The notes beneath the pieces were generated by a model that made no database searches, had not been told where the DNA came from, and saw only the letters and a list, made by a program, of their open reading frames with translations. A stretch of 64,000 nucleotides of DNA from an uncultured Granulosicoccaceae bacterium (GTDB lineage: Bacteria; Pseudomonadota; Gammaproteobacteria; Granulosicoccales; Granulosicoccaceae), in NCBI GenBank assembly GCA_937951345.1, contig CALFCF010000014.1:1-64000 (forward strand). Direction: 5' to 3'. Positions 1 to 64,000 of the stretch are shown here, one piece after another. Every line of letters starts with the position of its first letter. Position 1 is the first letter of the stretch. The position numbers and the translations under genes are program-made.

Positions 1-272
1 TTTCATATCCTGTGCGGCACGAGTTCAAGGTGAGACAACCAGCCTATTTGCGCCCCGGCAGCCGGAAAAGGAATTATCTGAAAAGGGGGTTATCCATACA
101 GAGTATTCAGTGTATATGAGCATTACTGTTGGAGCGTTCAGTTCAACAGGAATCTGCAAGTCAGTACGAACGCAGATTCCCGACATCCGGGCAAGTGCTT
201 TTCCAGACTTTTCTTTCGAGTCTTTTTAGAACAAGTTCTATCGCTCGGTCTCCTGCGGTTTGTAAATATTAC

Positions 273-1244
273 TCAGGTTCGCGTATGGGGTTCCAAAAAA
301 TCCACCTCCGGTCCACACGGCACGACCTTCGAAGGATTGATGGTTTCATGACTTGCGTAATAGTGATTTTTAATGTGCTGCATGTTAACCGTCCCGGCGA
401 TACCGGGCTGTTGATAAAGGTCCCGAACGTAGTCCCACAAATTCGGATAGTCGACGATACGTTTCAGATTACATTTAAAATGTCCCACATAAACCGCATC
501 GAAACGTACCAATGTCGTGAACAAACGCCAGTCTGCTTCTGTTATATTCTCACCGGTTAGAAATCGCTGTCTCGATAGGCGTTGTTCAAGCTGATCAAGG
601 GATTCAAATAGAGGAACCAGTGATTCTTCATATGCCTGCTGCGTAGTTGCAAAGCCACACTTGTATACACCATTGTTAATCGTTTGATAAATAAGCTCGT
701 TGAGCTCATCTATTTCTGCCCTGAGTGGTTCGGGATAGTAATCACCTGCTTTAGCACCGACGTCATCAAAAGCGGAATTAAACATACGTATAATTTCGGG
801 TGATTCATTCGACACAATCGTATGGGTGTGCTTATCCCACAACACGGGAACAGTCACCCGACCGGAATAATCCGAAACGGCTTTAGTGTATACCTGATAC
901 ATATATTGAGATTCGTTTACTGTGTCAGGTACCACACCGTCGCCGGATTCAAATGTCCAACCGTTCTCAGCCATGTACCAGTGCACAACAGATACAGAGA
1001 TCAGTTCCTGCAAGCCCTTGATCTCACGAAATATCAGGGTGCGATGTGCCCACGGGCAGGCGTGAGACACATAGAGGTGATATCGATCAGGTTCCGCTTT
1101 GAACCCGGCTTTTCCACTGGGTCCGGCAGAGCCATCGCTGGTTACCCAGTGCCGAAACTGCGGAGTTGTACGTACGAAACGACCCTCAGTTGCGCTCGTG
1201 TCATACCACTGATCAACCCATTTTCCTTGCTGTAAAAGTCCCAT
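273..1244 (-). CDS. yqjG: Glutathionyl-hydroquinone reductase (Xi-class GST, YqjG/ECM4 family)
   Basis: Cytosolic enzyme of the Xi-class glutathione transferases, which reduce glutathionyl-hydroquinones using a catalytic cysteine. The 323-aa product has the family motif CPWAHR with the cysteine at residue 63, the position known for the E. coli enzyme, then a thioredoxin-fold half and an all-alpha C-terminal half (TGENITEADWRLFTTL, near residue 225). Length matches the family. I chose the ATG at 1244; an in-frame TTG lies one codon upstream. The gene stands alone and is divergent from the DUF3592 gene. Identification rests on motif and overall sequence; the physiological substrate is unknown. 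Confidence 0.93.
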   Translation of the reverse strand: MGLLQQGKWVDQWYDTSATEGRFVRTTPQFRHWVTSDGSAGPSGKAGFKAEPDRYHLYVSHACPWAHRTLIFREIKGLQELISVSVVHWYMAENGWTFESGDGVVPDTVNESQYMYQVYTKAVSDYSGRVTVPVLWDKHTHTIVSNESPEIIRMFNSAFDDVGAKAGDYYPEPLRAEIDELNELIYQTINNGVYKCGFATTQQAYEESLVPLFESLDQLEQRLSRQRFLTGENITEADWRLFTTLVRFDAVYVGHFKCNLKRIVDYPNLWDYVRDLYQQPGIAGTVNMQHIKNHYYASHETINPSKVVPCGPEVDFLEPHTRT

Positions 1245-1552
1245 CAATTCTTAACCTTGTTGTATCGCGCCACGACTACAGGACCGTTATTCAACCCTTG
1301 TAGAAGCAGACCTGCGTGTTGCTGTATTTTGCGGTTCATAACGTATCTATTATAAATGACAATCTGTAGCCTTAAAGTCCTTGCCGTTCAAGCCAGATAG
1401 CAATGCCTACAAGGCAAGTATCCCATCCAGGCGATTGGGCATCGCCCGGATAACACAATTCTCAGAACAAGCCTGAGGCGCTTGAGCGTTGTGACATATA
1501 GCCGCTATCAGGAATGTCTTGTGGAAGCATTCATTGTTTCGAGGTGTGATGA
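1245..1552. other. Divergent intergenic region
   Basis: About 300 bases between two divergently transcribed genes. It should hold both promoters, but I could not pick out a convincing -35/-10 pair. The short reading frames here are poor in recognisable protein features and I do not consider them genes. Confidence 0.5.
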
Positions 1553-3289
1553 ATGAGCGAAAAACCCCAAAAAAGCTGGCTTGGAGTAGTGTTTGGTGTT
1601 CTGTTTGCCCTGGGAGGAGCTGTATCGTTATACGTGACAGCATTCAAGCCGATTGTAAGCTATATCAGCACCAGTGGATGGGTAGAGGTACCGGCGTCAA
1701 TCATCAGTGTAAAACTAAAGCGGTACCATGATGACTCTACTACCTACAAAGTGGAAGCACGTTATACCTTCGAGTACAACAACGATCACTATTCAAGCGA
1801 CCGGGTCAGTCTCAGCACAGGAGACGACAGTATCGGTGATTATTGGCAGAACCTGTTCAAAGAAATCAAACACCATCATTCACAAAACGAAGTATCCGCA
1901 TTCGTTAACCCCAAAGATCCAGAACAATCTGTACTGGATAGAACTTTGCGATGGAAGGTCATATTATCCGGCGCAAGTGCCGCACTGATATTTTTTGGTG
2001 TTGCGGGCTTTTTTCTTTGGGCGTCATTAAAACCCGTAAAGAGCAACGCGGCACGCAGACAACAAGAAACTATCTCCGGTATACCGAGTAACCAGAAAAG
2101 CTCAGCAAAACTCTCAGGAATATTCGGTGCAATTCTTTTGCTAAGCGGTGCAGGAATTGCGGCTGTCGCTTTACCCACTGAATTGAAGAGCAATAACTAT
2201 GGGGTGCTCCTGGTGTTGATATTTCCACTGACAGGTGCAGGCATTCTTCACCATGCATACAAAATACATCGTGACTACCGTAAATTCGGACCTACACCGC
2301 TGTATTTGAACCCTAATATTCCTGGTGTCGGAGGCCAGTTGGGAGGTTGGTTTTCTATCTATACAACGCCCGCACAACGTCGATCAACACGATTAACCGA
2401 AAATTTCTCCCGAAACAATTTAACAGCGCGATTGATTTGCACCAGGAAAACTTACGGCAAGAACAATACGAATTCAAAGATAATTTGGCAGGCTGAACAA
2501 CCTGTCTTTATCGAACATACGGGTTATGGCAACAAAGGCACGTTCATTTTCCAGTTACCAGATCACGCTTTAGCGAGTAGCGACAGCAAGCCGGGCTATA
2601 GAATCGACTGGATGATGACTGTTGAGGGACAATTAAACGGTCTTGGATATTTTTTGCGTGATTGGCTGGTCACGGTCGAGGATAATACAGATGAATTGAG
2701 TACAACGTTATCCATCCCGGACTCTTTTCTACAACAGGCAAGGCACACACAAGCGCAGCAGGAATTGCAATCTGCGAGCAGCCAGATTCCGTTGGTTGAG
2801 AACAGCCATTCCATCCAGATTCACAGCCGTGCCGGCAGATACGTCAAATCCGTTTTGTCCGGCATATTGTTCGGTAGCATATTCATGGGTTCTGGCATCT
2901 TTACCGTCTCCCAGAACTGGTGGCCGGGATATCTATTTGTGCTGATCGGCTCGCTTATCAGTTTGACATGTCTGTACAAACTAGGGAAATCGATAGTGAC
3001 GACGATAGAAAAGGATTCCTTGTCCGTTTACACCTGCACACGGCTGTATGGGATTGCGATCTCAAAGAAATCGAGCACCCTCATTGACGAGGACCAAATT
3101 GACCTAAAAAAAACGTCTAGCAGTCAAACTGCCCGAAAACGAACCGAGTACTATGATTTGCGCATAGAGCACGGAGATGAAGCCATCACTCTGGCAACAG
3201 CAATCAAGGGAAGAGATGCGGCAGATAGACTCAGAGACATTCTGACAGAGCGTTGTTTTACGCAGAATTCGTTACCAAAGGCAGCTTGA
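1553..3289 (+). CDS. DUF3592-domain membrane protein
   Basis: A 578-aa integral membrane protein. It has a hydrophobic segment at residues 10-30, then a soluble domain of DUF3592 character (VPASIISVKLKRY through the NPKDPEQSVL motif, about residues 45-130). Further membrane segments lie near 135-157, 186-206, 215-235, 440-460 and 465-485, separated by a second soluble region. No catalytic motif is visible and the function is unknown. It ends only 20 bases before the D-threonine-aldolase-like gene on the same strand, so the two may be cotranscribed, although no functional link is evident. Confidence 0.8.
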   Translation: MSEKPQKSWLGVVFGVLFALGGAVSLYVTAFKPIVSYISTSGWVEVPASIISVKLKRYHDDSTTYKVEARYTFEYNNDHYSSDRVSLSTGDDSIGDYWQNLFKEIKHHHSQNEVSAFVNPKDPEQSVLDRTLRWKVILSGASAALIFFGVAGFFLWASLKPVKSNAARRQQETISGIPSNQKSSAKLSGIFGAILLLSGAGIAAVALPTELKSNNYGVLLVLIFPLTGAGILHHAYKIHRDYRKFGPTPLYLNPNIPGVGGQLGGWFSIYTTPAQRRSTRLTENFSRNNLTARLICTRKTYGKNNTNSKIIWQAEQPVFIEHTGYGNKGTFIFQLPDHALASSDSKPGYRIDWMMTVEGQLNGLGYFLRDWLVTVEDNTDELSTTLSIPDSFLQQARHTQAQQELQSASSQIPLVENSHSIQIHSRAGRYVKSVLSGILFGSIFMGSGIFTVSQNWWPGYLFVLIGSLISLTCLYKLGKSIVTTIEKDSLSVYTCTRLYGIAISKKSSTLIDEDQIDLKKTSSSQTARKRTEYYDLRIEHGDEAITLATAIKGRDAADRLRDILTERCFTQNSLPKAA

Positions 3290-3309
3290 TTTTTACTGGT
3301 TGGGAATAG

Positions 3310-4449
3310 ATGATGGATATCAGAATGACTGGTATTCAACCAAACCACAAAAATTCTTCCATGTCTGCAGATTCAGATTCGCTAAAACAATCCGTTGTTG
3401 AGAAATTTGGTACTCCTTGCACTGTGGTTGACCTTGATATTGTAGAAAACAATATCGCCAATGCTCAACAACGGTGCAACGATGCCGGAATCGCAAACCG
3501 CCCGCATATAAAAACCCACAAATCGCCATTCTTTGCCAATCAGCAACTTCAGGCAGGTGCAGTAGGCATCACCTGCCAGAAGCTCGGCGAGGCGGAGGTT
3601 ATGTTTAATGCCGGTATAACCGATATTGTTATCGCTACCAATCTGATAGGCGCAGCCAGATCGGGGAAACTCGCGGCTTTGCAGCAACAGGTAGCATTAA
3701 AGGTTTGTGCAGACAATCAGGTCACACTTACCGAATATGCAAAGGCTGCCTGTCAGGCTGAACGCACGATAGATGTACTGATCGAATGCGACACCGGCCA
3801 AAAACGCGCTGGCGTTGAGACTCCCGGGCAGGCGCGCGAACTGGCAGAGATTATTGACTCCAATCCCTGGTTGGATTTCGCCGGATTGTTGTTTTATCCA
3901 TTGCTGGATACCTGGCCGCAAACCCAAGCCTTTTTCGATGAAGTGTCTGCCGGTTTAAGCAAACTAGGCATGAGCGCTGGTATCGTCTCAACCGGTGGTA
4001 CACCCAACTTCGTTAATCTCGGCAACTTGCAGGGTGCTACAGAACACCGTGCCGGTACCTGTATTTTTAACGATCGCATGATGATGGCAGCAGGAGTTGC
4101 AACACTGGATGACTGCGCTCTACAGGTCTTTACCACTGTTGTCAGTCGCGCAGGGGCCGAACGTGGCATTCTGGATGCTGGTTCGAAAACGCTAACCAGC
4201 GACCAAGGGGGTTTAGACGGATTTGGCTATATTGTTGAACACCCTGACGCGAAGATCATAAAGTTTTCAGAGGAACACGGATTCCTCGACTTATCGCGCT
4301 GTCAGCCGAAGCCAGGGATAGGCGATGTCGTCAGAGTGATACCCAACCATGTCTGTGTAGCTGTCAATATGGTGGATAATTTAGTAGCAGTGAGAAACAA
4401 CGAAATTGTAGATGTTATTCCCGTTGCCGCTCGCGGTAAGCTGGTTTAA
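3310..4449 (+). CDS. D-threonine aldolase / D-serine dehydratase-like PLP enzyme
   Basis: Fold-type III PLP enzyme with an alanine-racemase-like N-terminal barrel, acting on D-3-hydroxyamino acids. The Schiff-base lysine is K68 in the motif RPHIKTHK. The metal-binding His-x-Cys pair of this family is present at H347 and C349 (PNHVCVAVN), so a divalent-metal-dependent D-threonine aldolase or D-serine dehydratase is expected. Length (379 aa) is normal. An alternative start at 3361 (MSADSDS) would remove a poorly conserved 17-residue leader. Substrate choice between aldol cleavage and dehydration cannot be read from the sequence. Confidence 0.85.
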   Translation: MMDIRMTGIQPNHKNSSMSADSDSLKQSVVEKFGTPCTVVDLDIVENNIANAQQRCNDAGIANRPHIKTHKSPFFANQQLQAGAVGITCQKLGEAEVMFNAGITDIVIATNLIGAARSGKLAALQQQVALKVCADNQVTLTEYAKAACQAERTIDVLIECDTGQKRAGVETPGQARELAEIIDSNPWLDFAGLLFYPLLDTWPQTQAFFDEVSAGLSKLGMSAGIVSTGGTPNFVNLGNLQGATEHRAGTCIFNDRMMMAAGVATLDDCALQVFTTVVSRAGAERGILDAGSKTLTSDQGGLDGFGYIVEHPDAKIIKFSEEHGFLDLSRCQPKPGIGDVVRVIPNHVCVAVNMVDNLVAVRNNEIVDVIPVAARGKLV

Positions 4450-4637
4450 TCCGGCAGATCAGGTACCCGGTATCGAACACCCTGCTCTACCTCGTTTCAA
4501 TCTTATCGATCCTAACAAACCATACAGCCTAATTAATCCAACTATCCAACTATCCGACTATGCAGATATCACACAGCTGCAATGTCATGCATTTTTTAGG
4601 ACCTAAAAATCAGCCGTCCTTATCCATACAACATTCT

Positions 4638-4674
4638 TTAAGCGTTAAATAAATCACTGCATTTAACGACTTAA
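4638..4674. terminator. Hairpin between convergent genes
   Basis: Arms ttaagcgttaaat (4638-4650) and atttaacgacttaa (4661-4674) pair with a single bulged base. It sits between the PLP enzyme gene and the last ABC permease gene, which converge. It has no long U tract, so it is a candidate bidirectional terminator only. Confidence 0.5.
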
Positions 4675-4693
4675 AACGAATCACGCAACACGG

Positions 4694-5503
4694 TCATTTC
4701 TTTCCTATAGCTTGTGTTAGTAGTAACAACACTGTCGATACCAACACCATGATAGTGGATATCGCAGCAATTGTCGGGTCTATATAATCGCGCAACGCGC
4801 TGAACATATGCTTTGTTAGTGTTGCCGTACTACCACCTGATACGAATATCGCAACAATCACTTCATCGAACGAGGTCAGAAAAGACAGGAGCGCAGCAGT
4901 CACCACTGAAAACTTGATCTGCGGTAGCGTTATCTGGAAAAAAGCCTTGATCCGTGTTGCACCGAGGCTAACCGCAACACGTTCCTGATTTAAATCGTAG
5001 GAACGCAGCGCTGCTGTAATAACAATCATAACCAACGGCGTGGCCAGCGCCGTGTGTGCAATCACTAGACCGGTAAGTGTATTGTTCAATCCGAATTTAC
5101 CAAATGCATAGAAAGTACCGATAGCAATCAAGATAACCGGTACGATCATCGGTGTAATCAGCAACATGAATATCCGCTTTGCTAACCGGTGGCCGGATAC
5201 AAACAACGCATAAGCGGCCATCGTACCGAGAATGGTTGCCACCATCATGGTTGCCGTAGCTATTTTCAGCGATACAACCGTTGCACGCATCCACTTGCGA
5301 GACCCGAAATATTCGTTATACCAGCGCAGCGACCAAGTCTCCGGTGGAAACTCAAGATATTGAGAATCCGAGAACGACATCGGTATCACCAGAAAGGTAG
5401 GGATTATCAGCAGGATCATGATGATGGCTGCCAGTACATACAACCATAAGCGACCACCGTGGGTCACCTGTGTACTCGATGCAGGGGTACGCCACCAGCT
5501 CAT
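4694..5503 (-). CDS. ABC transporter permease, PotC type
   Basis: Second inner-membrane subunit of a polyamine/opine-type importer. The 269-aa protein has about six hydrophobic segments, and the permease coupling motif lies around residues 172-200 (ERVAVSLGATRIKAFFQITLPQI). It is the last gene of the leftward cluster, 39 bases after the PotB-type permease, and ends just before a hairpin. Its position after ATPase and PotB-type genes supports a single four-component transporter. By family the cargo would be a cationic or zwitterionic amine; the exact ligand is not visible. Confidence 0.92.
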   Translation of the reverse strand: MSWWRTPASSTQVTHGGRLWLYVLAAIIMILLIIPTFLVIPMSFSDSQYLEFPPETWSLRWYNEYFGSRKWMRATVVSLKIATATMMVATILGTMAAYALFVSGHRLAKRIFMLLITPMIVPVILIAIGTFYAFGKFGLNNTLTGLVIAHTALATPLVMIVITAALRSYDLNQERVAVSLGATRIKAFFQITLPQIKFSVVTAALLSFLTSFDEVIVAIFVSGGSTATLTKHMFSALRDYIDPTIAAISTIMVLVSTVLLLLTQAIGKK

Positions 5504-5542
5504 CGAAACACCTGCTTTTTAAGTTGAATATTCATGCCCGGA

Positions 5543-6484
5543 TCAACTTTTCCCGAACAACGCTGCATCAAGTTTTAGCACCCGCCCGGCAATAAACAGT
5601 ACCAGCAACGTAGCGATCAACAACACAACGCCGAGTGCACTGGCTGCTCCCCAATTAAACTGGTTCTCCAGTATTGCGGTGATTTGCGTTGACACCATGA
5701 TGACCCGTCCACCGCCGAGTACAGCAGGCGTCACATAAAACCCCAGACAAAGCACAAACACTATCAATGAGCCGGCTACCATACCCGGCAGCGACAATGG
5801 CATGTAAACTGTCCAGAAAGCCCGTGCAGGTGATGCACCGAGATTGGATGCCGCGTGCATCATGTCGCGATCAATTTTTTTCATTGCGTTGTAAAGTGGC
5901 AACACCAGAAACGGCAACATGATGTGCGCCATGCCGATCAGCGTACCCGTCATGTTATGCACCAGCTTGATCGGTGACTCCCAAAGCCCCATGTTTATTG
6001 CAAAATCATTGATGATCCCTTTGCGTTGCAGCAATACCAACCATGCATAAGTGCGCACCAGCAAGGACGTCCAGAACGGTAAGAGCACCGCCAACATGAA
6101 AAAACCAACCCACCGACCGGGTAGTTGCGCCAGAAAATAGGCTAACGGGTAACCCAGTAAAATACAGATTAAAGTTGTTAAGAAGCTAACCTGGAAAGTC
6201 GTGGTAAATGTTCTGGCATATGACTTGTACTCAATCATCTTCTGGTAGTTTTCAAGCGAAAACCCACCTGCTTTGCCGATAAAGGACAAATAAAATAGCC
6301 AGCCGACAGGTATCAGGATAACCAGCGCGATCACCACTAACGCCGGGAATGTCAAGCTCAGTAGCTTCCACTGTTCGCGTTTTTCCTGTTCAGCAAGTGC
6401 AACACGGTTATCATCTGACACTGCCGGAAACTGATTGCCTGTCTGATTATTCTCCACAACAGTCTCAGCAGAGGTCTTACTCAT
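5543..6484 (-). CDS. ABC transporter permease, PotB type
   Basis: First permease subunit (313 aa). A hydrophilic N-terminus of about 35 residues precedes six predicted membrane segments, and the EAA-like coupling loop reads HAASNLGASPARAFWTVYMP near residues 213-232. Its start codon overlaps the stop of the ATPase gene by 4 nt, indicating translational coupling. Together with 4694-5503, 6481-7584 and 7711-8826 it forms a complete spermidine/putrescine-family importer. Confidence 0.92.
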   Translation of the reverse strand: MSKTSAETVVENNQTGNQFPAVSDDNRVALAEQEKREQWKLLSLTFPALVVIALVILIPVGWLFYLSFIGKAGGFSLENYQKMIEYKSYARTFTTTFQVSFLTTLICILLGYPLAYFLAQLPGRWVGFFMLAVLLPFWTSLLVRTYAWLVLLQRKGIINDFAINMGLWESPIKLVHNMTGTLIGMAHIMLPFLVLPLYNAMKKIDRDMMHAASNLGASPARAFWTVYMPLSLPGMVAGSLIVFVLCLGFYVTPAVLGGGRVIMVSTQITAILENQFNWGAASALGVVLLIATLLVLFIAGRVLKLDAALFGKS

Positions 6485-7584
6485 CGCTGAGAATTACCCG
6501 TAGGCACAACAATAATATCGCGACGAAAGATTGCCAACTGCACCTGTGAGCCGGGATTTGCCGTGATACCTGGCGTAGCAGTGCCGGTACTCGACCGGAC
6601 GCTGACTTCAGTACCGTCGTCCAAAACAACCAGCAACAAAGCAGTTTCGCCCTGAAACACCGATTCCTTGACAGTACCATTGAAGAAAAGTGTGCTATCG
6701 CGATCGGCAGTGCCAGGTTCAACCATCAAACGCTCCGGCCGGATAACCAACGACCAGTCTGTCTCTGCAGGTGTATCCGGAACAGATGAAACCCGTTCAT
6801 CGCCAACAAAAAGCTCATTACCCGTTCGCTTTAACGGAATCATTGTAGATTCACCAATAAAATCAGCAACGAACGCATTGCTTGGCTGGTTATAAATAAC
6901 TTGTGGCGCATCGACCTGCATCAACTGCCCGTTATCTATAACGGCTATCCTGTCTGACATTGTCAGAGCTTCACGTTGATCGTGAGTGACATATACGGTG
7001 GTAACACCCAGCTGCCTGTGCAAATCCTTAAGTTCGATCTGCATTCGCTCGCGTAGTTTTTTATCCAGTGCAGATAAAGGCTCGTCCATTAACAATATGC
7101 GTGGTTCGAATACAAATGCACGTGCAAGCGCAACACGTTGGCGCTGCCCACCCGAAAGCTGATCAATATGGCGCTCACCCAACCCTGACAATTGGACCGT
7201 ATCCAGTGCCTTGTTCACTCGCTCACGTCTCTCGCTTTTGTTAACGCGGCGCAGCTTCAGTGGATACGCAATGTTTTCGGCAACCGACATGTGCGGAAAC
7301 AAGGCATAACTCTGAAACACCATACCGACTTCGCGTTTGTGTGGCGGTGTCAGTATCATCTCTTTATCGCCAAAACGAATGCTTCCGGCATCCGGTCGGT
7401 TGAACCCGGCAATTGCCATCAACAAGGTGGTTTTGCCCGAACCGGAAGGACCCAGCAGAGTCAGGAACTCGCCGCTTTTTATATCCAGATCGACAGTGTC
7501 AAGCGCATATAGCTGCCCGTATTGCTTGGTCAGCCCGCGGATGGAGATGGGCAGAGCAGAATCTACGATAGATGATTCATTCAC
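6481..7584 (-). CDS. ABC transporter ATP-binding protein, PotA type
   Basis: Cytoplasmic ATPase of the importer, 367 aa. Walker A is GPSGSGKTT (about residues 45-53), the signature is LSGGQ (143-147), Walker B is LLMDEP (163-168), and a C-terminal TOBE-like regulatory region follows from about residue 240. The start is a GTG at 7584, set by the conserved beginning of the ABC domain; its ribosome binding site is weak. That fits lower expression than the binding protein upstream, from which it is separated by a strong hairpin. Confidence 0.94.
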   Translation of the reverse strand: MNESSIVDSALPISIRGLTKQYGQLYALDTVDLDIKSGEFLTLLGPSGSGKTTLLMAIAGFNRPDAGSIRFGDKEMILTPPHKREVGMVFQSYALFPHMSVAENIAYPLKLRRVNKSERRERVNKALDTVQLSGLGERHIDQLSGGQRQRVALARAFVFEPRILLMDEPLSALDKKLRERMQIELKDLHRQLGVTTVYVTHDQREALTMSDRIAVIDNGQLMQVDAPQVIYNQPSNAFVADFIGESTMIPLKRTGNELFVGDERVSSVPDTPAETDWSLVIRPERLMVEPGTADRDSTLFFNGTVKESVFQGETALLLVVLDDGTEVSVRSSTGTATPGITANPGSQVQLAIFRRDIIVVPTGNSQR

Positions 7585-7647
7585 GGCGCATCAAAACAAG
7601 GATTCAGCGTGAGTACGATAATCCGATTTCACGTTGTAGAGAAGTGC

Positions 7648-7674
7648 CGACCCCTGCATGTGACGCAGGGGTCG
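7648..7674 (-). promoter_or_regulatory. Intercistronic hairpin between binding-protein and ATPase genes
   Basis: Perfect 10-bp stem cgacccctgc / gcaggggtcg around a 7-nt loop, in the 126-base gap between the binding-protein stop and the ATPase start. There is no U tract. In ABC operons such hairpins commonly stabilise the upstream binding-protein message or partly attenuate downstream transcription; that role here is inferred from position. Confidence 0.55.
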
Positions 7675-7710
7675 CGTTGGGTATCAAAGCACTTTACCAG
7701 TGCTTGTGTA

Positions 7711-8826
7711 CTACTCGCTCAACATTTCAATGTAGAGTTCAAGTGCTGTTTCGCGATTTTGCGCATACCAGTCAAGACTCACAGGCAACATTAATGGCAC
7801 ATTGTTCGGATGAGAAGGCAGAGACTCTATTAACTCCTTAGGCGCTGTTGTTAATTCGTATGCCTTTTGATTGGTTGGGCCGTAGGTAATATGAAACGGC
7901 AGGTTGGCTTGATATTCCGGTTTGGATACTTCAGCCAGAAATTTCATTGCAGTGTCTTTATTGGGCGCACCTTTTGGTATGGCAAAGCAGTCGTAGTCGA
8001 GCAACGCCTGATCAAAGCTATAGCCTACCGTTGCTCCGTCTTTTTTGGCATTGTCGAAACGGCCGTTCCAGCCGGTACTCATATCGACTTCAGCATCCTT
8101 CATTAATTGCGCCTGTTGCGCACCGGATTCCCAAAATACAGCGATGTTGGGCTTTAGCTCACGGATTTTGTTAATCGCGCGCTGCATACCTTCTTTGGTC
8201 GAGAGCACGTCATAGACTTCTTCGGGTGGCACACCGTCTGCCATCAGTGCGGGTTCTAGAGCGCCATCGACGTTATTTGCGCGGTAAGCACGTGTACCGG
8301 GGAATTTCTCAACATCGAAAAAATCTGCCCAGGTTTTTGGTGCTCCGTCGCTGCCCGGCTCACCATATTTATCGGTGTTCCAGGCCATGACTGTGGCAAA
8401 CACATCTGAACCAACACAATAGTCGGTGTACAGGTTGGGATAGAAATCCGACACATCAACAACGTCAAAATCAATTTTCTCAAGGCAACCTTTCGCCGCA
8501 GCCGCAGCTCCACCGCCCGAGCCGGTAACCACAAGATCCCAACTGACCGAACCTGACTCAACCTGCAAACAGGTTTTTGACATACTGGCGCCGGATTCAC
8601 GGTTGATTTCGATGCCGGTATTGGCAGATGCATCATTGAATAACGCAGCGTCCTGTGCTGCACCGTAGCTGCCGCCCCAGGAAACCACTGTGACTGGATC
8701 AGCAGCTGTTGCGCTACCGACCACCATAGCGCTCGCCAGCGCTGCTTTAACTATCGGTTTTAGTGATGAGGTAACAAGCGTGCTTGTTGTTTTACGTGTT
8801 ATTGATCGTTCTCCGAAATACATCAT
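7711..8826 (-). CDS. Periplasmic substrate-binding protein, PotD type
   Basis: Extracellular solute-binding protein of the polyamine/opine family, 371 aa. An N-terminal signal peptide ends at about residue 42 (VVGSATAA), followed by the mature start DPVTVVSWGGSYG, typical of the family. A strong Shine-Dalgarno (aaaggagg) precedes tandem ATG codons at 8826 and 8823, consistent with high expression. It is the first transporter gene in transcription order and follows the flavoprotein gene by 155 bases, where it may have its own promoter. Related proteins bind putrescine, spermidine or betaine-like amines; the ligand here is unknown. Confidence 0.9.
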   Translation of the reverse strand: MMYFGERSITRKTTSTLVTSSLKPIVKAALASAMVVGSATAADPVTVVSWGGSYGAAQDAALFNDASANTGIEINRESGASMSKTCLQVESGSVSWDLVVTGSGGGAAAAAKGCLEKIDFDVVDVSDFYPNLYTDYCVGSDVFATVMAWNTDKYGEPGSDGAPKTWADFFDVEKFPGTRAYRANNVDGALEPALMADGVPPEEVYDVLSTKEGMQRAINKIRELKPNIAVFWESGAQQAQLMKDAEVDMSTGWNGRFDNAKKDGATVGYSFDQALLDYDCFAIPKGAPNKDTAMKFLAEVSKPEYQANLPFHITYGPTNQKAYELTTAPKELIESLPSHPNNVPLMLPVSLDWYAQNRETALELYIEMLSE

Positions 8827-8981
8827 TTTGCGCTCCTCCTTTGTTCAATTCGCCGGATCCCTGTGCAACAGATCCGTGTCTGATGTTTTGAGCCTCACAA
8901 TCACGCTACCATAAATTTCGCAGTCAATCGAATTGATGACGCATCTGGATAATTCGTTCCGAGTTTCTTTGCTGAGCAGCG

Positions 8982-10280
8982 CTAGCCCAGACGGTCTCGC
9001 CAACGATAGTAAGCGACCGTAGGAGCGAGAAACCACGGATTGCCCGTGTAAAGCGGTCGTGTCGGGAAGGTGATACTGTCCATACCCAACTTGTTTGCCT
9101 CCACCCCAAGAATTTGCTGGCCAATACGCATACCAAAATAACTGGCCATAGAGACACCTGAACCACAATACCCCATGGCGTAATGCAAACCATCATGCTT
9201 ACCGGCGTGCGCGAGTGTGTCAAAGGTATAGGCAACGAAGCCCATCCATGAATGACTGATGCGGATTGATTCAAGCTCGGGAAACAGGCTGACAAGATCC
9301 CGCTTTAACAAAGGTGCACTGCGCACCGGGTCTGTTTCAGAACTGGATACCCGACCACCAAACAAAATACGCGTGTGATCCGGTGACGGGCGGTAGTAAT
9401 AAACAACCTTTCGTGTATCGCTGAGTATTCGCTTTGTTGGTACAAGTTTACGCATAACATCCGGCGCAATCTGCTCGGTCGAAATAATATAACTACCTAT
9501 CGGTATAACGCGTCGTCGTAACCAGGGTGTCAACTTACCTGTATAGCCATTGGTTGCGACAACCACCTCTCTGGCAAACAATTCACCACGGGCAGTCTTG
9601 AGTTTAAATCCATTGTCAGAAGGAGTTATTTGTTCCACTTCGCAATGCGGTTGAATGTCCGCGCCGGAAGACTGAACCCGCTCCAGCAATTGCTGGTGAT
9701 AACGTGCCGGGTCAATGGATGCGTGTTTCTCAAAAACGACTCCACCAAAGTAGGCGTCTGTGCCAAGTTCTGAATGCTGCTCTGCGCGCGGCACGATGCG
9801 ATAAGGTACTTCGAATTCTTTGGGTTGATTTTCGAGACCAGCGACCAGCTTATTAAATGCCCTGTCAGAGTGTGCAGCGTGAAATCGCCCGGTGATGTGA
9901 AAATTGCAGTCAATATTTTCATCTGAAACAAACTCTGCAATCCAATCGAGCGCACGATGGCCGTTTTCAGCGACTTGTCGTGCAGTCTCTTTGCCATATC
10001 GTCGCTCAAGATCATCAAGTTCCGGTTTTATGCTGGTACTGATTTGTCCACCGTTACGGGTGCTGCACCCATACCCGGCATCTTCGGTATCAAACACAAC
10101 TGTGTGCCGGCCACCCCGGCTGGTGACCAATGCGGCATGCAGTCCGGTATAGCCTGATCCGATAACAGCGACATCGGCGCTGGCCGGCAACGGGTTTGCA
10201 TCAATAACCGGGCGCGGGGTTGCATCCCACCAATAGGGGCTGAGTTTAAAGTCCGGCGTGAATATCGAGTTGTTTGTCAT
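8982..10280 (-). CDS. FAD-dependent amine/amino-acid oxidoreductase (DadA/PuuB-like)
   Basis: Flavoprotein of the D-amino-acid-oxidase superfamily, 432 aa. The dinucleotide motif is VAVIGSGYTGLHAAL (about 35-49), followed by the family motif STRNGGQ. The C-terminal region YCGSGVSMASYFG contacts flavin in relatives. Such enzymes oxidise secondary amines such as gamma-glutamylputrescine or N-methylated amino acids. It lies 28 bases after the TauD-type gene and precedes the importer, so it probably acts on an imported amine or a product of the oxygenases. A second related enzyme is at 28475-29806. Confidence 0.88.
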   Translation of the reverse strand: MTNNSIFTPDFKLSPYWWDATPRPVIDANPLPASADVAVIGSGYTGLHAALVTSRGGRHTVVFDTEDAGYGCSTRNGGQISTSIKPELDDLERRYGKETARQVAENGHRALDWIAEFVSDENIDCNFHITGRFHAAHSDRAFNKLVAGLENQPKEFEVPYRIVPRAEQHSELGTDAYFGGVVFEKHASIDPARYHQQLLERVQSSGADIQPHCEVEQITPSDNGFKLKTARGELFAREVVVATNGYTGKLTPWLRRRVIPIGSYIISTEQIAPDVMRKLVPTKRILSDTRKVVYYYRPSPDHTRILFGGRVSSSETDPVRSAPLLKRDLVSLFPELESIRISHSWMGFVAYTFDTLAHAGKHDGLHYAMGYCGSGVSMASYFGMRIGQQILGVEANKLGMDSITFPTRPLYTGNPWFLAPTVAYYRWRDRLG

Positions 10281-10307
10281 GGACTATTTGAAAAGCAGCA
10301 AGTGCGG

Positions 10308-11144
10308 TTAATGTAACCGCTCACCCTCAACGGTTATACGGTGCATTAACCTCGCCTGCCCCGGATAATCATTCAGTGCCTTATGCCAGGTCGCACGGTT
10401 ATCCCAGAAAGCAACAGAACCACTCTGCCATTGAAAGCGATGAGTAAATTGCTCATGCTGACAGTGTTCATAGAGGTAATCCAAAAGCGACCTACTGTCA
10501 CCTTCTGATAATTCATTAACGCGGACTGTAAAGTCGGGATTAACATAGATGGCACGTTTACCACTTATGGGGTGCACGATTGCTACCGGGTGAACAGCAT
10601 CCTGTGTCGCCTTCGTCGTATTACCGAGGCGACCACTGAAATCATCTTTGTCATCATCACTATAAGCTTCAGGGCCGAAAGCATGGCGACTCGAATGCGT
10701 TGCGGTTAAACGGTCAATACGGGTCTTAACGTTTGCCGGTAGCCCATCGTATGCTGCAAACATGCTCGAAAACACGGTGTCACCACCTGTCGACGGCAAT
10801 TCTCTGGCAACCAGAATTGACCCCAATGCCGGTTCCTGATCATAACTGTGATCAGTGTGCCACTGCTCACCGATATTGTTAGCCTGATGAGCCTCTTTGC
10901 GTACCTCTGCGATTTCAGGATGCGTGTCTGTTGGTTTAAAAAAACGATTAATGTTGATATTGCCAAACGCACGGGCAAATTCAATATGTGCTTCCGGTGT
11001 CAGTGATTGCTCGCGAAAAAACAGTACGCCATATTCGCCCAGCGCGTTGCGCAGGCGAGCGATATCTTCCGGCTGTATGGACTGCAAATCGACGTTCGAA
11101 ATGTACGCACCTACCCCGTTTGCAGCTTCAATTGTCAGCGACAT
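10308..11144 (-). CDS. TauD/TfdA-family Fe(II)/2-oxoglutarate dioxygenase
   Basis: Non-haem iron oxygenase of 278 aa. The iron-binding triad is visible as H96 and D98 (WHTDHSYD) and a distal H254 (ATWHKAL). An arginine for 2-oxoglutarate follows in ARLMHR (R265/R269). Family members hydroxylate taurine, phenoxyacids, sulphate esters and other small acids. A clear ribosome binding site (gagg) precedes the ATG. It is the third oxygenase in this cluster, after the TmpA-like and TmpB-like enzymes. The substrate is unknown and need not be taurine. Confidence 0.9.
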   Translation of the reverse strand: MSLTIEAANGVGAYISNVDLQSIQPEDIARLRNALGEYGVLFFREQSLTPEAHIEFARAFGNININRFFKPTDTHPEIAEVRKEAHQANNIGEQWHTDHSYDQEPALGSILVARELPSTGGDTVFSSMFAAYDGLPANVKTRIDRLTATHSSRHAFGPEAYSDDDKDDFSGRLGNTTKATQDAVHPVAIVHPISGKRAIYVNPDFTVRVNELSEGDSRSLLDYLYEHCQHEQFTHRFQWQSGSVAFWDNRATWHKALNDYPGQARLMHRITVEGERLH

Positions 11145-11279
11145 CTGTTTACCTCACTCCATCAGTGACCAGTCATAGGAACTTATAACTCAACCAATTG
11201 AAGCTTTCGTGTAGAGACCCATAAAGACTGTGCGTTCAACTGACGGTTCATACATCACATCATCCGATACCTGGAAACG

Positions 11280-11687
11280 CTAAAGAATATCTACAAGACC
11301 CGCGATTGGATCGACTCGAAGACGATCGCCGGATTTTATCAATGTGGTGACATCGCCATCATCAAACCGGTCACACATCGTTATAGACGCAAGGGCAGCT
11401 CCTTGCGCAAGGATCGTATTGGTGCGATTGAACAAAATCGCCAGCGGTGCCATATCGCGCGACTTCATTTCGTGTAACATCCAGGCCGTGGCTACACCAC
11501 CCTTTGCTGTGTTCAGCACTAAAATTTTGTCGACATAGCTTTGACCGCACAACGCATGTTGCGGTCGTGAGAAAACACCTTTTAATCGATCCAGATCATA
11601 GCGGGCAGAAAAATTGTCGTTAGCGACCAGGGCTTCGCCTTCGACAGCCGCCCCAATTCCGACGTGACATTTTAATGTTCGTGTCAT
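11280..11687 (-). CDS. Aconitase X small (swivel) subunit
   Basis: DUF126-type swivel domain of 135 aa that pairs with the AcnX catalytic subunit. A longer open frame extends upstream to 11810, but the conserved domain begins at MTRTLKCHV. That ATG overlaps the TGA of the large-subunit gene (ATGA), so I place the start at 11687. Known AcnX enzymes are cis-3-hydroxy-L-proline dehydratase in bacteria and phosphomevalonate dehydratase in archaea. The subunit closes the active site over the iron-sulphur cluster. Which substrate it serves beside TmpA/TmpB-like genes is open. Confidence 0.85.
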   Translation of the reverse strand: MTRTLKCHVGIGAAVEGEALVANDNFSARYDLDRLKGVFSRPQHALCGQSYVDKILVLNTAKGGVATAWMLHEMKSRDMAPLAILFNRTNTILAQGAALASITMCDRFDDGDVTTLIKSGDRLRVDPIAGLVDIL

Positions 11688-12937
11688 GATCTCAATCGAC
11701 CCACAACTGCTGCATCGATACAATCTTCCATGGACGCGAGTAACGGCCGGTAGCCGTATCCACCCAGAATATTGACGATTTTTGTCGAGTTGGACAACAG
11801 TGTCGACCAACCATTGGCTTCGCGAATCTCGGCAGCATATTGTTGATAAAAGCAGGTACCACGCAATACTTTGCCACCAAAAGTTTCTATCGAATCAACA
11901 AAGCCTGCAGCCAATGCATCGGTATACACCGCCTGCGATGTACAAACGTACATATCCGTATCACTGTGACGTTGCCTTCCTTTGCATAAATTCGCTACCT
12001 GTTGCATCTCGAGCAACGACAATTGCGGTGCAGCGAAAACAACGACATCGATAGCTGCATCTTCCTCTGCAAACCCACCCTGCAATTCCTGGCAATCATC
12101 AGCCGTGATGGTATCAACCGGTAAACTACTTTCGTTTTCCGGCAATACCGAGTCTATGACTCTGCACTCAGGCGTTACCCCTACAAGATGAAAAAGCGCT
12201 GTTGAACCGTAGCTCGCCATAGCAGCACCGAAGTGTTTCAACGCATCGGATGTTGCCGGCATCTTGATGCCTTCGACTAACGGTACTTCCCAATAGCTAC
12301 CACAGCGCTTGCCGATAACGGCACCCAGAATACCCCAGTCAGTCAAAGTACCCGGTTGAAACTCAACAATGAAACGACGGGTTGCTCGGCGCACCTGATC
12401 CAGATGAAACCCATACCGAGGTGTATACCCGCTTAGTGCAGCTGCCAGCGCAGACGGCCCTCCTTCAAAGTTCGAACGGGCACCGCAAACACTGTTGGAA
12501 TAAATGACGACACCGGTATCACCAAAGGCCACATGTTCAGCATAGGCTGGTGGCAGGATAGTTTGATAGTTAATACAGGTGTTAGTCAGTACAATGCCCA
12601 GTTCAGAGGCAGCAGCGATAAAACGGCGCTCCAATCCAGCCATCTCTTCAGTTTGACCGAGAGGCCTGTAGCACTCGAGGTCAACACCTCGTGGATCGGT
12701 TATCAGAGGTACACGCAAGTCGCGTTCGTGAGCGTCAAGTGCTGCGAATTTTTCAAATAACGCTACACCACATTCACCCAGCGATTCCGGGTCAGCCATC
12801 ATATGCGCCTGACTAACCGGCACCATGTCTTCAGCATCAAATAGTCGACCAATCTGTATCTGATGCTCAAGCGCCCACTGCCGTGCTTTTCCCTGTTCGC
12901 CGGCAAGCATCGACTGGCAGTTGCTATCAAGATTCAT
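11684..12937 (-). CDS. Aconitase X catalytic (large) subunit
   Basis: DUF521/AcnX catalytic protein, 417 aa. Candidate cluster-ligand cysteines are C121 (LTNTCINY), C151 (SNSVCGARSN) and C362 (LRGTCFYQ). The surrounding GARSNFEGGPSALAAAL stretch is diagnostic of the family. Small and large subunits are separate genes here, as in type II AcnX. It starts at 12937, overlapping the stop of the TmpB-like gene by 4 nt, and its own stop overlaps the small-subunit start. By family it is a hydro-lyase; cis-3-hydroxyproline is the best-known bacterial substrate. Confidence 0.88.
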   Translation of the reverse strand: MNLDSNCQSMLAGEQGKARQWALEHQIQIGRLFDAEDMVPVSQAHMMADPESLGECGVALFEKFAALDAHERDLRVPLITDPRGVDLECYRPLGQTEEMAGLERRFIAAASELGIVLTNTCINYQTILPPAYAEHVAFGDTGVVIYSNSVCGARSNFEGGPSALAAALSGYTPRYGFHLDQVRRATRRFIVEFQPGTLTDWGILGAVIGKRCGSYWEVPLVEGIKMPATSDALKHFGAAMASYGSTALFHLVGVTPECRVIDSVLPENESSLPVDTITADDCQELQGGFAEEDAAIDVVVFAAPQLSLLEMQQVANLCKGRQRHSDTDMYVCTSQAVYTDALAAGFVDSIETFGGKVLRGTCFYQQYAAEIREANGWSTLLSNSTKIVNILGGYGYRPLLASMEDCIDAAVVGRLRS

Positions 12938-13521
12938 GAGACATTTTCAGCATGATCATTGGCGACCTGTCGTACCTTGACCATGTAATGCTCAAGCGAC
13001 GGTGTTTCCTTACCTGCAACTTTGGCCAGATCATCGTAGCGACGTACTTTTACAATGGCATCAAGATTAGGATTTTGCTCAAACTCACGAACCTCGTTAT
13101 CGCTCATTGGACCACCCTGCAATTGCAGCGAATGGACTGAGGCTTCTGACAAACCAGCAAAATATTCAGGCTCTGTTTTACACAGATAACGCTTGGCAGG
13201 CACATGAAATCGTACACAGTCGACGATCACCGAAGGGAAAAATGGCGCCAACCACTGTGCACCGGCTTCTTCATGTAATTTGTCAACCAGGTCATCCATC
13301 GCAAAGCTACCAAGCTCGCTGGTGAAGTGACCGATATCATGCAACAAAGCTGCGACCACCAGCTCGTTCGAGTCTGAATTTTCTTCCGCCAGCAAAGCAC
13401 ATTGCAACATGTGCTCAGACATAGTGACCGGTTCACCCAGATATTCACAATCACCTGACTGAATAAAAATGGATTCAATGGCTGAAACTATCTGCATGTT
13501 TGTATATTCAGTATTACTCAT
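12934..13521 (-). CDS. tmpB: PhnZ/TmpB-type HD-domain mixed-valent diiron oxygenase
   Basis: An HD-domain protein of 195 aa, normally misannotated as a phosphohydrolase. The PhnZ/TmpB residue set is present in order: Y27 and E30 (YLGEPVT) with H37, then H61-D62 and H65 (LLHDIGH), H83 (LHEEAG), H106 (RFHVPAKRYLC) and D163/D164 (RYDDLAK). PhnZ and TmpB cleave the C-P bond of 1-hydroxy-2-aminoethyl- or 1-hydroxy-2-(trimethylammonio)ethylphosphonate, giving glycine or glycine betaine plus phosphate. The coupled TmpA-like gene upstream (4-nt overlap) favours the TmpB reaction. Function is inferred from motifs and context. Confidence 0.82.
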   Translation of the reverse strand: MSNTEYTNMQIVSAIESIFIQSGDCEYLGEPVTMSEHMLQCALLAEENSDSNELVVAALLHDIGHFTSELGSFAMDDLVDKLHEEAGAQWLAPFFPSVIVDCVRFHVPAKRYLCKTEPEYFAGLSEASVHSLQLQGGPMSDNEVREFEQNPNLDAIVKVRRYDDLAKVAGKETPSLEHYMVKVRQVANDHAENVS

Positions 13522-14708
13522 GCCGTTTGTTGTGACGAACTGTGCAGGCGTTGTTCAAGCACCGCGAGGGTCGAGAGCAACCCGTCACGATCCGGGTAAC
13601 AACCCTGAAGCCAGCGACCACCCGCATCTGAGCCATCAGACGAATCTGTAGCCGCAAGCTCGAATGCGGAACGGGCATGAAGCACACGCAAGTTGTCAAC
13701 AAGAAAACATTCGCCGGGGTTCAATTTGAACTGCAGTTGATTTTCCGGATCGTCGATAATTTCTCCGAACCGACGGTAAGCCGCGTAAAACATTTCCATA
13801 TGTTCGAACGGAACATCGGTTATCGCAGCCGCAGACCGATTGTTATAACGGATACAACGCAGCTCCTGTTGACCACGCAACTCGATCATAGGCATGCTGG
13901 TGGTCAACGCGGTTCCCGCCTGACCACGGAATTCAAAGTTAACGCAATAACGGGAAAGTAAATCAAAGTACACGGGATTCTCCGAATACAGCTGCATAGC
14001 TGCACGAAAACCGTCGACAACCTGATTCTCCCCACCAGACGCGGCATTTTCAAGGCAATACAATAATTGAAGCGTCGGCACGGGATCACGGTATGGGTTA
14101 TCCGTGTGAGCCTGCAAGCCTGCGCTGGTATAGGCAAGGTTATCGGGTTGCGGTTTACTACGCACTTCAAACCACTTACCGTAATTGGTTTCCCGGACAT
14201 AGCCAAATAAATTCACGACATCAAGCAATGCTCCACTGGTGATCGGGCACTGCGTCAAATGGGCAAATCCGTACGTGACAACCGACTGTAACCACGCCAG
14301 CAAAGCCTGTTCTGATGATGCAATCTCTTCAAAGCTACTCGAAACAGTGCCAAGTGATAGACCTGAATCAAACAACTCAATACCTGCAGGCACCTGTGGA
14401 TCGTTTTTATTACGCGTATGGTCGTACCCGTGCGCGCGCAACCACGGCGCCGGAAAAACACTTGACGTTCCGCATGGTGCAAATTGCACTGCAAGATCAC
14501 CGTCAACTACTTCAGCAGAAGACACATGTAAATCCGAGGGTATTTCTGCAAGTGTGATTAATCGCTGGCCGTTATCCGCCGATCGGGTATGAGGTTCAAG
14601 CGCATTATCACGTAACCAGATCGCATGGAAACGCGACTGCGAGTCGTCAGACCAGGACAACGTCAGCGAAGTACCGTTGGTATCCGCATCAATCTTGACA
14701 AGTTGCAT
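13518..14708 (-). CDS. tmpA: TmpA-like / gamma-butyrobetaine-dioxygenase-family 2-OG oxygenase
   Basis: Fe(II)/2-oxoglutarate oxygenase of 396 aa with the GBBH architecture: a DUF971-like N-terminal domain (about 1-100) and a TauD-like catalytic domain. The triad is H201, D203 (LQAHTDNPYRDP) and H344 (RVLHARSAF), and R365 (GGRWLQGCY) fits the 2-OG arginine. The N-terminal WLRDN motif is followed by ALEPHTRSA, lacking the cysteines that bind zinc in carnitine-pathway enzymes. TmpA hydroxylates 2-(trimethylammonio)ethylphosphonate for TmpB. Overlap with the TmpB-like gene supports TmpA over gamma-butyrobetaine hydroxylase. Confidence 0.78.
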   Translation of the reverse strand: MQLVKIDADTNGTSLTLSWSDDSQSRFHAIWLRDNALEPHTRSADNGQRLITLAEIPSDLHVSSAEVVDGDLAVQFAPCGTSSVFPAPWLRAHGYDHTRNKNDPQVPAGIELFDSGLSLGTVSSSFEEIASSEQALLAWLQSVVTYGFAHLTQCPITSGALLDVVNLFGYVRETNYGKWFEVRSKPQPDNLAYTSAGLQAHTDNPYRDPVPTLQLLYCLENAASGGENQVVDGFRAAMQLYSENPVYFDLLSRYCVNFEFRGQAGTALTTSMPMIELRGQQELRCIRYNNRSAAAITDVPFEHMEMFYAAYRRFGEIIDDPENQLQFKLNPGECFLVDNLRVLHARSAFELAATDSSDGSDAGGRWLQGCYPDRDGLLSTLAVLEQRLHSSSQQTA

Positions 14709-14723
14709 GTGTGTTACCCGTTA

Positions 14724-15464
14724 TTATTCCGGATTGAACAACTCAAGCATACCGGATATATCGTCATAAATATGGTCAGCATACGGTGCGAGCGCTCCAT
14801 TTGCCGTCGTACCGGTCAGTACACCCACAGTCAATCCGACCTGAGCATTACGACCCATCTTTAAATCACGCGGACTATCGCCGACCATAGCCACTTCAAT
14901 ATTCACCAATCCAGTGCTTTCACAAAAGGCGTTTATCATTCCGGGATCAGGCTTAACACCGAAACCACTATCGGCACCGCAGACAAAATCAAATCTGTCT
15001 CTGCATCCCATGGCTTGAAGCGTACGCTCTGCACTTGATTGGTCGTCCATGGTCGCCACTCCCAAAACCAGGCCACACCCCCGGAGGGTATCCAGGAAAC
15101 CATTCAAGTCAGATAGCACTGCCATATAGGAACCATGCTTCGTGTTAAAAATGTCATAACAGGTTTGCATGTGTTCGTCTTCCAGCGTCAAGCCCAATTG
15201 ACTGGACCACGCCTCGTATATTTGCTGATTACTGCCGGAAGCCAGAAGACTATCCGGTTGCCATGTTTCATCTGCTGCGATAAAGCCACCCGTCGCTAAT
15301 AGTTTGGCTGCATCCTGCGGGCGCCCGGCGGCTTGCGACAGATAGTCTGCCGCTTTACGGTAAAGCGGTAACCACGTCCGGTTGAAGTCGATCAAGGTAC
15401 CGTCTTTATCAAACAAAATACCTTTAAGGTCTGGTGAGTGCACAGGCGTAAGATTATTTGCCAT
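14724..15464 (-). CDS. HAD-superfamily phosphatase (phosphoglycolate-phosphatase-like)
   Basis: Haloacid-dehalogenase-fold hydrolase of 246 aa. Motif I is ILFDKDGT with nucleophile D19 and acid D21. Motif III is the KPDP lysine and motif IV is VGDSPRDLKMG. A helical cap lies between motifs I and II. It lacks features that would let me call it phosphonoacetaldehyde hydrolase. It is first in the leftward cluster, 15 bases before the TmpA-like gene, so it may serve the same phosphonate-related pathway or remove a phosphorylated by-product. Confidence 0.85.
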   Translation of the reverse strand: MANNLTPVHSPDLKGILFDKDGTLIDFNRTWLPLYRKAADYLSQAAGRPQDAAKLLATGGFIAADETWQPDSLLASGSNQQIYEAWSSQLGLTLEDEHMQTCYDIFNTKHGSYMAVLSDLNGFLDTLRGCGLVLGVATMDDQSSAERTLQAMGCRDRFDFVCGADSGFGVKPDPGMINAFCESTGLVNIEVAMVGDSPRDLKMGRNAQVGLTVGVLTGTTANGALAPYADHIYDDISGMLELFNPE

Positions 15465-15636
15465 TCAATTTATGATAGCCTGCATTATTATTGAACGGAG
15501 CGACTTCATCAATGTTGTAAACCCGGTTTAATCCAACATCGCGACGTAACACAAAAATCGCCAGCAAATTGTTGGTTTATCCGCCACAACCGGACAAATT
15601 ACCCATCGTACTAACAGGCAAATCGAGGAATTATTT

Positions 15637-16044
15637 GTGGAACAGAAACTTTCGACTACCGTCGCCCAGATGGTAGAGACCGCGAAATCATCGATCGACG
15701 AAATTTCGATCGAAGAGGCAATTGCCAGCATGGATAGCCCTGATGTCACGATAGTCGATATTCGTGATATCCGTGAGCGTCAGCGTGAAGGCTTTATTCC
15801 CGGGAGTTTTCACTGCCCTCGCGGCATGGTTGAGTTCTGGATTGACCCTGATAGTCCCTACTACAACAAACGATTCTCCGAGTCGACGCGCTTTCTCTTT
15901 CATTGCGCTGTCGATTGGCGCTCTGCGCTTACAGTCGAAACTGTCAACAAAATGGGCTTTGACGGCGCACTTAATGTACAAGGCGGATTTAAAGCCTGGA
16001 AGGAAGCTGGAGGCCCTGTTGAAAGGTATCCCGATAAAGACTAA
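15637..16044 (+). CDS. Rhodanese-domain protein
   Basis: Single-domain sulphurtransferase-like protein, 135 aa. It has the rhodanese strand motif VTIVDIRDIRER (about 38-49) and a cysteine at residue 90 in the active-site loop FHCAVDWRS. No signal peptide is evident. It starts with GTG at 15637 behind a gagg ribosome binding site. It is divergent from the HAD phosphatase gene across about 170 bases. The sulphur donor and acceptor are unknown. Confidence 0.88.
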   Translation: MEQKLSTTVAQMVETAKSSIDEISIEEAIASMDSPDVTIVDIRDIRERQREGFIPGSFHCPRGMVEFWIDPDSPYYNKRFSESTRFLFHCAVDWRSALTVETVNKMGFDGALNVQGGFKAWKEAGGPVERYPDKD

Positions 16045-16401
16045 CAAGTCCTTCACACCCATACGTCCGGGTTGAACCTATCGTTGTGACCTTTCTCAAG
16101 GAGGCCGACTTGCTGGTTGGTATCACATCAACCAGCCATTACCTGATCGCACCGACAGGCAGACAATATCGATAGTCTATTGGCAGCGTTAGTGTTGGCA
16201 GCATTCACCAAGCATTAGCATTAGCACTAGCACTAGCACTAGCACTGCCGTTAGAAATGACCGCACATCATCAAAAGCGGTATTATTCTATTATTCCAAC
16301 TTCCCTTAAGCAAAACTAACCAAACACTGTATTTTTTATCGTTTGTGAGAATACTCCTTTGGCCGCATATTTATATACGCGAGTTAACAGGAGAACACTC
16401 A
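16045..16401. other. Intergenic region with hexamer repeat
   Basis: A stretch of 357 bases between the rhodanese gene and the small DUF1127-like gene. Its only distinctive content is the AGCAYT tandem repeat listed separately. A promoter for the downstream gene probably lies between the repeat and the ribosome binding site at about 16388-16393. Confidence 0.5.
16211..16246. repeat. Hexanucleotide tandem repeat, six units of AGCAYT
   Basis: Two units of agcatt followed by four of agcact, perfectly in register. Non-coding, about 155 bases upstream of the DUF1127-like gene. The simple unit and copy number suggest replication slippage. Confidence 0.9.
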
Positions 16402-16683
16402 ATGTTTAAACGATTTATCGAAGGTTTCGAATATGCAGCTAGAGCACGCACATTAAATATACTACAAGGCGTGTCAAGGGAACGACTGATTGCAGCCGGC
16501 ATATCACCAGAGCTTCTGGCGCAGGGTATTGACGCATGGCCATGGCGCATTGAAACATCCGATGCTGCTGAATTAACAGCTGTATCAACTTCTCTGAAAA
16601 CAGCAGCAGTTGCGAGCATTCAAGATAATCATGCTAACAATGCTGATGTTGAGAAGGAATGCGAGTTTGACGCTGCCGCTTAG
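16402..16683 (+). CDS. DUF1127-like small protein
   Basis: A 93-aa protein counted from the ATG at 16402, which has an aggag ribosome binding site. The frame is open 19 codons further upstream but without a suitable site. The N-terminal half (FIEGFEYAARARTLNIL, ERLIAAGISPELLAQG) resembles the short basic DUF1127/YjiS-type domain, in which an arginine-rich helix precedes an L-x-D/A-x-G-(I/L)-S motif. The C-terminal tail is acidic and low in complexity. Related proteins have been linked to RNA binding and phosphate or stress responses; nothing here shows which applies. Confidence 0.6.
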   Translation: MFKRFIEGFEYAARARTLNILQGVSRERLIAAGISPELLAQGIDAWPWRIETSDAAELTAVSTSLKTAAVASIQDNHANNADVEKECEFDAAA

Positions 16684-16746
16684 GAATCAATAAAAGTATC
16701 GATCGGCAATCGGATGCAGGATGCATCCGGTCGCACTGTGAAAATA

Positions 16747-16777
16747 GAAATCACTACCGAAATCACTACCGAAATCA
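16747..16777. repeat. 12-bp tandem repeat, about 2.5 units
   Basis: The unit gaaatcactacc occurs twice back to back (16747-16758, 16759-16770) plus a partial third copy, in the gap between the DUF1127-like and SoxY-like genes. Confidence 0.85.
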
Positions 16778-16844
16778 ACGATGCCTATCCGGATCACTCC
16801 CGGGAATGCCATCAACGCATGTGACTAACATGCATCTTTTCAGT

Positions 16845-17354
16845 CTACTTCACTACAGTTTGCGCTGGCTTTTTGATCACTTCGCAGGCAAACGCTTTGA
16901 TGTCAACTCTGGCACGCTTTAAAAAATACCGGTCATTTGTCTGAACAAGTGCAATTACGTCACCGGATTTCTCAAGCTTTACTCGTGTGGACAATACCGG
17001 CGCAACGCCCGGACCGTAGCGAAACGTTCCGACCATGGGATGGCGATTGGATGCCAGTAGCAGGGATATTGATTTCACACCGTCTAAATCACATTCAATG
17101 CTAACCGGTACAATTGCGGGATTCTCTACAGACGACGGAACTTTCAATGTAACAGCATTTGATTCGCTTATTGACTCCCCTTCAGTCAGGCGTTTCAGCA
17201 AATCATCCGAGTTATCAGCCCCGAACATTTCAGCCGGCCATTCGGCAAGCACCCTACCAGCACGCGACAGCATAAACAGACTTCCACTTGCAGCCATCAG
17301 TAACTTCAACACATAGCGACGACGCACAAGCGAATCTGCTACAACATCATGCAT
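16845..17354 (-). CDS. SoxY-like exported carrier-domain protein lacking the C-terminal Cys motif
   Basis: A 169-aa protein taken from the ATG at 17354, which has a tggag ribosome binding site; an upstream frame to 17498 lacks one. The N-terminus carries a twin-arginine-like signal (VRRRYVLKLLMAASGSLF) cleaved near VLAEWPA. The rest is an immunoglobulin-like domain matching the N-terminal part of SoxY (PAIVPVSIECDLDGVKSISLLL). True SoxY ends in GGCGG, whose cysteine carries the sulphur substrate; this protein ends in PAQTVVK and has no such motif. No soxZ or other sox gene is nearby, so a role in thiosulphate oxidation is unlikely. Confidence 0.65.
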   Translation of the reverse strand: MHDVVADSLVRRRYVLKLLMAASGSLFMLSRAGRVLAEWPAEMFGADNSDDLLKRLTEGESISESNAVTLKVPSSVENPAIVPVSIECDLDGVKSISLLLASNRHPMVGTFRYGPGVAPVLSTRVKLEKSGDVIALVQTNDRYFLKRARVDIKAFACEVIKKPAQTVVK

Positions 17355-17856
17355 AACAACTCCAAATGAATTCAGAAAGCATCGGCAAATAGGAGGAAAA
17401 GTCAGTTTAAAAACCTGACCAGTCACTGTGCTTACACAAATTGTGCTAATTGCGAATACGCGACTTCCGTGCCGAAACCCAACAGAATCACAAGCCAAGC
17501 AGAGAAAGATACTTCATCCGTCTGATGATGTCACGTATCGAAAAAGTGTTCATTTTTTGTCCAAACTTAGAATGTTCGAACGTATTTCCGAAAAACAACG
17601 TCGTCTTTTTGGCGATGCGTTGAATGTCCGTTTTCTGTCGTAGTAACAAAAGAAATGTGCACTGTGAAGAAACGCAATCTGATAACGACGTGGGAAAACG
17701 ACATTAAAATGTGAATTGAAGATCCCGGATCAACAACTTAGGGAGCCAATGTGCAAAACATGTATCAAAGTTCATAGACACAACAAAATATTTGCTACCA
17801 ATCAGTCGATAACAAAGCTAGACTCAAAGTTCGGTTAATCGACAGGAGTAACGCGT
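17355..17856. other. Divergent intergenic region
   Basis: A 502-base region between the SoxY-like gene and the hibernation-factor gene, which are divergent. It is AT-rich toward the right and should contain both promoters. The short frame at 17428-17643 looks non-coding. I see no repeat or RNA gene here. Confidence 0.45.
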
Positions 17857-18246
17857 ATGATGGCACCGGCAGAGATTATTTTTCGAGACATGCCAAGATC
17901 AGAAGCTCTCGAACGTCGGATACTTGAAAAAATAAATAAGCTTGAACAGCTACACGATCACATCACCAGCTGTAATGTGATTGTCGAAGAAACCCATCAA
18001 CACAAACACCGGGGAAAGCTCTTTCACATCAGAATTAATCTGACTGTTCCCGAACGTGAACTCGTTGTTAGTCATGAAAAACATGACAAACAAGAGCATG
18101 AAGATCCTTACGTCGCGGTCCGCGACGCATTCAAAGCGATGCATCGCCAATTGACCGATTACTCACAACGTTTGCGAGGGTCAGTAAAAGCGCACTCGCG
18201 TCCTGACACACCAGTCGTTCCACCACCTGACCTGGTGCTGGATTAG
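17857..18246 (+). CDS. Ribosome hibernation factor (HPF/RaiA family)
   Basis: S30AE-domain protein, 129 aa, single short domain of the HPF/RaiA class that binds the 30S subunit and stabilises idle ribosomes. Visible features are the N-terminal strand, an amphipathic helix (SEALERRILEKINKLEQLHDHI), basic and histidine-rich surfaces and the second helix (YVAVRDAFKAMHRQLTDYSQRL). It lacks the long-form dimerisation domain. It is not next to rpoN or a PTS gene as in E. coli. The start ATG at 17857 is preceded by gacaggag. Confidence 0.85.
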   Translation: MMAPAEIIFRDMPRSEALERRILEKINKLEQLHDHITSCNVIVEETHQHKHRGKLFHIRINLTVPERELVVSHEKHDKQEHEDPYVAVRDAFKAMHRQLTDYSQRLRGSVKAHSRPDTPVVPPPDLVLD

Positions 18247-18266
18247 CTTCTACCTTCATCCTTGCA

Positions 18267-18303
18267 TCATCCGCGCACAGGAACATCACTTGCGCGCGGA
18301 TGA
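18267..18303. terminator. Hairpin between hibernation factor and TMADH-like genes
   Basis: Perfect 10-bp stem tcatccgcgc / gcgcggatga around a 17-nt loop, located 20 bases after the hibernation-factor stop and 35 bases from the stop of the convergent flavoprotein gene. A candidate bidirectional terminator; it lacks a U tract. Confidence 0.55.
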
Positions 18304-18338
18304 CCGAAAGACGTCAGATTAGCAAGGTGAAGATAAAA

Positions 18339-20423
18339 CTAAATTACAGCTAACTCAACCAACTCGCGTTTGAACGGCAATTGACCGTCATCGTGGGTGG
18401 CTGATTCAAGTTCACGCGCATAGCGATGCCCGGCATAAACGGCCCAGGCGATGGGTGCGGGGGCATCTGCATCGCCAATTATCGACACACTCTTGATACC
18501 GGCAGGTTCAAACTGCGCCTGCTGCGCGTTCAAACTATCCCAAAGGCTTCTGTTCGATTCTCGTGAAGCTACAATCAACAACGCATCGGCCTCAGCTTCC
18601 AGGCTGCGACCTGAGTATGTGCACGTGTGTTCAACCAATCCTGATTTAACAGACGCTACCGCACGGTTTAACTGGATATCAACACCACTATTTACCAACC
18701 GATTGTGGATTGATGTTTGCTCGAGCGTATTGAGCGTCCACTCAGCTACATACGCAGACGGTGTGATCAACACCACTTGATACCCTTTCCCGGCTAACAA
18801 TTCTGCCAACACCGAACCCATGTAGTAGTGATCATCATCATAAATAACCACGCGATGTCCATCGGGTAGTCGATCGTTCATCAGATCATCAGGTGTAAAC
18901 ACGGGAACAGAATTATCACTGACGATAGGTGTTACGTGATAGCGCGCCACACCATCCCGACGCCAACTTGATCCGGTTGCTAGAACCACATGATGAAAAC
19001 CAAATTCAAGAACCTGACTGGCATCCAGTTCACTTTCGAGAAAAGTACTGACAGACGGCAATTGATTAATTTGATATTCACGATAGTCACGCACCCGTCG
19101 CCACGCGGACAGGCCGGGTAACTGACTCTCCAGATTTATTCGACCACCAACCTCATTGGTCTTTTCAGCAAGCGTCACTTCATAGCCACGGCGTCCGAGC
19201 GACATTGCAGCTTCAAGTCCAGCAGGTCCCGCACCAACGACTAACACTGTGCTATCACTTTTTTTATTCTCGATACGTTCAGGATGCCAATCGCGACGCC
19301 ACTCTTCCATAAAGGTCGGGTTTTGTGTGCAACGTGACGGTGAGCTAGTCATATCACCTGTAATACAAATATTGCAGCCAATACATTCACGAATATCTTC
19401 GACCCGCCCTTCATCAACCTTACGCGGTAGCCAGGGATCGGCGATCGATGGCCTGGCACATCCAATAAAATCAAGCGCACCGGATTTGATTTGACTGACC
19501 ATCATATCTGGCGACGTAAAACGACCAACACCAATAACCGGTTTACTTGTTAAGTCGCGTATACCGCTGACCAACGATTGCTGGCTACCTGATTCAGCGA
19601 ATCTCGAGGTCACTGAACAATCTTCCCAGGCACCCTGCGCCAGATCCCATGCATCAGGCAGGTCCGAATGAAGATCTATCAATTCACGCAATTCCTGATT
19701 TGAAAACCCAAGCTGTCCGGAAACGCTGGTTTCTTCAAGCGACAAACGCACGGTAATCGCGCAAGTGTCACCCACCTCTTCTTTAGTGTCACTGACGAGC
19801 TCTCGAAAAAGTCTAGAGCGATTTTTCAAGCTGCCACCGTAAGCGTCGGACCGTTGGTTGGTAACAGTTGACAGAAAATGCTGTATCACACCAAACCCAT
19901 GCGCGCCGTAAAGACAAATAACATCAAATCCGGCCATTTTTGCCCGCCTGGCTGCCAGTCTATGCCACTGACGAAAATTCTCTATGTCGCGCAGTGTCAT
20001 CTCCTTCGCCTGCACAGGGTCGTTGCTGAACGTTCGGACAGGTAACGCAGTCGGTGCCATGGGCACTTCGCGGGTATAAAAGTTGGGCGCATTAACACCG
20101 GGATAAGTCAGCTCGATTCCCGCCAGTGCATCGTGCTCATGAATCGCGTCAGCCATCCGGGCGAGCATCGGTATATCGTTATCATCCCAAAGTCGCAATT
20201 CGATGAAGGGCGTGATCTCTGATGTGTGGTGCATTTCAACCTGTTCGGTAAAAACAACACCCCAACCGCCTTCAGCCTTTATGTTTCGCATGGCAGCGGC
20301 GGCACTCGGATCGCGGTAACCACCACCGTTACAATGCGGTACCTGATAGAAGCGGTTTTTCGCGACAACCGGTCCCAGTTGCAAAGGTTCAAATAGCAGG
20401 TCGTATCGAGGGTCACGACTCAT
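18339..20423 (-). CDS. Trimethylamine/dimethylamine-dehydrogenase-like flavoprotein (TMADH/DgcA family)
   Basis: A 694-aa flavoprotein: FMN-binding old-yellow-enzyme barrel (about 1-345), a 4Fe-4S motif and a C-terminal nucleotide-binding part with VLVVGAGPAGLEAAMSLG (about 395-412). C31 in QVPHCNGGG corresponds to the cysteine that covalently holds FMN in trimethylamine dehydrogenase. The cluster cysteines read CIGCNIC followed after 11 residues by C. Family members oxidatively demethylate tri- or dimethylamine, histamine or dimethylglycine. The start overlaps the RidA stop by one base. With a DMGDH-like gene at 48.5 kb, an N-methylated amine substrate is plausible. Confidence 0.85.
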   Translation of the reverse strand: MSRDPRYDLLFEPLQLGPVVAKNRFYQVPHCNGGGYRDPSAAAAMRNIKAEGGWGVVFTEQVEMHHTSEITPFIELRLWDDNDIPMLARMADAIHEHDALAGIELTYPGVNAPNFYTREVPMAPTALPVRTFSNDPVQAKEMTLRDIENFRQWHRLAARRAKMAGFDVICLYGAHGFGVIQHFLSTVTNQRSDAYGGSLKNRSRLFRELVSDTKEEVGDTCAITVRLSLEETSVSGQLGFSNQELRELIDLHSDLPDAWDLAQGAWEDCSVTSRFAESGSQQSLVSGIRDLTSKPVIGVGRFTSPDMMVSQIKSGALDFIGCARPSIADPWLPRKVDEGRVEDIRECIGCNICITGDMTSSPSRCTQNPTFMEEWRRDWHPERIENKKSDSTVLVVGAGPAGLEAAMSLGRRGYEVTLAEKTNEVGGRINLESQLPGLSAWRRVRDYREYQINQLPSVSTFLESELDASQVLEFGFHHVVLATGSSWRRDGVARYHVTPIVSDNSVPVFTPDDLMNDRLPDGHRVVIYDDDHYYMGSVLAELLAGKGYQVVLITPSAYVAEWTLNTLEQTSIHNRLVNSGVDIQLNRAVASVKSGLVEHTCTYSGRSLEAEADALLIVASRESNRSLWDSLNAQQAQFEPAGIKSVSIIGDADAPAPIAWAVYAGHRYARELESATHDDGQLPFKRELVELAVI

Positions 20424-20851
20424 CAGTTATCTTCCTCTTCAGGTATGACTGCAATGACGTCGATCTCCATCAACCATTCAGCCTGACCCAACCCTGCTAC
20501 GACCAGTCCGGTCGATATCGGATACACACCCTTCAACCAACGACCGACAACCTGATATACCGGCTCCCGGAATCGAGGATCAGTGATGTAAGTAGTCGTT
20601 TTAACAATATGCGAGAGATCGCTACCCGCCTCTTCCAGTATTTGTTTTACATTTTTCATGGCTTGCTCAGCCTGCGCAGCTGGATCACCCAACCCGATCA
20701 GATTTCCATCAAAGTCAGTTCCGATCTGTCCGCGAACATAGACCGTGTTGCCCGCTACAACGGCCTGACATAAATCATTATCCAGTGTTTGATTGGGGTA
20801 TGTTTCACGGGTATTGAAACATCGAATTCGTTTATGCGTCGGCGCAGGCAT
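20423..20851 (-). CDS. RidA/YjgF-family protein without the catalytic arginine
   Basis: A 142-aa member of the RidA family, whose archetype hydrolyses reactive enamine/imine intermediates as a trimer. The deaminase-active arginine normally follows YPxR; here the position reads YPISTGLVV, so arginine is replaced by isoleucine and 2-aminoacrylate deaminase activity is not expected. It is first in a two-gene leftward unit with the TMADH-like gene (stop and start share one base). That suggests it handles imines or aldehyde adducts released by amine oxidation, or only binds ligands. Confidence 0.85.
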   Translation of the reverse strand: MPAPTHKRIRCFNTRETYPNQTLDNDLCQAVVAGNTVYVRGQIGTDFDGNLIGLGDPAAQAEQAMKNVKQILEEAGSDLSHIVKTTTYITDPRFREPVYQVVGRWLKGVYPISTGLVVAGLGQAEWLMEIDVIAVIPEEEDN

Positions 20852-20999
20852 GACCTTATCTCTTTGCAGTAGAATGTGGTAGTTGGAAACAACAAAGCAA
20901 TGGTAAATACAAACCAGTGTCTCCCTTAATAGACCAAGTATAACCTGCTGGAAAAACTACGGTAGTATCACTTTTTATGTACTTATCCCAATCGGTTTG

Positions 21000-22715
21000 A
21001 TGCACAACCAACTTCACTTTCTGGATGACAGTCTGTGCACGAGTATCGAGTTATTGCCGGAAACCGATCACGAGCATCGGAAGCTGTTTGCCAGTGGTCT
21101 TCTTTGGTGCTATGGATTTCATCATGAGCAAGCCCACCGACACTTCACTCAACTGGTTCAAGCAGCACCGCAGTGTGCACTGGGTTACTGGGGTTTAGCC
21201 TATAGCTGCGCACCCTTCTACAATCGACCGTGGAGCTGGTTTACTAACGCGCAGCAGACACGTAACGCCGAACATGGATTCAACACAATAAAACAGGGTT
21301 TGGCTTTATTCAGGGATGATCAAGATTCAAAAACTGAAGATAGAAATCATCGTTCACTGGTGTTTCAACTGCTCTCCAATCTGGCCTTACTTTTCAGGCA
21401 GCCTAAGCCGGTGGACAGTGCAACATTTCAGTCGTGGCAAGTCGAATACGCCGATGCCATGTTAACGCTGACTGATGCGTATGGTAAGCAGCCCGACATT
21501 GCGACACTGATAGTTGAATCACTTCTTAATTGTACGCCCTGGCAACTCTGGAATATCAGAAACGGTGATCCCACCGAGTACTCACGCGTGAATGATGCGA
21601 TCATGCTACTTGAATCAGCCTTGAATCACTCGGAGTCTAATCGCTCGCATGTAGGGTTATTGCACATGCACATCCATGCACTTGAAATGTCACCCGAACC
21701 GCAACGTGCAAGCAGATCAGCCAGTCAATTACGTCAGCTATGCACATCCATGGAAGCCATACCTCCACACTTGCCGCACATGGCTACACATATTGATATG
21801 CTGACAGGCCAATACCGCGATGCTATCGAAACCAACATTCGAGCTGTCTGTCTTGATCAAACCATTCCATTTGACGCCAATGAATTCTATTTGATTTCGC
21901 GATTACACAATATGCATCTTCAGCTCACGGCCGCCATGATGGCAGGACGGCGATCGGAAGCGACACAAGCACGGCGCAACATAGAAAATCTTGTTAACGA
22001 GTCAAATTCCCGGATGCATGACGAATGGCTGCGTCTGTCGATTGAGGGATTCTATGCAAATCGACTGCATACACATATTCGATTCGGCGAATGGGATCTC
22101 TTGACAACGGAAAGCCTGAACAAGAGAAAAACCGAGTTTTCCACTATGCCGTTTGCGCAGGCCATGACAGTTTATGCACGCTCAGTCGCACATGCCAACG
22201 TAGATAACCTGAACGCTGCAGAGCAAGGTCTGGTACAACTTGAAAAGCAATATAACGATGTACCGGACTGGTATGTCATAAACAACAATCCGGCGCGGCG
22301 TATTCTGGCTGTTGCGTTAGCCATGCTTGAAGGCGAATGGCGCTATCACGCGGGTGATGTAAACGGAGGCCTCGATAAGCTCAGAAACGCTGTAGTGGTA
22401 TGCGACGAGCTGGACTACTGCGAGCCGTGGCCCTGGATGCACCCACCAAGACACGCACTGGGTGCGTTGTTACTCGAACAAAAAAAGCTGGACGAAGCAA
22501 CCGTTGTTTACGAAACAGATCTGGGCTTGAACGACAAGCTACCACGCTGCCTTCAACATCCACTGAATTTGTGGTCACTGACCGGACTGGCCGAGTGCTA
22601 CAACACCCTTGGGAATAAAAACGGATCAGAAAACATAGCTAACGCACTCAGTCTTGCATCCGGCTATGCAGATATCAAAATTCAGTCTTCGTGTTACTGT
22701 CGCAAATCCTTGTAA
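21000..22715 (+). CDS. TPR-repeat protein
   Basis: A 571-aa predicted soluble alpha-helical protein with repeated helix pairs of tetratricopeptide type (for example FHHEQAHRHFTQLVQAAPQCALGYWGLAYS near 40-70). No catalytic motif, signal peptide or membrane segment is visible. It starts at the ATG at 21000; a TTG precedes it directly. Homologous regions occur in proteins annotated only as TPR domain proteins, so function is unknown. It is divergent from the RidA/TMADH-like unit. Confidence 0.8.
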   Translation: MHNQLHFLDDSLCTSIELLPETDHEHRKLFASGLLWCYGFHHEQAHRHFTQLVQAAPQCALGYWGLAYSCAPFYNRPWSWFTNAQQTRNAEHGFNTIKQGLALFRDDQDSKTEDRNHRSLVFQLLSNLALLFRQPKPVDSATFQSWQVEYADAMLTLTDAYGKQPDIATLIVESLLNCTPWQLWNIRNGDPTEYSRVNDAIMLLESALNHSESNRSHVGLLHMHIHALEMSPEPQRASRSASQLRQLCTSMEAIPPHLPHMATHIDMLTGQYRDAIETNIRAVCLDQTIPFDANEFYLISRLHNMHLQLTAAMMAGRRSEATQARRNIENLVNESNSRMHDEWLRLSIEGFYANRLHTHIRFGEWDLLTTESLNKRKTEFSTMPFAQAMTVYARSVAHANVDNLNAAEQGLVQLEKQYNDVPDWYVINNNPARRILAVALAMLEGEWRYHAGDVNGGLDKLRNAVVVCDELDYCEPWPWMHPPRHALGALLLEQKKLDEATVVYETDLGLNDKLPRCLQHPLNLWSLTGLAECYNTLGNKNGSENIANALSLASGYADIKIQSSCYCRKSL

Positions 22716-22757
22716 CAATTTTTAAAGGGGCTGCGCTTACAGAGCAACTTACTATTA

Positions 22758-24374
22758 TCAGTAACCGGCCGCATGACCATCCTTACGCGGATCTGACCCA
22801 CCCACCAGCACGCTTTTATCGGAACCTTCCGGCTGACGAATATGTATCGCTTGCGAACCACCAACCGGGCTTGCCGAGCGTTCTATTCGATGGCCCAGAG
22901 AGCGAAGTGCACTGACTGTTTCATCGCTGACACCGGATTCGATTTCGACTTCTTGTGTAAAAGGTGAAACCATAAATCGCGGCATATCCTGCGCCTGCTG
23001 TACATCACGATCGTAGTCCAGCCAACGGGTTAGAAACTGCATATGCCCCATCGCCTGATACTCGCCACCCATCACACCAAACGGCATAACTGTCCGGCCG
23101 TTTTGTTTGATCATACCGGGAATGATGGTATGCAGAGGACGTTTACCGGGTGCTATACAATTAGGAGACGCTGGATCTGTAACAAAACCTTCACCCCGGT
23201 TTGTCAAAACGACACCACTATCCTCGGCGACGATGCCACCACCATACGACATAAAAAGTGTATTGATAAAGCTGCAGGCATTACGCTCGCTATCCACTAC
23301 TGTGATGTAGACCGTATCGTGATGCGGTTTACCTGCAGTCAACGATACATCAGCGACTTCGTTAGCTTTAGTCCGGTCGATTTGCGCACTCAGTTTCTTC
23401 GCGAAATCCATCGACAGGATTTCATCAACGGGCACATCCACCTGCGCAGGATCTGCCAGATAACGTGTTCGGGCCTGGTAGGCAAGACGACAAGCCTCGA
23501 TCTCAAGGTGAATACGTTCTGCTGATAGCGGATCAGGATCAACGTCAAACTGGCTCATAATGTTGAGCAGCAATAACGCGATCATGCCCTGACCGTTGGG
23601 TGGACATTCATAAATTGTGTGTCCACGAAAGTCAGCGGATATCGGCGTAACGTAGTCACCTTTTGCCTGGGCAAAATCTTCCAGCGTATGTACACCACCC
23701 TTTGCACGTAAAGTCTTAACAATGTCAGCGCCTATCTCACCCGAGTAGAACGCGTCACGCCCGTCAGCTGCGATTTGTTGCAAGGATTTGCCTAAGGCTT
23801 TTTGAACCAGTAGATCACCCGCCTGCATCGGTCGACCGTTCGGTTCAAAAATACGTGCAAGTGCCGGGCTTTGCTGAAACAACTCCTGTTGTGCCAGCGT
23901 ATCCAGTATCACCCGGGGGGCAACAGGAAACCCGTCCATTGCATAACCAATGGCCGGTTGCATTAAATCAGCGAATGGGAGACGCCCGTGATCGGCATGC
24001 AACTGACACCACGCATCAACTGCGCCGGGTACGATAACCGAATGCGGTGACGTACGCTCAAGTTGCAGACCGTGTTGTTGTAAGTAGTCAACCGTCAAAC
24101 CGTTCGGTGCTCTACCCGAACCGTTAAAACCTACAATGTCGTTTGATCCGGCTGGTGAATACAAACAAAAGCAGTCCCCACCGATACCGGTGGACTGCGG
24201 TTCAACAACACACTGTACTGCACAGGCAGCTATCGCTGCATCCATCGCGTTGCCACCCTGTCTCATTATGTCGAGCGCAACTGCAGTCGACAGTGGTTGA
24301 GACGTACTAGCCATAGCAGTCGGTGCATGTACAGCAGATCGTCCCGGTTGCTCGAAGTCACGTAATGCAGGCAT
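22758..24374 (-). CDS. Gamma-glutamyltransferase-family hydrolase
   Basis: N-terminal-nucleophile amidohydrolase precursor of 538 aa. It has the early family motif ATSQPLSTAVALDIMRQGGNAMDAAIA broken up over residues 23-49 and the processing-site region DTVYITVVD, where the threonine would be the nucleophile. SYGGGIVAEDSGVVLTNRG and the glycine-rich MPFGVMGGEYQAMGHMQ follow. No export signal is evident, so it may be cytoplasmic, unlike classical glutathione GGT. It is in the same direction as the histidinol-dehydrogenase-like gene upstream, across 183 bases. It could act on gamma-glutamyl amines. Confidence 0.88.
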   Translation of the reverse strand: MPALRDFEQPGRSAVHAPTAMASTSQPLSTAVALDIMRQGGNAMDAAIAACAVQCVVEPQSTGIGGDCFCLYSPAGSNDIVGFNGSGRAPNGLTVDYLQQHGLQLERTSPHSVIVPGAVDAWCQLHADHGRLPFADLMQPAIGYAMDGFPVAPRVILDTLAQQELFQQSPALARIFEPNGRPMQAGDLLVQKALGKSLQQIAADGRDAFYSGEIGADIVKTLRAKGGVHTLEDFAQAKGDYVTPISADFRGHTIYECPPNGQGMIALLLLNIMSQFDVDPDPLSAERIHLEIEACRLAYQARTRYLADPAQVDVPVDEILSMDFAKKLSAQIDRTKANEVADVSLTAGKPHHDTVYITVVDSERNACSFINTLFMSYGGGIVAEDSGVVLTNRGEGFVTDPASPNCIAPGKRPLHTIIPGMIKQNGRTVMPFGVMGGEYQAMGHMQFLTRWLDYDRDVQQAQDMPRFMVSPFTQEVEIESGVSDETVSALRSLGHRIERSASPVGGSQAIHIRQPEGSDKSVLVGGSDPRKDGHAAGY

Positions 24375-24557
24375 TCAATTCACCTTGATTTGTCAGTTGT
24401 TTTTAAGATTGATGTACGTCTGACTTTTTGAGCCAAACTTTCAACACAATTATGGCAGCCAAGGCAGCGAAGACAACCAATCAGAAGTTCTTAAGTACTA
24501 CAGAAAATACCGCGATGTACGCTTTGTCTTAGACAGAAACAGATAACCTAAACTGGA

Positions 24558-25892
24558 CTACTGACCATCGTCGGCAAACGCTTGTTCACGTAATTCAGAT
24601 ACCGCATTAGCATGCGCATCGAAGCCTTCATAGGTCGCGAAAATATGCGTTTTAGGCGCCATTTCATTATAACCTGTCTTTGTCATATGCCCGACAGAAC
24701 AGCTTTTCATAAAATCATGCACGCCAAGCGGTGAGTGTGTATGAGCTGCACCTGAGGTGGGCAACACACAATTAGGTCCCATCATATAGTTGGCTATTGA
24801 GCCTGCTGTATGCTCACCCAATAAAATTTCCGCCGCGTTTCGAATGTGGGACAAGTGTTCATAGGGATGTTTTGACAACACCTGCAAATGTTCCGGCGCA
24901 TAATCGTTAATAAAACGGTAAGCCTCCTCTGCGTTTGGCGTTAAAACAATACCACCACGCTGACCACCGAGTACTGCTTGCGAGTGAGCCGCCTGACCCT
25001 CACTCATCTGTTGCCAGTACCCCGGAATTTTTTCTCGTGCAGCTAATGCCACGTCCTTTGACCATGTAACCAGAAATGCGGAGCTGTCCGGACCGTGTTC
25101 TGACTCGATAATAATATCCAGCGCAGCGATCGACGAATTCGCGGTTTCGTCGGCCATGACTATCACTTCGCTCGGACCCGCTGGTAATCCCGTGTCGATA
25201 ACATGCTGCAGTCGTTGGCGTCCTGCGACAAACCATGGGCTACCGGGACCAACAATTTTCCTGCACGCTGGTATCGTGTCTGTACCAAAGGCAACGGCTG
25301 CCACTGCTTGAGCACCACCTGCTTTATAAACCTGCTCCACGCCTGCCAGACGTGCAGCAACCAGCGTTGCAGGGTCCACCTGCCCGTCCGGGCCAGCCGG
25401 CGTCACTACAATAACCTGTTCTACACCGGCGACTACTGCCGGTATAACTGTCATCAATGTGACAGACGGAAACGATCCTTTGCCGCGTGGAGAATAGCAG
25501 GCAACTGAATCAATCGATGTATAGCGTTCTCCAACAAGGACACCTGGGCGAATTTCCTGCATCCAGAAGTTTTGTGGCATCTGCGCCTCATGATAACGGC
25601 GGATGTTGTCCGCCGCATATTCGAGCACCGAGATCATTTGTGCATCCAGGGAATCAAAAGCCTGGTCAAAATCATTCGCAGTGGCTGCGATGGCATCATG
25701 CGTTAAAGGCACTTGATCAAACTCACGGGCAAATTTTGCCAGTGCATGATCACCTTCTGCTTTAACCGCAGCAATTATAGGATCAACTTTATCCAGGTAG
25801 GACGCTAAATCATCCTCTGCCCGCAGTAACAAGTTAGCCCGCTGTTCTTCTGTCAGAACAGTTAAGTCATGCAGGGATACCGCTTCATTCAT
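24558..25892 (-). CDS. Histidinol-dehydrogenase-family NAD-dependent dehydrogenase
   Basis: A 444-aa protein with clear HisD-family character: AGGAQAVAAVAFGT, VGPGSPWFVAGRQ, LPAGPSEVIVMADE and the metal/catalytic region ESEHGPDSSAFLVT, then NDYAPEHLQV. Real histidinol dehydrogenase oxidises histidinol to histidine, but no other his gene is nearby. The ESEHGPDS segment and catabolic surroundings fit better with paralogues that oxidise other alcohols (the sulphopropanediol dehydrogenase HpsN is one known case). I therefore call only the family. Confidence 0.82.
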   Translation of the reverse strand: MNEAVSLHDLTVLTEEQRANLLLRAEDDLASYLDKVDPIIAAVKAEGDHALAKFAREFDQVPLTHDAIAATANDFDQAFDSLDAQMISVLEYAADNIRRYHEAQMPQNFWMQEIRPGVLVGERYTSIDSVACYSPRGKGSFPSVTLMTVIPAVVAGVEQVIVVTPAGPDGQVDPATLVAARLAGVEQVYKAGGAQAVAAVAFGTDTIPACRKIVGPGSPWFVAGRQRLQHVIDTGLPAGPSEVIVMADETANSSIAALDIIIESEHGPDSSAFLVTWSKDVALAAREKIPGYWQQMSEGQAAHSQAVLGGQRGGIVLTPNAEEAYRFINDYAPEHLQVLSKHPYEHLSHIRNAAEILLGEHTAGSIANYMMGPNCVLPTSGAAHTHSPLGVHDFMKSCSVGHMTKTGYNEMAPKTHIFATYEGFDAHANAVSELREQAFADDGQ

Positions 25893-26383
25893 TGGTCAGG
25901 TCAATGGGTGCTTGTCACTGAAAAATGGATCAATGACTAATCCGTCAAAGCGATCGATTAAACCACTGTCTCTACATCTCGGCAAACGGCCTTTCACCAA
26001 AATGATATATCGGGCATAACCTTTTCGTCACAACGGCGCCCTACACGTGGAAATTCCAGAAGTTTTCGCAGAATCAGCTCAACTTTACCTTAATTTCAAG
26101 CAGCGAACGTGACTTCGCTTCTATTCCCGATGGGCACACAGCGCAGGTGCTGTGCGCCTGTGGAGACTCACTTTCGGCCAATCCGTAAAGTCCAGAGATC
26201 GACTGGGGTAGGTACAGCGATGCGCGATTGCGCAAGGACGCGTCTTTCTCTTAGTAGATAACGCCACCAACGGCATCATTCCGGCCACACCACGACGAGC
26301 CGAATCTGACACAAGCGGTCACCATCCTCAAATTACCTGCATCGGGTTAGAATGGCTCCTTTGCAATCACGCTGGTTAACCCG
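25893..26383. other. Intergenic region without recognisable features
   Basis: A 491-base stretch between the divergent HisD-like and GATase genes. Short open frames here look random. I found no repeat, tRNA or strong hairpin; it presumably carries two promoters. Confidence 0.45.
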
Positions 26384-27073
26384 ATGATCACCATTGGTAT
26401 TCTCAAGTGCGGCGCCGTCCCCGAACATATGCAGAGCAAGCACGGCGACTACGAAAAGATGTTTTTTGATCTGCTGGGCCCTGATCTTAACTACAGAGTT
26501 TTCGACGTCGAAAACGGTGATGTGCCAACCCAACCGGATGATGTCAACGGCTGGTTAATCACCGGCTCAAAACACGGCGTCTACGAAGAGCACGACTGGA
26601 TACCACCGCTTGAACAACTGCTACGCAATGCCTACGAAGCATCGATACCGGTTGTCGGAATTTGCTTTGGTCATCAGATCCTGGCCCAGGCCCTGGGTGG
26701 CAGGGTTGAAAAGTTCAGTGGTGGATGGTCAGTTGGTCAGATTGAATACACACTCGACGGCGAGTCACAACCGACCTGTGTCAATGCGATGCACCAGGAC
26801 CAGGTTATCGAACCACCAGCAGATGCAGAGACCTTCGGCTCAACCGACTTTTGCAAGCATGCTTTCCTGCGCTACAAAGGTCCGGCATTAACGATGCAGC
26901 CACATCCGGAATTCAATGATAGTTACACCGCTGATTTGATAAAAATGCGCAGCACTAGAATTACACCACCGGGATCAGCAGCAGAAGCGTTGAAAAATTT
27001 TGGAAAACCGCTCTCGCAACAGCGATGGGGCGCGGAAATCCGGGATTTTTTTCTAAAGCACAGCAGAGCGTAA
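26384..27073 (+). CDS. Class I glutamine amidotransferase-like protein
   Basis: A stand-alone GATase-1 domain, 229 aa. The catalytic triad is complete: C94 in GICFGHQ, and H174 and E176 in QPHPEF. Such proteins hydrolyse gamma-glutamyl or amide bonds. It is immediately upstream (15 bases) of a glutamine-synthetase-like gamma-glutamyl-amine ligase and a PuuB-like oxidase. That suggests it releases glutamate from a gamma-glutamylated intermediate, as PuuD does in the putrescine pathway, although its sequence resembles GMP-synthase-type amidotransferases. Confidence 0.85.
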   Translation: MITIGILKCGAVPEHMQSKHGDYEKMFFDLLGPDLNYRVFDVENGDVPTQPDDVNGWLITGSKHGVYEEHDWIPPLEQLLRNAYEASIPVVGICFGHQILAQALGGRVEKFSGGWSVGQIEYTLDGESQPTCVNAMHQDQVIEPPADAETFGSTDFCKHAFLRYKGPALTMQPHPEFNDSYTADLIKMRSTRITPPGSAAEALKNFGKPLSQQRWGAEIRDFFLKHSRA

Positions 27074-27088
27074 GTCGACTGATTAGCT

Positions 27089-28450
27089 ATGAATGACTGG
27101 ACTGAACAGCTACCGGCTAGTGTACACAGCTGGCTTAACGGCCGTCGCGTCGACGACGTTGATTGTATCGTACCCGATCTGGCCGGCATTTCACGCGGTA
27201 AAACCATGCCGTCGCGAAAGTTCGCCCGCAGTGATCGAACTTTCCTGCCGGTATCAATATTCTTTCAGACCATTACTGGCGACTATGCCGAGCCCGGTGA
27301 ATTCGCAGACCCGTGGACCGAAAAAGACCTTGTTCTGACCCCGGACTTCAATGCAGCGACAGCAGTACCATGGTCTTCAGATGTCACACTGCAAGTGATT
27401 CATGATGTACTGGGACAGGACGGCGAGCCGGTCTGGTTTGCGCCCCGCAACGTGCTGCGTCATATCATATCGCTCTACCACGCCGAGGGCTGGGAACCGG
27501 TGGTAGCACCGGAACTTGAGTTTTATCTTACAAAACCCAATGTCAATCCAGACGAACCGATAGAACCGCCGATTGGTCGCACAGGTAGGCAAGGCGTCAG
27601 CAGGCAGGCCTATTCAATGTCCGCTGTTGAAGAGTACGGCACCATAATTGACGATATCTATGATTTCAGTGAAGCACAGGGTTTTGAAATTGACACGATC
27701 ATCCAGGAGGGTGGTGCCGGTCAGATAGAAATCAATTTGCAACACGGTGACCCGCTAACGCTGGCCGATCAGGTATTTTTTTACAAACGCACAATTCGTG
27801 AAGCAGCGTTGCGTAACAACTGTTTCGCAACTTTCATGGCGAAACCCATGCAGAATCAACCCGGTAGCGCCATGCACATTCATCAAAGCGTGGTCGATAA
27901 AAAAACCGGGCAAAATATTTTCAATGATCAAAACGATCAGCCCACTGATATGTTTCACGGTTTTCTGGCAGGACAACAACAACATTTGCCAGCCGTGATT
28001 TGTATTCTTGCACCCTACGTTAATTCGTACCGTCGCTTTGCCCGCGATGACGCAGCACCAATAAATCTTGAATGGGGTGCTGACAACCGATCTGCCGGAT
28101 TACGCATACCTGTCTCAGAACCGACCAGCAGACGAATAGAAAATCGTGTGGCCGGCATGGATTGCAATCCTTATCTGGCACTCGCAGCCAGCCTAGCCTG
28201 CGGTTATCTCGGAATGAAAGCCAACGCGCAACCGCGCGAAGCGGTGGTCGGTGAAGCGTACTCCTTGCCCCATTCACTACCGTGGGGACTACATGAGGCG
28301 CTCGATCTTTTCGAGAGCAATGAAAGTATTCAAAAGCTATTCGGCACCGAATTTTGCGATATCTACTCAGCAATAAAAAAGCACGAACTTGATGAGTTTC
28401 AACGCGTTATCAGCCCCTGGGAACGCGACCACCTTCTGTTAAACGTTTAG
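27089..28450 (+). CDS. Gamma-glutamylpolyamine synthetase-like (glutamine synthetase family, PuuA-like)
   Basis: Glutamine-synthetase-fold ligase of 453 aa. Family motifs include LEFYLTKPNVN, EGGAGQIEINLQHGD, the histidine motif MHIHQSVVDKKTGQN and NRSAGLRIP with the arginines that hold ATP and glutamate. PuuA-type enzymes join glutamate to putrescine or other amines using ATP. The sequence is that of the amine-ligase branch rather than GlnA: it lacks the GlnA adenylylation-loop signature. It lies between the GATase and the PuuB-like gene, all in the same direction. Confidence 0.88.
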   Translation: MNDWTEQLPASVHSWLNGRRVDDVDCIVPDLAGISRGKTMPSRKFARSDRTFLPVSIFFQTITGDYAEPGEFADPWTEKDLVLTPDFNAATAVPWSSDVTLQVIHDVLGQDGEPVWFAPRNVLRHIISLYHAEGWEPVVAPELEFYLTKPNVNPDEPIEPPIGRTGRQGVSRQAYSMSAVEEYGTIIDDIYDFSEAQGFEIDTIIQEGGAGQIEINLQHGDPLTLADQVFFYKRTIREAALRNNCFATFMAKPMQNQPGSAMHIHQSVVDKKTGQNIFNDQNDQPTDMFHGFLAGQQQHLPAVICILAPYVNSYRRFARDDAAPINLEWGADNRSAGLRIPVSEPTSRRIENRVAGMDCNPYLALAASLACGYLGMKANAQPREAVVGEAYSLPHSLPWGLHEALDLFESNESIQKLFGTEFCDIYSAIKKHELDEFQRVISPWERDHLLLNV

Positions 28451-28474
28451 CTGCCACCCGACTACCCGTTTCGC

Positions 28475-29806
28475 GTGGATCTTCTGACCATAAACGACCA
28501 GCCGGGCAAGTACCCCAACAGCTGGTATCACCATAGTGCAAACAGCCAGACCAAACGACCGCAGTTAAATGACGATCTGGAGGTTGATGTCTGCATTGTC
28601 GGCGGTGGCTATACCGGCTTAAGCGCTGCCTTGCATCTGGCACGCAATGGTATCAACTGTGTCGTGCTTGAAGCCAACCGTGTAGGTTGGGGGGCATCCG
28701 GTCGAAACGGTGGTCAGGTGGGCATTGGATTCAATCAGTCACAAGAGTGGCTGGCGAATCAGCTCGGACAAACCGCCGCCCAGGCGCTGTGGGACTTAGG
28801 CCTTCAGGGCGCTAGACTGGTCGAGTCACTAATTGTCGATCACAACATCAGTTGCGATCTGCAAAAACATATCCTCTACCCTACACATTCAAAGCGTTAC
28901 TTCAATGAAATAGTAAAAGATATTGAAGCTTTGCAGAAAAACTACGAAGCAGACAAGCTGAACATTGTTCCACCTGATGAAATAAACAACTGGCTCGCAA
29001 CGGATCATTACCATGGCGCCGTACTGAACCGCTATGCCCGACACCTGCACCCATTGAACTACGCACTCGGTCTTGCTGATGCTGCATCAAATGCCGGAGC
29101 AAAACTATTTGAAAACAGTCGCGTTATCAAAACTCGCCTGCCCTACTTACGCTCACATGTTTCGATGACCGGACATCGAGTGGAAACAGAGCACGGTAGC
29201 GTAAATGCCGAGCATATAATATTTGCCTGTAACGGTTACCATAACGAACTGCATCCGCAAATCGCTAAACATGTAATGCCCATTAACAATTACATTGTCG
29301 CGACTAAACCATTACCTGAAAATTTCCCAGACAATCTGATAGCGAATCGAGTAGCGGTGGCAGACTCTCGATTTGTAGTGAACTACTTTCGACTCAGCCA
29401 GGACAATCGACTGTTATTCGGTGGTGGGGAAACCTGGAACTATCGTTTTCCAAAAGATATTTATAAACTGGTAAGACGAAACCTGATCGAGGTATTTCCG
29501 CAACTGGCAGATACCGAATTGGAATTTGCATGGGGCGGCACCCTTGCAATAACCCGTGAACGTCTACCATTCCTGCGCAAATTCGGCACGAGTGTCTGGG
29601 CAGCAGGAGGATATTCAGGGCACGGTGTCGCTCTATCCACACTGGCTGGAAAACTGATGAGTGACGCGATACAGGGCGATGACAAGGCGTTTAAGTTATT
29701 GTCCCAACTTCCCTGCACACCCTTTCCGGGTGATGATCGATTTCGGCCCGCACTGTTAAAACTGGGTATGGCCTGGTATGCGATGCGTGATCGCATCGGT
29801 TTGTAA
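28475..29806 (+). CDS. Gamma-glutamyl-amine oxidase-like flavoprotein (PuuB-like)
   Basis: FAD-dependent oxidoreductase of 443 aa. The nucleotide-binding motif is VCIVGGGYTGLSAALHLA (about 33-50), followed by GASGRNGGQ. The C-terminal GGYSGHGVALSTLAGKL is typical of PuuB. It follows the PuuA-like ligase by 24 bases, so the likely reaction is oxidation of a gamma-glutamylated amine to an aldehyde. It begins with GTG at 28475; the next methionine would delete most of the N-terminus. No PuuC-type aldehyde dehydrogenase is present in this window. Confidence 0.88.
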   Translation: MDLLTINDQPGKYPNSWYHHSANSQTKRPQLNDDLEVDVCIVGGGYTGLSAALHLARNGINCVVLEANRVGWGASGRNGGQVGIGFNQSQEWLANQLGQTAAQALWDLGLQGARLVESLIVDHNISCDLQKHILYPTHSKRYFNEIVKDIEALQKNYEADKLNIVPPDEINNWLATDHYHGAVLNRYARHLHPLNYALGLADAASNAGAKLFENSRVIKTRLPYLRSHVSMTGHRVETEHGSVNAEHIIFACNGYHNELHPQIAKHVMPINNYIVATKPLPENFPDNLIANRVAVADSRFVVNYFRLSQDNRLLFGGGETWNYRFPKDIYKLVRRNLIEVFPQLADTELEFAWGGTLAITRERLPFLRKFGTSVWAAGGYSGHGVALSTLAGKLMSDAIQGDDKAFKLLSQLPCTPFPGDDRFRPALLKLGMAWYAMRDRIGL

Positions 29807-30059
29807 GTTTCTCTGAACCACACTTCCAACAGTGGTGCACTCACCTTAAGAATTTCATCTGTTTTAATCGTTCTTCGAAAACTTTGCGTTTTAACGCTGT
29901 CACACAACTTCAATTATTCAAATTATTCGTCAACTTATTGGCACTCAGTGCGTTCAAATTGGTGATTTGTAAATCGTATGAGTCAGGATAAAAAAATTTC
30001 GCTATCATCACGCCGATCTATCTTATTGCGGCAAAAAGTCCAGTCTGTACAAATCCCAA

Positions 30060-31145
30060 ATGTATTCGCGCTCCAACATAACTTTACTCGCCGTAACAGT
30101 GGTGCTCGCGAGTTACTGGGTTCTAAGACTGGTTAATAACGAGAGTGCGCTGTCATCTTCGGCTGAGATTCCGATAAAAACTGCATTCGTTGATAAGCCC
30201 ACAGAAAAAGCATCGTCAGCAGCAAACCATCTGACATCTGAGCTTCCACTGACGAAAACTCATTCCGCCGAAGTAGAATCTAAGGCAGTCAAGAATACCG
30301 CCGCAGCTGCGGCATCGCATCAACAGCGTAATAATAAAGACAAACAGAAAGATCAACCGATTCCCGCGGATCAGCCAGCAAGTCCGACAACTAAGCAGCT
30401 AGCAAACAACGCGTCGGAAACCGCTTCCCTGCGCCTTGCCGCAGCATTGCAATTGCCTGCTGTCAAAGCTTCTAAAACAGTTGTTGTAACTTTAAGTGCT
30501 AAACCGACAGCCGCAGAGAAAAAAGCATCTGACTCAGAACCCAAGAAGCCAAAGCAAGCCGCGACTCATGCGCCTCTGGATGGGGTAGACCAAGCGGAAT
30601 CAAGCATTGACACCGCGGCAGTGGCGGCAGCTGCACGGTCCACCCAACCAGGCAACATTTCCGAAGACACCGAGGTTGAGCAGTCAGATACAACGACGAC
30701 TACGCTGGCCGCTAATTCCTCAGAGGGCGAGGATCAACTGCATGCGAACGACAATGACTCCAGTGACCCCAGTGACTCCAATGGCTCCGAGCTAACGACG
30801 CTACCCTCGATCAATCCCGCACAGTCCCCATCGGAAAAGCAGAATGAATTTTCCGGTAACGATATCACCGCATCAGTTGAGATCACATCTGAAGGAACAA
30901 CGTCTGTCACCCGGCCCAAGGTTACTACCGCTTTCATAGAACCTGAACTACCGTCGAAGAAAATAACTTCAGCCTCGGCAGGGACTACGCAACTACACGC
31001 ACAACACACCATAGCCGACGGAGATACGCTGTATTCTTTAGCGCGACGTTTTAATACAACCGTTGAAATACTTCAATCAATAAATAAAATGTCTGATAAC
31101 CGACTGTACACAGGTAACGTCCTGCTTTATCCGGCGGATCAGTGA
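30060..31145 (+). CDS. LysM-domain protein with long low-complexity linker
   Basis: A 361-aa envelope protein. An N-terminal hydrophobic anchor (about 6-25) is followed by roughly 280 residues rich in Ala, Ser, Thr and Lys, then Asp/Ser runs (DNDSSDPSDSNGSE). It ends in one C-terminal LysM domain (QHTIADGDTLYSLARRFNTT to LYTGNVLLYPADQ), a peptidoglycan-binding fold. The design suggests inner-membrane anchoring with a flexible spacer reaching the cell wall. It is convergent with the aminotransferase gene, with 47 bases between stops. Confidence 0.82.
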   Translation: MYSRSNITLLAVTVVLASYWVLRLVNNESALSSSAEIPIKTAFVDKPTEKASSAANHLTSELPLTKTHSAEVESKAVKNTAAAAASHQQRNNKDKQKDQPIPADQPASPTTKQLANNASETASLRLAAALQLPAVKASKTVVVTLSAKPTAAEKKASDSEPKKPKQAATHAPLDGVDQAESSIDTAAVAAAARSTQPGNISEDTEVEQSDTTTTTLAANSSEGEDQLHANDNDSSDPSDSNGSELTTLPSINPAQSPSEKQNEFSGNDITASVEITSEGTTSVTRPKVTTAFIEPELPSKKITSASAGTTQLHAQHTIADGDTLYSLARRFNTTVEILQSINKMSDNRLYTGNVLLYPADQ

Positions 31146-31192
31146 TCGATTGTATTGCGCATTCGCGCGGCGACTAAGACGGGTACGATCTG

Positions 31193-32368
31193 CTAATTAT
31201 AATTTCGTAAAAACCGATCCAGCCGTTCACAACCTGACTCAAGCACATCAACGGGTTGCACCAGAGAAAACCGCACATGACCGCCGGTCATACGCCCGAA
31301 AGCACTACCAGGCAGTAAAGACACTTTTTCTTTTTCCAGTAACTGACTGGCAAACCGTGTATCGTTTTCGTCAACACTACTGACATCGATCATCACAAAC
31401 ATACCGGCATCAGGTTTGGTGAAACTGATCCCCGGCATCTTCAGCAAATACTCACAGACCAGGTCACGCCGTTTTTTGTAAACATCGCGCATTTCCTTGA
31501 CATAGTACTCGTCGTTGTTGAGCGCAAACGCTGATGCGTCCTGTATAAATTGCGGACAACCAAACTGTGACATCGCTGCAAAATCACCGAGATGCGATGT
31601 TAATTCCTTTGGCGCAACCACCCACCCCATACGCCACCCACTCATTGCATGCGACTTGGACAGTCCATCGATAACAACCAGATTGTCCAGACTGTCAGCG
31701 GCAGTGCGTAACGATATGTGGGGTTTATCAAATGTAAACATTGAATAGACTTCATCCGACACCAGCCAGATATCCCGCTGCTGACAAAAAGCCGCCAACC
31801 TGTTCAGATCATCGCGTGGCATGATCGCACCTGTCGGGTTACCCGGTGTGTTTATAAAAATCACGCGCGTTTGCGGCGTTACTGCAGCTTCAATCGCTTC
31901 GGGGTCTACCAGAAAAGCCTGTCGCGACTGCGCATCTACCAACTGCATTTCCACTTGCAGCGCGTTGAATATGGGTTCGTAGCCTACGTACATGGGATCG
32001 ATCAGAACCACATGATCACCTGGGTTCAACAAACAGGACATAACCGCATAAATGCCCGGCGTGACACCGGGGAATACAGACACTTCGTCTACACTGCAGG
32101 GGTGTGGTGAGACACGGGTTTCATAATCAGCAACAGCTCGCCGTAAACCGAGTTCACCCAAGGCAGGTGAGTAATGCGTACGTCCGACTTTCATATGGCT
32201 GACAGCATTGTCAACAATAGGCTCCGGTGTTCTGAAATCCGGATCACCAATGGACAACACAACCACATCTTCGCCACGCCGTTGCATCTGCAGCGCTTTA
32301 TTGTGCACGGCCCACGCCTCGTCTTCCGCAGAGGCGATACGCAGTGCGAGATCGCTGAATCGAGTCAT
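31193..32368 (-). CDS. Class I/II PLP-dependent aminotransferase
   Basis: Fold-type I aminotransferase, 391 aa. The PLP lysine is in the motif GLSKSHAMSGWRMGW, with the upstream INTPGNPTGA loop and VSDEVY contacting the cofactor, and a C-terminal VRFSL arginine for the substrate carboxylate. It starts 4 bases after the agmatinase-like stop, so the two are coexpressed. The pairing suggests transamination of an amino acid or omega-amino acid made by the ureohydrolase. The amino donor cannot be deduced. Confidence 0.88.
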   Translation of the reverse strand: MTRFSDLALRIASAEDEAWAVHNKALQMQRRGEDVVVLSIGDPDFRTPEPIVDNAVSHMKVGRTHYSPALGELGLRRAVADYETRVSPHPCSVDEVSVFPGVTPGIYAVMSCLLNPGDHVVLIDPMYVGYEPIFNALQVEMQLVDAQSRQAFLVDPEAIEAAVTPQTRVIFINTPGNPTGAIMPRDDLNRLAAFCQQRDIWLVSDEVYSMFTFDKPHISLRTAADSLDNLVVIDGLSKSHAMSGWRMGWVVAPKELTSHLGDFAAMSQFGCPQFIQDASAFALNNDEYYVKEMRDVYKKRRDLVCEYLLKMPGISFTKPDAGMFVMIDVSSVDENDTRFASQLLEKEKVSLLPGSAFGRMTGGHVRFSLVQPVDVLESGCERLDRFLRNYN

Positions 32369-32372
32369 CGCA

Positions 32373-33431
32373 TCACCCCTGAACTGGCGCTACACGATTA
32401 AACAGAAACAAACTGACAATCTCGAACAGCATTTGTGCTGCATTCTGTGCTGTATTGGTCGTCGTGTCATATTGCGGAGCAACTTCCACAACATCTGCAG
32501 CGACAATGTTCATACCTTTCATACCGCGGATCAGCTCGAGTGCCTCACGTGTTGTCAGACCACCCACTTCAGGTGTACCGGTGCCCGGTGCGAAAGCCGG
32601 GTCCAGACTATCAACATCAAAGGAAAAATACGTCGGACCGTCACCAATCACCTCATGTGCTTTTTTTATAATCGCAGCTATTCCCAACTCATTAAGTTCA
32701 CGCGCCGGAATTACGGTCATACCCGAATTCTCCGAGAACTCCCATATGTAGTCTGCAGCGCCTCTGATTCCAATTTGTATTGTCCGTTCAGGATCAAGCA
32801 CACCATCCAAAACAGCGTTTCGAAACGGCCCACCGTGATGAAACTTTTCACCTTCATAGGTACCGCCTGTATCACAGTGCGCATCGATGTGGACCATACC
32901 CAGCGGTCCGTCTTTGGCGGCCGCCTTCAGCAGAGGATGACTCACCGAATGATCACCACCCACAGCAACCGGTCGGACATTCGCATCTACAATCATGCGC
33001 GCAAACGACTCGATATCACGATGACTCTGTGCGAGGTCGAAGCGACTTTGCATAGGTACATCGCCAACATCTGCAACCTTCATCTCGTGAATCGGAGCAA
33101 CCTGTAACGCATCGTTGTAAGGACCGATTCGCTCGATCGAGCGCAAAGCGCGGGGACCGAAGCGCGCACCGTTGCGGTTAGTTACTCCCAGATCCATCGG
33201 TACACCAAAGAGCGCAATATCGAGATCCAGAAAAGCGGTTGATGAAGGCTCCGGCTCAACTACCGGTGCATCGAGAAGTGTGGGTATTCCTGCGTAAGGT
33301 GCCTGGCGACGACCACCGCTGGAGAAAATCATATCCGCAACGCGTTTGAAGACCGGGTTGTACATATCTTCGCCCGCAGGTTTGTCATACCGTGCTTTGA
33401 GTTCCGCGAGTTTTTGCTCATCCCATGCCAT
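32373..33431 (-). CDS. Agmatinase/guanidino-acid ureohydrolase family
   Basis: Binuclear Mn-type ureohydrolase of 352 aa. All three metal motifs are present: GGDHS, DAHCDTGG and SFDVDSLDPAFAPGTGTPEVGG. It has an N-terminal extension of about 70 residues relative to the shortest agmatinases. Relatives hydrolyse agmatine, guanidinobutyrate, guanidinopropionate or guanidine, releasing urea. The aminotransferase directly behind it would suit a guanidino amino acid or its product. The exact substrate remains open. Confidence 0.88.
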   Translation of the reverse strand: MAWDEQKLAELKARYDKPAGEDMYNPVFKRVADMIFSSGGRRQAPYAGIPTLLDAPVVEPEPSSTAFLDLDIALFGVPMDLGVTNRNGARFGPRALRSIERIGPYNDALQVAPIHEMKVADVGDVPMQSRFDLAQSHRDIESFARMIVDANVRPVAVGGDHSVSHPLLKAAAKDGPLGMVHIDAHCDTGGTYEGEKFHHGGPFRNAVLDGVLDPERTIQIGIRGAADYIWEFSENSGMTVIPARELNELGIAAIIKKAHEVIGDGPTYFSFDVDSLDPAFAPGTGTPEVGGLTTREALELIRGMKGMNIVAADVVEVAPQYDTTTNTAQNAAQMLFEIVSLFLFNRVAPVQG

Positions 33432-33556
33432 GATGTTTTCTCCGGCTTTAAGGTCAATACATTTTTCTAATTGATTCGAACGTATCGAAGGTGTTCGTAC
33501 GTTTTTATTCCATTTAAGAGACAGTATCCGTGCCCGTTGATCTGCTTTACACAGTC

Positions 33557-34354
33557 CTACTCACCACGAAATACCGGTTTTCGCTTCTCATTGAATGCGT
33601 TGATCCCTTCCTGACGGTCTTGCATGGGAATCGTGCGGTTATAGGCCTCAATCTCAAACGCATAGCCGGTCATAATATCGGCGTGAGTAGCCATATCCAG
33701 CGATTTCTTGATTTGCATGGCTGAGACCGGCGCAACACCGCACATCTTGCGAGCGGTTGAAAGGGAATGCTCGAGCAACTCTGAGCGTGGCACTACAGCA
33801 TTAACAATGTTCCAGTCGAGTGCTTCCTGTGATGAAAATGGTAAACCGGTTAACATGATTTCTTTCGCACGGCGTACACCACAGGCACGCACCAGATTTT
33901 GAGTTCCAGCCGCGCCCGGCATAATGCCAACCCGTCCTTCCGGAAACCCAAAGCGAGCGGTCTCGGCGGTATAAGAAAAATCACAACCCAACGCCAACTC
34001 GAGTCCGCCACCGAAACAGTCGCCGTTTATCGCTGCTATCATCGGTACAGGACAAAGCGCTACTGCACGCATCATTTGCTCAAGCAGCGCGTGCTGCTGA
34101 CGCCATTGCGAATCAGTCATGCCTTGCCGCTGTTTAAGGTCACCACCGGAGCAGAAACCACGCTCACCACGTCCGGTAAGGACGATCACGCGCAAGCCCT
34201 GTTGATCCACATACAGCGATTGAAATACATCACGCAATTCACCCATCATCTGAGTGTTCAACGCATTTAGTACATCAGGTCGGTCAAGCGTAACGAGCAG
34301 TAAATGCTCCTCCGGTGTCTCAACTGACAGGGTTTCATAAGAATTGATCAACAC
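33557..34354 (-). CDS. Enoyl-CoA hydratase/isomerase (crotonase) family protein
   Basis: Crotonase-fold protein of 265 aa. The oxyanion-hole segments are FCSGGDLKQRQG (near 67-78) and INGDCFGGGLELALGCD (near 110-126), followed by PEGRVGIMPGAAGTQNL with the family glutamate. It probably hydrates or isomerises an acyl-CoA. It is upstream of the agmatinase-like gene in the same direction (125-base gap with a small hairpin near 33479-33503). It may belong to the same catabolic unit. Confidence 0.88.
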   Translation of the reverse strand: MLINSYETLSVETPEEHLLLVTLDRPDVLNALNTQMMGELRDVFQSLYVDQQGLRVIVLTGRGERGFCSGGDLKQRQGMTDSQWRQQHALLEQMMRAVALCPVPMIAAINGDCFGGGLELALGCDFSYTAETARFGFPEGRVGIMPGAAGTQNLVRACGVRRAKEIMLTGLPFSSQEALDWNIVNAVVPRSELLEHSLSTARKMCGVAPVSAMQIKKSLDMATHADIMTGYAFEIEAYNRTIPMQDRQEGINAFNEKRKPVFRGE

Positions 34355-34633
34355 GAGTAGAATTCATCCACGTTGGTAAGCAGGGTTATACAAATCATTG
34401 TACCTGCAATCGCACACCAGATTGATTTTGGGTTTATCACGTACTGTCCTACCGGGTTGGCAAACCATTCGTTAGGAGCGAACTAACCAGGCAATCAGCG
34501 CACATAGTCTGTAAAGTGTTTTGCTATAAACTTACAGAACATTAAGGTAACGATCGGACCGCGTGCGCCACTCGTACAACTGGCGCAAGTCAAACCACCC
34601 CACCCGCCGATCAACAGCACAGCAGAGCCCTGC

Positions 34634-35998
34634 ATGCCAGACACCACACCGCAAAAGCTATCCACAGCAATATTGCACTGCTATGGACCTATCGCCGCAC
34701 CGCTGGCCGCGGCATTTATCGCGCTGCAGGTGATTGTTCCGACCTTCTATGCTGAAAGTACCGGTTTATCTCTGACAGCCATCGGTCTTGTCCTGCTGGC
34801 AGCAAGATTGTGGGATATGGCAACCGATCCGATCGTAGGGACTCTGTCAGATCTGACCCCCGGGCGTTTTGGCAAACGCAAAATATGGATTGTGTTTGCC
34901 ACACCACTGATACTGCTTGCCGTGTGGAAATTGTTTCTCCCGCCGGCTGATACCAGCTGGCAATATCTGCTGTTCTGGACGGTTGTAATCTATGTTGCCG
35001 GTACGATGGCGATTGTTCCGTTGAACGCCTGGGGCGCGGAGCTCTCGCCGGTATATCACGACCGCAACAGAGTCAGCGGTACGCGTACCGGTTACGCGCT
35101 TGGCGGCACCCTCGCCGCGCTATTGATTGCTGCAGTTGCAGGTGGGGATGACACCAGTATCGCTTCTGCGCTTTACTGGATCTTTCTATTTGTGGCATTC
35201 AGTTTGATAGCGAGTGTTTTGTTAGCTGCAGTAAAGGTTCCCGACAATGCGAGCGTCTCTTTACCGGAAAACACGATAAAGCAGGCAGTGTTACTGCTGC
35301 GAACAGCCGGTCCATTCAGGCAGTTGCTGGGAAGCTTTCTGATAAACAGTATCGCCAACGCGATTCCTGCGACTCTTTTTCTTTTTTTCGTAAGTTATGT
35401 ACTAAACGTTCCGGAAAAAGCCGGGCAACTGTTGTTCGGCTACTTTTTACTGGCTGCCTTATCCGTACCCTTCTGGATAAGAATGGCTAAGCACTTTGGG
35501 AAACATCAGACCTGGTCTGTCGCAATGTTGCTAACCTGCATCGCGTTTTCAATCGTACCTTTTATATCGCAACACACATGGTATTTCTTTTTCGTCGTGG
35601 TGCTGTTGACCGGATTTTTTGCCGGCGCTGATCTGATATTGCCTGTTTCGATAAAGGGCGACTTAATAGAGTGGGATGCCTTCCACAATGGCCTGCGACG
35701 ACCCGGGTTGTTTTTCGCGCTGTGGGGTACAACAACCAAACTTGCGTTTGCACTGGCAATCGGCATCGCTTTTCCGTTGCTGGAGCTGGCCGGTTTTAAT
35801 ACCAGTACGAACGCCTCCACAAATAGCAGTGCAGCAGCGGTGGCTCCCGTGCAAGGTCTGTTTGCACTGAAACTGATGTACTGTGTGCCAGCGATTGCGC
35901 TGAAGCTGACAGCAATCAGCATGATGCGCAACTACCCGATAACCCGCGAAGAACACGAGCGCCTCTCGTCCACCGCCGCAGACCCGGACAGAATATAA
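34634..35998 (+). CDS. MFS transporter, GPH (melibiose-carrier) family
   Basis: A 454-aa carrier with about 12 membrane segments. The diagnostic GPH-family motif appears as RLWDMATDPIVGTLSD (about 58-73), followed by FGKRKIWIVFATP. Such proteins are Na+/H+ symporters for glycosides, pentosides or hexuronides, and some carry other solutes. It is in the same direction as purD across 137 bases but has no obvious functional partner here, so the substrate is unknown. Confidence 0.88.
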   Translation: MPDTTPQKLSTAILHCYGPIAAPLAAAFIALQVIVPTFYAESTGLSLTAIGLVLLAARLWDMATDPIVGTLSDLTPGRFGKRKIWIVFATPLILLAVWKLFLPPADTSWQYLLFWTVVIYVAGTMAIVPLNAWGAELSPVYHDRNRVSGTRTGYALGGTLAALLIAAVAGGDDTSIASALYWIFLFVAFSLIASVLLAAVKVPDNASVSLPENTIKQAVLLLRTAGPFRQLLGSFLINSIANAIPATLFLFFVSYVLNVPEKAGQLLFGYFLLAALSVPFWIRMAKHFGKHQTWSVAMLLTCIAFSIVPFISQHTWYFFFVVVLLTGFFAGADLILPVSIKGDLIEWDAFHNGLRRPGLFFALWGTTTKLAFALAIGIAFPLLELAGFNTSTNASTNSSAAAVAPVQGLFALKLMYCVPAIALKLTAISMMRNYPITREEHERLSSTAADPDRI

Positions 35999-36135
35999 AG
36001 CTGACGACAAGCAAAGCAAAACCCCTGCTCGGCCGCAGGAGCGATGAATACCGGGGCCGGTTCGAGTACACTTGACGTTACCCCGGCATCGCACTCTCAC
36101 ACGATGCTCTCTGGAACACACGCTAATTTATTGCA

Positions 36136-37446
36136 ATGAATATTTTGATAATTGGATCTGGCGGTCGTGAGCACGCACTGGCCTGGAAATGTGCACAATC
36201 TCCGCTGGCAACCCATGTGTATGTTGCACCCGGAAACGCCGGGACTGCTCTGGAATCCGGCGTGTCTAACGTTGAACTAAACACTGAGGACACCGACGCG
36301 TTGATCGGCTTTGTGCGTCAGGAAAGCGTTGCACTGACAATCGTCGGACCGGAAGTACCGCTGGTTGCAGGCATCTGCGACCGTTTCCAACAAGAGGGTT
36401 TAAGAATTTTTGGTCCGTCACAGGCGGCAGCGCAACTCGAAGGAAGCAAGGCATTTACCAAGGATTTCATGGCGCGGCATAACATACCTACAGCGGCCTA
36501 TCGGACATTCGAGAAGGAGCAAGAGGCACTTGACTATCTGGATTCCCAATCGCTGCCGATTGTCATCAAAGCTGACGGGCTTGCAGCAGGTAAAGGTGTT
36601 GTTGTTGCATCCACCCGTGAAGAAGCAACTGCTGCGATTACTGACATGCTGTCGGGCAACCGGTTTGGTAAGGCCGGACACCGTGTGGTGATCGAAGAGT
36701 TCCTGTCTGGTGAGGAAGCCAGCTTCATTTGTCTTGTACAAGGCAGGCAGGCGGTGCCACTGGCAAGCTCGCAGGACCACAAGGCACGGGACAATGGTGA
36801 TGAAGGGCCAAACACAGGTGGTATGGGCGCCTATTCACCGGCACCTGTGGTGGATACAGCGGTTCATGAGCACATTATGAAAGATGTCATCTACCCCACT
36901 ATTGAAGCTATGGATGAAGAAGGTGCACCCTTCTGCGGGTTTCTCTATGCGGGTTTAATGATCGATCAGGGTAAAGCGCGGGTGGTTGAATTCAATGTGC
37001 GGCTGGGCGATCCGGAGACACAACCGTTGTTAATGCGTCTTGAAAGTGACCTGGTAGACACCTGTATTAAAGTACTTGACGGTAATCTGGACGAAATCGA
37101 TTTGCAATGGCGTAATGGATCTAGCGTTGGCGTTGTCATGGCAAGCCGGGGATATCCGGGTAGCTATCCGAAAGGAGATACGATCACTGGCCTGAGCGAT
37201 TGTGAATCAATTGACAGTAAAGTTTTTCATGCCGGTACAACACTGACGGAAAACAACGAGATTGTCAGTAGCGGCGGTCGCGTGCTGTGTGTTGTCGGTC
37301 TGGCAGATAACGTCAAAGAGGCTCAGCGTGTGGCTTACCGGACGTGTAGCAAAATAAACTGGCCCAATGCGTACTACCGTAGTGATATTGGTTACCGCGC
37401 TGTCAGGCGGCAGGATGCTGCCAACAATAAAGAGGAAATCGCCTGA
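36136..37446 (+). CDS. purD: Phosphoribosylamine-glycine ligase
   Basis: Purine biosynthesis enzyme, step 2, joining glycine to 5-phosphoribosylamine with ATP. The 436-aa product shows the complete GARS layout: N-terminal IIGSGGREHALAWK, ATP-grasp IKADGLAAGKGVVVA, DHKARDNGDEGPNTGGMGAYSP and VEFNVRLGDPETQPLL, then the C-terminal domain (VGVVMASRGYPGSYPKG). Length is normal apart from a short C-terminal tail. It is solitary, not next to purH. Confidence 0.97.
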   Translation: MNILIIGSGGREHALAWKCAQSPLATHVYVAPGNAGTALESGVSNVELNTEDTDALIGFVRQESVALTIVGPEVPLVAGICDRFQQEGLRIFGPSQAAAQLEGSKAFTKDFMARHNIPTAAYRTFEKEQEALDYLDSQSLPIVIKADGLAAGKGVVVASTREEATAAITDMLSGNRFGKAGHRVVIEEFLSGEEASFICLVQGRQAVPLASSQDHKARDNGDEGPNTGGMGAYSPAPVVDTAVHEHIMKDVIYPTIEAMDEEGAPFCGFLYAGLMIDQGKARVVEFNVRLGDPETQPLLMRLESDLVDTCIKVLDGNLDEIDLQWRNGSSVGVVMASRGYPGSYPKGDTITGLSDCESIDSKVFHAGTTLTENNEIVSSGGRVLCVVGLADNVKEAQRVAYRTCSKINWPNAYYRSDIGYRAVRRQDAANNKEEIA

Positions 37447-37520
37447 TAATAAGCGATAACGACAAGAGAAAAGAACAAGCGCAGAGCAGAGGTGATGCAG
37501 TTACGTCCAAAGATACACAC

Positions 37521-37615
37521 GCGTTTGTGCCTGCGTTTGTGCTAGCGTTTGTGCCCGCGTTGGGCTCGTGTTTAGGCCGGCGTTTAGGCCGGCGTTTGGG
37601 TCGGCGTTTGGGCCA
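37521..37615. repeat. 12-bp tandem repeat, eight degenerate units
   Basis: Eight consecutive copies of a unit like gcgtttgtgccc or gcgtttaggccg: 37521, 37533, 37545, 37557 (11 bp), 37568, 37580, 37592 and 37604. It lies between the convergent purD and rho genes. Copies 1-3 and 5-8 form two sequence subtypes, suggesting expansion in two rounds. Confidence 0.9.
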
Positions 37616-37633
37616 GCTGATCTGCCTGAGAAG

Positions 37634-37664
37634 ATACGCCGGCGTTTAAAAAACGCCAGCGTAT
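37634..37664. terminator. Hairpin after rho and purD
   Basis: Arms atacgccggcgttt (37634-37647) and aaacgccagcgtat (37651-37664) pair over 14 bases with one mismatch around a 3-base loop, ten bases from the rho stop. The stem core (gcgttt) matches the repeat unit next to it. A candidate bidirectional terminator without an external U tract. Confidence 0.6.
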
Positions 37665-37674
37665 TCAGCGATGT

Positions 37675-39075
37675 CTACCGCTTCATAGCATCAAAAAACT
37701 CGTTGTTGGTTTTAGTTTGCTGCAGGCGCCCAAGCAGGAACTCCATCGCTTCGATCTCATCCATACCATGGATAAATTTTCGAAGTATCCAGATTTTTTG
37801 TAGCTCTTCCTGATCAATCATCAACTCCTCGCGACGTGTGCCGGAACGGTTGATATTGATAGCCGGGAATACACGCTTCTCTGCAATTCGACGATCAAGG
37901 TGCAGTTCCATGTTACCCGTACCTTTGAATTCCTCGTAGATAACTTCATCCATTTTGGATCCGGTATCAACCAGTGCCGTGGCTATAATGGTCAGACTAC
38001 CGCCTTCTTCAATGTTACGTGCTGCACCGAAAAATCGCTTCGGACGATGCAACGCATTGGCATCAACACCACCGGTCAGTACTTTGCCCGACGCAGGTAC
38101 AACCGTGTTGTAAGCGCGCGCAAGTCGTGTAATTGAGTCCAGCAAAATCACAACATCTTTTTTGTGTTCAACAAGTCGCTTGGCCTTTTCAATAACCATC
38201 TCAGCGACTTGAACGTGACGGCTCGCCGGCTCATCAAACGTACTCGAAATGACTTCGCCTTGTACCATACGCTCCATTTCGGTTACCTCTTCCGGACGCT
38301 CGTCGATCAGTAGCACGATCAGGTAACATTCAGGATGGTTGGCAGCGGTGCTTTGAGCTATGTTTTGCAGCATCAGGGTCTTACCGGCCTTTGGCGGTGA
38401 TACCAAAAGTCCGCGCTGACCTTTTCCTATCGGTGCAGCAAAATCAATGATTCGTGCTGTTATGTCCTCAGTACTACCGTTCCCCCGTTCCATTTTGATT
38501 TGGCTATCAGAATGCAGCGGTGTGAGATTTTCAAAAAGAACCTTGTTTCTCGCTTGCTCAGGTGGCCCGAAGTTGATTTCGTCAACCTTTAACAGTGCAA
38601 AGTAACGCTCACCCTCTTTCGGCGGTCGGATTTTGCCGAAGATCGTGTCACCCGTTCGCAGACTAAAGCGTCTGATCTGACTTGGCGAAACATAGATATC
38701 GTCTGGACCCGCCAGATAAGAGCTATCAGCAGAGCGCAGAAACCCGAAGCCATCCTGAAGAATTTCGAGTACGCCACCACCGTAAATATTCTCCCCCTTT
38801 TTGGAAGAAGCTTTCAGGATCGAAAATATAATGTCCTGTTTGCGTTGACGGGCGACATTTTCAACACCGATCGATTGAGCGATCTCGATAAGCTCGGTCG
38901 GGTTTTTCTTTTTCAGATCAGTCAGGTTCATCGCCTGATTGGAAGACGAATCCGATGAAGACGAATCCGATGAAGATGACGACGATGAAGATGAGGATGA
39001 CTTGGAATTATTTTTTGTAGGATTAGCCACAGGACTGGAACTCGAGCGTGAGTTGGATTTTCGGGCGGGTTTCAT
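37675..39075 (-). CDS. rho: Transcription termination factor Rho with serine/aspartate-rich N-terminal extension
   Basis: Hexameric RNA helicase that ends transcription. From residue 49 ([18 protein letters not shown]) the sequence follows the E. coli protein: RNA-binding [23 protein letters not shown] region, Walker A PPKAGKT, Walker [17 protein letters not shown] and the Q- and R-loops ([20 protein letters not shown]). The first 48 residues are an added tract (serine runs with aspartates after a basic start). M49 at 38931 could be the true start, but the extension is fully open and begins with ATG at 39075; neither site has a strong ribosome binding site. Confidence 0.95.
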
Positions 39076-40631
39076 ATCAGAACAACCCTGGAAGTTGAGG
39101 GCAGATAGTCCGCCACGTTAGTTGTATTTGAAATCAGCATACTTGTTAAATCTACGATAAGCCGAATTTTTCACGCGCAACCATAAAGGCAGTTCGTTAA
39201 CATTCAGCAATCAGATATTTATAGAAAAAATTTATGGAAAGTTCGCTACAGTACGAAATTTTATTAGATCGTATTGTTGGGGTTTGTCGCCGTGATCAAT
39301 TTATCAAAATCAAGATTGCGAAAAACGTTTGAATATTTGGTTGCAGATGCCAGCTTGCCTAAAACAGCAGCTTTGCTTCGCGGAATATGTTGTCGTGTTA
39401 GCTGTCGTTGTAGCTACTATGTTCGCTGAATGATTATTGTTTTCTTAGTACAACCTGCTTATTAGAACCTTCGATAAAAATACAGAAGCAAGACAATTTT
39501 TCAAAAATAATTGCAACTAATTGCCATGACTTATTTTTTGCTGGTTCTTATCTTTTGCTGGTTACTGGGTCAGTTAGGTGTAAGCACATCTACAATTTTA
39601 CAGCTTTTCAATACAACTAATATCGGGTTTCTATCTAACGGTTCTTCAGCTAAACGACTATTCGATTAAAAGACTTTGAACCGGAGGTTTAAAAAAGCTG
39701 TCGCTCAAAACGCTACACCGTCTGCATAAACGCCGCGATAAGGTGTATCGCTAAAAATAATTATCGGCAACCTCTAAAGATACATAGCTTGGAAGGTATA
39801 TAGCTTAGAAGGTATAAAACTGAGCACGTCGCCTGAACAGGTACCTGTGTCACTTGCAAAAAGTATGCTCAGAGTATGCTTAAAATACGCTCAGAACTAT
39901 CTATCCAATGAAAATCAATGAAAATATAACTAAAACAGGTAGTTAATTAATTTGCGGTTCATATCAGCACCGCTTTGCGCTGCCTGGCAGTTGCCTCAGT
40001 AGTAATAGCGAAAAGAGTGCAACTAGCGAACTGGATTGATCACCGTCGTATTCAAAAACCACTCGATTCGCCGTCTGGACATCTGATTAAATTTTTTTCG
40101 TACCGTTCGTTCCTGGATCAAGCCCGGCTATTCGTACAGATTTGCATTCGCTTTTTTCTTATGTCGCCGGTTTTGCAACCTACCCGATTCTCCGGACACA
40201 CTGTCGATAGAACTAAATAATACCAACTGCAGCCTTAGACCAAAAAAGATTAGAGGGACAGTTACGAAGGCGCGTCTGGAGATACGGCCCAGAAGAACAG
40301 ACACTGGGACCTTTTTGAACGGAGTAAGTAAAATGTAGCATGCAATCAACCGTGGGTCTACCCCGAAATACTCTCTCAGCGACTGAATCAACCCGATTGC
40401 GCTCAGCAGCGCGGACGAACACCGACTGATCCACAGTTACTGTAGCTAGTTCAAACAAACGGCTCGTCAGCTTTCGGGGGACAGTGACATCAGGAAAGGC
40501 CAAAACAACTGACTCACCGGGATTGGCAAGCACGCGGCCCTATGTAGTCGGGGATTTCACAAGCTTCTGCAGCGATACTGAAAAACAGACAGCGCTAAAG
40601 CTATCTGTAATGGCTATCTGTACTGCGAAAA
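39076..40631. other. Long AT-rich intergenic region between trxA and rho
   Basis: About 1.55 kb with no convincing gene. The part next to rho (39076-39300) should hold its promoter and leader. Short repeats occur (gcttggaaggtatata / gcttagaaggtataaa near 39788-39819, and ttttgctggtt twice near 39536-39564). A 106-codon frame on the minus strand (40213-40533) resembles nothing I recognise. Fragments gggacagt near 40255 and 40476 could be remnants of a decayed element. Confidence 0.4.
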
Positions 40632-40668
40632 GGAATTTCCAGCTGTGATGATGCTGGCTGGAAATTCC
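40632..40668 (-). terminator. Intrinsic terminator of trxA
   Basis: Perfect 12-bp stem ggaatttccagc / gctggaaattcc with a 13-base loop, ten bases past the trxA stop and followed on the minus strand by TTTTCG. It separates trxA from rho, so the two genes are not one transcript. Confidence 0.85.
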
Positions 40669-40678
40669 CCGAAAAGGA

Positions 40679-41005
40679 TCAGACGTTTTCGTTGATAAAA
40701 TCTGACAACTCGGCCTTGGACATTGAACCCAGTTTGGTGTTCTCAACGCTACCGTTTTTAAACATCATCAAGGTCGGAATACTTCTGATACCGTATTTCA
40801 CCGGTGTCGACGGGTTATCGTCAATGTTCATTTTGGCAATTTTGACCTTACCGGCAAATTCAGGCGCCACCTCTTCGAGTACAGGTGTCAGAGCCTTGCA
40901 TGGCCCGCACCACTCAGCCCAGTAATCCACCAAAACCGGCTGATCAGAATTAATCACCTCGTCTTCAAAATTGGCATCAGTCAGATTGGTTATATCATTG
41001 CTCAT
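40679..41005 (-). CDS. trxA: Thioredoxin 1
   Basis: Cytosolic disulphide reductase, 108 aa, with active site WCGPCK (C33 and C36) and the cis-proline loop IRSIPTLMMF. Length and sequence match housekeeping TrxA. It is divergent from rhlB and upstream of rho, the common gammaproteobacterial arrangement. It ends in a clear intrinsic terminator. Confidence 0.97.
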   Translation of the reverse strand: MSNDITNLTDANFEDEVINSDQPVLVDYWAEWCGPCKALTPVLEEVAPEFAGKVKIAKMNIDDNPSTPVKYGIRSIPTLMMFKNGSVENTKLGSMSKAELSDFINENV

Positions 41006-41266
41006 CTATTTTTCTCCCGGCAGGTATGTGAGATGATGGTTTTGCCCCACATTACCATGGTGATTGTCAAAGCAGCTTACCTGCTACAGTCAATATAAGT
41101 GTAGGATTGTTGTTTTCAAGCGTTCAGATAGTGACAATTGAATTCAGTTCCCTCCCAATTGTCCCAGCCCAGGGACACTTTGAGAGCTATCCAACTGATA
41201 TATATCCAGTTTTCTCGAATAGTCCCAGTGACCAGAGCATTAATTTGCATAGAGCTCCCGTGATTC

Positions 41267-42523
41267 ATGTCTGTTGACGCCACACCATTCGCTGACCTTG
41301 ACCTGCCACCCGCGCTGCAGGAGTCGATTGAATGGCTCGGATTCGAGGCTTGTACGCCCGTTCAGGCATTGACACTGCCGAGGATCATCCTGGGTAACGA
41401 TGTCGCGGCACAGGCGCAAACAGGCACCGGAAAAACTGCCGCCTACCTGCTTGGTTCGTTCACGCGGCTACTCGCGGACGCGAATACCCCGGCCGGCCAG
41501 AAAAACCCGCGGGCGCTCATTGTCGCACCCACGCGGGAGCTGGCAATACAAATCAAAAAAGACGCTGACGATCTCTCCAAATTTACCGACCTGCGCATTT
41601 CTCTGGTTTATGGCGGTGTCGACTATGCCAAACAGGCAAAGGAACTGGCCGACGGTGTGGATGTTCTGGTAGGCACGCCGGGACGTTTAATCGATTACCT
41701 GAAACAAGGCATCTATTCGCTGGATGAGCTGCAGGTCGTGGTGCTCGATGAGGCAGACCGCATGTTCGATCTCGGTTTTATAGCTGACATCCGTTACCTG
41801 TTTCGAAAAATGCCACCGCCCACCGAGCGCATGAGCCTTTTATTCTCAGCAACACTGTCGAATCGTGTGATGGAGCTTGCCTACGAGCACATGAACGACG
41901 CGGAAACGATCCGTACCGAAATGGATTCGGTCACTGCAGAGCGGATCGAACAAACCATCTTCCACCCGTCAAAGGACGAAAAGATCAAATTGTTGGTCGG
42001 GTTGGTTCGCATGCTGGAACCCTTCCGCTCCATCGTGTTCGTCAATACAAAGCGAGCCGCAGAAAAAGTGGAAGCTTACCTGAGTGGCAACAGTATTCGC
42101 TGCGCTGCGCTGTCCGGTGATGTCCGGCAGAAAAGACGCGAGCAACTGTTGCAGGGGTTTTCGCAGGGTGACATACCGGTGTTGATTGCTACGGACGTAG
42201 CAGCCAGGGGTTTACACATTCCTGACGTAACGCACGTGTTTAACTTCGATTTACCGCAACAGGCAGAAGATTATGTCCACAGAATCGGCCGCACAGCGCG
42301 CGCCGGAGCAAGTGGAGAGGCCATCAGTTTCGCCTGCGAGGAATATTCCTTTTCGCTCCCGGAAATTCAGAAATACATTGAAATGGAAATCCCGTATGCA
42401 CCGATTACAAGTGATTTGATTCAACCGCTCGAACCACCAAAATTTCAGCAGCGAACAAGCCGCCCTGGTGGACGTGGACGGGATACCGGGTCACGACGTC
42501 CGCATCATTCAAGGCGGCGCTAA
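41267..42523 (+). CDS. rhlB: DEAD-box RNA helicase RhlB
   Basis: ATP-dependent RNA helicase, 418 aa, a partner of RNase E in the degradosome of gammaproteobacteria. All helicase motifs are present: AQTGTGKT, PTRELAIQ, GTPGRLID, DEADRMFDLGF, SATL, and in the second domain ATDVAARGLHI and HRIGRTARAG. The DEADRMFDLGFIADIRYLFRKMP segment is RhlB-like, and the basic Arg/Gly tail (RPGGRGRDTGSRRPHHSRRR) fits RNA binding. Its divergence from trxA and nearness to rho support the assignment. Confidence 0.93.
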   Translation: MSVDATPFADLDLPPALQESIEWLGFEACTPVQALTLPRIILGNDVAAQAQTGTGKTAAYLLGSFTRLLADANTPAGQKNPRALIVAPTRELAIQIKKDADDLSKFTDLRISLVYGGVDYAKQAKELADGVDVLVGTPGRLIDYLKQGIYSLDELQVVVLDEADRMFDLGFIADIRYLFRKMPPPTERMSLLFSATLSNRVMELAYEHMNDAETIRTEMDSVTAERIEQTIFHPSKDEKIKLLVGLVRMLEPFRSIVFVNTKRAAEKVEAYLSGNSIRCAALSGDVRQKRREQLLQGFSQGDIPVLIATDVAARGLHIPDVTHVFNFDLPQQAEDYVHRIGRTARAGASGEAISFACEEYSFSLPEIQKYIEMEIPYAPITSDLIQPLEPPKFQQRTSRPGGRGRDTGSRRPHHSRRR

Positions 42524-42900
42524 CGTCGCTTGGGTGGGTTTACAACCGGGAACCAGATACTAGCCGGCCAAAAGTGAAATCCCGCAGTCACCCGCAACAG
42601 AACCAATTAAATTCTTTTAAATTCAACAACTTATACAGGAAAAACGCTATCTGCTTTTTTTCCGGTACCGCATAGCAATATACGTAGCAATAATGTAAAC
42701 TATTGTTGCTACGTATATTTGGGCTCTATCCCGCCGCCATTAACAAAACTCAGTTCAGTGCAATCTTTCTGCAGTAAACCGGTGTTTGGGCAACTTTGCT
42801 GGACGCTACCCAACTCTATGTCGCTCCAAGGATGTTTTTCCGATTTTTTCAGCGCTGATTAATTCAGCTTACACCTGCACAATTTGAGGTTTTTCAAAAC
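42524..42900. other. Intergenic region / long cspA leader
   Basis: A 377-base region after rhlB that includes a long inverted repeat (42677-42719) and probably the long 5' leader of the cold-shock gene, ending in ttgagg about ten bases before its ATG. Long leaders are usual for cspA-type messages. Confidence 0.45.
42677..42719. repeat. 14-bp perfect inverted repeat
   Basis: Arms aatatacgtagcaa (42677-42690) and ttgctacgtatatt (42706-42719) with a 15-base spacer, about 155 bases downstream of rhlB and 180 bases upstream of the cold-shock gene. It could be a terminator or an operator; no U tract follows in either direction. Confidence 0.7.
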
Positions 42901-43104
42901 ATGGCAACCGGTACAGTCAAGTGGTTCAACGAAGCCAAAGGTTTCGGCTTTCTTTCACAGGATGACGGTGGAGACGATGTATTCGTACATTTTTCCGCAA
43001 TTCAAATCGACGGATTCAAAACTCTATCTGAAGGTCAGAAAGTGACTTTCGAAGTAGAGCAAGGAGACAAAGGTCCTCAGGCTAGAGCGGTACAGCCGGC
43101 CTAA
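42901..43104 (+). CDS. Cold-shock protein, CspA family
   Basis: Single-stranded nucleic-acid-binding protein of 67 aa, a complete OB-fold cold-shock domain. RNP1 is KGFGFL and RNP2 is VFVHF, and the start [17 protein letters not shown] is canonical. Such proteins act as RNA chaperones. Whether it is cold-induced or constitutive is unknown. A hairpin (8-bp stem, 43123-43144) follows the stop. Confidence 0.96.
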
Positions 43105-43122
43105 AGAAGCGACAGGAGGAGT

Positions 43123-43144
43123 TCCTGCCGCATTGACGGCAGGA
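43123..43144 (+). terminator. Hairpin after cold-shock gene
   Basis: Perfect 8-bp stem tcctgccg / cggcagga around loop cattga, 18 bases past the stop codon. There is no U run, so it may be a processing or stability element rather than a terminator. Confidence 0.5.
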
Positions 43145-43225
43145 TAAGGAACAACGCGGTTGTAGCAACTTCGATTTTGCTTTGGTAGTTTCTGCGACCG
43201 TCGTCACTGGATTAAATGTCCAGTA

Positions 43226-43291
43226 CAAGGCTTGAATCAGTACCAAGCTTGAATCAGTAACAGGCTTGAATCTAGACCAAGCTTGCAGCAC
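43226..43291. repeat. 17-bp tandem repeat, nearly four units
   Basis: Units caaggcttgaatcagtac, caagcttgaatcagtaa, caggcttgaatctagac and a partial caagcttgcagc follow one another directly in non-coding DNA. Confidence 0.85.
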
Positions 43292-43480
43292 TGACGGGTT
43301 CGCGATTCAAACCCTGAACTCTCGAATTACAAACCACATTTTTGTGGACTCATATACGGTGGATGACTATAAAACGGCGGTTTGACATAAACCGGCTGCT
43401 TGCAAGGTCAACTACCCGGGTTACCGGTACACCTCTGTTCCAGTGCACCCGCATCCAGCGACACCAATCTACACTCTTTG

Positions 43481-43515
43481 TCTCAGCTAACCGGGATATC
43501 TCAGCTAACCGGATA
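43481..43515. repeat. 17-18-bp tandem duplication
   Basis: tctcagctaaccgggata is followed at once by tctcagctaaccggata. Non-coding, upstream of the pcm-like gene. Confidence 0.85.
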
Positions 43516-43761
43516 TGCGCCTCGGACGCAGCAATCGGCTGACTCAGGCGATTTGCCGGTAGCGGGTTCGTTACGCACTCTGCATACCACTGAATCGCAA
43601 CTATGTCGGAACAATGCCTCTTCCGAAGCCAATCAGTGTGCTAGCCGAGCACTTGCGACAGTCTATGCAGTCACTTTGGACTTATTCCAGACCTGCTCCA
43701 GTCGCATATCATCTATAATCTCGCCGGTTACGCCGTATCTGTTCCTTTTTGGAGACATTGT

Positions 43762-44433
43762 ATGAACCGCCAGCAGGCACGTGAAAACATGATTGAGCAG
43801 CAGATTCGTCCGTGGGACGTGCTTGATCAGCGCGTTCTGGACGTTTTGGGTGATATACCCAGAGAAGCGTTTCTGTCTCCGCAGTATCACGACCTGGCCT
43901 ACTGCGATCACCGTTTACCCATCGGTGAGGAGCAATTCATGCTCAATCCGAACATCGACGCACGCATCCTTCAAGCGCTGGATCTGGAAACGACTGATTC
44001 GGTGCTTGAGATCGGTACCGGCAGTGGTTATCTGGCCGCGTGTCTGTCCCGCCTTGCCCGCAGCGTAGAAACCATTGAAATTCTGGCACCACTGGCTGAC
44101 GCAGCACGTAAAAGATTTGTCGAATTGGCGTGCAGTAATGTGTCCAGCCATCATCAGGATGCATCGGAGACCTGGGACGCTGCAGATGAATACGATGCAA
44201 TCGCATTCACAGGCTCTGTCGATAAGCTGCCGGAATATTACAAACAGAAAATGGCCGTCGGTGGCCGCTTGTTTGCAGTTATTGGTAGCGCTGAGGCACC
44301 TACGCAAACAGCGATGCTGTACCAGCGCATGTCAGAATCCGAGTGGATTGCCGACAGCATTTTTGACACAAAAGTCCCGGCACTACAAAACTTTTCGCAA
44401 CCGACAAACAGTACAAGTGCATTTGTCTTCTAA
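43762..44433 (+). CDS. Protein-L-isoaspartate O-methyltransferase-like protein
   Basis: SAM-dependent methyltransferase of the Pcm family, 223 aa. It starts MNRQQARENMIEQQIRPW and has IPREAFLSPQY, followed by the SAM motif VLEIGTGSGYLAACL (about 80-94). Pcm repairs isoaspartate residues. This subgroup, found just in front of tolC in many gammaproteobacteria, has divergent substrate-loop residues, so the repair activity is not certain. It is probably cotranscribed with tolC (about 100 bases apart). Confidence 0.85.
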   Translation: MNRQQARENMIEQQIRPWDVLDQRVLDVLGDIPREAFLSPQYHDLAYCDHRLPIGEEQFMLNPNIDARILQALDLETTDSVLEIGTGSGYLAACLSRLARSVETIEILAPLADAARKRFVELACSNVSSHHQDASETWDAADEYDAIAFTGSVDKLPEYYKQKMAVGGRLFAVIGSAEAPTQTAMLYQRMSESEWIADSIFDTKVPALQNFSQPTNSTSAFVF

Positions 44434-44541
44434 CACCTGTCCGACTTCCTGCCCGTAGGAGTTTTGTGCCGGAACGATTGTTGCAGCCGCTGTGTAGAGA
44501 TTAATCGGTACTCTAAACACAGGGTTGGCCAAGACGGCGCG

Positions 44542-45873
44542 ATGAAGAATTTACCTATCCGTTTAAAATTTAGCAGCATCGCTTCGGCATGCTTGATATT
44601 GCAGATATTCGCGATATCGATAGCGAACGCCGATGATCATCAATTCGACCTGCAGACGCTCTACGAACGGGCAAAACAATTTGATGCTGAGCTGGCAATT
44701 GCTCAGGCTGAGTATGAGTCCGCCCTGCCTGCAGAACGGCTGGCACGCTCGAATGTACGCCCGCAGCTGTCGATAGGTTACCGAGCATCGATAAATGATG
44801 TAAACGATGACTTCAGAGGCAGCTTCACAGAGGACGGCCCTACCCTGTCGCTGCGTCAGACCATCTACAATAAACAACACTTGGCAACCATTGATCAGGC
44901 CAAAGCATCGATAGCACAAGCCGCCGCTCAGCTTGAATCAGAGAAACAGGCGCTAATACTTCGCGTTTCACAAGCCTACTTTGACGTTCTGCAGGCTGAG
45001 TCTGAACTTGCTTTCAGACGCTCAGAACTCAATGCAATCGAGCGCCAGAAAGAGCAAAACGAACGTCGATTTGATGTCGGACTGGTTGCTATCACTGATG
45101 TGAAAGATGCACAGGCCCAATTTGATCTGGCCACCGCACAGGAAATAGCAGCTGCCAACACATTGTCCACTGCGCGTGAGGCATTGAGCTTGATCACTGG
45201 CGTGTCGATCAGTGAACTGGCACAACTCCATGACGACGCCCCGCGTCCAGCACCGTCGCCAGCGAACGCTGATGACTGGGTGAAGGTGGCTTCGGAACAG
45301 AACCTGCCACTCGTTACCGCAGACTTTGCCGTAAAAGCATCGAAGGCTGAATTGTCCGGCAGTCGTGCAGCACGGTACCCAACACTCGATCTCGTTGGTA
45401 TAGCCAGCAGCAGCGACAGCTCCGCCGGTGGCTTTCGAGGTTCAACTGAATTTGGTGAACTACGGCTTGAGGTTAACCTGCCACTGTTGACTGGCGGTCG
45501 TAATACCGCACAAGTCAGACAGAGCAAAGCACTGTTAAGAGCAACACAAAAACAGTACGAATTACAACGACGAATAACGGTACAGGAAACACGTGATGCT
45601 TACCGAAACGTGGTTGCCACCATTTCACAGGCAGGCGCGCTGAAAAAGGCACTTGAATCCACACAAAAATCACTAGAAGCGCAAGAAGCAGGTTTTGCAG
45701 AAGGCTTGCTGACTTCACTGGAAGTACTCCGTTCACTAAGGGATACCTTCCAGGCACAATCTGACTTTTCTACGGCGAGATACCAGTACATCGTCAACTC
45801 ATTGTTGCTCAAGCGTGCTGCAGGTACACTTTCAGAGGAAGACGTTAGTGAAATAAACGGCTGGTTGAAATAA
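44542..45873 (+). CDS. tolC: TolC-family outer-membrane channel
   Basis: Outer-membrane exit duct for type I secretion and efflux, 443 aa from the ATG at 44542. The frame stays open to 44464, but the signal peptide (residues 1-26, ending SIANADDH) begins at this ATG. The mature part shows the two internally duplicated OEP repeats with long helices (AQLESEKQALILRVSQAYFDV and RRITVQETRDAYRNVVATIS) and the early motif LYERAKQFDAELAIAQAEYE. No dedicated pump genes are nearby, so it is probably the shared housekeeping TolC. Confidence 0.92.
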   Translation: MKNLPIRLKFSSIASACLILQIFAISIANADDHQFDLQTLYERAKQFDAELAIAQAEYESALPAERLARSNVRPQLSIGYRASINDVNDDFRGSFTEDGPTLSLRQTIYNKQHLATIDQAKASIAQAAAQLESEKQALILRVSQAYFDVLQAESELAFRRSELNAIERQKEQNERRFDVGLVAITDVKDAQAQFDLATAQEIAAANTLSTAREALSLITGVSISELAQLHDDAPRPAPSPANADDWVKVASEQNLPLVTADFAVKASKAELSGSRAARYPTLDLVGIASSSDSSAGGFRGSTEFGELRLEVNLPLLTGGRNTAQVRQSKALLRATQKQYELQRRITVQETRDAYRNVVATISQAGALKKALESTQKSLEAQEAGFAEGLLTSLEVLRSLRDTFQAQSDFSTARYQYIVNSLLLKRAAGTLSEEDVSEINGWLK

Positions 45874-46011
45874 GTCGATCAGTCTTGCATTGCGCTACGT
45901 TTAACTACTTTTCCATTCCTGCGCTACAGCGCCGTTGCTGAATAAACCCAAAGCATAGAATCATCCTGGAATCATCCGGCAGGCTTTACCGGGTCAAGCA
46001 ACCCATATCAG

Positions 46012-46041
46012 ACAGATAGCAAAAGCAAAAACTATCTGTCA
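46012..46041 (+). terminator. Hairpin downstream of tolC
   Basis: Perfect 9-bp stem gacagatag / ctatctgtc with an A-rich 12-base loop, 139 bases after tolC. It may end the pcm-like/tolC transcript; no U tract is present. Confidence 0.45.
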
Positions 46042-46172
46042 CCCAACCAACTATGTCTTGTGCTGTAACCGAAGGGTACGGGCATGCACGCGCGCTGCAG
46101 TTTCCGCAAAGGCAGCAGCGTTGATGTAGACTGCAGTATTTACGCAGGCAACATACCTGAATCACCTATCAG

Positions 46173-46517
46173 ATGAACTTTTCGATAAGTCGGTTTTTAA
46201 GAAATTCCCCTAAGAAGAAACCCGTCTTTGAACAAATAACCGTTTATGCCAACAAGCCCGAATCGTCGTTTGTTATCAAAGACAAATCAACACTGGATAA
46301 ACTTTCGGTACTTATCAGCGAACGTCAGGTCGTCAATCTCGCAGAAACAAAACTTCCCGATTCAATAACTCTGGATTTTGTTAGCGACAACCGTAAGTAT
46401 GCAGGTCGTTGGCTCTACTCTAAAACGGGTTATATAAGAATATTATCGAAGAACAAAGTTCCTACCTACCAAATACCACAGGCTCAAGTGTTTAGTAAAT
46501 TGCTTGGTATTGAATGA
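46173..46517 (+). CDS. Hypothetical protein
   Basis: A 114-aa basic protein with no signal peptide, membrane segment or recognised motif. Its middle (FVIKDKSTLDKLSVLISERQVV) looks like a compact alpha/beta domain. It is in the same direction as tolC but 299 bases away, and it is convergent with the GMC oxidoreductase gene. I do not recognise it. The steady amino-acid composition and ATG start suggest a real gene. Confidence 0.55.
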   Translation: MNFSISRFLRNSPKKKPVFEQITVYANKPESSFVIKDKSTLDKLSVLISERQVVNLAETKLPDSITLDFVSDNRKYAGRWLYSKTGYIRILSKNKVPTYQIPQAQVFSKLLGIE

Positions 46518-46559
46518 TGAAACATTAAAACAAAAACAGGAAACAGGAAACACGCAAAA

Positions 46560-48197
46560 CTAAACGGCGTCCGATTGCACTAAATCTGCGCCCTTCTCAC
46601 CAATCATCATTGATGCAGCGCACGTGTTTGATGACGTGACTCGTGGCATTACAGAGGCATCAATTACCCGTAGTGCTTGCAATCCATGCACCTTCAGGTC
46701 GGGTCCGACGACTGCCATCGGATTCGATGAAGGCCCCATGGTACACGTCCCAGTCAGATGGTAGCCCGTGTTGCCGGTACGTTTGGCATAGTCCAAAAGC
46801 TCATCATCACTTTGACAATCGTCTCCCGGGACTTCTTCCTGTTTGAAGTAGTCAGACAACGGCGGTGAACGCAGAAACTGCCGGCACAGCTTCATGCCAC
46901 GTAAAACTGTTTCGCGATCCTCTTCATGTTGCATATAGTTAGGTTGTACAACCGGTGAATCCTGAGGGTCACGCGAGGAAATATGTACGTAACCAGTGCT
47001 CAACGGACGTTGTTGCGTAAACCCGCAGGTCGCTGCTGCAAAGCGATCCAGTACATACACTTTTCCCGCCTGATAGCTGCCGGGCGTGAACACAAACTGC
47101 ATATCCGGTGTAGCATCAGCAATGTCAGCGGAATTCAGAAACGCATAAGCGATTGAAGGGCTATACGCGAGAATACTGGGTTTTCCCCGGTACCAACGCA
47201 GAATCTCACGGAGTAAGTGTGGCCCGCGTGAGAGCTTGTTCAATGATGGTGCGTTATCGTCGAGTCGTGCTGACAGTCGAACAAAGTAGTGATCCTGGAA
47301 GTTCTTCCCGACACCTGGTAACGCATGCACAATCGGAATATCGAATTTCGACAGCAAGTCTGGTGCGCCTACACCCGAGCGTTGTAACAGGGTCGCTGAA
47401 TTAACTGTCCCTGCGCAAACAATCACCTCACGATTGGCAAACAGTGATTGACGGTCAAGTGTCTCAACACCGGTTGCCCGGTTACCTTTAAATAAAATAC
47501 GAGCTACCTGAACACCTGCCATGATTTGCAGGTTAGCGTTTGATTTCCCGTTATCCAGAAAAGCACCCGCTGCCGTGACCCGTCGCCCGGATTGTATAAA
47601 CCGCTGGTAATAACCTGTACCGCGTTGAACTGCACCGTTGTAGTCGTTATGCATGGGTAAACCATATGCACCAACTGCATTGATAAACGCATCGCAGATG
47701 GGATCCAGCCTATCGGGATCGGAGATATGTACCGGCCCATGTGCACCACGGAATTGAGAATGTTGTTCCGTCCCCTCTTCGTTGCTGGTAAGCGTTGCCA
47801 CACGCGATTCGCTGCGACGAAAGTACGGCAACACGTCGCGATAACCCCAACCGGAGTTACCCAGTGATTCCCAATAGTTAAAGTCAGCGGCTTGCCCACG
47901 GTTATAGACCAGGCCATTGATAGCAGTTGAACCACCCAGTAATTTACCCTGCGGTATATACACCGACCGGCCATCCAGTGCATCAGCAGGTGACGTCTGG
48001 TATTGCCACATCAAATCAGGGTTTTGAAGATTTTTTGAAAAGGCAGCCGGGATACGGGAATAAATGTTGTCACGCGCAGGTCCTGCTTCAATCAATAGGA
48101 CACTGGCAGACTGCCCGGATTCAGACGATGCCAATCTGCTCGCGACAATGGAACCCGATGCTCCACTGCCAATCACGATGTAATCCGGATTATCCAT
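46560..48197 (-). CDS. GMC-family oxidoreductase (choline-dehydrogenase-like)
   Basis: FAD-dependent alcohol dehydrogenase of 545 aa. It has the N-terminal YIVIGSGASGSIVASRLA, the GMC signature regions GKLLGGSTAINGLVYNRG and AGTVNSATLLQRSGVG, and the C-terminal catalytic part GYHLTGTCTMG with RVIDASVMPRVTSSNT. Family members oxidise choline, glucose, or aliphatic or terpenoid alcohols. Choline is possible given the nearby choline-kinase-like and DMGDH-like genes, but no betaine aldehyde dehydrogenase accompanies it, so the substrate is uncertain. Confidence 0.88.
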   Translation of the reverse strand: MDNPDYIVIGSGASGSIVASRLASSESGQSASVLLIEAGPARDNIYSRIPAAFSKNLQNPDLMWQYQTSPADALDGRSVYIPQGKLLGGSTAINGLVYNRGQAADFNYWESLGNSGWGYRDVLPYFRRSESRVATLTSNEEGTEQHSQFRGAHGPVHISDPDRLDPICDAFINAVGAYGLPMHNDYNGAVQRGTGYYQRFIQSGRRVTAAGAFLDNGKSNANLQIMAGVQVARILFKGNRATGVETLDRQSLFANREVIVCAGTVNSATLLQRSGVGAPDLLSKFDIPIVHALPGVGKNFQDHYFVRLSARLDDNAPSLNKLSRGPHLLREILRWYRGKPSILAYSPSIAYAFLNSADIADATPDMQFVFTPGSYQAGKVYVLDRFAAATCGFTQQRPLSTGYVHISSRDPQDSPVVQPNYMQHEEDRETVLRGMKLCRQFLRSPPLSDYFKQEEVPGDDCQSDDELLDYAKRTGNTGYHLTGTCTMGPSSNPMAVVGPDLKVHGLQALRVIDASVMPRVTSSNTCAASMMIGEKGADLVQSDAV

Positions 48198-48463
48198 AGA
48201 ATATTTAAAGCCGGGGCTTGAACATGTTCACATTAGGCACTTTCAACTGAGTTGTGATCATAGTTAAGTTGATAATGTCTAACCATTGCACCTTACACTA
48301 CGTGCTCGCTTTGAATGCACATTAGCTTCGCACAGGCTGGAGTGAAAATCCATTAAGCACATTTATGTGCTGCATTTAGTACTGCTTTTAACTAACAGAT
48401 TTATCGACGCCTTTATTATCGACGCCTTTATTTAGGTCGAGTATTCGATCCACACACGTCGAT
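48198..48463. other. Intergenic region with 15-bp duplication
   Basis: A 266-base gap between the GMC oxidoreductase start and the stop of the DMGDH-like gene. It contains the perfect tandem duplication listed separately and no recognisable gene. Confidence 0.5.
48401..48430. repeat. 15-bp perfect tandem duplication
   Basis: ttatcgacgccttta occurs twice with no spacer, 34 bases from the stop of the DMGDH-like gene. Confidence 0.9.
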
Positions 48464-50923
48464 TTACTCGAATTTTAATAACGGTTGCAACGAAATACGG
48501 CATGCCACTCTATCACCCGCTACATTCAAGCTATAGTCACCGTTGAGAAGACCGCGTTTATCTTCCATCGCATCCATTCGCACATAGCCGATGCCGATTG
48601 GGCGGTTGATGCTATGCCCATAACCACCACTGGTTAACCAGCCCACCTGTTTGTTATTGCGGTAAATGGTTTCCCGCCCGAATAACTGCACATCTGCATC
48701 GTCAACAACAAAATTAGCCAGTTGCCGCTTCACCACAGGCTTGCCGGATTCGAGCATACGGCGTAAGTCGCTTAGAGACTCTCTACCTTTAAATGGTTTG
48801 TCACTTCGACCAAGTTTAACCGCCCAGTCAAGACCGGCTTCGAATGGATTAGTGGTGGGACTGATATCACTACCCCAGGCCCGGTGAAACACCTCCAGCC
48901 GACAGGACTCTATACAACGATACCCTGCATCGAGTAATCCGTGTGCTTCACCGACACGATGCAGCATTTCATACACGGCAACAGCCGATTCAACCGGCAC
49001 GTGCAGCTCCCACCCGGGGCCACCCAGATAACTAAGCCGAATAGCTTTGACTAGTGCACCGGCGATCGTCAGTTCTTGCAAGGTCGCAAATGGAAAGCGC
49101 GTGGAACTAAAGTCATCCGTTGCATATCCAGGTAAGGCTGCAAGAATAGCCTGAGCTTGAGGCCCCATCAGCGACAATACACTCCACTCAGAGGTCACAT
49201 CAATCAACGTGCAGTCAAGCTCAGCAGGCAGGTTGGAAGATATCCAGTGAAAGTCACGTGTAGCGAACCCGGTTCCGGTAACAATGTAGTAGCTTGTCGG
49301 ATCAATTTTACTGACTACGACATCAGCCTCGATCCCACCGTTGTCGTTCAAGAGTTGTGTGTAGACAACTTTACCAACCGCAACATCCGTATCGTTAGCA
49401 GCAATCCAGTCCATCGCCCGGGTTGCATCCTTGCCACACAACAGAAATTTCGCAAACGATGTCTGATCGATCAGAACAGCAGCATTTCGCGCTGCCAGAT
49501 GTTCGCGCCTAACCGCGTTGAACCACCCGGGTTTACCAAAGGTGTAGGTTTCATCAGGTGATTCACCAGCTGCAACTGACGCAAACCAGTTGGGACGTTC
49601 CCAACCGAGTTTTTCACCGAAGCACGCACCACGCGTTTTCAGTAAAGGGTACAGCGGAGATGTACGCGCAGGGCGTGCGCTTTTGTTTTCTTCATACGGC
49701 CATGCCATTGTGTAGTGCCGGCTGTAGGCTTCAAGTGTTCGCTGTCTGACCCAGTGTGTATCAGCGTGTGGTTGACCGAATCGTCGGATATCGACGGGCC
49801 ACAGATCATAAGGCGGTGCCCCATGAGCGGCCCATTCCGCCAGCGCCATACCTGCGCCACCACCGGATGCGATGCCGAAAGCATTAAATCCGGCGCCGAC
49901 AAAAAAGCCGGCAAGTTCAGGTGCTTCACCCAGTATGAAGTTACCATCCGGTGTAAAGCTTTCAGGCCCGTTGATCATTTGTTTGATACCGGCATTCTCA
50001 AGTGCAGGTACACGACCCGAAGCAAATTCGAGCATCGGTGCAAAATGATCAATATCGTTATCCAGCAAACTAAAAGAGAAATCCTCCGGTACACCGTCTG
50101 TCGCCCACGCCTTTGGATTCGGTTCATAGCCCCCCATCACCAAACCACCGACCTCTTCTTTGAAATAGGTTAGACGATCCGGGTCGCGCAGTGTGGGTAG
50201 CTCCGGCGTTACACCATCAATTTGATCGGTGACAATATACTGATGCTGTACCGATACCAGGGGCACAGTAACACCAACGGTTGCTGCTACTTGCCTGCTC
50301 CACTGACCACAGCAACAAATGACTTTCTCGCAAGCTACAAACCCGTCGCTGGTTTCAACACCGGCAATAACACCGTCGTGCAAGCGAATATTGTTTACTG
50401 CAATGCCTTCGAGCACTAACGCACCCTGCTGCCTTGCACCCGCAGCAAGCGCGCGCGTGATATCTGTTGGATTGGCCTGACCATCCGTCGGCAGAAAAGC
50501 CGCGCCGACCACATCATCGATTTGCATTAACGGCCACAATTCACGTGCTTCTACCGGTGTCAGTAACTGCATATCCAGGCCGAAGGAAGTCGCAGTAGTG
50601 GCTTGTCGTTTAACTTCGATCCAGCGATCGGCGTTGCAGGCCAGACGAAGACCGCCGTTCATTTTCCAACCGGTGGATAATCCGGTTTGTTGTTCAAGGT
50701 TACGGTAGAGGCTGACAGAATCACCCAGTAGTTGCGTTATACCGGCGCTGCTTCTGAGCTGCCCAATCAGACCTGCTGCATGCCAGGTACTGCCGGACGT
50801 CAGCTGATGGCGCTCCAGCAGCAACGTTTCACAGCCCAACGCAGCCAGATGATAAGCAGTTGAACAACCCACAATACCGCCGCCGATGACAACAAAGCGC
50901 GACGACTCAGGTAATTCCGACAC
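48464..50923 (-). CDS. Dimethylglycine/sarcosine-dehydrogenase-like flavoprotein with GcvT domain
   Basis: A two-domain enzyme of 819 aa. The N-terminal DAO-type FAD domain starts VVIGGGIVGCSTAYHLAALG, and GSTWHAAG contains the histidine that binds FAD covalently in DMGDH and sarcosine dehydrogenase. From about residue 430 a GcvT-like domain follows (folate-dependent C1 transfer). Such enzymes demethylate dimethylglycine or sarcosine, passing formaldehyde to tetrahydrofolate. The start is GTG at 50923 with ggag upstream. It follows the choline-kinase-like gene across a 175-base structured leader. Confidence 0.87.
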   Translation of the reverse strand: MSELPESSRFVVIGGGIVGCSTAYHLAALGCETLLLERHQLTSGSTWHAAGLIGQLRSSAGITQLLGDSVSLYRNLEQQTGLSTGWKMNGGLRLACNADRWIEVKRQATTATSFGLDMQLLTPVEARELWPLMQIDDVVGAAFLPTDGQANPTDITRALAAGARQQGALVLEGIAVNNIRLHDGVIAGVETSDGFVACEKVICCCGQWSRQVAATVGVTVPLVSVQHQYIVTDQIDGVTPELPTLRDPDRLTYFKEEVGGLVMGGYEPNPKAWATDGVPEDFSFSLLDNDIDHFAPMLEFASGRVPALENAGIKQMINGPESFTPDGNFILGEAPELAGFFVGAGFNAFGIASGGGAGMALAEWAAHGAPPYDLWPVDIRRFGQPHADTHWVRQRTLEAYSRHYTMAWPYEENKSARPARTSPLYPLLKTRGACFGEKLGWERPNWFASVAAGESPDETYTFGKPGWFNAVRREHLAARNAAVLIDQTSFAKFLLCGKDATRAMDWIAANDTDVAVGKVVYTQLLNDNGGIEADVVVSKIDPTSYYIVTGTGFATRDFHWISSNLPAELDCTLIDVTSEWSVLSLMGPQAQAILAALPGYATDDFSSTRFPFATLQELTIAGALVKAIRLSYLGGPGWELHVPVESAVAVYEMLHRVGEAHGLLDAGYRCIESCRLEVFHRAWGSDISPTTNPFEAGLDWAVKLGRSDKPFKGRESLSDLRRMLESGKPVVKRQLANFVVDDADVQLFGRETIYRNNKQVGWLTSGGYGHSINRPIGIGYVRMDAMEDKRGLLNGDYSLNVAGDRVACRISLQPLLKFE

Positions 50924-50954
50924 AGTGTTACTCCGTAGACATCACGTTAACAGT

Positions 50955-51096
50955 AGAAGCCATCTCAACTTCGAGCCTGCACGCTGATCCTTCGTTGCGT
51001 GCCGTTCTGCGCTGCTCATTTACTGCGTGTAAACTGCGCTGCTCGCTCGCCACACGCCTTGCCTGAGCGCACAATCTCAATGTTGAGACGGCTTCT
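50955..51096 (-). promoter_or_regulatory. Structured leader (long inverted repeat) upstream of DMGDH-like gene
   Basis: Arms agaagccatctcaac (50955-50969) and gttgagacggcttct (51082-51096) pair at 14 of 15 positions and enclose about 112 bases. Inside are a hairpin gcacgc / gcgtgc (about 50978-51001) and a direct repeat ctgcgctgctc. The distal arm can also fold on itself (tctcaa tg ttgaga, 51076-51089), which would compete with the long stem. It lies just before the ribosome binding site of the GTG start at 50923. A regulatory RNA switch is possible; a decayed repeat element is the alternative. Confidence 0.5.
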
Positions 51097-51098
51097 AA

Positions 51099-51992
51099 TT
51101 ATTTCAGCAATTGAAAAGCCGTGTAGCTTGTTTCAAAGCGCTGCAGATTCTCTGCCGTGTAGGCAGCATAATCAAAGTCGATCGTCGAATGGATTTCAGA
51201 CACCATGCTCCAAAGTGTCTCACGTAATAACGATGCACATTTCATCGCCTGATAGCGTCGCCATACATCATCCGTCACAGCGACTTCAAAATACGCATCG
51301 AGTAGCCAGCGCTCATCAACTTCTGTTAATCCGTTGTTGGATGCGATCCCACCCAAATCAAACAACGGCGAGTTGAAACCGGCATATTCCCAGTCAATCA
51401 ACCAGAGCCTGTCACCTTCATCGATCAGATTGGCGGCGAGTAGATCATTATGGCCAAAGACAATATCAAACGGTGCCGACGCCACCTGCAATTGTTCACT
51501 CGCCTGCAAGAGTTCAGGCAAACGGGCCAGATGTGTGCTGCTTGTACCTTCAAGGCTTGCAGCATAATCACGAACGACATGAAACACCCAGAAGAAAGGG
51601 GCGGCACCGCGCAGGTGTTCAGGCACGACGCTATGGCAGGTTTTAAGTACCGGCAGCAACCTTTCGAGCACTGCGCGGCTGGCTACATCTTCCGGCGTTA
51701 GCGTTCGACCATTCACAAAGCGCATGACCAGTATGCCGTCGGATACATGCACAATTTCAGGCGAGATCCCGGCGCCAAAAGCGGCCTGTCCCGCGGCAAC
51801 TTCCCTGACTCTGCTGATGTGATGGACCGGGATATCAGAACCCAGACGCACGACATATTCAGCACCATCGTCGTCAGAGACCTTGAAATTGTGGTTTGTA
51901 ATACCACCGTCCAGCGATTCAATACGGATTCCACCCTGCCAGCAAGGCAGGTGGCGTATCTGCTCATCTACTGCGGTCGCTATATCAGTCAA
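51099..51992 (-). CDS. Choline-kinase-like / aminoglycoside-phosphotransferase-fold protein
   Basis: Kinase of the LicA/choline-kinase group, 297 aa. The catalytic loop is FGHNDLLAANLI (Asp in HND) and the metal-binding motif is LIDWEYAGFNSPLFDLGG. The N-terminal nucleotide region is GGITNHNFKV. It starts with TTG at 51992, supported by a strong aggag site eight bases upstream. It precedes the DMGDH-like gene, a pairing that suggests phosphorylation of choline, ethanolamine or another methylated amino alcohol. Confidence 0.85.
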   Translation of the reverse strand: MTDIATAVDEQIRHLPCWQGGIRIESLDGGITNHNFKVSDDDGAEYVVRLGSDIPVHHISRVREVAAGQAAFGAGISPEIVHVSDGILVMRFVNGRTLTPEDVASRAVLERLLPVLKTCHSVVPEHLRGAAPFFWVFHVVRDYAASLEGTSSTHLARLPELLQASEQLQVASAPFDIVFGHNDLLAANLIDEGDRLWLIDWEYAGFNSPLFDLGGIASNNGLTEVDERWLLDAYFEVAVTDDVWRRYQAMKCASLLRETLWSMVSEIHSTIDFDYAAYTAENLQRFETSYTAFQLLK

Positions 51993-52192
51993 CAGATTTC
52001 TCCTGATTTAAAGCAGTTTTTCAGCGACTGGCACACTCAGTATCCGGGATAGCTATACCAATGAGTAACACAAGGCCTATCGCGACTCAGTATAATTAGC
52101 TACGTACCAACGAGACACGTGCCTCAACCGCCCTAGAGACGCTGATTGTACTCCAGTGTCTCTCTCACACCATCCCAGACTTCAGGTGACCC

Positions 52193-52948
52193 ATGCATGC
52201 TCTTTTAAGAATATTGATGTTCACCGGCTTGTTAACCCTATCAAGCGCAACAATTGCGCAATCCATGCAGCTCAGCTTTTCCAATGAAACATTCGAAACA
52301 ACCAACGTCTTCAGCGATATAGAGATATTCGAGTTCACCATTGATATTGACGCGCCGCTGGCTGCAGGTCAGTTCGAGAATCCACCCATCAGCAGTGTCA
52401 CCTATCGGGTTTTCGGTATGCTGGTCGAAGGTACACCTTCGGGCTTCCCCGGCTTTAATCTGGAGCGTGAAATCACCGGCGAAGAGTTCTACGCACAAGG
52501 CAGTTCACTGCAATTCGAGATTGCAGATACAGCGGTGCTGGAAGACGGTGTACAAATTGCGGAGCTGGTCGGTAGTGAGGTGGTGTTTCTGTTCGACGGC
52601 AGGGAAGTGGACAACGGCAGATTCCACCCGGCTCGTGTAGAGCTGCGGGCCGACGGTACTGGTCGACTGCAAAACAGTAACAACGTTCCAACACTGGAGC
52701 CATTGCTGGAAGTAGATCCCGGATCAGAGTACATCGTTGACTTGGTGTTTGACGCCGGTAATACCACGTTAATTGTTGACCCCAACGTAATTGTTGATCC
52801 GAATGGCGTCAGTATCGATGGGGATGGCAACGGCGGAAATAGCAGCGGCGGTGGTAGTCCCAGTATTATTTTATTGCTCGCTCAGCTAGCAGTTGTGTTT
52901 TTTCGCTGGTTTGTTAACGTGCAACCCGTGCGAATGCTCGGGCTTTAA
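52193..52948 (+). CDS. Exported protein with GlyGly-CTERM-like C-terminus
   Basis: A 251-aa secreted protein. The signal peptide is residues 1-22 (LLTLSSATIAQS), followed by a beta-rich domain without known motif. The tail has an Asp/Gly/Asn/Ser linker (GDGNGGNSSGGGSPS), then a hydrophobic stretch (IILLLAQLAVVFF) and basic residues. This is the layout of a GlyGly-CTERM sorting signal, in which a rhombosortase cleaves after anchoring. The basic end is weaker than usual, and no rhombosortase gene is in the window. Function unknown. Confidence 0.65.
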   Translation: MHALLRILMFTGLLTLSSATIAQSMQLSFSNETFETTNVFSDIEIFEFTIDIDAPLAAGQFENPPISSVTYRVFGMLVEGTPSGFPGFNLEREITGEEFYAQGSSLQFEIADTAVLEDGVQIAELVGSEVVFLFDGREVDNGRFHPARVELRADGTGRLQNSNNVPTLEPLLEVDPGSEYIVDLVFDAGNTTLIVDPNVIVDPNGVSIDGDGNGGNSSGGGSPSIILLLAQLAVVFFRWFVNVQPVRMLGL

Positions 52949-53088
52949 GCAGGCAAAGCTTCACTGATATTCCAGTCGTTGGCTAGTACCGGATTGATTG
53001 AAAAAGTATACTGTCTTCGCACTTTCGCTGAACCTTACCGGCAAACAGCACCTGAGCTTCTGTTACCTCTAAAGCGAGATCAAACTGT

Positions 53089-53967
53089 ATGAATGACACG
53101 ATTGCACCGGAAAAAGGATCGTCTCCAGAGGCCATCGAAAATCACTATGGCACCGGTAACGAGTACTTTGCCCTGTGGCTGGGTAACGCGATGGCGTACT
53201 CCTGTGCTTTATGGGATGAAAACGATCCCGATCAGTCGCTCGACGACGCCCAGATGGCGAAAATTCTTCATCACTGCGACGAATCACATGCGCGTGACGG
53301 TAAACATGTACTCGATATCGGCTGCGGCTGGGGCGGTGTCATGCAGCATCTGGTTGATCACTACAATGTCGGATCAGTTACAGGATTGACCCTCAGCGAT
53401 AGCCAGAAAGAATGGGTAGACAATAAAAACGACAAACGCGTTGAATCACGGCTGGAGAGCTGGAAAGACCACAAACCCAAGAATACCTACGACGCCATAA
53501 TCTCAATTGGTGCGTTCGAACACTTCGCCAAGCTCGGTATGAGTGGCGAAGAAAAAATCGCAGCCTACCGGGAATTCTTCCTGAAGTGCCACTCCTGGCT
53601 ACAACCGCGAAGCTACCTGTCGTTGCAGACGGTCGCCTATGGCAATTCACTTACGGAAGACTTTGACAAGTTCATCTCCAGTGAAATTTTTCAGGAAACC
53701 GATACACCCAAACTGCACGAGATCGCCGCCGGCTGTGAACGGCTGTTCGAAGTCGTAAGACTGCGCAATGACCGCGATGATTATCGCCGCACTCTACGCG
53801 CCTGGTACACCAATCTCAGAGCAAACCGCGAACGCGCAGTAGAGCTGCAAGGCGAAAAAGAAGTAAAACGTTTCGAACGCTACCTGCGCCTGATGGCTTA
53901 TATGTTCGAAGTGGGTGGTCTTGATTTACACCGAATTACCCTGCGCAGGATTGATGATCCGAAGTGA
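53089..53967 (+). CDS. Cyclopropane-fatty-acid-synthase-like SAM methyltransferase
   Basis: A 292-aa class I methyltransferase. It has the CFA-synthase entry motif AIENHYGTGNEYFALWLG, YSCALWDE, and the SAM motif VLDIGCGWGGVMQHL (about 74-88), then VTGLTLSDSQ and ISIGAFEHFA. It is shorter than E. coli Cfa (382 aa) because the N-terminal lipid-binding domain is missing. It could methylate lipids or a small soluble acceptor. The nearest neighbours do not indicate a pathway. Confidence 0.85.
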   Translation: MNDTIAPEKGSSPEAIENHYGTGNEYFALWLGNAMAYSCALWDENDPDQSLDDAQMAKILHHCDESHARDGKHVLDIGCGWGGVMQHLVDHYNVGSVTGLTLSDSQKEWVDNKNDKRVESRLESWKDHKPKNTYDAIISIGAFEHFAKLGMSGEEKIAAYREFFLKCHSWLQPRSYLSLQTVAYGNSLTEDFDKFISSEIFQETDTPKLHEIAAGCERLFEVVRLRNDRDDYRRTLRAWYTNLRANRERAVELQGEKEVKRFERYLRLMAYMFEVGGLDLHRITLRRIDDPK

Positions 53968-54007
53968 ACAGCTTTATTATTCTTGACAGATACCGAACAG
54001 TTTCATT

Positions 54008-54631
54008 TTAGCTTATATTGCAGGCTATTCCTGTACGAAACATAGTCATATAAAAAGTCTCACTGATTACACCCAATACAAACAGGTGCATTGTGGCGCA
54101 ACCATCCCGGTCGAGCTTTTTCGATCTAAATGCGAATTGTTCCTGAACCGGATAATTAAACGTATATTCAACATGACTCTCTGCACGAATTAGCTTATGC
54201 CTAATCGCGAAGAACTCGATCGTCACCAGTCCAATCGTGGAAACCGGTGGTCTTTCGCCACTTCCAGACAAACTAATCTTACACTGGCGTTTGTTTTTTG
54301 GCGCTTTCTCCAAGTCTTCATGACTTAGACTTACAACGATTAATGAATCTGGATCATGCCAGACAGAGCGTCCTGCACGTTGATTGGTTTGTTTAAAACT
54401 TCCCGGCAATACGTCACCTTCGGCTAAACCATCCGCATCAAAGGTCTCGTCAGACTCAACAAAACCTCTGCAACGCTCATGGATCGATGAGAATATCTCA
54501 GCTGGGTTCGCCTGAGGTTCTTGCTTAAATAAATAAAAATAAGCTGAAAAAGAAAGGATGATGAAGAAAAACACCACTAGAAACGCAAAAATCATTTCTC
54601 GTAAGAGTCTATCGCCCTCTTTCACAACCAC
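54008..54631 (-). CDS. Membrane-anchored hypothetical protein
   Basis: A 207-aa protein with one N-terminal membrane segment (about 13-35, MIFAFLVVFFFIILSFSAYFYLF) and a soluble remainder containing several cysteines. It appears to start at GTG 54631; the internal ATG before the membrane helix is an alternative. It resembles small envelope or pilin-accessory proteins only in layout. No domain is recognised. It is transcribed leftward like the DUF2157 gene 159 bases upstream. Confidence 0.6.
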   Translation of the reverse strand: MVVKEGDRLLREMIFAFLVVFFFIILSFSAYFYLFKQEPQANPAEIFSSIHERCRGFVESDETFDADGLAEGDVLPGSFKQTNQRAGRSVWHDPDSLIVVSLSHEDLEKAPKNKRQCKISLSGSGERPPVSTIGLVTIEFFAIRHKLIRAESHVEYTFNYPVQEQFAFRSKKLDRDGCATMHLFVLGVISETFYMTMFRTGIACNIS

Positions 54632-54790
54632 TGTAAGCTACCTGATATCCGCCCGAGTTAGTCCGACTACACTGTATTAGTCGTTTTTCGTTTGGATTAT
54701 TTTAGCACCTCTAGTTTAACGAAGGCACAAGATAAGACTCAATCAACCCTGTCCTTGGCCAGGTTTCAGCGCCAACTACAAATGTCGTTG

Positions 54791-55867
54791 TCAGGGTGTT
54801 ATCGGAGTCTGCGATTTTTCATCCTTGGAACTCTTCAGAAAATTAAGCTGCCAGATTTTTTCTGCTCTTGAACCTAAAAACCAGAAACTCAATGCAAGGA
54901 GCGCAAAGAAAACGGCTTTATGCAAATCGTTCCAGAAGAATTCGAAGAACTTGGTGTATAAATTTATAAATAGAAATGTCAGACCAAAACCTCTGGTCAT
55001 TCCATCGTCGTACTTTAAACCGTGATAAATGGCTGCGATCGCGGCACCTGCAAACAGTAGCGCCCACAAAAACAACTCTGCCCGCCCTGCCCTTTGCCAG
55101 GATTCCTGGTCACCGTAGTTACCAAAGATAGACATAATCCAAAGCGCGATAAACAGGTAAAGCAGTCCGACAGCTCGGGTTGATCGCAAAAACTCACTTC
55201 TGGCATTCCAGTGCCTGAATAGGTAGGAACCACAGACGACCAATACAAGTCCAAACAACACAAACCGCAACGGGTAATTCATACCCAGGAAATACGCACC
55301 CCATCCGGACGCATACCCGGTTTCCGCACCAAACCAGCTACCAAGAGAAAGTAACGCAAATAGCCAGACAAGCTGAGAGGGAAACCATAGACCCAACGCA
55401 GCGTAAACACCGGTTGCCAATAAAAACAGTAGTGAAAAATGCCCCGAGCCTGTATCTATTGCCTTTCCCAGAAACCCGATAGCAGCCGCTGTGGATAACA
55501 CACCCAGAAAAATTATTGCCTCGTTACTGTAAAGGTTACCCGGGCTTTGCTTCTTTCGCCGAACACCGAGAAAATAAAAGCCGCCCGCCACCGTGGCAAA
55601 AATGGCGCATTTAATGGAATCCGGTGCGTTGACTATCCGTTGGAATAACTCGGCAAGCCACTTATCAGCAGTCACAGCAGATAACGAAATAACAATACAG
55701 GCAATCGCCATCCAAAAGGAGTATTTTGCTAACCCTTGCCAGTCAAACGAGATTACCTCGTACGCCGATTGAAGTTTCTGGCTTTCTGGCTCGGTAATGA
55801 CATCACTTTCCTGCCAGTGTTTTATAGCCTTGGCGAGTACTCTTCCTTCCTTCTTCGATACTTGCAT
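54791..55867 (-). CDS. DUF2157-type polytopic membrane protein
   Basis: A 358-aa protein. A cytosolic N-terminal helical stretch (about 1-45, EGRVLAKAIKHWQESDVITEPESQKL) matches the beginning of DUF2157 proteins. About nine to ten hydrophobic segments follow, with a charged C-terminus. Function of the family is unknown. A clear ATG start lies at 55867. Confidence 0.75.
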   Translation of the reverse strand: MQVSKKEGRVLAKAIKHWQESDVITEPESQKLQSAYEVISFDWQGLAKYSFWMAIACIVISLSAVTADKWLAELFQRIVNAPDSIKCAIFATVAGGFYFLGVRRKKQSPGNLYSNEAIIFLGVLSTAAAIGFLGKAIDTGSGHFSLLFLLATGVYAALGLWFPSQLVWLFALLSLGSWFGAETGYASGWGAYFLGMNYPLRFVLFGLVLVVCGSYLFRHWNARSEFLRSTRAVGLLYLFIALWIMSIFGNYGDQESWQRAGRAELFLWALLFAGAAIAAIYHGLKYDDGMTRGFGLTFLFINLYTKFFEFFWNDLHKAVFFALLALSFWFLGSRAEKIWQLNFLKSSKDEKSQTPITP

Positions 55868-56348
55868 GGATCGCTACCCGGTTCCTGAAAACATTAAAAA
55901 TTGCGGTGATGGAATCAGGCATCAGATAGAACCTGAAGCAGGCTTAACTGAACACTTTCTTCAGGTCACGCACCCAAAAAAATCACAGCAAAAACACCAA
56001 ACAGTGCAAAATCGCCTGTTTAAGTCATCATTTTTGATTAATTGAGTATCGGCAAAGAAGCCATCAAACGCCATTTTTTCAGGAAAAGTACCGCTATGCG
56101 CCCCTGAGAGTATCGCCAATCGAGACCACTGCGTGTTCTGGCTTGCACCTGGATCACATACCTATATGATAAAAAAACAGAACTATCGAAAGCATTAAGA
56201 CCTGGCACCGGTAGATTTACGATGCCGGAAAGGATTGGTTATACGACGGGCATGGCTTATAAAAAAACCGTTCCGAATTGAACGACCTATTTTTCAAATC
56301 TATCTTTTATCAAAATATTGTATTAATACTTGAACGATTACCGAACAA
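55868..56348. other. AT-rich intergenic region
   Basis: A 481-base region between the DUF2157 gene and the BRCT-protein stop. It marks the change to a more AT-rich segment. No gene, repeat or hairpin could be supported. Confidence 0.45.
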
Positions 56349-56957
56349 TTAAAAGCCACCAATCTCCGCCCATTTTTCTTCCGAAATTATTGATAAAGGA
56401 CACCCTTCATCACGGTAAGCAACCGCTTTAATAATTTTGTTCCCAAAACTTTCATGCTTCCAGCTATCGGTTACATAAGTACCAATGACTAAAAAATCTA
56501 AAGATTTAGTTAGACTTTTTGCATTAATGCCACCTCGACTTTCTGTCGCTTCCTTACATAGTTTTCTCGCCCCATACGCGAATGTACCTGTATACAGAAA
56601 AGAATTCCCTTCAAGTGAAAACGATGGAGGTGGATCACAGAGAGGCAGCGTTGTAGCTTTTGCTACCTCACCTATTTCGGGGGATTCACCAGTAAACTGA
56701 TTTAAAGTTGTAACTAGCTCAGCAGACTCTTCATCATCAATCACACCATCCGCTAGCATACTCTCAACTTTCTCTAATAAATTTTCGACCAAAGGGTTAT
56801 CAGATCTGGATTTAGATTGAACCAGCCAGCTTACTAATACCGTTGCCTCCGCAGTGTTTATTTTACCGTCGGCCGTTAATCCTTTACTCAAACCGATTAA
56901 AGTATCGATGTCGCGGTCATTAATTTGTTTACGATTAAATTTCGTGTAAATCTCCAT
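56349..56957 (-). CDS. BRCT-domain protein
   Basis: A 202-aa protein. The N-terminal half (about 15-95) is helical with acidic repeats (TADGKINTAEATVLVSWL, LADGVIDDEESAELV), like TerB/EF-hand-type helices. The C-terminal half (about 118-200) reads as a BRCT domain (SFLYTGTFAYGARKLCKEA, SLTKSLDFLVIGTYVTDSWKHESFGNKI) related to that of NAD-dependent DNA ligase. BRCT domains bind DNA ends or phosphoproteins. It starts behind aaggatg at 56957 and has the AT-rich composition of the accessory region. Confidence 0.75.
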   Translation of the reverse strand: MEIYTKFNRKQINDRDIDTLIGLSKGLTADGKINTAEATVLVSWLVQSKSRSDNPLVENLLEKVESMLADGVIDDEESAELVTTLNQFTGESPEIGEVAKATTLPLCDPPPSFSLEGNSFLYTGTFAYGARKLCKEATESRGGINAKSLTKSLDFLVIGTYVTDSWKHESFGNKIIKAVAYRDEGCPLSIISEEKWAEIGGF

Positions 56958-57030
56958 AGCACATCCTTTTTTGTTTAGAAATTTGGCAGTATGCGCCTAG
57001 TGTGATCTTAGCAATTGCAGCAGTGAAATA

Positions 57031-57127
57031 TAACGCTTAGCACATAGGCAACTAGCGCAAGGCTGCGGTTCTGGGCGGAGCCCAGGTTCGTTGGCTTGGG
57101 CAAGTTGTCCTTTGCTGCATTTTGTTA
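57031..57127 (-). repeat. attC-like imperfect hairpin
   Basis: A 97-base imperfect palindrome. The left arm (57031-57058) and right arm (57098-57127) pair through blocks taac, gca, agg and caact. A perfect inner stem ctgggc / gcccag lies at 57071-57085. On the minus strand the HNH stop codon (TAA, 57125-57127) lies inside the first core, as in many integron gene cassettes, and a GTTA core closes the far end. No integrase gene is present, so this is a possible cassette recombination site only. Confidence 0.35.
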
Positions 57128-57601
57128 GTTGCGTACATCTCGCAGTTCTCTTATTTTCTTGACCGCTGCATCAAAATCATCGAGCGCAGATTCGATTATA
57201 CTTTCAGCCTCAACCATCTTACTTTTCAAATCAATAGTATCTGGCATCTCGCTGATCCATCCATCTATCTTCAACCGGCGAGCTTGAAATTCACCTTCAC
57301 TGTCAGTTTTCTTTCTGAGGAAAGCAGCCCAATCCTCTTCTCGCTTTTCATCTCCATTACATTTCGCACAAGATAATACGAAATTATGGATGTCATTACT
57401 GCCGCCCTCAGAAACAGCTAGAACATGATCCAAGTGCCCCGTTCGCGATTTACGATCAATCTGTTGCGCACAATAAGCACAACTGGAACAAAAATACTCC
57501 CACAAAGCACCTACCTCTTTTTTTTTCGGATGAGGATCAAGAACAGCAATCAGACTGCGTCTGATTTTATTCTTCGCCATTGAAGGAGTATCTTTAGGCA
57601 T
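57125..57601 (-). CDS. HNH endonuclease
   Basis: A 158-aa protein with a zinc-bound HNH nuclease motif: C41 and C44 (CSSCAYC), the catalytic GHLDHVLAVSEGG (H56, H59), N/H at 69-73 (SNDIHNF) and the closing C78/C81 (LSCAKCNGDEK). The C-terminal part is a predicted helical tail. The context is accessory DNA with no clear partner gene. It could be a mobile-element or defence nuclease. The start follows a short ctaacag / ctgttag palindrome by about 15 bases. Confidence 0.85.
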   Translation of the reverse strand: MPKDTPSMAKNKIRRSLIAVLDPHPKKKEVGALWEYFCSSCAYCAQQIDRKSRTGHLDHVLAVSEGGSNDIHNFVLSCAKCNGDEKREEDWAAFLRKKTDSEGEFQARRLKIDGWISEMPDTIDLKSKMVEAESIIESALDDFDAAVKKIRELRDVRN

Positions 57602-57850
57602 ATCTATCCTGAGCAGCTAACAGCCTGTTAGTGCGCACGTCTCATAATCTCCCAAGAATCAGGATCAAAACAGCGCCGCAAACAATTGATACAGCGTACA
57701 CAAACTAATCAACAACAACCACTAAACGAAAGATTAGATCCAACAACAATAAGAAATAGGAACAATCCAAGACCTTACACTGTAGAAACTACGAATTGAA
57801 TTAGAAATATATCGCCACCAAAAACCCAACAACTACAAGAAGGTAGCCTC
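57602..57850. other. Short AT-rich spacer upstream of HNH gene
   Basis: Holds the perfect palindrome ctaacag-c-ctgttag at 57617-57631, which resembles two facing GTTAG cores and could be the left boundary of a cassette. Otherwise featureless. Confidence 0.35.
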
Positions 57851-57922
57851 CCTGTATCGGGTGGTTGTACTGCAGCGGTCTCTGCGGCTAGGATGCCGCA
57901 GCGAAGCCTCCATGGATGGATT
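57851..57922. repeat. Left half of palindromic intergenic repeat (transposon target)
   Basis: The segment 57851-57878 pairs with 62513-62540 at 21 of 28 positions once the transposon is removed. An inner perfect stem ctgcggc / gccgcag (57882-57888, 57895-57901) is also present. Together the two halves make a roughly 110-base stem-loop element of the kind dispersed between genes in many gammaproteobacteria. Confidence 0.65.
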
Positions 57923-57948
57923 CGGAATTATGTAGCTGTTGCACAAGG
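57923..57948 (+). repeat. Left terminal inverted repeat
   Basis: Begins CGGAATTATGTAGC and continues TGTTGCACAAGG; 22 of 26 bases match the reverse complement of the right end. Preceded directly by GATGGATT. Confidence 0.88.
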
Positions 57949-57986
57949 GGGTAAGCTATTGATACAGCAAAATATTTCTTAGAATA

Positions 57987-58661
57987 TCAGAATAGTTTTG
58001 CTATTTGTTTGGCTAGTTGAAGAGCAATTTTAGATCGATCCGGCATCATTAAATAAGATAGCTGAGACAAGAATTTCAGACTTTCTCGGCCCTGCCTTAC
58101 AGCCGCAGTTGGCTGAGAAGACAGATTGATTCTAGTGCTGCTAGAAATAAGCTCAGCAAAAGCGTCTTGGCCTTCATCGCCTGTAAGATTGCAACTCCCA
58201 TAAGCAGCCATTATCTCATTGATTTCACATACCCTGTCAGGGTCGATAGCTCTTACGGCCAGGAGGTATTTTATCGAAAACAGCAATGGCCATCTTAATT
58301 CTTTGGCGTTCTGCCACTCACTGGGATCAAGCGCAGGGCTAGGATCTGTGTGAGAACATGCAATGTAGTGTATGAACTCATCTGATGTTACTGCGCCGTC
58401 TGCTGCCAAGACTTCTGCAACTGGAGAAGCTATAGCGCCAGTGCCTTGCTCGCTAACCAAGCGCATTAGCTTGAATATCCTTGAGTAGTTTCTCCAGGGC
58501 TTGTAACTGGGATTGTTCGCAGGGTAGAACGGCAATTCAGTGGCTTCATTAATCTGCCCCTGTGATGCCTGCTTGAGATCCATTTCGGTCGCCGCCTTAG
58601 CCATTTTTCGAACATTGTCGAACTCAAAATAACTCAGCCGGCCCTGATCCCATCTCCACAT
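57987..58661 (-). CDS. Cargo protein resembling the N-terminal region of restriction-type endonucleases
   Basis: A 224-aa protein beginning MWRWDQGRLSYFEFDN and containing YKPWRNYSRIFKLM and LSQLSYL. From memory this pattern matches the N-terminal portion of larger HNH-type restriction-like enzymes, but here no nuclease motif follows. It may be a truncated derivative or a stand-alone recognition module. It is the leftmost gene in the transposon and is divergent from the 58798 gene. Function unknown. Confidence 0.6.
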   Translation of the reverse strand: MWRWDQGRLSYFEFDNVRKMAKAATEMDLKQASQGQINEATELPFYPANNPSYKPWRNYSRIFKLMRLVSEQGTGAIASPVAEVLAADGAVTSDEFIHYIACSHTDPSPALDPSEWQNAKELRWPLLFSIKYLLAVRAIDPDRVCEINEIMAAYGSCNLTGDEGQDAFAELISSSTRINLSSQPTAAVRQGRESLKFLSQLSYLMMPDRSKIALQLAKQIAKLF

Positions 58662-58797
58662 TTTTTAGTACGCTATTTTCGTGCAGCAAGCGAAATTGCT
58701 TTTGTAATAATAACACTAACAAACTTCATGCTGATCATTGACAATGTTAATTTATTCAACCACAATTGATGTTGTAATAATTAACACGGTGAGTTTA

Positions 58798-59421
58798 ATG
58801 CAAGATTTTGCAGTATTGACGGATGAAATTGAAACAGAAGTAAGGCTCAACGAAATTGGGCTTGAAAAATCAAAGCTTATTGAGGTTGTTGATGCTGCAT
58901 TCATTGCTCGCGCAAACGCAACTGACCACCACCCAAAAAACGCTGGCGGCATGTTCTCGTGGCTGGACGGCGTTAGGCAGATGCGTGACAGCTTCGTTGG
59001 AGACAAGTGGCAATCTTCTCGGCATTCGAGCGTTGACTATATCGAATGCCCAACAGATATGGTTCGTATAGGTTTTTGCAATGTAGTTGTTGCCGCATCA
59101 ATTGAGCACGATCCTGAGCCTGTTTCGCCACGACGCAACAGCGCGATAGAGTCTTGCTACGCAAATTGCCAGCAATATGGGCTGCCTCATATGGGCGAAA
59201 AAAAACAAAACGATCCTTGGAAAACTTACTATTTAATGGTAGGCGAAGATGGAACAGCAGAATTATCTTTACCCCTAAAATGTGAGAGCGGCAAGTTTTA
59301 CGAGCTTGTCGAAAGAATATTTCTAGTTACTCAGGATGATTTGGATTCAGACTTTTCCTTTGATGATGTGTCTGAGTCTTCTGAGCCAGAAATTGAAATA
59401 GAAATAAAACGGAAAACCTGA
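58798..59421 (+). CDS. Hypothetical cargo protein coupled to XRE/ImmA gene
   Basis: A 207-aa soluble protein taken from the ATG at 58798, which follows ggtgag; the frame is open to 58738 without a good site. The tail is highly acidic (DDLDSDFSFDD, EPEIEIEI). No known domain is recognised. Its stop (TGA) shares one base with the ATG of the XRE/ImmA gene, so the two are translationally coupled. That arrangement is typical of toxin-antitoxin or regulator-target pairs. Confidence 0.7.
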   Translation: MQDFAVLTDEIETEVRLNEIGLEKSKLIEVVDAAFIARANATDHHPKNAGGMFSWLDGVRQMRDSFVGDKWQSSRHSSVDYIECPTDMVRIGFCNVVVAASIEHDPEPVSPRRNSAIESCYANCQQYGLPHMGEKKQNDPWKTYYLMVGEDGTAELSLPLKCESGKFYELVERIFLVTQDDLDSDFSFDDVSESSEPEIEIEIKRKT

Positions 59422-60497
59422 TGAAGCCCTTTAGTCCTGATCGATTTAACATCGCGCAAAAGCGCCGCCGATTGAAAGGGACTGAGCTGGCCAATCTTTC
59501 AGGCGTCACTGAAATAACAATTTCTCGAATTTCAAAGGGCAAAAACGAACCGGATACTTCTACCGTGGAGGCGTTGGCGAAAGCGCTGAATTATCCAGTC
59601 GCTTTCTTTTACGCGGGCGAAATTGAGATACTTAACAAGGACGAAGTGAGCTTTAGAAGCCTCTCACGAATGGCAGCATTGGACCGAGACGCAGCTATAG
59701 CGGCTGGCAGTATAGGCATGTTGCTGGCGGCCTGGATTGATGAGCGATTCAACCTGCCAAGCGCAGATGTTCCAGATTTTCGTGAAAGCGCACCAGAACA
59801 AGCAGCAGCCCTATTGCGCCAGCATTGGGGTATTGGCGAAAGGCCGATATCTAATCTGCTGAAATTGCTGGAATCAAAGGGCATTAGAATCTTTTCGCTT
59901 TGCGAAAACACCAAGAATGTTGATGCCTTTTCATTTTGGAGGAACGATCAGCCCTTTGTGTTTTTGAATACTTTCAAAACTGCGGAGCGAAGTTGTTTGG
60001 ACGCTGCTCATGAGGTCGGCCATCTGGTGCTGCACAGACATTCCAGCATGGGAGCTTGTAAGCAGGCTGAAACGGAGGCTAACCAGTTTGCATCAGCTTT
60101 CCTTATGCCCAAAGCCGACATGCTGGCCAAAGCGCCTAGAAGGCCGACTGTTGACAATATTCTAAAGGCAAAAAAGCGTTGGCGAGTTTCGGCAATGGCT
60201 ATGACAACGAGGCTCTACAGCCTGAACAGGCTAACCGAATGGCAGTACAGGTCCGCATGCATAGAGCTGTCCAAGCGCGGCTATAGGACATCAGAGCCAA
60301 TAGGTATAGATCGCGAATCATCAACTGTATTGCAAATGATCTTTCAAGAGCTTTGGAAAGATAAAATTACAAAAAAAGAAGTAGCTGCTGATTTGAATAT
60401 AGCGATGGATGAACTGGAGAGCCTAGTGTTTGGCTTAATAGGCGCGTCCATAGACAAGCCGTCGAGTACGGCAAAAAGTCAGTTAAGATCGATTTGA
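59421..60497 (+). CDS. XRE-family regulator with ImmA/IrrE metallopeptidase domain
   Basis: A 358-aa protein in two parts. The N-terminal Xre/Cro helix-turn-helix (about 8-62: KGTELANLSGVTEITISRISKGKNEP) is followed by an ImmA/IrrE-type zinc peptidase domain with HEVGH (H197, E198, H201) and the downstream AETEANQFASAFLMP region that supplies the third ligand. Such proteins cleave or derepress a partner regulator, as ImmA does on ICEBs1. The coupled upstream gene may be its partner. A strong intrinsic terminator follows. Confidence 0.88.
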   Translation: MKPFSPDRFNIAQKRRRLKGTELANLSGVTEITISRISKGKNEPDTSTVEALAKALNYPVAFFYAGEIEILNKDEVSFRSLSRMAALDRDAAIAAGSIGMLLAAWIDERFNLPSADVPDFRESAPEQAAALLRQHWGIGERPISNLLKLLESKGIRIFSLCENTKNVDAFSFWRNDQPFVFLNTFKTAERSCLDAAHEVGHLVLHRHSSMGACKQAETEANQFASAFLMPKADMLAKAPRRPTVDNILKAKKRWRVSAMAMTTRLYSLNRLTEWQYRSACIELSKRGYRTSEPIGIDRESSTVLQMIFQELWKDKITKKEVAADLNIAMDELESLVFGLIGASIDKPSSTAKSQLRSI

Positions 60498-60511
60498 AAT
60501 AACAGGTAATT

Positions 60512-60550
60512 CCAGACGGATAGCCGCGAACTATCCGTCTGGCGGTTTTC
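60512..60550 (+). terminator. Intrinsic terminator after XRE/ImmA gene
   Basis: Perfect 12-bp stem ccagacggatag / ctatccgtctgg with a 7-base loop, 14 bases after the stop and followed by cggttttc. It ends the two-gene cargo operon. Confidence 0.8.
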
Positions 60551-60681
60551 GGCCAATGCATGGCAGCCGAGCGGAGCGGCCCAGCCTTCCGTATGGAGTA
60601 AGCTGAGGTGTATAACTATTCCCGCTTATTATGAGCAAGAAGCAGGGAACGCTCCCTAGCAAGTATAGCAGCTTGCTGGTG

Positions 60682-60879
60682 TCAAACTTTGCGCTTCTTT
60701 GTAGCTTTTTTGTGCAGATCAACAATAGCCTTGCCAGCGTCGTACTTGGGTTGGTCACGCTTTCCGGTACGCAAGCGGGTAATCATCGTCCGGTCGATCT
60801 CAGCAGCTTCAGCGACCTGCTGGTCGGTATAACCTGCATCCTGCAATTCAATAAGTAATTTCACAAAATCTGTAGCCAT
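60682..60879 (-). CDS. Small HTH (Cro-like) DNA-binding protein
   Basis: A 65-aa protein that is almost entirely a helix-turn-helix domain (LIELQDAGYTDQQVAEAAEI, DRTMITRLRTGKR) with a basic C-terminus. It is divergent from the transposase gene. The space between them holds two palindromic sites, so it probably represses the transposase and itself. Such a dedicated repressor is unusual for IS1595 elements. Confidence 0.75.
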   Translation of the reverse strand: MATDFVKLLIELQDAGYTDQQVAEAAEIDRTMITRLRTGKRDQPKYDAGKAIVDLHKKATKKRKV

Positions 60880-60921
60880 GTTTTCAATACGCGATTTAGT
60901 CCGAGCTTGATATTAACTTAA

Positions 60922-60937
60922 TGTGTCAAATGGCACA
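60922..60937. promoter_or_regulatory. Operator 1 for small HTH protein
   Basis: Sequence tgtgtcaaatggcaca: two 7-base half-sites (one mismatch) around a 2-base centre. It lies 43 bases upstream of the HTH start codon. Its centre is 33 bp from that of operator 2, close to three helical turns. Confidence 0.65.
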
Positions 60938-60945
60938 AATATCGC

Positions 60946-60951
60946 TTGACT
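60946..60951 (+). promoter_or_regulatory. Candidate -35 box of transposase promoter
   Basis: ttgact lies between the two operators, where a bound repressor would occlude it. The matching -10 would fall over operator 2 and the start codon and is not clear. Confidence 0.35.
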
Positions 60952-60954
60952 GTA

Positions 60955-60970
60955 TGTGCCATTTGGCACA
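60955..60970. promoter_or_regulatory. Operator 2 at the transposase start
   Basis: Sequence tgtgccatttggcaca: perfect 7-base half-sites around a 2-base centre, ending two bases before the proposed transposase ATG. Same consensus as operator 1. Confidence 0.7.
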
Positions 60971-60972
60971 CA

Positions 60973-61998
60973 ATGAATCGCATGAAAACAAAGAAAGGAC
61001 AACACTATCTTCTCTCTGCCGAAGCTCGCACCATGAGCTTGATGCAGATCATGCGCCTGTCTGATGAAGAAGCGTTCGAGCTTTTCAAAAACTCACGATG
61101 GACTGATGGTGAGCCTGTATGCCCTTGCTGCTCACACAAAGAGCATTACTGGATTGGCACTCGTAAGCAGTGGCGCTGTAAGGACTGCGGTCATACTTTC
61201 AGCGTTACCAGCGGCACTATCTTCGCCAATCACAAACTGCCCCTGACTCACTATCTGGCCGCAATCGCGCTGTATTCAAACTGTGCAAAGGGCATGTCAG
61301 CGCTTCAACTATCGCGCGATCTTGACGTTCAATACAAAACTGCTTTTGTCCTGGCTCACAAACTACGCGAATCTATGCTGGACGATGATGATTCACTCAT
61401 GACTGGCGAAGTTGAAATGGACGCGGCGTATGTAAACAAGCATGTGCGACCTAAGAACGACATTAAGGATCGCATTGATCGTCGCTTGAAGCGCAACCAG
61501 AACCCAAAGAAACGCGCTGTAATGGTTATCCGTCAGCGTGGCGAAGCGGGCGAAGGCGCTGTTAAAACCCGCACTTTCCTGACTCGTAGCGAAAATCAGC
61601 AAACAGCTTTCCACTTGGCGATTGACAATATTGACCGTTCAGCAGTGATCTTTGCCGACGAGCACAGCAGCTATGACGTGCTGCATGCTTCTTTACTCAC
61701 ACAGCGCGTGGTCCACGCTCGGCACTACGTCGGCCCTAACGGCGAGAACACCAATCAGGCTGAATCGTTCTTCTCACGGTTCCGCAGGATGCAGTATGGC
61801 CAGACTCACCAGATGGATAACAAATACATGGATCGTTACGCTAACGAAGCTGCGTACCGTGAAGATACTCGCCGCCGCAGCAATGGTGAAATATTCGAAG
61901 ATATCCTGACCCGTTGCGCTAAATCACCAGTATCACGCGATTTCTGCGGATACTGGCAAGGTAACAACAAAGCTGGCGAGTCTCTGGCTTACTGCTGA
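60973..61998 (+). CDS. IS1595-family (ISXO2-like) DDE transposase
   Basis: Transposase of 341 aa from the ATG at 60973 (60982 is also possible). An N-terminal zinc ribbon (CPCC at 50-53 and CKDC at 69-72) leads into FSVTSGTIFANHKL and LSRDLDVQYKTAFVLAHKLRE (split motif, about 113-133). Catalytic acids are D150 (EMDAAYV), D229 (FADEHSSYD) and E264 (NTNQAESFFSRFRR). All motifs are intact, so it may be active. The 3' end overlaps the convergent 61989 gene by 10 bases. Confidence 0.93.
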   Translation: MNRMKTKKGQHYLLSAEARTMSLMQIMRLSDEEAFELFKNSRWTDGEPVCPCCSHKEHYWIGTRKQWRCKDCGHTFSVTSGTIFANHKLPLTHYLAAIALYSNCAKGMSALQLSRDLDVQYKTAFVLAHKLRESMLDDDDSLMTGEVEMDAAYVNKHVRPKNDIKDRIDRRLKRNQNPKKRAVMVIRQRGEAGEGAVKTRTFLTRSENQQTAFHLAIDNIDRSAVIFADEHSSYDVLHASLLTQRVVHARHYVGPNGENTNQAESFFSRFRRMQYGQTHQMDNKYMDRYANEAAYREDTRRRSNGEIFEDILTRCAKSPVSRDFCGYWQGNNKAGESLAYC

Positions 61999-62438
61999 GA
62001 GACTCTAGCTGCTGCCAATTCATCTGTTAATCGGTAGCGGCACCCATCTTTCACGACCCATCCCCGCTTTATCTTCCGCGTTAAATGGTTCTTTATCTTG
62101 TCCCGCAGCATCCGGCGCTCGTCTGAGGTTTCACAAGGGTGTCCAGCGGCAATCAACTTGTCGCATATCTCGGCAACGGTATGAGGACCATCGCTTATCA
62201 TCTGCGCGACTTCTGATTGATAGGGGATAAGCCTGCGATCAGGGTCCATGTAGCGTTTGGGCGTGATCGTGCCCAGGTTAAAGGTTGGATCAATTACCAG
62301 AATGGCTTTATCAAGGGCTGCTACGTTCTCTTGTAGCGCAAACAGTTCGCGGGTGAGATAGTCAGCTTTGGCCTGTATATCCCTGCGCTGCTTGATTAAG
62401 CCGGATATGACGAGATTTCGCGGTTTTGAATCGTCCAT
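61989..62438 (-). CDS. Cargo protein with coiled coil and winged-helix-like C-terminus
   Basis: A 149-aa protein. Residues 15-45 form a predicted coiled coil (QRRDIQAKADYLTREL, FALQENVAALDKAIL). The C-terminal half (about 75-140) looks like a winged helix (VAQMISDGPHTVAEICDKLI, HLTRKIKRGWVVKDG). It is convergent with and overlaps the transposase by 10 bases, and ends the cargo set before the right end. It may be a DNA-binding accessory factor; function unknown. Confidence 0.65.
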   Translation of the reverse strand: MDDSKPRNLVISGLIKQRRDIQAKADYLTRELFALQENVAALDKAILVIDPTFNLGTITPKRYMDPDRRLIPYQSEVAQMISDGPHTVAEICDKLIAAGHPCETSDERRMLRDKIKNHLTRKIKRGWVVKDGCRYRLTDELAAARVSQQ

Positions 62439-62470
62439 GCTGCCATTTTAAATCTGGCCGCACGAAATAG

Positions 62471-62496
62471 CTTTGTGCAAGTGCTACCTAATTCCG
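62471..62496 (-). repeat. Right terminal inverted repeat
   Basis: Read on the minus strand it begins CGGAATTAGGTAGC and continues ACTTGCACAAAG, matching the left end at 22 of 26 positions. Followed directly by GATGGATT. Confidence 0.88.
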
Positions 62497-62540
62497 GATG
62501 GATTCACGGCGTCCGCAACAGTGCAGCAACCCGGGACAGG
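62497..62540. repeat. Right half of palindromic intergenic repeat (transposon target)
   Basis: Includes the second copy of the 8-bp target duplication (62497-62504) and the arm 62513-62540 that pairs with 57851-57878. Confidence 0.6.
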
Positions 62541-62583
62541 CAGGCGGAAATTTGAAAAGGATTAATCGGGGAGAAAAAACGTT

Positions 62584-64000
62584 CTAAACAGCCAACGCTT
62601 TTTTCGCAGCGTTTATCTTCTCACTGCTTATTTCTATATCCTGCTGAAACGCCAATGCATTTTTCTGATACAGGTTTCTGCAATAAAAATGGCGCTTCTT
62701 ACCGCTGGTTGTGCGCGGAATCTCTCGTGATTTACTGAGCAGTATTCGATTAACCAGATAACTTTCCTGCGGGAAATTGGCTAGCAAATGATTAACCGCA
62801 TCATCGTCGATTGGCCCCTGACGTTCTACCAACACCACAATGTCACTTTCAGGATCAAGAATATCCGTTTCAAAGACAGCTACCTGTTCGTGAGATATGC
62901 CAAGCAGATCTGCAATTTGTTCTTCAATCGCACTGACAAGGTAATTTTCACCGTTACGGATTACGATATTCTTTATTCTTTCAATAATATAAAGCTCATC
63001 ATCCTTGATGATGCCCATATCACCGGTGTGCATCCTGCCATCCTTAAATCGCGCAACGAGCTCACCTTTATCACCCACATACCCGATCGCAACCGAATGA
63101 CCTTTTAACACAATCTCCCCGGCTATCCCTTCCCCAGCAACAACCTGATCATTTTCATCAACGATTTCAGCTGTCATACCATCAATCGGTTTACCCGCTG
63201 TACAAATTGCAATATCAGACGCAGGCACATAATCCGCCAATGACTCTGCATCAAACGGAATTTGCCGGGTGTCAGTGAGCGCTTTACCGATACCCATATC
63301 ATCAGGATTAAAACAAACAAATTTAGCCTTGTTCTCTGGTAACGAGATGGATGTGATAATGGTTGACTCCGCCAGGCCGTAGGCCGGACGAATGTTACTC
63401 TCGTCAATACCGGCATCACGGAACCTGTCAACAAACGATTGAATGGTTGATACACGAATCGGTTCCGCACCGATAAAAAGATGTTTAACCGAACTCAGAT
63501 CAAGCTCAGGCAAATCTTTTTCAGGTATTCGTTTAGAGCAGTAGTCGTAACCAAAATTAGGGGCTGTTGCAATTGTGCAGCGGTGCTCCGTCATGCCTTT
63601 TAGCCACAGGGATGGGCGTTTGACAAATTGCACCGGTGTCATCAGGTACAGTGGATAACGATTACAAAAACTGAATAGCACCGTGCCGACCAGCCCCATG
63701 TCGTGAAACAGTGGCAACCAGCTAATCATGCGCTCATTCTCATCCATGTTGACAGCGGCTTTGATACCCGACACGTTAGCGAGGATGTTGCCGTGCGAAA
63801 TCACAACAGCCTTGTGATCACCCGTTGATGAGCTGGTGGTTTGAAAAAAAGCAATATCGTCAGCTGTCGGCAATGTATTGATAACCGGCGTGTCACGCTC
63901 AGGCCAATCATCAGACGCTGAAGATTCGTCCGTGTCAGTGTTGCTGGCCCCGTTGCCAACGCTATCTGCAACACGAATAACGCGTACTGACTCAGGAATG
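62584..64000 (-). CDS. Fatty-acyl-AMP ligase (5' end beyond window)
   Basis: Adenylate-forming enzyme, C-terminal 472 residues; the frame stays open to the right edge. Motifs: FFQTTSSSTGDHKAVVISHGN (split P-loop A3, TSSSTG), HDMGLVGTVLFSF, APNFGYDYCSKRI and YGLAESTIITSIS, typical of FAAL enzymes, then the TGDMG ATP motif and a C-terminal lid. FAALs activate fatty acids as acyl-AMP and usually hand them to an acyl carrier or polyketide/NRPS protein. The expected partners would lie outside the window. An internal TTG at 63873 is not the start because coding continues upstream. Confidence 0.88.
   Translation of the reverse strand, partial: IPESVRVIRVADSVGNGASNTDTDESSASDDWPERDTPVINTLPTADDIAFFQTTSSSTGDHKAVVISHGNILANVSGIKAAVNMDENERMISWLPLFHDMGLVGTVLFSFCNRYPLYLMTPVQFVKRPSLWLKGMTEHRCTIATAPNFGYDYCSKRIPEKDLPELDLSSVKHLFIGAEPIRVSTIQSFVDRFRDAGIDESNIRPAYGLAESTIITSISLPENKAKFVCFNPDDMGIGKALTDTRQIPFDAESLADYVPASDIAICTAGKPIDGMTAEIVDENDQVVAGEGIAGEIVLKGHSVAIGYVGDKGELVARFKDGRMHTGDMGIIKDDELYIIERIKNIVIRNGENYLVSAIEEQIADLLGISHEQVAVFETDILDPESDIVVLVERQGPIDDDAVNHLLANFPQESYLVNRILLSKSREIPRTTSGKKRHFYCRNLYQKNALAFQQDIEISSEKINAAKKALAV

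Follow-up and report, generated by a model that had tools for sequence, protein, structure and literature searches.

Transporter IS (tIS) of the IS1595 family are known to carry passenger gene(s), as exemplified by tISCpe8 and MTnSag1/tISSag10 (Siguier et al. 2009 as cited in PMC5704250, PMC3129680), and some relaxase-less tIS are classed as mobilizable elements. Both examples measure 1.7-2.0 kb and consist of a transposase and one antibiotic-resistance gene. A conserved engine with swappable cargo rich in defense and toxin-antitoxin (TA) genes was described for Tn7-like defense carriers (Benler et al. 2021, PMC8649781), and a fixed insertion point in a dispersed hairpin repeat for REP-targeting insertion sequences (Tobes and Pareja 2006, PMC1525189). 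As to the cargo reported here, RosmerTA of Gordonia phage Kita guards against some coliphages, its toxin depolarizing membranes (PMC10440598).

The window, a stretch of 64,000 nucleotides from an uncultured Granulosicoccaceae bacterium, was found to contain what is very likely (probability about 0.86) a complete IS1595-family tIS carrying a RosmerTA defense module (Table 1); its transposition, the roles of its small core proteins, and the toxicity and phage defense of its cargo are inferred. With a DDE domain, zinc ribbon, intact triad, inverted repeats and 8-bp duplication, the element meets every IS1595 feature examined, the ability to transpose being inferred. Like known tIS, it combines an IS1595 DDE transposase, inverted repeats of about 25 bp and an 8-bp duplication with passenger genes inside. 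Unlike them, it belongs to a lineage of about 2-13 kb with HTH and F as two extra core genes, a bay of variable content and much defense-type cargo. A previous inspection of the bare sequence, here called the sequence-only reading, had contrasted the element with the usual one-gene IS1595. Since tIS with passengers are already known, size and cargo alone are not unprecedented; what is new is a modular lineage rich in defense cargo. In the open-access literature searched, neither the conserved three-gene core, swappable bay and defense bias nor any paper combining IS1595, defense systems and cargo was found, the passenger list of Siguier et al. (2009) lying outside that search.

The resemblance to Tn7-like carriers extends to engine and cargo, whereas the window element has a single IS1595-type DDE transposase, an 8-bp duplication and a far smaller core. 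No TnsA/B/C-type genes were detected among its six ORFs (Pfam, NCBIfam) and Tn7-like membership was not met. The test for an integrative and conjugative or mobilizable element was likewise not met, as the six ORFs include no integrase or relaxase, only the IS1595 transposase. REP-targeting insertion sequences share the fixed point in a hairpin repeat; the present lineage differs in being IS1595-type with cargo and in having a second hotspot just upstream of lexA. The cargo pair resembles RosmerTA in that an antitoxin with HTH and ImmA/IrrE domains adjoins a matching RmrT, with overlapping genes, and differs in lying inside an IS1595 transposon, its function being assigned by homology.

Boundaries and target site

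The left end CGGAATTATGTAGCTGTTGCACAAGG (from 57923) and the reverse complement of the right end CGGAATTAGGTAGCACTTGCACAAAG (ending at 62496) were identical at 22 of 26 positions, and both flanking 8-mers read GATGGATT, a perfect duplication. The sequence-only reading had claimed these ends, this duplication and a complete DDE triad, and all three held, exact to the base. All inverted 26-mer pairs more than 300 bp apart within 56001-64000 were scanned exhaustively. The element's end pair ranked first, and the scan of this interval gave no second independent inverted pair with ≥20/26 identity and ≥6/8 flank identity. The end pattern matched in 10 of 48 family genomes, mostly at paired ends of these elements, and its reversed control gave 0 matches in the same 48 genomes. 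No Rfam matches were obtained in the window. Between the ends lie six ORFs, the transposase and five others, in agreement with the five non-transposase genes counted earlier.

Table 1. Positions of the element, its genes and its target in the window.
Feature	Position	Strand	Remarks
IS1595-family transposon, whole element	57923-62496		4574 bp; intact ends, duplication and transposase
Hairpin-bearing dispersed repeat, left part of target	57882-57922	n/a	TGCGGCTAGGATGCCGCA ... CCTCCATGGATGGATT, resumed at 62505 by CACGGCGTC; uninterrupted copies in G001 and G002
Target-site duplication, left copy	57915-57922	n/a	GATGGATT, 8 bp; uninterrupted target in sister species
Terminal inverted repeat, left	57923-57948	+	22/26 versus right end
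Cargo ORF A	57987-58661	-	224 aa, orphan; divergent from rmrT
rmrT, RosmerTA toxin (by homology)	58798-59421	+	ATG start gives 207 aa, frame already open at 58738; PADLOC RmrT PDLC03932
rmrA, RosmerTA antitoxin (by homology)	59421-60497	+	N-terminal HTH and ImmA/IrrE (M78) peptidase domain
Small XRE-type HTH protein	60682-60879	-	65 aa; divergent from transposase; PHROG 6831 transcriptional regulator, E 3e-12
Two near-palindromic 16-bp boxes	60922-60970	n/a	TGTGTCAAATGGCACA (60922-60937) and TGTGCCATTTGGCACA (60955-60970); inverted repeat I4, 94% complementary
IS1595-family transposase	60982-61998	+	ATG 60982 is the likely start in a frame open since 60946; zinc ribbon and DDE triad both intact
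Conserved accessory gene F	61989-62438	-	Antisense, by right end; long N-terminal helix and winged-helix domain
Terminal inverted repeat, right	62471-62496	-	
Target-site duplication, right copy	62497-62504	n/a	GATGGATT, 8 bp

Joined across the element, the flanks read AAGCCTCCATGGATGGATTCACGGCGTC (28 bp), and the same 28 bases are present uninterrupted in sister species G001. The joined target is part of a dispersed repeat, 3' of a hairpin (GCCGC..GCGGC in G002), and further uninterrupted copies of this repeat occur in G001 and G002. Two more element ends, both in G002, lie at the identical nucleotide of the repeat (L049, flank GAAGTATT; L085, flank GACGTATT). Given these ends and the uninterrupted G001 target, the element boundaries are not due to chance and insertion at the repeat is recurrent. 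An exact target search of the element's own genome returned no additional copies. The flanking ligase gene, as a route to an orthologous empty site, was found in just two other family genomes at the threshold used, and the intergenic part was not alignable; the empty-site test was done on the uninterrupted repeat copies in place of ligase synteny. An element-free target, of the kind that the earlier suggestion to look for empty sites had in view, is present in G001. The observation named as refuting, the cargo genes at this locus in the absence of the inverted repeats, was not made, the G001 target being uninterrupted and RmrA missing from G001 and G002.

Three large elements (L076, L077 and L078) are inserted mid-way in palindromic repeats GTTACTTT...AAAGT(A/G)AC, possibly a further sign of hairpin targeting. 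Left of the window element, at 56349-57601, two short ORFs (one HNH endonuclease) with attC-like imperfect inverted repeats between them may be integron cassettes; a split integron-integrase family match, below the family cut-off, lies on contig C108 of the same genome.

Conserved core and cargo of this copy

The transposase matched the NCBIfam IS1595 model (NF033547; E 5.6e-40, 137.5 bits, cut-off 75) and contained the Pfam domains DDE_Tnp_IS1595 (PF12762, 7e-37) and Zn_ribbon_IS1595 (PF12760, 2e-14). Its triad (D159, D238, E273) and its zinc ribbon (C59/C62/C78/C81) were invariant in 19 sequences. The gene is single-copy in its genome, and no relatives could be confirmed in viral contigs. 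In the mechanism proposed, the transposase would mobilize all DNA between the ends and generate the 8-bp duplication on insertion, here at the fixed point of the hairpin repeat.

A core of three genes is common to the lineage, namely a small HTH gene, the divergent transposase gene and, antisense by the right end, the winged-helix gene F. The window's HTH protein matches phage repressors, and homologues of it occupy the same position in L019, L020, L021, L025 and L044. It is likely a transposition repressor, a role that is inferred, and would act on the two near-palindromic boxes, which sit in the common promoter region between the divergent genes. By the same kind of inference, these boxes, predicted to overlap the transposase promoter, are likely its operator. 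In L048 the small-gene position divergent from the IS1595 transposase (6636-6857) is occupied by DUF6471 (PF20075), a location from which a part in transposition control might tentatively be suggested.

Gene F was labelled in 29 of the 30 listed elements or halves, the sole exception being a contig with the left half only. Its AlphaFold model (pLDDT 91) consists of a long helix and a winged-helix domain, and its Foldseek neighbours included many winged-helix regulators with weak E-values. The product, an antisense-encoded coiled-coil winged-helix protein, is likely to be an end-binding or target-selection partner, again an inferred role. The HTH and F products are the element's two small DNA-binding core proteins, the right-hand one by predicted fold, where the sequence-only reading had spoken of regulators.

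RmrT matched the PADLOC profile PDLC03932 (E 1.7e-47) over nearly its full length (profile positions 7-208 of 209), and RmrA matched its PADLOC profile (E 3.6e-159) from position 2 to 354 of 357 and carried the Pfam domains Peptidase_M78 (3e-19) and HTH_3 (4e-8). The rmrA ATG overlaps the rmrT stop (TGATG). Homology to RosmerTA was shown in this way, and the pair is very likely a RosmerTA member by sequence; toxicity, neutralization and phage defense are inferred from that homology. RmrT families are diverse, and the toxicity mechanism here may differ from the published one. RmrT would be restrained by RmrA and released on phage infection, and the pair may also stabilize the element through addiction.

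Among the 48 family genomes, the window's own RmrA was the only close full-length one, the next match being 28% identical. RmrA relatives of 44-56% identity are scattered over plasmids of other bacteria, and acquisition by transfer is therefore likely. RmrA could not be confirmed in any viral contig.

ORF A had no family match in Pfam, NCBIfam, PADLOC or PHROG; searches of plasmids, viral contigs and 368 further genomes of the class returned no homologues, and the single-sequence fold model was unusable (pLDDT 38). As for the modules announced beforehand, the toxin-antitoxin-like pair held and is RosmerTA by sequence, whereas the restriction-like module failed for this copy. A restriction module had no Pfam, NCBIfam or PADLOC support among the ORFs, 57987-58661 and 61989-62438 being without such homology. 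No type II restriction-modification (RM) methyltransferase or endonuclease domain is present in this copy; RM genes occur in relatives alone, several of them.

Relatives with other cargo and competing readings

Relatives were gathered by transposase similarity, not by cargo, and their transposases were 55-69% identical to that of the window. About 30 elements with the same ends and core were found in gamma- and betaproteobacteria, as the sequence-only reading had proposed to check. In all, 30 elements or element halves were delimited, the complete ones spanning 1.9-12.7 kb. Perfect 8-bp duplications flank 18 of the 30 listed elements, and two more have one mismatch; two contigs hold the two halves of another element, with matching duplications.

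The cargo of these relatives is variable. Type II RM systems were found in L049, L033 (HindVP), L039 and L046, a type IIG enzyme with specificity subunit in L041, a type III RM system in L028 and a methyltransferase in L035. L075 carries an Eco57I/MmeI-like protein and the candidate pair PDC-M30/M41, with homologues in L077 and L078; L048 carries component B of PD-Lambda-2 (1e-40), L076 and L079 weak JetD-like genes, and L065 a Panacea protein with a homologue in L020. L034 contains a PAAR protein with amidase-like and membrane proteins, the latter two named by inspection alone, and the remaining relatives contain P63C proteins and recurrent membrane proteins. The cargo is frequently a complete operon of one system and not scraps of neighbouring genes. 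In L049, from the same genus (genome G002), the right 0.78 kb is 88% identical to the window element and the cargo is wholly different, a type II RM system taking the place of RosmerTA. This common right end with other cargo is direct evidence that cargo has been exchanged while the engine was kept. The main cargo bay would be the part to the left of the HTH gene, presumably with many exchanges of content in the history of the lineage, RM and other defense systems often coming in.

Enrichment was assessed at a PADLOC threshold of E≤1e-20 by comparing cargo ORFs with the ORFs flanking the same elements. Matches were obtained for at least 19 of 79 cargo ORFs (individual element scans plus two further members from the pooled tally) versus at most 2 of 80 flanking ORFs, and 118 versus 2 PADLOC families were matched. 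Fisher's p was about 4e-5; this value is indicative, since ORFs of one operon were counted as independent. Counted by element, a strong PADLOC match was present in 12 of about 29, more than half being without one; PADLOC is limited to known defense systems. The idea, put forward earlier, of a mobile carrier of a defense or stability function is supported by these relatives with the same ends and many other defense systems, the function itself being inferred.

Several cargo regions were noted apart from these matches. The PAAR-motif, amidase-like and small membrane proteins at L034:4070-6599 resemble a secreted effector and immunity set for interbacterial competition. The operons of L076 and L079 comprise several genes, among them ones for large SMC/ATPase-like proteins and ones with weak JetD matches, and are conceivably divergent Wadjet- or MADS-related systems; in L079 the ends and F are present and a transposase match is absent. 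A recurrent membrane-type protein of ~340-380 aa without family match occurs in L022, L023, L063, L064, L066 and L067, mostly at the lexA site, and might be an unknown defense or SOS-linked gene.

Three other explanations were weighed. The cargo could be a selfish addiction module, RosmerTA stabilizing the transposon by post-segregational killing with phage defense incidental. This remains possible: rmrT and rmrA form a TA pair with overlapping genes, and TA-like Panacea proteins occur in relatives too (L065 and its homologue in L020). Against it, several relatives bear whole RM systems instead of TA pairs and published RosmerTA systems are antiphage; RM systems can addict as well, however, so that the addiction and defense readings overlap. 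It is less probable that these are generic passenger-carrying tIS picking up nearby DNA, with a defense excess that mirrors the abundance of such genes in accessory DNA. PAAR/effector-like genes, P63C proteins, membrane proteins and unknowns among the cargo would fit, as would the known tIS with resistance genes, but the immediate flanks of the same elements have far fewer defense matches than the cargo, and the cargo is often the whole operon of one system.

All but excluded is a decayed larger element (integron, ICE or Tn7-like) whose IS1595 ends are due to chance or secondary. In its favour are the possible integron-like cassettes just outside the element (56349-57601) and the genome's split integron-integrase match below cut-off. 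It is contradicted by the perfect duplication, by the uninterrupted target in the sister species, by about 30 relatives that have these ends and this core and lie at unrelated sites, and by the six ORFs, none of which is homologous to an integrase, a relaxase or Tns.

The reading as a complete tIS with RosmerTA cargo is retained. A bolder extension, as likely to fail as to hold, is that a distinct IS1595-family lineage, its core made up of the transposase, the coiled-coil winged-helix gene and a small gene of HTH or DUF6471 type, serves as a modular vehicle dedicated to bacterial immune systems across gamma- and betaproteobacteria, with hairpin repeats and the DNA immediately upstream of lexA as recurrent insertion sites. 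Were this true, ORF A, the recurrent membrane proteins, a 277-318 aa family and the P63C proteins would be candidate unknown defense systems. Defense systems pass quickly between bacteria by vehicles that are often unknown, and here readable ends and exact boundaries expose the vehicle. The ends can be used as a search handle for cargo, unrecognized defense genes included, and the lineage offers context for protein F and for DUF6471 (beside the transposase in L048), as well as a simple system for studying cargo swapping.

Inferred mobility of relatives and insertions upstream of lexA

A relative of 5.1 kb (L029) forms its own contig in one Methylobacter MAG, and four further contig ends show two insertion sites in one genome, one duplicated as CACACATC and the other as TATTTAAA. 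These two copies are indirect evidence of transposition; current transposition of the window element, known as a single copy in one assembly, is inferred.

In five Granulosicoccus species, the lexA start has an element 70-103 bp upstream of it (L063, L065, L023, L064 and L067). Both orientations are represented and the 8-bp duplications differ; most other species are without any element there. At the same lexA-upstream place, L118 (G028) contains a possible decayed end. A second right end in L045 was considered as a stacked insertion and dropped, by reasoning alone, since the flank that resembles a duplication might be the same palindromic target present a second time. In L063 (9280-9316) and L065 (930-968) the element has, immediately to its left, another right-end repeat standing alone, with target-duplication bases between, as if an earlier element might once have held the same site. 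Because this extra solo right end is common to both, L063 and L065 may represent one inherited insertion.
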